DNA of 12,545 bases. Origin: Nevskiales bacterium (lineage in GTDB: Bacteria; Pseudomonadota; Gammaproteobacteria; Nevskiales; Nevskiaceae). The notes beneath the pieces are model-generated. The model worked only from the letters and a program-made list of their open reading frames with translations. It was not told where the DNA came from and did no database searches. Made by a program: the position numbers and the translations under genes. Positions 1 through 12,545 of the stretch are shown here, piece by piece (position 1 is the stretch's first letter; every line of letters begins with the position of its first letter). The DNA lies in the NCBI GenBank assembly GCA_022616655.1, contig JAKEEJ010000033.1, forward strand, positions 1 through 12,545. Direction: 5' to 3'.

Positions 1-90
1 GGGCTCGGTGCCTCGCGCGGACTGTGTTTCCAGGGTCGTGCAACCCGTCAACAGCCCGGAGAGCAGCAACACCCGGAGTGCACGCTTCAT
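1..90 (-). CDS. pilF: PilF/PilW-like type IV pilus assembly lipoprotein (5' end only)
   Basis: Only the first 30 codons are in the window; the gene continues beyond base 1. The ATG (90..88) overlaps the rlmN stop codon in an ATGA junction, and no clear ribosome binding site precedes it, so translation is probably coupled to rlmN. The N-terminus is a lipoprotein signal peptide: Met-Lys-Arg, then a hydrophobic stretch, then the lipobox LLTGC with the lipidated cysteine at residue 17. No TPR repeat is reached. The name rests on position: in Pseudomonas and relatives the gene directly after rlmN encodes PilF (PilW), an outer-membrane TPR lipoprotein needed for PilQ secretin assembly. That it is a lipoprotein is seen directly; that it is PilF is inferred from gene order. 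Confidence 0.72.
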   Translation of the reverse strand, partial: MKRALRVLLLSGLLTGCTTLETQSARGTEP

Positions 91-1196
91 GAATGCACCG
101 TATGAACGGGAATATCGCGCAGACGCCGGCGCTGGCGGTTGTGCACGCGGCCGACCAGCTGTCCACAGGCGGCATCAATGTCATCGCCACGGGTTTTGCG
201 CGTGGTCGTAAGAATGTCCTTGGCATACAGAACGCCGGCAAAGTTCCGGATCTGCTCCAGTTTCGAGCGACGGTATTCCGTGCCGGGGAAGGGGTTGAAT
301 GGGATCAAATTCACCTTGGCGGGCAGTCCCGCCAGAAGCTTGGCCAGCTGGAGGGCGTGCTCCGTCCGGTCGTTGACACCCTCCAGCATCACGTACTCGT
401 AGACGATATGTGCTTTCCGGTCTTTCTGCTCGGTGTAACGCCGGCAGGCGGCCATCAATTCCGCCAGGGGATATTTGCGGTTGATCGGCACCAATTCGTT
501 GCGCAGTTCATCATTGGGCGCATGCAATGACACGGCCAGTGCTGTATCGCAATCTTCGCGCAGGCGATCCATGAAAGGAACCAGGCCGGACGTGGACACG
601 GTTACGCGCCGCTTGGAGAGGCCAAAACCATGGTCGTCCAGCAGGATGCGCAACGTCGGCAGTACCTCTGCATAGTTGGCCAGCGGCTCCCCCATGCCCA
701 TGAACACGACATTGGAGATGGCACGGGCCGTCTGAAAATTTCCACCCAGCGCCTTCGATGCAAACCAGACCTGCGCCACGATTTCGGCCGTCGTCAGGTT
801 GCGTGAAAAACCCTGCGCACCGGTCGAGCAAAATGAACAGTCCATGGCACAGCCGACCTGCGAAGAAATGCACAAAGTGCCGCGGCTGCCCTCGGGGATG
901 AATACCGTCTCGACCGCGTTCCTTGCATCCACTCGCAGGACCCACTTGCAGGTGCCGTCCTGCGAGACCTGTTCGGTGAGCAGTTCCGGCGGACGAATTA
1001 CAAAATGGCCCGCCAGCTGTGCGCGTAAATCCTTTCCCAGGTTGGTCATTGCGCCGAAATCATCCATGCCGCGGCGGTAAATCCAGTGCATGACCTGGTC
1101 GGCGCGGTACGGGGGTTCGCCCATGTCCAGAAACCGTGCCCTCAGCGCAGTGCGGTCGAGACCAAACAGATTCACAGGAGACGCGGCCGCCATCAT
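87..1196 (-). CDS. rlmN: 23S rRNA (adenine2503-C2)-/tRNA (adenine37-C2)-methyltransferase RlmN
   Basis: Radical-SAM enzyme that methylates C2 of A2503 in 23S rRNA and of A37 in some tRNAs. Numbered from the ATG at 1196 (369 aa), the CX3CX2C cluster motif is C116, C120, C123. The two methyl-transfer cysteines are C109 (TLCISS) and C344 (AACGQL), equivalent to E. coli C118 and C355. A GMGEP segment at 167-171 is the SAM-contact motif. All key residues are present and the length is normal for the family. The frame is open further upstream, but that extension would run into ndk and lacks family character; the ATG ATG pair at 1196/1193 lies 4 nt after the ndk stop with a GGAG about 11 nt upstream, so I start there. 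It is co-directional with ndk, as in Pseudomonas, and its stop overlaps the next gene. It needs a [4Fe-4S] cluster, which fits its place downstream of Fe-S assembly genes. Confidence 0.97.
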   Translation of the reverse strand: MMAAASPVNLFGLDRTALRARFLDMGEPPYRADQVMHWIYRRGMDDFGAMTNLGKDLRAQLAGHFVIRPPELLTEQVSQDGTCKWVLRVDARNAVETVFIPEGSRGTLCISSQVGCAMDCSFCSTGAQGFSRNLTTAEIVAQVWFASKALGGNFQTARAISNVVFMGMGEPLANYAEVLPTLRILLDDHGFGLSKRRVTVSTSGLVPFMDRLREDCDTALAVSLHAPNDELRNELVPINRKYPLAELMAACRRYTEQKDRKAHIVYEYVMLEGVNDRTEHALQLAKLLAGLPAKVNLIPFNPFPGTEYRRSKLEQIRNFAGVLYAKDILTTTRKTRGDDIDAACGQLVGRVHNRQRRRLRDIPVHTVHS

Positions 1197-1200
1197 GACA

Positions 1201-1632
1201 TTACCGGCTCCGGGGGCAGAGTTCCGTTGTGCGGAAGAAGTAACGGATCTCGGCTTCCGCGTTGCCCGGCGAGTCCGAACCGTGTACCGCGTTCTCGTCA
1301 ATGCTGCTGGCAAAGTCGGCGCGGATCGTGCCTCGGGCGGCCTTTTTCGGATCGGTCGCCCCCATGATGTCGCGATGTTTCAAAACCGCGTTCTCGCCTT
1401 CCAGCACCGACACCAGAACCGGACCGCGGGTCATGAACGTCACCAGATCTCTGAAAAACGGACGCTCCTTGTGAACCGCATAAAAACCTTCCGCTTCTCC
1501 GGGCGTCAGGCGTTTCATGCGTGCCGCCACAATCCGGAGTCCGGCCTTTTCATAGCGCGTGTAGATTTCGCCGATGTGGTTCTTGGCCACGGCATCGGGC
1601 TTGATAATGGACAGGGTACGTTCTAATGCCAT
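1201..1632 (-). CDS. ndk: nucleoside diphosphate kinase
   Basis: Cytosolic enzyme that transfers the gamma phosphate of ATP to nucleoside diphosphates through a phosphohistidine. The 143-aa product has the family's usual length and begins [15 protein letters not shown], as in other bacterial Ndk. The active-site segment NAVHGSDS carries the phosphorylated His117, the same number as in E. coli. The start is the ATG at 1632 and not the in-frame TTG 12 nt upstream: the TTG is only 2 nt from the GGAGG, while the ATG gives the canonical N-terminus, although its spacing to GGAGG (14 nt) is long. rlmN begins 4 nt after its stop. A sigma-70-like promoter lies in the 106-bp gap before it, so ndk-rlmN-pilF may be transcribed apart from the Fe-S genes. 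Confidence 0.97.
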
Positions 1633-1708
1633 GGGTGAATACAAAACCTCCGGAAATTACACAAGGAACCGCGCTGGAACGCGTCAAAAGAAGTCCTCAA
1701 ATCAAGGA

Positions 1709-1738
1709 ATTATAGAGGCCGTTCGGCCGGCGGAGCAA
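1709..1738 (-). promoter_or_regulatory. candidate sigma-70 promoter for ndk-rlmN
   Basis: On the minus strand a perfect TATAAT (1714..1709) lies 18 bp from TTGCTC (1738..1733). The spacer contains the palindrome GGCCGAACGGCC (1717..1728). Transcription would start about 75 nt before the ndk ATG. The -10 box is ideal and the -35 box weak. The palindrome follows the iscA stop but has no T-tract, so it is a poor terminator. Confidence 0.5.
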
Positions 1739-2077
1739 TCAATCTACTGGTTTTTCGAGTGAAAAGCTCTCGCCACAGCCACACAAAGCCTGGGCCTGGG
1801 GGTTGTCAAACTTGAAGGTTTCGCTGAGACCCTCCCGGCGATAATCAAGCGTCAGACCTTCCAGCATGGGCAGTACGCTGCGCGCCACCACCACTTTGGC
1901 GCCGCACGTTTCAAAAACCGAATCGTCTGCCGCCAGATCGTCCGCAAAGTCCAGGGTATAACTGTACCCGGAGCAGCCGGACGGTTTGACACCCAAACGC
2001 AGGCCGACACCGTGCCCGCGCTGCTGCAATTGATCGGTGATGCGCTTTGCGGCCGCCGCCGTCAGTCGGATGGTCAT
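1739..2077 (-). CDS. iscA: A-type iron-sulfur carrier IscA
   Basis: 112-aa A-type carrier that receives or stores Fe-S clusters (or iron) and passes them to client proteins. The three ligand cysteines are all present: C35 in SGCSGYSY, and C99 and C101 in the C-terminal CGCGESF. Segments LRLGVKPSGCSG and EGLSETFKFDNP align readily with E. coli IscA, so IscA is favoured over ErpA, though the A-type subfamilies are close and this is not certain. The ATG overlaps the stop of the upstream desulfurase/IscU-like gene (ATGA), with AGGA about 11 nt upstream. The product ends a few residues after the CGCGESF motif, as usual. It completes a short cysE-desulfurase-desulfurase/IscU-iscA series and is followed by ndk. 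Confidence 0.92.
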   Translation of the reverse strand: MTIRLTAAAAKRITDQLQQRGHGVGLRLGVKPSGCSGYSYTLDFADDLAADDSVFETCGAKVVVARSVLPMLEGLTLDYRREGLSETFKFDNPQAQALCGCGESFSLEKPVD

Positions 2078-3693
2078 GCAGGTCTATATCCTGGATGAAT
2101 CTGCGTCAACAGCGATTTGACCACATCTTCGCCCAGGAGTGCGGTGTGGACACGTTCCTCGGGTATTTCAAGCGCCTGGCAAATGGCCGGCGCCTTCAAT
2201 TCAGACAATTTACGGAAATCCTGGCCTACGACATGCCCCGCCAGCCAGGCTCCCACGGCGATGGTGGTCGGGCAGCCGTAGGCCTGGAAGCGAGCATCTG
2301 CAATCGTCCTGTTTCCTGCCATCTTGATGTGGAGCACCAGCGCACTGCGACTGGCAGGCGTGCTCGCACGACCGATCAGTGCCGTGCCTTCCGTAAAACA
2401 GCCGGACCGGGGAGTCTGATTGAACAGGTCCCAAACCCGGGCACTGTAGTCAAACGGCACGCCAGAGTCCTGATGGAGTCCGTTCTGACTTGCTTCTTTC
2501 TGTACCGAACGTTCAGGAGGCGCGTCACCGGTTTGTGTCGTGGACAACCGACGTAGCCGGTTGACCTGCCGGATGACCTGCCCGGCGGCCCGATCCACCT
2601 CGGCCTCGGTGGTGAAGCGGCCCAGGGAAAACCGCAGGCTGGCGTTGGCCAGCTCCTCGTCGCGACCCAGCGCACGCAACACATAGGATGGCTCGCGGGT
2701 GGCCGACGAGCAGGCCGCCCCGCTGGACACCATCAGCCCCGGCAAGGCGGCACGCAAACTTTCCCCTTCGACGCCCGCGAAACTGAGATTGAGAATACCG
2801 GGCACCCGCGACGCACCTTCACCATTCAAAAAGACATCTGGCAGTTCGGATAGCTCTTGCCACAAGCGGGTGCCCAGAAGACCCAGGCGGGAAACCTCCG
2901 CAGCCCATGCCGCCTCTGCAAGGCGGCAGGCTTCTCCCATGCCCACAATCTGGTGGGTCGCCAGTGTGCCGGAGCGCATTCCCTGCTCGTGACCGCCCCC
3001 GTGCATCTGCGGCATCAGCCGTGCACGGGGTTGCTTGCGCACAAACAGCGCCCCAATTCCCTTGGGACCGTACACCTTGTGCGCCGTGACCGTCAGCAGA
3101 TCCACCGGCACTTCACGCAAACAGACCGGCAGCTTTCCGATCGCCTGCGCCGCATCCACATGGAACAGGACGCCACGTTCGCGCAGTTTCGGCGCCAACC
3201 GGACGACATCGTTGATCACGCCGGTTTCATTGTTGACCCACATCAGCGACACCAATACGGTCTCGGGCGTCACCGCGTCCAATACCTGCTCCGCGCTGAT
3301 CGCGCCGCCGGCCTGCGGTTTCAGGTACGTCACGCGGATACCCTGCGGAGACGGTCGCGTCTCCAGATAACGACAGGTATCGAGCACCGATTTGTGCTCG
3401 GTACGGGCGGTGATCACATGCCGACCGCGCGAAGCATAAAACTCCAACGCGCCCTGGATGGCCAGATTGTTGGATTCCGTGGCGCCCGAGGTCCAGATGA
3501 TTTCTGCCGGCGTGGCCCCCATCAGGGCCGCGACCTGTTCGCGCGCACGCTCAACCGCCTCGCGTGCCCGGCGTCCCTCCAGATGATCAGAGGCCGGATT
3601 GCCGTGCAGGCCGCCGGGTTTCAGAAACGGCAGCATGGCCTCGTAAACCCGCGGGTCCAGCGGCGCGGTGGCGGCGTAGTCGAGATAAATCAT
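2074..3693 (-). CDS. cysteine desulfurase (IscS/NifS) fused to a degenerate IscU-like domain
   Basis: 539-aa two-domain protein. Residues 1-385 are a class-I PLP cysteine desulfurase: MIYLDYAATAPLDP start, His100 (TEHKS), NNETG (154-158), HVDAAQ (178-183), PLP lysine K206 in TAHKVYGPKG, and catalytic Cys328 in SSGAACSS followed by PSYVLRALG. A linker of about 28 residues follows. Residues about 413-535 align with IscU/NifU-N: YSARVWDLFNQTPRSG, DARFQAYGCPTTIA, and a C-terminal ERVHTALLGEDVVKSLL. Of the three IscU cluster ligands only the middle one remains (C474). The PACGD site is PASRS (Ser448) and the IHCSILAED site is VHTALLGED (Thr517); His516 is kept. The desulfurase half looks active; the scaffold half should not hold a cluster by the usual ligands. 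The start at 3693 is chosen because it overlaps the upstream stop (ATGA) and gives the canonical N-terminus, though the frame is open further upstream. Neighbours are a second desulfurase and iscA. Confidence 0.93.
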   Translation of the reverse strand: MIYLDYAATAPLDPRVYEAMLPFLKPGGLHGNPASDHLEGRRAREAVERAREQVAALMGATPAEIIWTSGATESNNLAIQGALEFYASRGRHVITARTEHKSVLDTCRYLETRPSPQGIRVTYLKPQAGGAISAEQVLDAVTPETVLVSLMWVNNETGVINDVVRLAPKLRERGVLFHVDAAQAIGKLPVCLREVPVDLLTVTAHKVYGPKGIGALFVRKQPRARLMPQMHGGGHEQGMRSGTLATHQIVGMGEACRLAEAAWAAEVSRLGLLGTRLWQELSELPDVFLNGEGASRVPGILNLSFAGVEGESLRAALPGLMVSSGAACSSATREPSYVLRALGRDEELANASLRFSLGRFTTEAEVDRAAGQVIRQVNRLRRLSTTQTGDAPPERSVQKEASQNGLHQDSGVPFDYSARVWDLFNQTPRSGCFTEGTALIGRASTPASRSALVLHIKMAGNRTIADARFQAYGCPTTIAVGAWLAGHVVGQDFRKLSELKAPAICQALEIPEERVHTALLGEDVVKSLLTQIHPGYRPA

Positions 3694-4844
3694 GACAACG
3701 CGACACTGGGCAGGGTCACGCCAAGACCGGCCATGAGCGTGCACAAGGTTTCGACAAACTGGTCCACCTCGTTTTGTGTGTTGTCCTTGCCCACACTGAC
3801 CCGGATGGCACACAAGGCCACGTCTTGCGGAACACCCATTGCCAGCAGCACGTGACTCGCCTGATCACTGCCGCTGGCACAGGCGGAGCCCGACGAAACG
3901 GCAAATCCCTTTTTATCGAGCAGGCCCAGGAGCGTGGCGCTGTGGATGGACGGCACGGCAAATTGCACTGTGTTAGGCAGCCGGATTGCCCCGGCGCTGA
4001 AAATCCGAATGCCGGGAATACGCATCAACGCCGTCTCCAGCCTCTCGCGCAGATGGCGTGTATGGGTTTTGCGCCGGTCCAGCTCCTGCCCGGCCAGTTC
4101 GGCGGCGGCTCCAAAACCGGCAATGGCGGCCACGTTCTCGGTACCGCCGCGCAGACCCCGCTCCTGCCCTCCCCCGTGCAGCAACGGTTCCAGTTCCAGC
4201 GCACGATCGGCAATCAGCGCGCCGGCGCCCTTGGGCCCGTAAATTTTGTGGCTGGACACGCTCAGCAACTGGGCGCCGGAGGCCGCAAAGTCCAGTGGAA
4301 TCTTACCCAGCGCCTGCACAGCATCGGCGTGAAACACAGCGCCTGCCGCACGCGCCAGCATCGCCAGGCGCGTTGTATTCTGGATCACGCCGGTTTCATT
4401 GTTGGCCACCATGCACGACACTAGCGCGACCTTGCTCCGACGTAATTGCTGCTGGAACGCCGCTTCATCCACTCGCCCCTCGGCATCCACGGCGATGGTT
4501 TCCACGGCGCGTCCCTGACGCGCCAGCGCTTGCAGGGGTTCCAGTACACTGGGGTGTTCAATGGCGGAGTACAACAGCCGCCCGTGTTGTTGCTTTGCCG
4601 CGACACCCTTCACGGCGAAATTGTTGGCCTCGGTGCCGCCACTGGTAAAAATCACTTCACCGGGATCGGCGGTCACCAGTGCGGCCATCTGTGCACGCGC
4701 CGTTTCTATGGCGTCGCGCGCGGCCCGTCCGTGGCGATGCGCGCTGGAAGGGTTGCCATACGGACCGCGCAGAAACGGTGCCATGGCCTCCAACACTCGT
4801 GGATCGAGCGGGGTACTTGCATTGTGATCCAGATAGACGGCCAT
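3690..4844 (-). CDS. cysteine desulfurase, NifS type
   Basis: 384-aa class-I PLP enzyme that removes sulfur from L-cysteine, giving alanine and an enzyme persulfide for Fe-S or thio-cofactor synthesis. Motifs in order: MAVYLDHNASTPLDP, FTSGGTEANN (66-75), His97 (EHPSV), NNETG (148-152), FHADAVQ (171-177), PLP lysine K200 in SSHKIYGPKG, RGGTEN (232-237), and catalytic Cys322 in SSGSACASGSDQ followed by SHVLLAMGV. The long Cys loop and the SHVLLAMG wording are closer to NifS than to the IscS-like neighbour, so the two desulfurases seem to be old, diverged paralogues and not a recent duplicate. All catalytic residues are present. Its stop overlaps the start of the next gene (ATGA). No nitrogenase gene is in the window, so I give no nif symbol. 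Ribosome binding site weak (GGGAT about 7 nt upstream). Confidence 0.93.
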   Translation of the reverse strand: MAVYLDHNASTPLDPRVLEAMAPFLRGPYGNPSSAHRHGRAARDAIETARAQMAALVTADPGEVIFTSGGTEANNFAVKGVAAKQQHGRLLYSAIEHPSVLEPLQALARQGRAVETIAVDAEGRVDEAAFQQQLRRSKVALVSCMVANNETGVIQNTTRLAMLARAAGAVFHADAVQALGKIPLDFAASGAQLLSVSSHKIYGPKGAGALIADRALELEPLLHGGGQERGLRGGTENVAAIAGFGAAAELAGQELDRRKTHTRHLRERLETALMRIPGIRIFSAGAIRLPNTVQFAVPSIHSATLLGLLDKKGFAVSSGSACASGSDQASHVLLAMGVPQDVALCAIRVSVGKDNTQNEVDQFVETLCTLMAGLGVTLPSVALS

Positions 4845-4873
4845 TCTGGTAATCCCATCACGCCATTGCCCTT

Positions 4874-4901
4874 ATTCTAAAATCCTCACGGAGGCGCACA
4901 A
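4874..4901 (-). promoter_or_regulatory. candidate sigma-70 promoter for the Fe-S gene series
   Basis: In the 69-bp gap between cysE and the first desulfurase gene the minus strand reads TTGTGC (4901..4896), 16 bp, TAGAAT (4879..4874). The -10 box matches 5 of 6 and the -35 box 3 of 6. The spacer holds an inverted repeat CCTC-CGT-GAGG (4884..4894). I see no IscR type-1 site. If real, it would let the desulfurase/iscA genes be made independently of cysE. Confidence 0.4.
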
Positions 4902-4930
4902 AAAAGGCAGGGTTCACGGCTGGTTCTGCC
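4900..4930 (-). terminator. possible weak terminator at the end of cysE
   Basis: On the minus strand GGCAG (4930..4926) can pair with CTGCC (4910..4906) across a 15-nt loop that includes the cysE stop codon, and is followed directly by six T (4905..4900). The T-run is good, but the stem is only 5 bp with a long loop. It may cause partial termination before the desulfurase genes. Confidence 0.35.
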
Positions 4931-5708
4931 CCCGAACGCGAGCCCGCGGCTCCCGTTCGGACCCCTCACTGCCGAAATCGGGCAATTCCAGCTTCTTCAG
5001 CTCCAGGTCCGGCATGCGGGCATCCAACCGATGCAGAAACTTGCCCAGCTCCATGATGCGATCGTCCAGTTCGTGAATGTGATCCAGCATGGCGCCAATG
5101 GCATCGGCCACGGGATCCGGCATGTCCTGGGACAGGCCGTACGCATCAAATCCCATCTTCTTCGCCATGATCAGCAGCTTTTCCGACGGCGGGCGCGGTT
5201 CCTGTACCGCCCGTGCGGGAATACCGACCACTGTGGCGCCGGGCGGTACAGGCTTCACCACCACGGCGTTGCTGCCGACGCGCGCGCCGTCGCCCACGAC
5301 AAAAGGGCCCAGCACCTGAGCGCCGCTGCCCACCACGACGTTATTACCCAGTGTCGGATGACGCTTGCCCTTTGCCCAGGAGATTCCGCCCAGCGTAACG
5401 CCCTGGTAGAGCGTGACGTCGTCACCGATCTCGGCGGTCTCACCAATCACCACACCGGCACCGTGATCAATGAACAGGCGCCGGCCGATTTTTGCGCCGG
5501 GATGAATTTCAATCAGTGTGAACCAGCGTGCGATCTGTGATAACAACCGTCCCAGCCATTTGAAGCCGTGTCTCCACAGCCAGTGACTGAGCCGATGCGC
5601 CCAGACGGCCTTGAGGCCGGGATAGCACGTCAGCACTTCCCAGACGGTACGCGCGGCGGGATCGCGCTCGAATACAACCCGGATATCTTCGCGAATGCGA
5701 CCTAACAT
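4914..5708 (-). CDS. cysE: serine O-acetyltransferase
   Basis: Makes O-acetylserine from L-serine and acetyl-CoA, the committed step of cysteine synthesis in the cytosol. The 264-aa product starts [20 protein letters not shown], lacking the long N-terminal helical extension of E. coli CysE and resembling the Pseudomonas form. A left-handed beta-helix of hexapeptide repeats spans roughly residues 66-165, with the catalytic DH pair D81-H82 ([12 protein letters not shown]), H117 (KGKRHPTLG), and [10 protein letters not shown] closing the helix. After residue 170 a charged helical tail includes [14 protein letters not shown], also found in Pseudomonas CysE. I chose the ATG at 5708; an in-frame TTG lies 18 nt upstream. 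A TAAAAT (5741..5736) could be a -10 box about 20 nt before the start, but no good -35 is visible. It feeds cysteine to the desulfurases encoded next. Confidence 0.95.
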
Positions 5709-5832
5709 GGACGGGCTCGCCAACAAGGGCGGGTAATTTTACTCTCTGTACATGCGGGCCGTTTTCCTCCCGGCCTCTGCGGCGTGAAGCTCGCTGAGTC
5801 ATTCGGACGTGAATGGGAAGCAGAGAAAGATA

Positions 5833-5863
5833 AGGCGTGTCTGGTGGAACATCCGACACGCCT
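5833..5863 (-). terminator. 9-bp hairpin, probable terminator after the micro-ORF
   Basis: Perfect 9-bp inverted repeat AGGCGTGTC (5863..5855) / GACACGCCT (5841..5833) with a 13-nt loop. On the minus strand it is followed by a pyrimidine-rich TTATCTTTCTC, which is T-rich but interrupted; on the plus strand no T-tract follows. It begins 21 nt after the stop of the 12-codon ORF and lies about 125 nt before cysE. It could end a short transcript or act as an attenuator ahead of cysE. Confidence 0.5.
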
Positions 5864-5884
5864 AAGAGTTTGAATGAATCGAAA

Positions 5885-5923
5885 CTATCTTTTCTTTTTC
5901 TTTTTGGCTTTTTTCTTGGCCAC
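5885..5923 (-). CDS. putative 12-aa lysine-rich microprotein or leader peptide
   Basis: Reading the minus strand, a textbook ribosome binding site AAGGAGG (5936..5930) and a 6-nt spacer lead to a GTG start and the peptide MAKKKAKKKKKR, then TAG. Eight of 12 residues are lysine and one is arginine. The nearest in-frame upstream codons give a TGA at 5947..5945, so no longer form exists. A 9-bp hairpin follows 21 nt after the stop. The strength and spacing of the Shine-Dalgarno sequence are better than for most full genes in this window, which is the main argument that it is translated. Possible roles: a basic microprotein binding RNA or DNA, or a leader whose poly-lysine run stalls ribosomes ahead of cysE. 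I do not recognise it. Chance is not excluded, since a purine-rich tract itself yields lysine codons. Confidence 0.5.
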   Translation of the reverse strand: MAKKKAKKKKKR

Positions 5924-6006
5924 GGGTAACCTCCTTGCGCGGTTTCAGGTCAGCCCCATCGGCCCATCGCCTGCGGACAGCCAACCCGGCCTAATAGTGG
6001 CATCGA

Positions 6007-7245
6007 ATGACAGAAGACACAATAGGTAGTGGTCATCCAAAAACTCCGGCGACCGGCCTGCGTGTGGCCCAGCTGCAAATCGCCGCGCAGGCTCTGACCA
6101 CAATTCTGCGCGCCGACAATCCGGCCGACGCGGTGCTGCAGAACCTGTTCCGACGGAACCGGAAGGCCGGCGCCAAAGACCGCGCCCGGATTTCTGCGCT
6201 CGTTTACGGCGTGTTGCGAAATTATTTCCGCCTCCGTGCCGCCTTGAACGGACACGCAACGGCTCTGGAGCTGTGCGCCGCCCACGTGCTACAGACCGGG
6301 ATGGATTCGTTGCCGCCCATGCAGGAACTGGACATCACTGCCCTCCGCACACGTCTGTTGTCCTTCGATACCACGTCGCTTACTGCCGCCGCACGCCACA
6401 ACCTGCCCGACTGGCTGTGGGAAAAACTGCGCGCCCAGTACGGCGAAACAGAGGCCTCCACACTGGCCCTGGCACTCAACCGCCAGGCTTCTGTGGACCT
6501 GCGGGTAAACACGCTGAAAACCAGTCGTGAAGCCGCCATCCAGGCCCTGTCCGGCGATGGCATTGCCGCCGAACCCACTCCTCATTCCAGCCTGGGATTG
6601 CGGTTGCAGAAGCGCGTCGCGCTGCAAAACTCACGCGCCTTCCGTGCCGGTCTTGTGGAACCACAGGACGAAGGCAGCCAATTGTTGACGCTTTTTGTGA
6701 ACCCGCGACCGGGCGAAAAAATCGCGGACTTCTGTGCCGGTGCGGGTGGAAAGACCCTGGCCCTGGGAGCCTTAATGGAGAATCGTGGAGAGCTTCATGC
6801 CTTCGACATCAGCGGGAGTCGTCTGTCGCGGCTGGCGGACCGCCTGAAACGCTCCGGACTCACTCGGGTGCAGGTGCAGCAGTTGCACGATGAACACGAT
6901 GCAGATCTGGAACAATTTGTTCGTCAATTCGACGCCGTGCTGGCGGACGTCCCGTGTTCTGGGACCGGCACCCTGCGCCGTCGCCCGGAACTGCGTCTGC
7001 AGAACCCCTCTCTGCCCGCACTTCAGCAACAACAGCTTTCCATCCTCACCGCCGCCAGCCGGCTGGTGCGACGAGGTGGACGACTGGTTTACGCCACGTG
7101 CAGTGTGTTGCAGGAAGAAAATCAGGACCGCCTCCGCGCGTTTCTCTCAACCCACCCCAGCTTCGTCGTTGAACAGGAACGGCAGTGGTTGCCGCACCGG
7201 GACGGTACCGATGGTTTTTACGCGGCGGCGCTGCGCGCGAAGTGA
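6007..7245 (+). CDS. rsmB: 16S rRNA m5C967-type methyltransferase RsmB (NOL1/NOP2/Sun family)
   Basis: 412-aa SAM-dependent RNA cytosine-C5 methyltransferase. Residues about 20-160 form the NusB-like RNA-binding domain (AQLQIAAQALTTIL; KDRARISALVYGVLRNYFRL). The C-terminal Rossmann domain has the SAM loop DFCAGAGGKTLALG (241-254), acidic D267 in HAFDISG, D309, motif IV DVPCSGTGTLRRRPE with C317, and motif VI YATCSVLQEEN with the likely nucleophile C365. It ends DGFYAAALRAK, as in the family (DGFFYA). All key residues are present. No def, fmt or trkA neighbour is seen, unlike the E. coli locus, so this could be an RsmB-like paralogue with another target. The ATG at 6007 lacks a good Shine-Dalgarno; a GTG at 6064 is an alternative nearer the conserved domain. 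Its last 28 bases overlap the convergent hydrolase gene. Confidence 0.88.
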   Translation: MTEDTIGSGHPKTPATGLRVAQLQIAAQALTTILRADNPADAVLQNLFRRNRKAGAKDRARISALVYGVLRNYFRLRAALNGHATALELCAAHVLQTGMDSLPPMQELDITALRTRLLSFDTTSLTAAARHNLPDWLWEKLRAQYGETEASTLALALNRQASVDLRVNTLKTSREAAIQALSGDGIAAEPTPHSSLGLRLQKRVALQNSRAFRAGLVEPQDEGSQLLTLFVNPRPGEKIADFCAGAGGKTLALGALMENRGELHAFDISGSRLSRLADRLKRSGLTRVQVQQLHDEHDADLEQFVRQFDAVLADVPCSGTGTLRRRPELRLQNPSLPALQQQQLSILTAASRLVRRGGRLVYATCSVLQEENQDRLRAFLSTHPSFVVEQERQWLPHRDGTDGFYAAALRAK

Positions 7246-7958
7246 GAAGTGTTGGGCCTGGCCAGCCGTTCTGCAATCACGCGAATGACCTGGGGGTTAT
7301 AACCGAGACCGCAGTGGCTGCCGCTGACTTCCACATTCTCGGTGTTGGGCGCGCGTTCTTCCATCGAACAGGGCCAGGCGACAATGCCGTCGGACTTGCT
7401 GTAGATCGCCGTACAGGGTACCGGGGGAGGCATCCGCCGACGCTGGAAATCGCCCCAGTCGCTGTGCACCTTGTAACGGGGATTCACCAGCTTGTAAAAC
7501 CACATGGCATTGTTGGCTTCCGGATGGCCATTGATGGGCGAACCCAATGTGATCACCTGTTGCACGTATTGGGGCATATGGCGTGCGATTTCGCGTGCAA
7601 ACACGCCCCCCAGACTCCAGCCGATCAGGCTGAGTTTCCGACGGTGGACTTTGTGTAAACGCGCGAGGCGCTGTCTCAATGAATTCTTGATGTGCGGACG
7701 CATGCCCAGATTCGCGCCCAGCTCCCAGCCGTAGGCCGCATAACCCAGTCGCGCCAGCACCAGACGCAAGAGGTACGTGGATGCGTCATTGCCTCCGAGC
7801 CCCGGAATAACCAGGACCGGGTGCCCATCGCCGCGCGGCAATCTGCCCAACCACGGCCAGGACAGAATTAAACGTGCGTACTCACTGTAGGCCCGCATCT
7901 CAAGCAATAACAGCAGCTTGGAAGGCGGCGCGATACTGACCTCATGCGGTCGCAGCAT
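7218..7958 (-). CDS. alpha/beta hydrolase (esterase/lipase-like)
   Basis: 246-aa soluble alpha/beta hydrolase from the ATG at 7958; an in-frame TTG at 7973 would add five residues. In that 246-aa numbering, VLVIPGLGGND (49-58) is the oxyanion-loop strand. LIGWSLGG holds the nucleophile elbow G-W-S-L-G with Ser115, Asp190 in IYSKSDGIV is the likely acid, and His215 in VSGSHCGLGYNP the likely base, so the triad is complete. No signal peptide or membrane segment is seen, although residues 13-22 include a run of leucines. The substrate cannot be told from sequence; its position after fadBA, on the same strand, suggests a lipid or acyl ester. The gap to fadA (about 100 bp) has a TATGAT (7999..7994) that could be a -10 box without a convincing -35. 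The gene overlaps rsmB tail to tail. Confidence 0.85.
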   Translation of the reverse strand: MLRPHEVSIAPPSKLLLLLEMRAYSEYARLILSWPWLGRLPRGDGHPVLVIPGLGGNDASTYLLRLVLARLGYAAYGWELGANLGMRPHIKNSLRQRLARLHKVHRRKLSLIGWSLGGVFAREIARHMPQYVQQVITLGSPINGHPEANNAMWFYKLVNPRYKVHSDWGDFQRRRMPPPVPCTAIYSKSDGIVAWPCSMEERAPNTENVEVSGSHCGLGYNPQVIRVIAERLARPNTSHFARSAAA

Positions 7959-8033
7959 CTTCACATTACGCAAGCCGGTGCAAACCTGACGGCATCATAA
8001 CGTAGGTACCGCGCCTACACGCCCCACGCCAAC

Positions 8034-8047
8034 GGTCAGCCGTGACC
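8034..8047 (-). other. small hairpin downstream of fadA
   Basis: GGTCA-CGGC-TGACC, a perfect 5-bp stem with a 4-nt loop, lies 15 nt after the fadA stop. No T-tract follows, so it is not an intrinsic terminator; it could stabilise the 3' end of the fadBA message. A second 5-bp inverted repeat (8002..8018, GTAGG/CCTAC) lies just beyond it. Confidence 0.25.
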
Positions 8048-8061
8048 TGGAACGTCCGGAA

Positions 8062-9225
<1,164 letters not shown>

Positions 9226-9254
9226 TTATCTCCGTTCCTTGGCCGGGTGCGGGC

Positions 9255-11405
9255 TTACGGGCTGTAGTAGGTCTTGCCGGTGGCGGCCATTTTCTTCATC
9301 TCCGCGGTTGTTTCGTAGAGCGTTCCGAGGTGCACATAGCGGGCCGCCTTTTCGACCACGGTTTTGAGGCCAAGAGCATCGGCATACTTGAGGGCGCCGC
9401 CGCGGAACGGCGGGTACCCGACGCCCGTAATCAGGCCCGTGTCAACCTCCTGGACGCTTTCCACGATGCCCTCCTCCAGGCAGCGCGCGGCTTCAATGAT
9501 CAGGGGTACCATCAACCGGTCAACGATTTCCTCCTCGGGCATGTCCTTCGGGCCGTTCGGCTGCACACTCTTTAACAGTTCGTAGGTTTTAGGATCGGGC
9601 AGCTTCTTCGGTTTGCCTTTGGGATCCATTTCATATTTGTAAAAGCCCACGCCGCTCTTCTGACCGTAGCGCCTGTTCTCATACATCGCGTCAACGGCGG
9701 TTTTGAACGTCCGGGCCATGCGGTCGGGATATCCTTCGGCCAACACGTCACAGACATGGTACGAGGTGTCCATGCCGACCACGTCCTGAAGATAGGCAGG
9801 CCCCATCGGCCAGCCGAAGTCCTGCATGACACGGTCCACTTTTACAAAGTCGGCGCCGTCGCGCAACACGTGCATGAATCCGTTGAAATAGGGAAACAGG
9901 ACACGGTTCACCAGAAACCCTGGGCAATTCTTCACCGTGATGGGAATCTTGCCCAAAGCCGAGGCATACGTGGTGACAGTGGCAATCGCCTCTTTGGACG
10001 TGTACTGGCCATAGATCACCTCCACCAGCGGCATCTTGTGCACCGGGTTGAAAAAGTGCATGCCGAGGAAGTTTTCCTTGCGCTCCAGCACTTCGGCCAA
10101 CCGGTCAATGGAAATGGAGGAGGTGTTGCTGGCGATGATGCAGTCCTTGCGGGCCAGTTTCTCAACCTCTGTCAGCACGGATTTCTTGACTGTGGGATTC
10201 TCCACCACGGCCTCGACGATGACGTCCAGGGCACCCCAATCGCCATAATGGAGTGTGGGCCGGATTTTGGACAGCACGTCACCCGCGGCGGCGGACGTGA
10301 GCCTGCGTTGCTCCACCTGTCTGGACAGCAGCTTATTGGCCTCGCCCATCCCAAGGGCCAGTGCTTTATCGGCAATATCCTTCATGACCACAGGAATTCC
10401 GCGCGACGCGCTCAAATAGGCGATACCGCCGCCCATGATGCCTGCGCCTATAACACCCGCCTGCCGGACCGGCCTGGCCAGCTTCTGCGTACTTTTGGCC
10501 TTGCGCCGTACAAAAGTGTCGTTGAGAAACACGGCAACCAGTGCATCCGCCACCGCGGTTTTGGCCAGTTTTGCAAAACCGGTGGCTTCGATTTTCAGGG
10601 CCTCCTCGCGCCCTTTCGACGCGGCTTTTTCGATACTCCTGATGGCCTCCATCGGAGCCGGATAGTGTTTGCCAGCCTGGGCGGCGACCGTGGCTCTGGC
10701 GCTTTCGAAGACCATCGCCGCTTCCATTTTGGAAAGCCTGAGCGGACTTTTCTTCTGTTCGCGTCGCGCTTTCCAGTCGAACTTTCCCTCGATGGCGAGC
10801 TGCAGCAGGCGTAGCGCCGCTTCTTTCAGATGCTCGGGCGCCACCACCGCGTCCACGGCGTGGTCTTTCAACGCACGCTCGGCTTTCATGTGCGCGCCCC
10901 CGGCAATCCACTCAATGGCATTGTCGGCGCCGATCAGGCGCGGCAGGCGCACCGTGCCACCAAAGCCCGGATAAATGCCCAGTTTTACCTCGGGCACTCC
11001 CACGATGGCACTGGACGACATGACCCGGTAATCCGTGGACAAACACATCTCCAGGCCACCGCCCAGGGCGGTCCCGTTGATGGATGTGCAGGAGGGAAAG
11101 GGCAGGTCTTCAATGGCGTTGAAGGTTTCATTGGCCTCCAGAGTCCCTTTTGCGATCTTCTCCTCGGCAAGAGAGAAGGTCTTGCCAAACTCGGTGATAT
11201 CGGCCCCGACAATAAAAACGTCCTTGGCGCTGGTTACCAACAGGCCTTTGATTTTATTTTCTTTTTTTATATTTTCGACGGCTTCTCCAAGTTCCCTGAC
11301 GGTGCGCGCATCGAATTTGTTGATGCCGTCTTCCCGGCGGTCAAAACACAGTTCCACCAGATCGCCCGGCAGGCGGGTAACGCGAATGGATTGCCCTTGG
11401 AACAT
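9255..11405 (-). CDS. fadB: fatty-acid oxidation complex alpha subunit: enoyl-CoA hydratase / 3-hydroxyacyl-CoA dehydrogenase
   Basis: 716-aa multifunctional beta-oxidation enzyme. Residues 1-190 are the crotonase domain: FIVGADITEF (64-73), Glu119 in GGGLEMCLSTDYR and Glu139 in VGVPEVKLGIYPGFGG, the same two catalytic glutamates and numbers as in E. coli FadB. Residues about 315-495 are the NAD-binding part of the dehydrogenase: GVIGAGIMGGGIAY, SNTSSISI, and His450 in GMHFFNPVHKMPLVEVI. The C-terminal dehydrogenase domains follow (CPGFLVNRVLFPYFN; DFGWPMGPAYLQDVVG; GVGYPPFRGG). The ATG at 11405 has GAGG about 11 nt upstream. Oddity: codons about 44-53 (11248-11275) are almost pure A/T with a run of seven A, unlike the rest of the gene. 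fadA follows. A sigma-70-like promoter lies about 100 nt upstream; I cannot identify a FadR operator. Confidence 0.97.
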   Translation of the reverse strand: MFQGQSIRVTRLPGDLVELCFDRREDGINKFDARTVRELGEAVENIKKENKIKGLLVTSAKDVFIVGADITEFGKTFSLAEEKIAKGTLEANETFNAIEDLPFPSCTSINGTALGGGLEMCLSTDYRVMSSSAIVGVPEVKLGIYPGFGGTVRLPRLIGADNAIEWIAGGAHMKAERALKDHAVDAVVAPEHLKEAALRLLQLAIEGKFDWKARREQKKSPLRLSKMEAAMVFESARATVAAQAGKHYPAPMEAIRSIEKAASKGREEALKIEATGFAKLAKTAVADALVAVFLNDTFVRRKAKSTQKLARPVRQAGVIGAGIMGGGIAYLSASRGIPVVMKDIADKALALGMGEANKLLSRQVEQRRLTSAAAGDVLSKIRPTLHYGDWGALDVIVEAVVENPTVKKSVLTEVEKLARKDCIIASNTSSISIDRLAEVLERKENFLGMHFFNPVHKMPLVEVIYGQYTSKEAIATVTTYASALGKIPITVKNCPGFLVNRVLFPYFNGFMHVLRDGADFVKVDRVMQDFGWPMGPAYLQDVVGMDTSYHVCDVLAEGYPDRMARTFKTAVDAMYENRRYGQKSGVGFYKYEMDPKGKPKKLPDPKTYELLKSVQPNGPKDMPEEEIVDRLMVPLIIEAARCLEEGIVESVQEVDTGLITGVGYPPFRGGALKYADALGLKTVVEKAARYVHLGTLYETTAEMKKMAATGKTYYSP

Positions 11406-11505
11406 TGCGTGAAATCCTCAGCCGTCAGTCCAAAATTGATTTCAGGATGGCGTCGGCGGGCAGTGCCGTGGCAAATGCCCCCGGACCAAAATAAAGAGGA
11501 CGCGC

Positions 11506-11535
11506 ATCATAGCCGCACGCGACACGCGGCGTAAA
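11506..11535 (-). promoter_or_regulatory. candidate sigma-70 promoter for fadBA
   Basis: Minus strand: TTTACG (11535..11530), 18-bp spacer, TATGAT (11511..11506). The -35 box matches 4 of 6 and the -10 box 5 of 6. This gives a leader of roughly 95 nt to the fadB ATG. Confidence 0.4.
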
Positions 11536-11568
11536 CCGGCGGTCCGGATGTGGCTTACGGCGTTTCTT

Positions 11569-11598
11569 TTGACAGTGTCAGAACACCGTGTCTACACT
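11569..11598 (+). promoter_or_regulatory. promoter for the basic-protein gene, with palindrome over the -35 box
   Basis: A perfect TTGACA (11569..11574), 18-bp spacer, and TACACT (11593..11598, 4 of 6). An 11-bp palindrome TGACA-G-TGTCA (11570..11580) covers the -35 box. Further symmetric pieces follow in the spacer (GTGT-CAGA-ACAC; AGTGT...ACACT), which suggests an operator. This promoter and the fadB promoter are divergent, with their -35 boxes about 34 bp apart. Confidence 0.5.
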
Positions 11599-11704
11599 GC
11601 CTGCACGGATATGAGAGCGGTCCAGGACACACCCCCGTTCGACTACACCGGACTCCAATCCATCAACATTTGACTCATTCGCGTACTACGGGAGATTCCA
11701 TTCC

Positions 11705-12025
11705 ATGGCAAAGAAAACCCGCAAGAAAACCCGCAAACGTCCGGCCCGCCGTAAAGGCCCGGCCCGCAAACGCAAGGCCGTCGTCAAACGGAAACGGGTC
11801 AAGGCCCGGGTCAAGGCCAAGCGTGTAGTCAGGACAAAGAGTAATGTTCTTTCACGCGCCGCCATGGCGACCAGTCGGGCTAAAGCCATGGCACCCGCGT
11901 CTGCGTACACCCTGTCACCGTCCCCGACATCGTCCTCCATGCCGGCCCCTGCGCCGATGCCGGGGATGAACAGTCCTTCCGGGGTGTCGGACGAATTTGA
12001 CCGTGATACCAACGAGAATTACTGA
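11705..12025 (+). CDS. small histone-H1-like basic protein with acidic C-terminus
   Basis: 106-aa protein not assigned to a named family. Residues 1-45 (MAKKTRKKTRKRPARRKGPA onward) contain 26 Lys/Arg, like the tails of bacterial H1-like proteins such as AlgP. Residues 46-92 are low-complexity Ser/Ala/Pro/Met (SPSPTSSSMPAPAPMPGMNS). The last 11 residues (DEFDRDTNENY) are acidic. No signal peptide, membrane segment or folded domain is visible, so it is probably disordered and cytosolic, binding DNA or RNA through its N-terminus; this is inference from composition. The ATG has GGGAG 10 nt upstream. It has its own promoter and a very strong terminator, so it is a single-gene unit, likely well expressed. 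The basic part contains two perfect 12-bp tandem duplications. Its MAKK opening recalls the 12-aa lysine peptide upstream of cysE. Confidence 0.8.
   Translation: MAKKTRKKTRKRPARRKGPARKRKAVVKRKRVKARVKAKRVVRTKSNVLSRAAMATSRAKAMAPASAYTLSPSPTSSSMPAPAPMPGMNSPSGVSDEFDRDTNENY
11711..11734 (+). repeat. 12-bp tandem duplication encoding KKTR-KKTR
   Basis: AAGAAAACCCGC occurs twice in a row with no mismatch, in frame, right after the first two codons of the basic-protein gene. Confidence 0.85.
11795..11818 (+). repeat. second 12-bp tandem duplication in the basic-protein gene
   Basis: CGGGTCAAGGCC occurs twice in a row with no mismatch, encoding two R-V-K-A units. Together with the repeat at 11711 it suggests that the basic tail grew by short in-frame duplications. 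Confidence 0.85.
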
Positions 12026-12035
12026 GGATGCCCCG

Positions 12036-12068
12036 GCCCGCCGGCGCACCGCGCCGGCGGGCTTTTTT
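12036..12068 (+). terminator. strong intrinsic terminator after the basic-protein gene
   Basis: A perfect 12-bp GC-only stem (GCCCGCCGGCGC / GCGCCGGCGGGC) with a 3-nt loop ACC, followed directly by six T. It starts 11 nt after the stop codon and is the best terminator in the window. Confidence 0.95.
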
Positions 12069-12089
12069 ATTCCTGAACGTTGAGGGCAC

Positions 12090-12545
12090 GTGCCCCTTTC
12101 GCTGGAACGCAGTACCGCCCTTTGTCGACTGCTGGCCGACCCCAGCCGTCTACGGCTGTTGCTGGTGCTCGATGGGTACGAACTGACGGCAGCGGAACTG
12201 ACCCAAGTCACGCATCTTGCCCAGAGCCGCGTGTCCACGCACCTTTCCCGCCTGCAACGTGCCGGCCTGGTGCAGTCGCGGCGATCGGGAACCACAACCT
12301 TCTACTCCGCTGCCAGCACACAGGCGGACGGAGTCGCGACGGCGCTGTGGAATCTGCTCCGGGACCAACTCACCGACCCGCAGGCACGGCTGGATCGCGA
12401 ACGTGCGATTGAAGTCATTCGAGCGCGCCGGCGCACCCGAACCTGGGCGGAGTCGGTCGCCGGCCGCATGGAACGTCACTATTCGCCAGGCCGCAGCTGG
12501 GAAGCCACGGCCCGCGCCCTGATCGGGTTGCAGACGTTCGGCGAC
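12090..12545 (+). CDS. ArsR-family transcriptional regulator, probably fused to a SAM methyltransferase (5' part)
   Basis: 152 codons are present and the frame is still open at the window end. A TGA at 12081 in frame limits the start, leaving the GTG at 12090, with GAGGG only 3 nt upstream (short spacing). Residues about 5-75 are an ArsR winged helix: LCRLLADPSRLRLLLVLDG, then recognition helix AQSRVSTHLSRLQRAGLV (44-61) and wing VQSRRSGTTTFYS. The metal-binding ELCVCDL motif is replaced by ELTAAEL, so arsenic or zinc sensing through that site is unlikely. Residues about 92-152 form a charged helical linker ending MERHYSPGRSWEATARALIG. From memory of the family, this wording precedes a class-I methyltransferase domain in ArsR-methyltransferase fusions, some linked to SAM/SAH recycling; the SAM motif itself lies outside the window, so the fusion is inferred. 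Confidence 0.85.
   Translation, partial: MPLSLERSTALCRLLADPSRLRLLLVLDGYELTAAELTQVTHLAQSRVSTHLSRLQRAGLVQSRRSGTTTFYSAASTQADGVATALWNLLRDQLTDPQARLDRERAIEVIRARRRTRTWAESVAGRMERHYSPGRSWEATARALIGLQTFGD

Follow-up and report, generated by a model that had tools for sequence, protein, structure and literature searches.

An IscU-derived domain lacking the first cluster-ligand site, fused to IscS in SUF-carrying Nevskiales: a candidate partner of the desulfurase

The window (the whole 12,545-nucleotide stretch of DNA analysed here) carries a gene in which an IscS-type cysteine desulfurase is fused to a domain homologous to IscU that has lost its first cluster-ligand site. We refer to this domain, and to its unfused counterparts, as U*. 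The reading that we prefer, and think probably correct, is that IscU was disarmed as a scaffold after SUF took over, and was kept as a partner of IscS. The fused gene would then be a remnant of iscS-iscU from an isc operon that collapsed in SUF-carrying bacteria. The persistence of an ISC scaffold across an order without its cluster-making residues suggests a function for IscU on IscS apart from scaffolding.

Results

The fused gene combines an intact-looking desulfurase with an IscU homologue

The fused gene encodes 539 residues on the minus strand (2074-3693) in an open, contiguous reading frame. Its parts are listed below; residues are counted from the ATG at 3693, and C37, D39, C63, H105 and C106 follow E. 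coli IscU numbering.

2494..3693, minus strand: IscS-type cysteine desulfurase domain, residues 1-400 (Aminotran_5 over residues 3-369, 243.5 bits)
3076..3078, minus strand: Lys206 in AHKVYGPKG, the catalytic lysine position (AHK at 204-206)
2710..2712, minus strand: loop Cys328 in SSGAACSS (323-330); E. coli IscS has SSGSACTS at the aligned loop
2467..2532, minus strand: linker, predicted to be disordered, residues 388-409 (pLDDT below 50 in an AlphaFold2 model)
2077..2463, minus strand: U*, the IscU-derived domain, residues 411-539 (NifU_N over residues 417-528, 55.5 bits, cut-off 22)
2344..2358, minus strand: lost first ligand site PASRS (Ser448 for C37, Ser450 for D39)
2272..2274, minus strand: Cys474, aligned with C63 and retained
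2143..2148, minus strand: His516, aligned with H105 and retained, and Thr517, where C106 is lost (codon ACC, 2143-2145)

The desulfurase part matched the E. coli IscS chain 1p3w with an E value of 3.6e-136, and its matches to IscS in the structure search span residues 1-392. It scored below the IscS equivalog cut-offs (TIGR02006, 505.1 versus 643.2; NF010611, 520.4 versus 548). We thus use the name IscS-type, since the best matches are IscS and the equivalog cut-off is missed. An earlier note on this DNA had called the desulfurase active-looking, and the sequence bears this out: Lys206 (AHKVYG), which we take to be catalytic as in IscS, and Cys328 (SSGAACSS) lie at the catalytic positions, so that this part of the fusion looks intact. 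Among 53 IscS rows compared, a strict lysine pattern matched 50 (the unmatched ones being G042 and two canonical rows), and a strict loop-cysteine pattern matched 33, the remaining 20 each showing [SA]AC.

By sequence, U* is an IscU homologue. A 24-sequence U* profile aligned with E. coli IscU at an hhalign probability of 99.4% (E 1.2e-21), and IscU chains in the PDB match U* at 3e-28. No IscU chain was found among the best 50 structure matches listed, all of which span residues 1-392, the desulfurase part. In the AlphaFold2 model, block means of pLDDT within U* run from 80 to 98, with 71 for the last block.

U* occupies the old place of iscU in a collapsed isc operon

The genes around the fusion are all on the minus strand:

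4914..5726, minus strand: cysE, serine O-acetyltransferase (TIGR01172, 250 bits, above cut-off)
3690..4844, minus strand: NifS-like cysteine desulfurase, directly upstream (TIGR03402, 419.6 bits, below the cut-off of 530.75)
1739..2077, minus strand: iscA (A-type carrier), directly downstream with a 4-base ATGA overlap (TIGR02011, 125.5 bits, under cut-off; TIGR00049, 107.4 bits, over cut-off)
1201..1644, minus strand: ndk, at the end of the former isc neighbourhood (Pfam NDK, 186 bits)
87..1313, minus strand: rlmN, at the end of the former isc neighbourhood (RlmN_N and Radical_SAM)

In Nevskiales, the gene order around U* is trmJ-cysE-[iscR]-nifS-iscS-U*-iscA-ndk-rlmN, or parts thereof. The intact operon in genome G170 reads trmJ-cysE-iscR-nifS-iscS-iscU-iscA-hscB-hscA-fdx-iscX-ndk-rlmN; since the gene order is the same, U* is iscU in its old place. 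When E. coli HscA and ferredoxin were used as queries, neither gave a match within the Nevskiales stretches around U*. In G026, iscA was the only gene matched beside U*.

The ATG of the fused gene, at 3693, overlaps the stop of the nifS-like gene (ATGA). This coupled NifS-like desulfurase is present in the full isc operon of G170 too, and gave no match in several stretches from family f6, nor in G010. About 1.4 kb separates iscS from U* in G006 and G017 (L082 and L044).

U* is widespread in Nevskiales, fused or separate

We sampled 61 Nevskiales genomes, the window's own included; the window's family is Nevskiaceae (f1). NifU_N matched in 54 of the 61. Inspection of the matched stretches identified 53 U* domains in an isc-type neighbourhood among 57 NifU_N places, the four dropped being canonical-looking (L058), SufU (L059 and L060) or devoid of isc neighbours (L049). 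In six more genomes, which lack a usable match (G002, G039, G045, G046, G054 and G059), an unscored U*-like ORF follows iscS. A readable U* ORF is thus present in 59/61 genomes, and in the other two (G013 and G021) the contig stops short of it. Of the 53 U*, 17 are fused to IscS, and fused and separate forms occur within one genus (for example, G003 and G031). Sixty-eight loci were returned when genome contigs were scanned with patterns for the stretches around C63 and C106; they include Nevskia, Solimonas, Hydrocarboniphaga, Stagnimonas, Stenotrophobium, Fontimonas and Sinimarinibacterium.

Three genomes of the order have a second NifU_N protein: SufU within suf operons in G037 and G040, and a canonical-looking IscU in G035. 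The latter (L058) lies at a separate locus beside NifS-like and IscS-like desulfurases, and G035 also has U*. The window's own genome (76% complete), searched for a separate canonical IscU, gave no NifU_N match besides U*. This genome (G000) is small for its family, at 1.26 Mb; other f1 genomes measure 2.1-6.5 Mb.

C37 of the first ligand site is lost throughout, and the other cysteines vary

The earlier note had read the first ligand site of the window's U* as PASRS in place of PACGD, and this reading stands in the 24-sequence alignment too, with Ser448 at C37 and Ser450 at D39. Its residue numbering from the ATG at 3693 was right, and it had correctly named Cys474 and His516 as the ligands that remain, with Thr517 in place of the third cysteine. 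C63 is therefore the only one of the three cluster cysteines to survive in the window, where the aspartate D39 has also gone. Because the window comes from a metagenome assembly, the Thr517 call rests on the assembly rather than on reads; a frameshift or assembly artefact is unlikely, as nothing interrupts the ORF, fusion also occurs in relatives, and the Thr517 codon ACC lies two base changes from a Cys codon. The HscA recognition motif LPPVK is likewise replaced in the window, by EIPEE (LEIPEERVH); LEIPEDRAH is common in its family, and a few U* elsewhere retain an LPPVK-like motif (L169, G046).

We then aligned 79 U* sequences (59 from the order and 20 from outside it) with 10 canonical IscU controls chosen for their strong scores. 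Every readable U* was taken within the order. The 20 outside copies came from weak or second matches, from the pattern scan or from inspection behind IscS, so that their loss of C37 is partly a matter of how they were picked. C37 was retained in 0/79, D39 in 6/79 (three of them f3 copies of the order, where an aspartate aligns), C63 in 51/79, H105 in 46/79 and C106 in 51/79, and each site in 10/10 controls. C37 is absent from 59/59 copies of the order as well as from all 20 selected outside copies. Recent decay of the window's gene alone can be rejected, since the loss of C37 and D39 is common to the order.

In contrast to the first site, C63 and C106 have been lost in either order: 6 of the 79 copies keep C63 only, 6 keep C106 only, and 22 keep neither. 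Within f1 (35 genomes), C63 is present in 34, C106 in 34 and both in 33; the window alone lacks C106, and G010 alone lacks C63. The statement that two of three cysteines are lost thus holds for the window and fails for its family, in which C106 is kept in 34/35. Among the 24 genomes of the other families of the order, 17 have neither cysteine, 5 have both and 2 have C106 only; the corresponding numbers for the 20 outside copies are 5, 7 and 3, and a further 5 keep C63 only. The extremes are G119, whose U* keeps D39, C63, H105 and C106 and has lost C37 alone, and G082, whose U* ORF (L197) contains no cysteine and still lies between iscS and iscA. The earlier note had suggested that a domain with a single conserved cysteine, C474, might serve as a SufE-like relay, and had asked whether C474 is invariant with the other two sites consistently non-Cys. 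We found instead a scattered loss that includes C474, an outcome that the note itself had named as refuting. No cysteine of U* is invariant; the suggested single-cysteine relay is not supported, and we reject the idea of a single-cysteine family.

A different cysteine, at U* position 74 in E. coli numbering (mostly within DWxCE; for example, L045, L053 and L120), is present in 19 of the 22 copies lacking both C63 and C106 and in 3 of the 45 with both. We do not claim a replacement role for it, because all but two of the 19 (G084 and G096) belong to a single order.

Purifying selection acts on U*

The scattered loss of cysteines, in both orders, raises the alternative that U* is a functionless relic in slow decay, tolerated in frame between the coupled iscS and iscA; we consider this rather unlikely, and it is the strongest competitor of the partner reading. 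To evaluate constraint, we computed pairwise pN/pS for 25 pairs, 24 of which reach an IscS identity of 0.78 or more; the other pair is the window and its nearest relative, G001. Median values were 0.39 for U*, 0.20 for iscS, 0.20 for nifS (a rough value, as the query matched iscS where nifS is missing, for example in G028), 0.14 for iscA and 0.16 for ndk (over 18 pairs). U* is thus less constrained than its neighbours, and its difference from IscS (0.39 versus 0.20) counts against the partner reading, as it is what an eroding relic would show.

Nevertheless, pN/pS for U* remained well under the neutral simulation. Ten f1 pairs pooled gave 0.37 (0.33-0.42), versus a neutral mean of 0.94 and a lowest value of 0.85, and three f6 pairs lacking C63 and C106 also gave 0.37 (0.25-0.51; neutral mean 0.91, lowest 0.69). 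These data demonstrate that purifying selection acts on U* even where C63 and C106 are both gone. Slow decay is further opposed by the ORF that stays readable in 59/61 genomes of the order, by the fused U* being predicted to form a well-folded domain, and by the ranks of C63 and C106 in f1, 10th and 14th of 135 columns by conservation (H105 ranks 19th, and the C37 and D39 positions 71st and 76th). The N-terminus of U* is conserved in f1 (Y3 matches IscU, and W8 and F11 depart from E. coli), and not in f6. The earlier note's view that this is not random decay is upheld, as far as decay of a single copy goes, by the order-wide absence of C37 (59/59), by the readable ORF and by a pN/pS of about 0.37 versus a neutral value of about 0.9.

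The pair that contains the window's U* ranks with the least constrained, a point in favour of slow decay. Compared with G001, its U* gave 0.62 (0.50-0.77; neutral mean 0.88, lowest 0.64), with synonymous sites near saturation in this pair, and is under weak constraint. In the same pair iscA (0.45) and iscS (0.32) are also raised, and the genome is small.

U* occurs with SUF and without matches to HscB

The HscB family (HSCB_C) gave no match in any of the 61 Nevskiales genomes, among them the window's own, which is 76% complete; the E. coli control was positive. SufB/D was found in 60/61 and SufE in 57/61, and matches to both are present in the window's own genome. That ISC and SUF exclude each other in Gammaproteobacteria has been reported before (PMC10631705).

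We extended the comparison to a class-wide draw of 124 genomes, taking NifU_N matches with E up to about 1e-39 as strong. HscB is carried by 53 of the 56 genomes with a strong match, the exceptions being G065, G088 and G180 (a 303-residue ORF), and G169 and G179 have HscB without a NifU_N match. As the strong IscU match in G065 and G088 stands without HscB, the loss of HscB alone does not force a change in IscU. In the 12 class genomes with an inspected degenerate match (including G180), HscB was found in 0/12 and SufB/D in 12/12. An iscS match lies beside U* in 11 of them; in the other, G119, U* is located between cysE and iscA with no desulfurase match beside it. We dropped G126 from this set, as its cysteines are kept and its genome has HscB, and also left out the second match of G163. 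Six further U* genomes (a Comamonas MAG, an Alcaligenaceae MAG and strain CAII-56, two Castellaniella, and a Legionellales MAG) gave no HscB match, and 2/2 canonical controls matched.

A further 39 class genomes have a mid-score NifU_N match only, and are labelled SufU-like from the score alone. Of the 30 searched for IscS, 13 matched: two contain a U*-like ORF (L216 and L219), six have no room for U* between the desulfurase and iscA, and the other five loci (L211, L212, L213, L215 and L218) have no iscA match nearby. U* therefore seems to have been lost outright in other SUF lineages, and the six genomes without room for it fit slow decay.

Discussion

With C37 and D39 gone, U* is not expected to bind iron or to assemble a cluster by the established route. 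The window has lost the HscA recognition motif as well, and HscB was not found. We propose that U* most probably remains docked on IscS and is its permanent partner, an interaction to which the fusion and the synteny point, and that docked U* may hold or tune the desulfurase for other clients, such as tRNA thiolation. This comes close to the desulfurase regulator that the earlier note had offered as an alternative. Several observations besides the lower constraint on U* speak against the partner reading: the apparent outright loss of U* in other SUF lineages, the weak constraint on the window's copy, the strong IscU matches without HscB in G065 and G088, the N-terminus that is not conserved in f6, the LPPVK-like motif kept by some copies (L169, G046) and the U* of G119, which has no desulfurase match beside it.

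Work on IscU and its human homologue ISCU2, cited here in part, narrows the options. Zinc-loaded ISCU inhibits the desulfurase, whereas zinc-free ISCU moderately raises its activity (PMC6098246). Iron or zinc binding by free ISCU2 requires the C37 equivalent, and persulfidation of ISCU2 needs the equivalents of D39, C63 and C106, with C106 as the acceptor, those of C37 and H105 being dispensable (PMC11021402). For a U* without C37 and D39, neither iron-dependent transfer nor a zinc lock is expected. The remaining options would be that it binds and tunes the desulfurase, or that C63 and C106 carry a persulfide without iron.

The second of these options would make U* a sulfur relay: the loop cysteine of IscS would hand persulfide to C63 and/or C106, and U* would pass it on to another acceptor, like SufU or SufE for SUF. 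We regard a relay as improbable as the main role. In the E. coli complex, about 4 A separates C63 from C106, and a C328-C63 disulfide is cited (PMC2854127); C63 and C106 are both kept in 33/35 f1 copies and 7/20 outside copies; the dispensability of the C37 and H105 equivalents in ISCU2 also fits. Conversely, the same paper on the E. coli complex favours C37, lost in U*, as the first acceptor, with C63 next, and 73/79 copies have lost D39, whose equivalent ISCU2 requires for iron-dependent persulfidation (PMC11021402). In addition, 22/79 copies have neither C63 nor C106, and C106, which is the ISCU2 acceptor, is missing from the window. Where both cysteines survive, U* may take up persulfide without iron; such a relay is possible there and unlikely to be its whole role, and in the window, with C106 gone, the persulfide step is probably weak or absent.

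Could U* instead retain zinc or a cluster on its remaining ligands, perhaps as a dimer? C63, H105 and C106 do occur together in most f1 copies. The C37 equivalent that free ISCU2 needs for metal (PMC11021402) is, on the other hand, absent in 79/79 U*, and of the known ligands the window retains C63 and H105 alone; we consider metal or cluster binding highly improbable.

The preferred reading, of U* as a partner of IscS, can be set against known systems. U* resembles IscU and ISCU2 over its whole domain, in its place between iscS and iscA and in the C63-H105 pair, usually with C106, and differs in lacking C37 (all copies) and D39 (73/79), in giving no HscB match, in its frequent fusion to IscS and, in the window, in the EIPEE motif. 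SufE, which shares its fold with IscU, also works as a desulfurase partner; we reject SufE membership on sequence, as the U* family profile aligned with E. coli SufE at an hhalign probability of 0.1%, and this missing link weakens the relay as well. SufU is likewise an IscU relative turned desulfurase partner rather than scaffold (PMC8593673), but SufU keeps CGD (in G037 and G040) and sits in a suf operon, whereas U* lacks the site and pairs with IscS. The window's U* scores 20.5 bits against a SufU cut-off of 92.5 (TIGR01994), a further point against the relay, and its place is between iscS and iscA. According to a review, every persulfide carrier so far described belongs to a SUF system (PMC8593673).

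The A-type domain of NfuA belongs to a domain family other than IscU. It nonetheless offers a parallel, being an Fe-S carrier domain that lacks a ligand cysteine and is kept in a fusion (PMC8593673), although its fusion is to a Nfu domain and not to a desulfurase. In Mycobacterium tuberculosis, IscS is the only isc gene, the operon is truncated and SUF assembles clusters (PMC10848736), but the cited part of that paper mentions no IscU-derived partner. Among the matches listed in open-access PMC (most subscription papers and bioRxiv lie outside it), no description was found of a degenerate IscU beside IscS in SUF bacteria, or of an IscS-IscU fusion.

Annotators should not take a NifU_N match in these genomes as a sign of active ISC. 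U* also provides natural separation-of-function variants, fused and unfused and present in cultured environmental bacteria, for probing the effect of IscU on the desulfurase; Stagnimonas aquatica and Stenotrophobium rhamnosiphilum, for example, have the fused form with both C63 and C106.

More broadly, we tentatively suggest, as a possibility that we would not yet call probable, that IscU became, in several lineages with SUF and perhaps more than once, a dedicated subunit of IscS that is no longer a scaffold (a 'pseudo-IscU'): C37 and D39 would go first, followed by drift among two-, one- and no-thiol states, the two-thiol state being able to carry persulfide. If so, loss of ISC does not always erase IscU, and can leave an ISC-derived desulfurase partner. 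We asked where U* rows fall in an IscS tree of 53 rows (22 order genomes, 19 other U* genomes, 8 canonical and 4 without U*; L167, presumably through a 250-residue filter, and G119 are left out). A single U* clade was not rejected by the AU test (p 0.148, or 0.414 without the beta-proteobacterial rows), so that repeated origin is suggested and not demonstrated. In the tree itself, U* rows fall in more than one place, the beta-proteobacterial ones grouping with canonical IscS (SH-aLRT 98). Fusion is also seen outside Nevskiales, in the Comamonas MAG, whose U* domain (L166) is joined to IscS.
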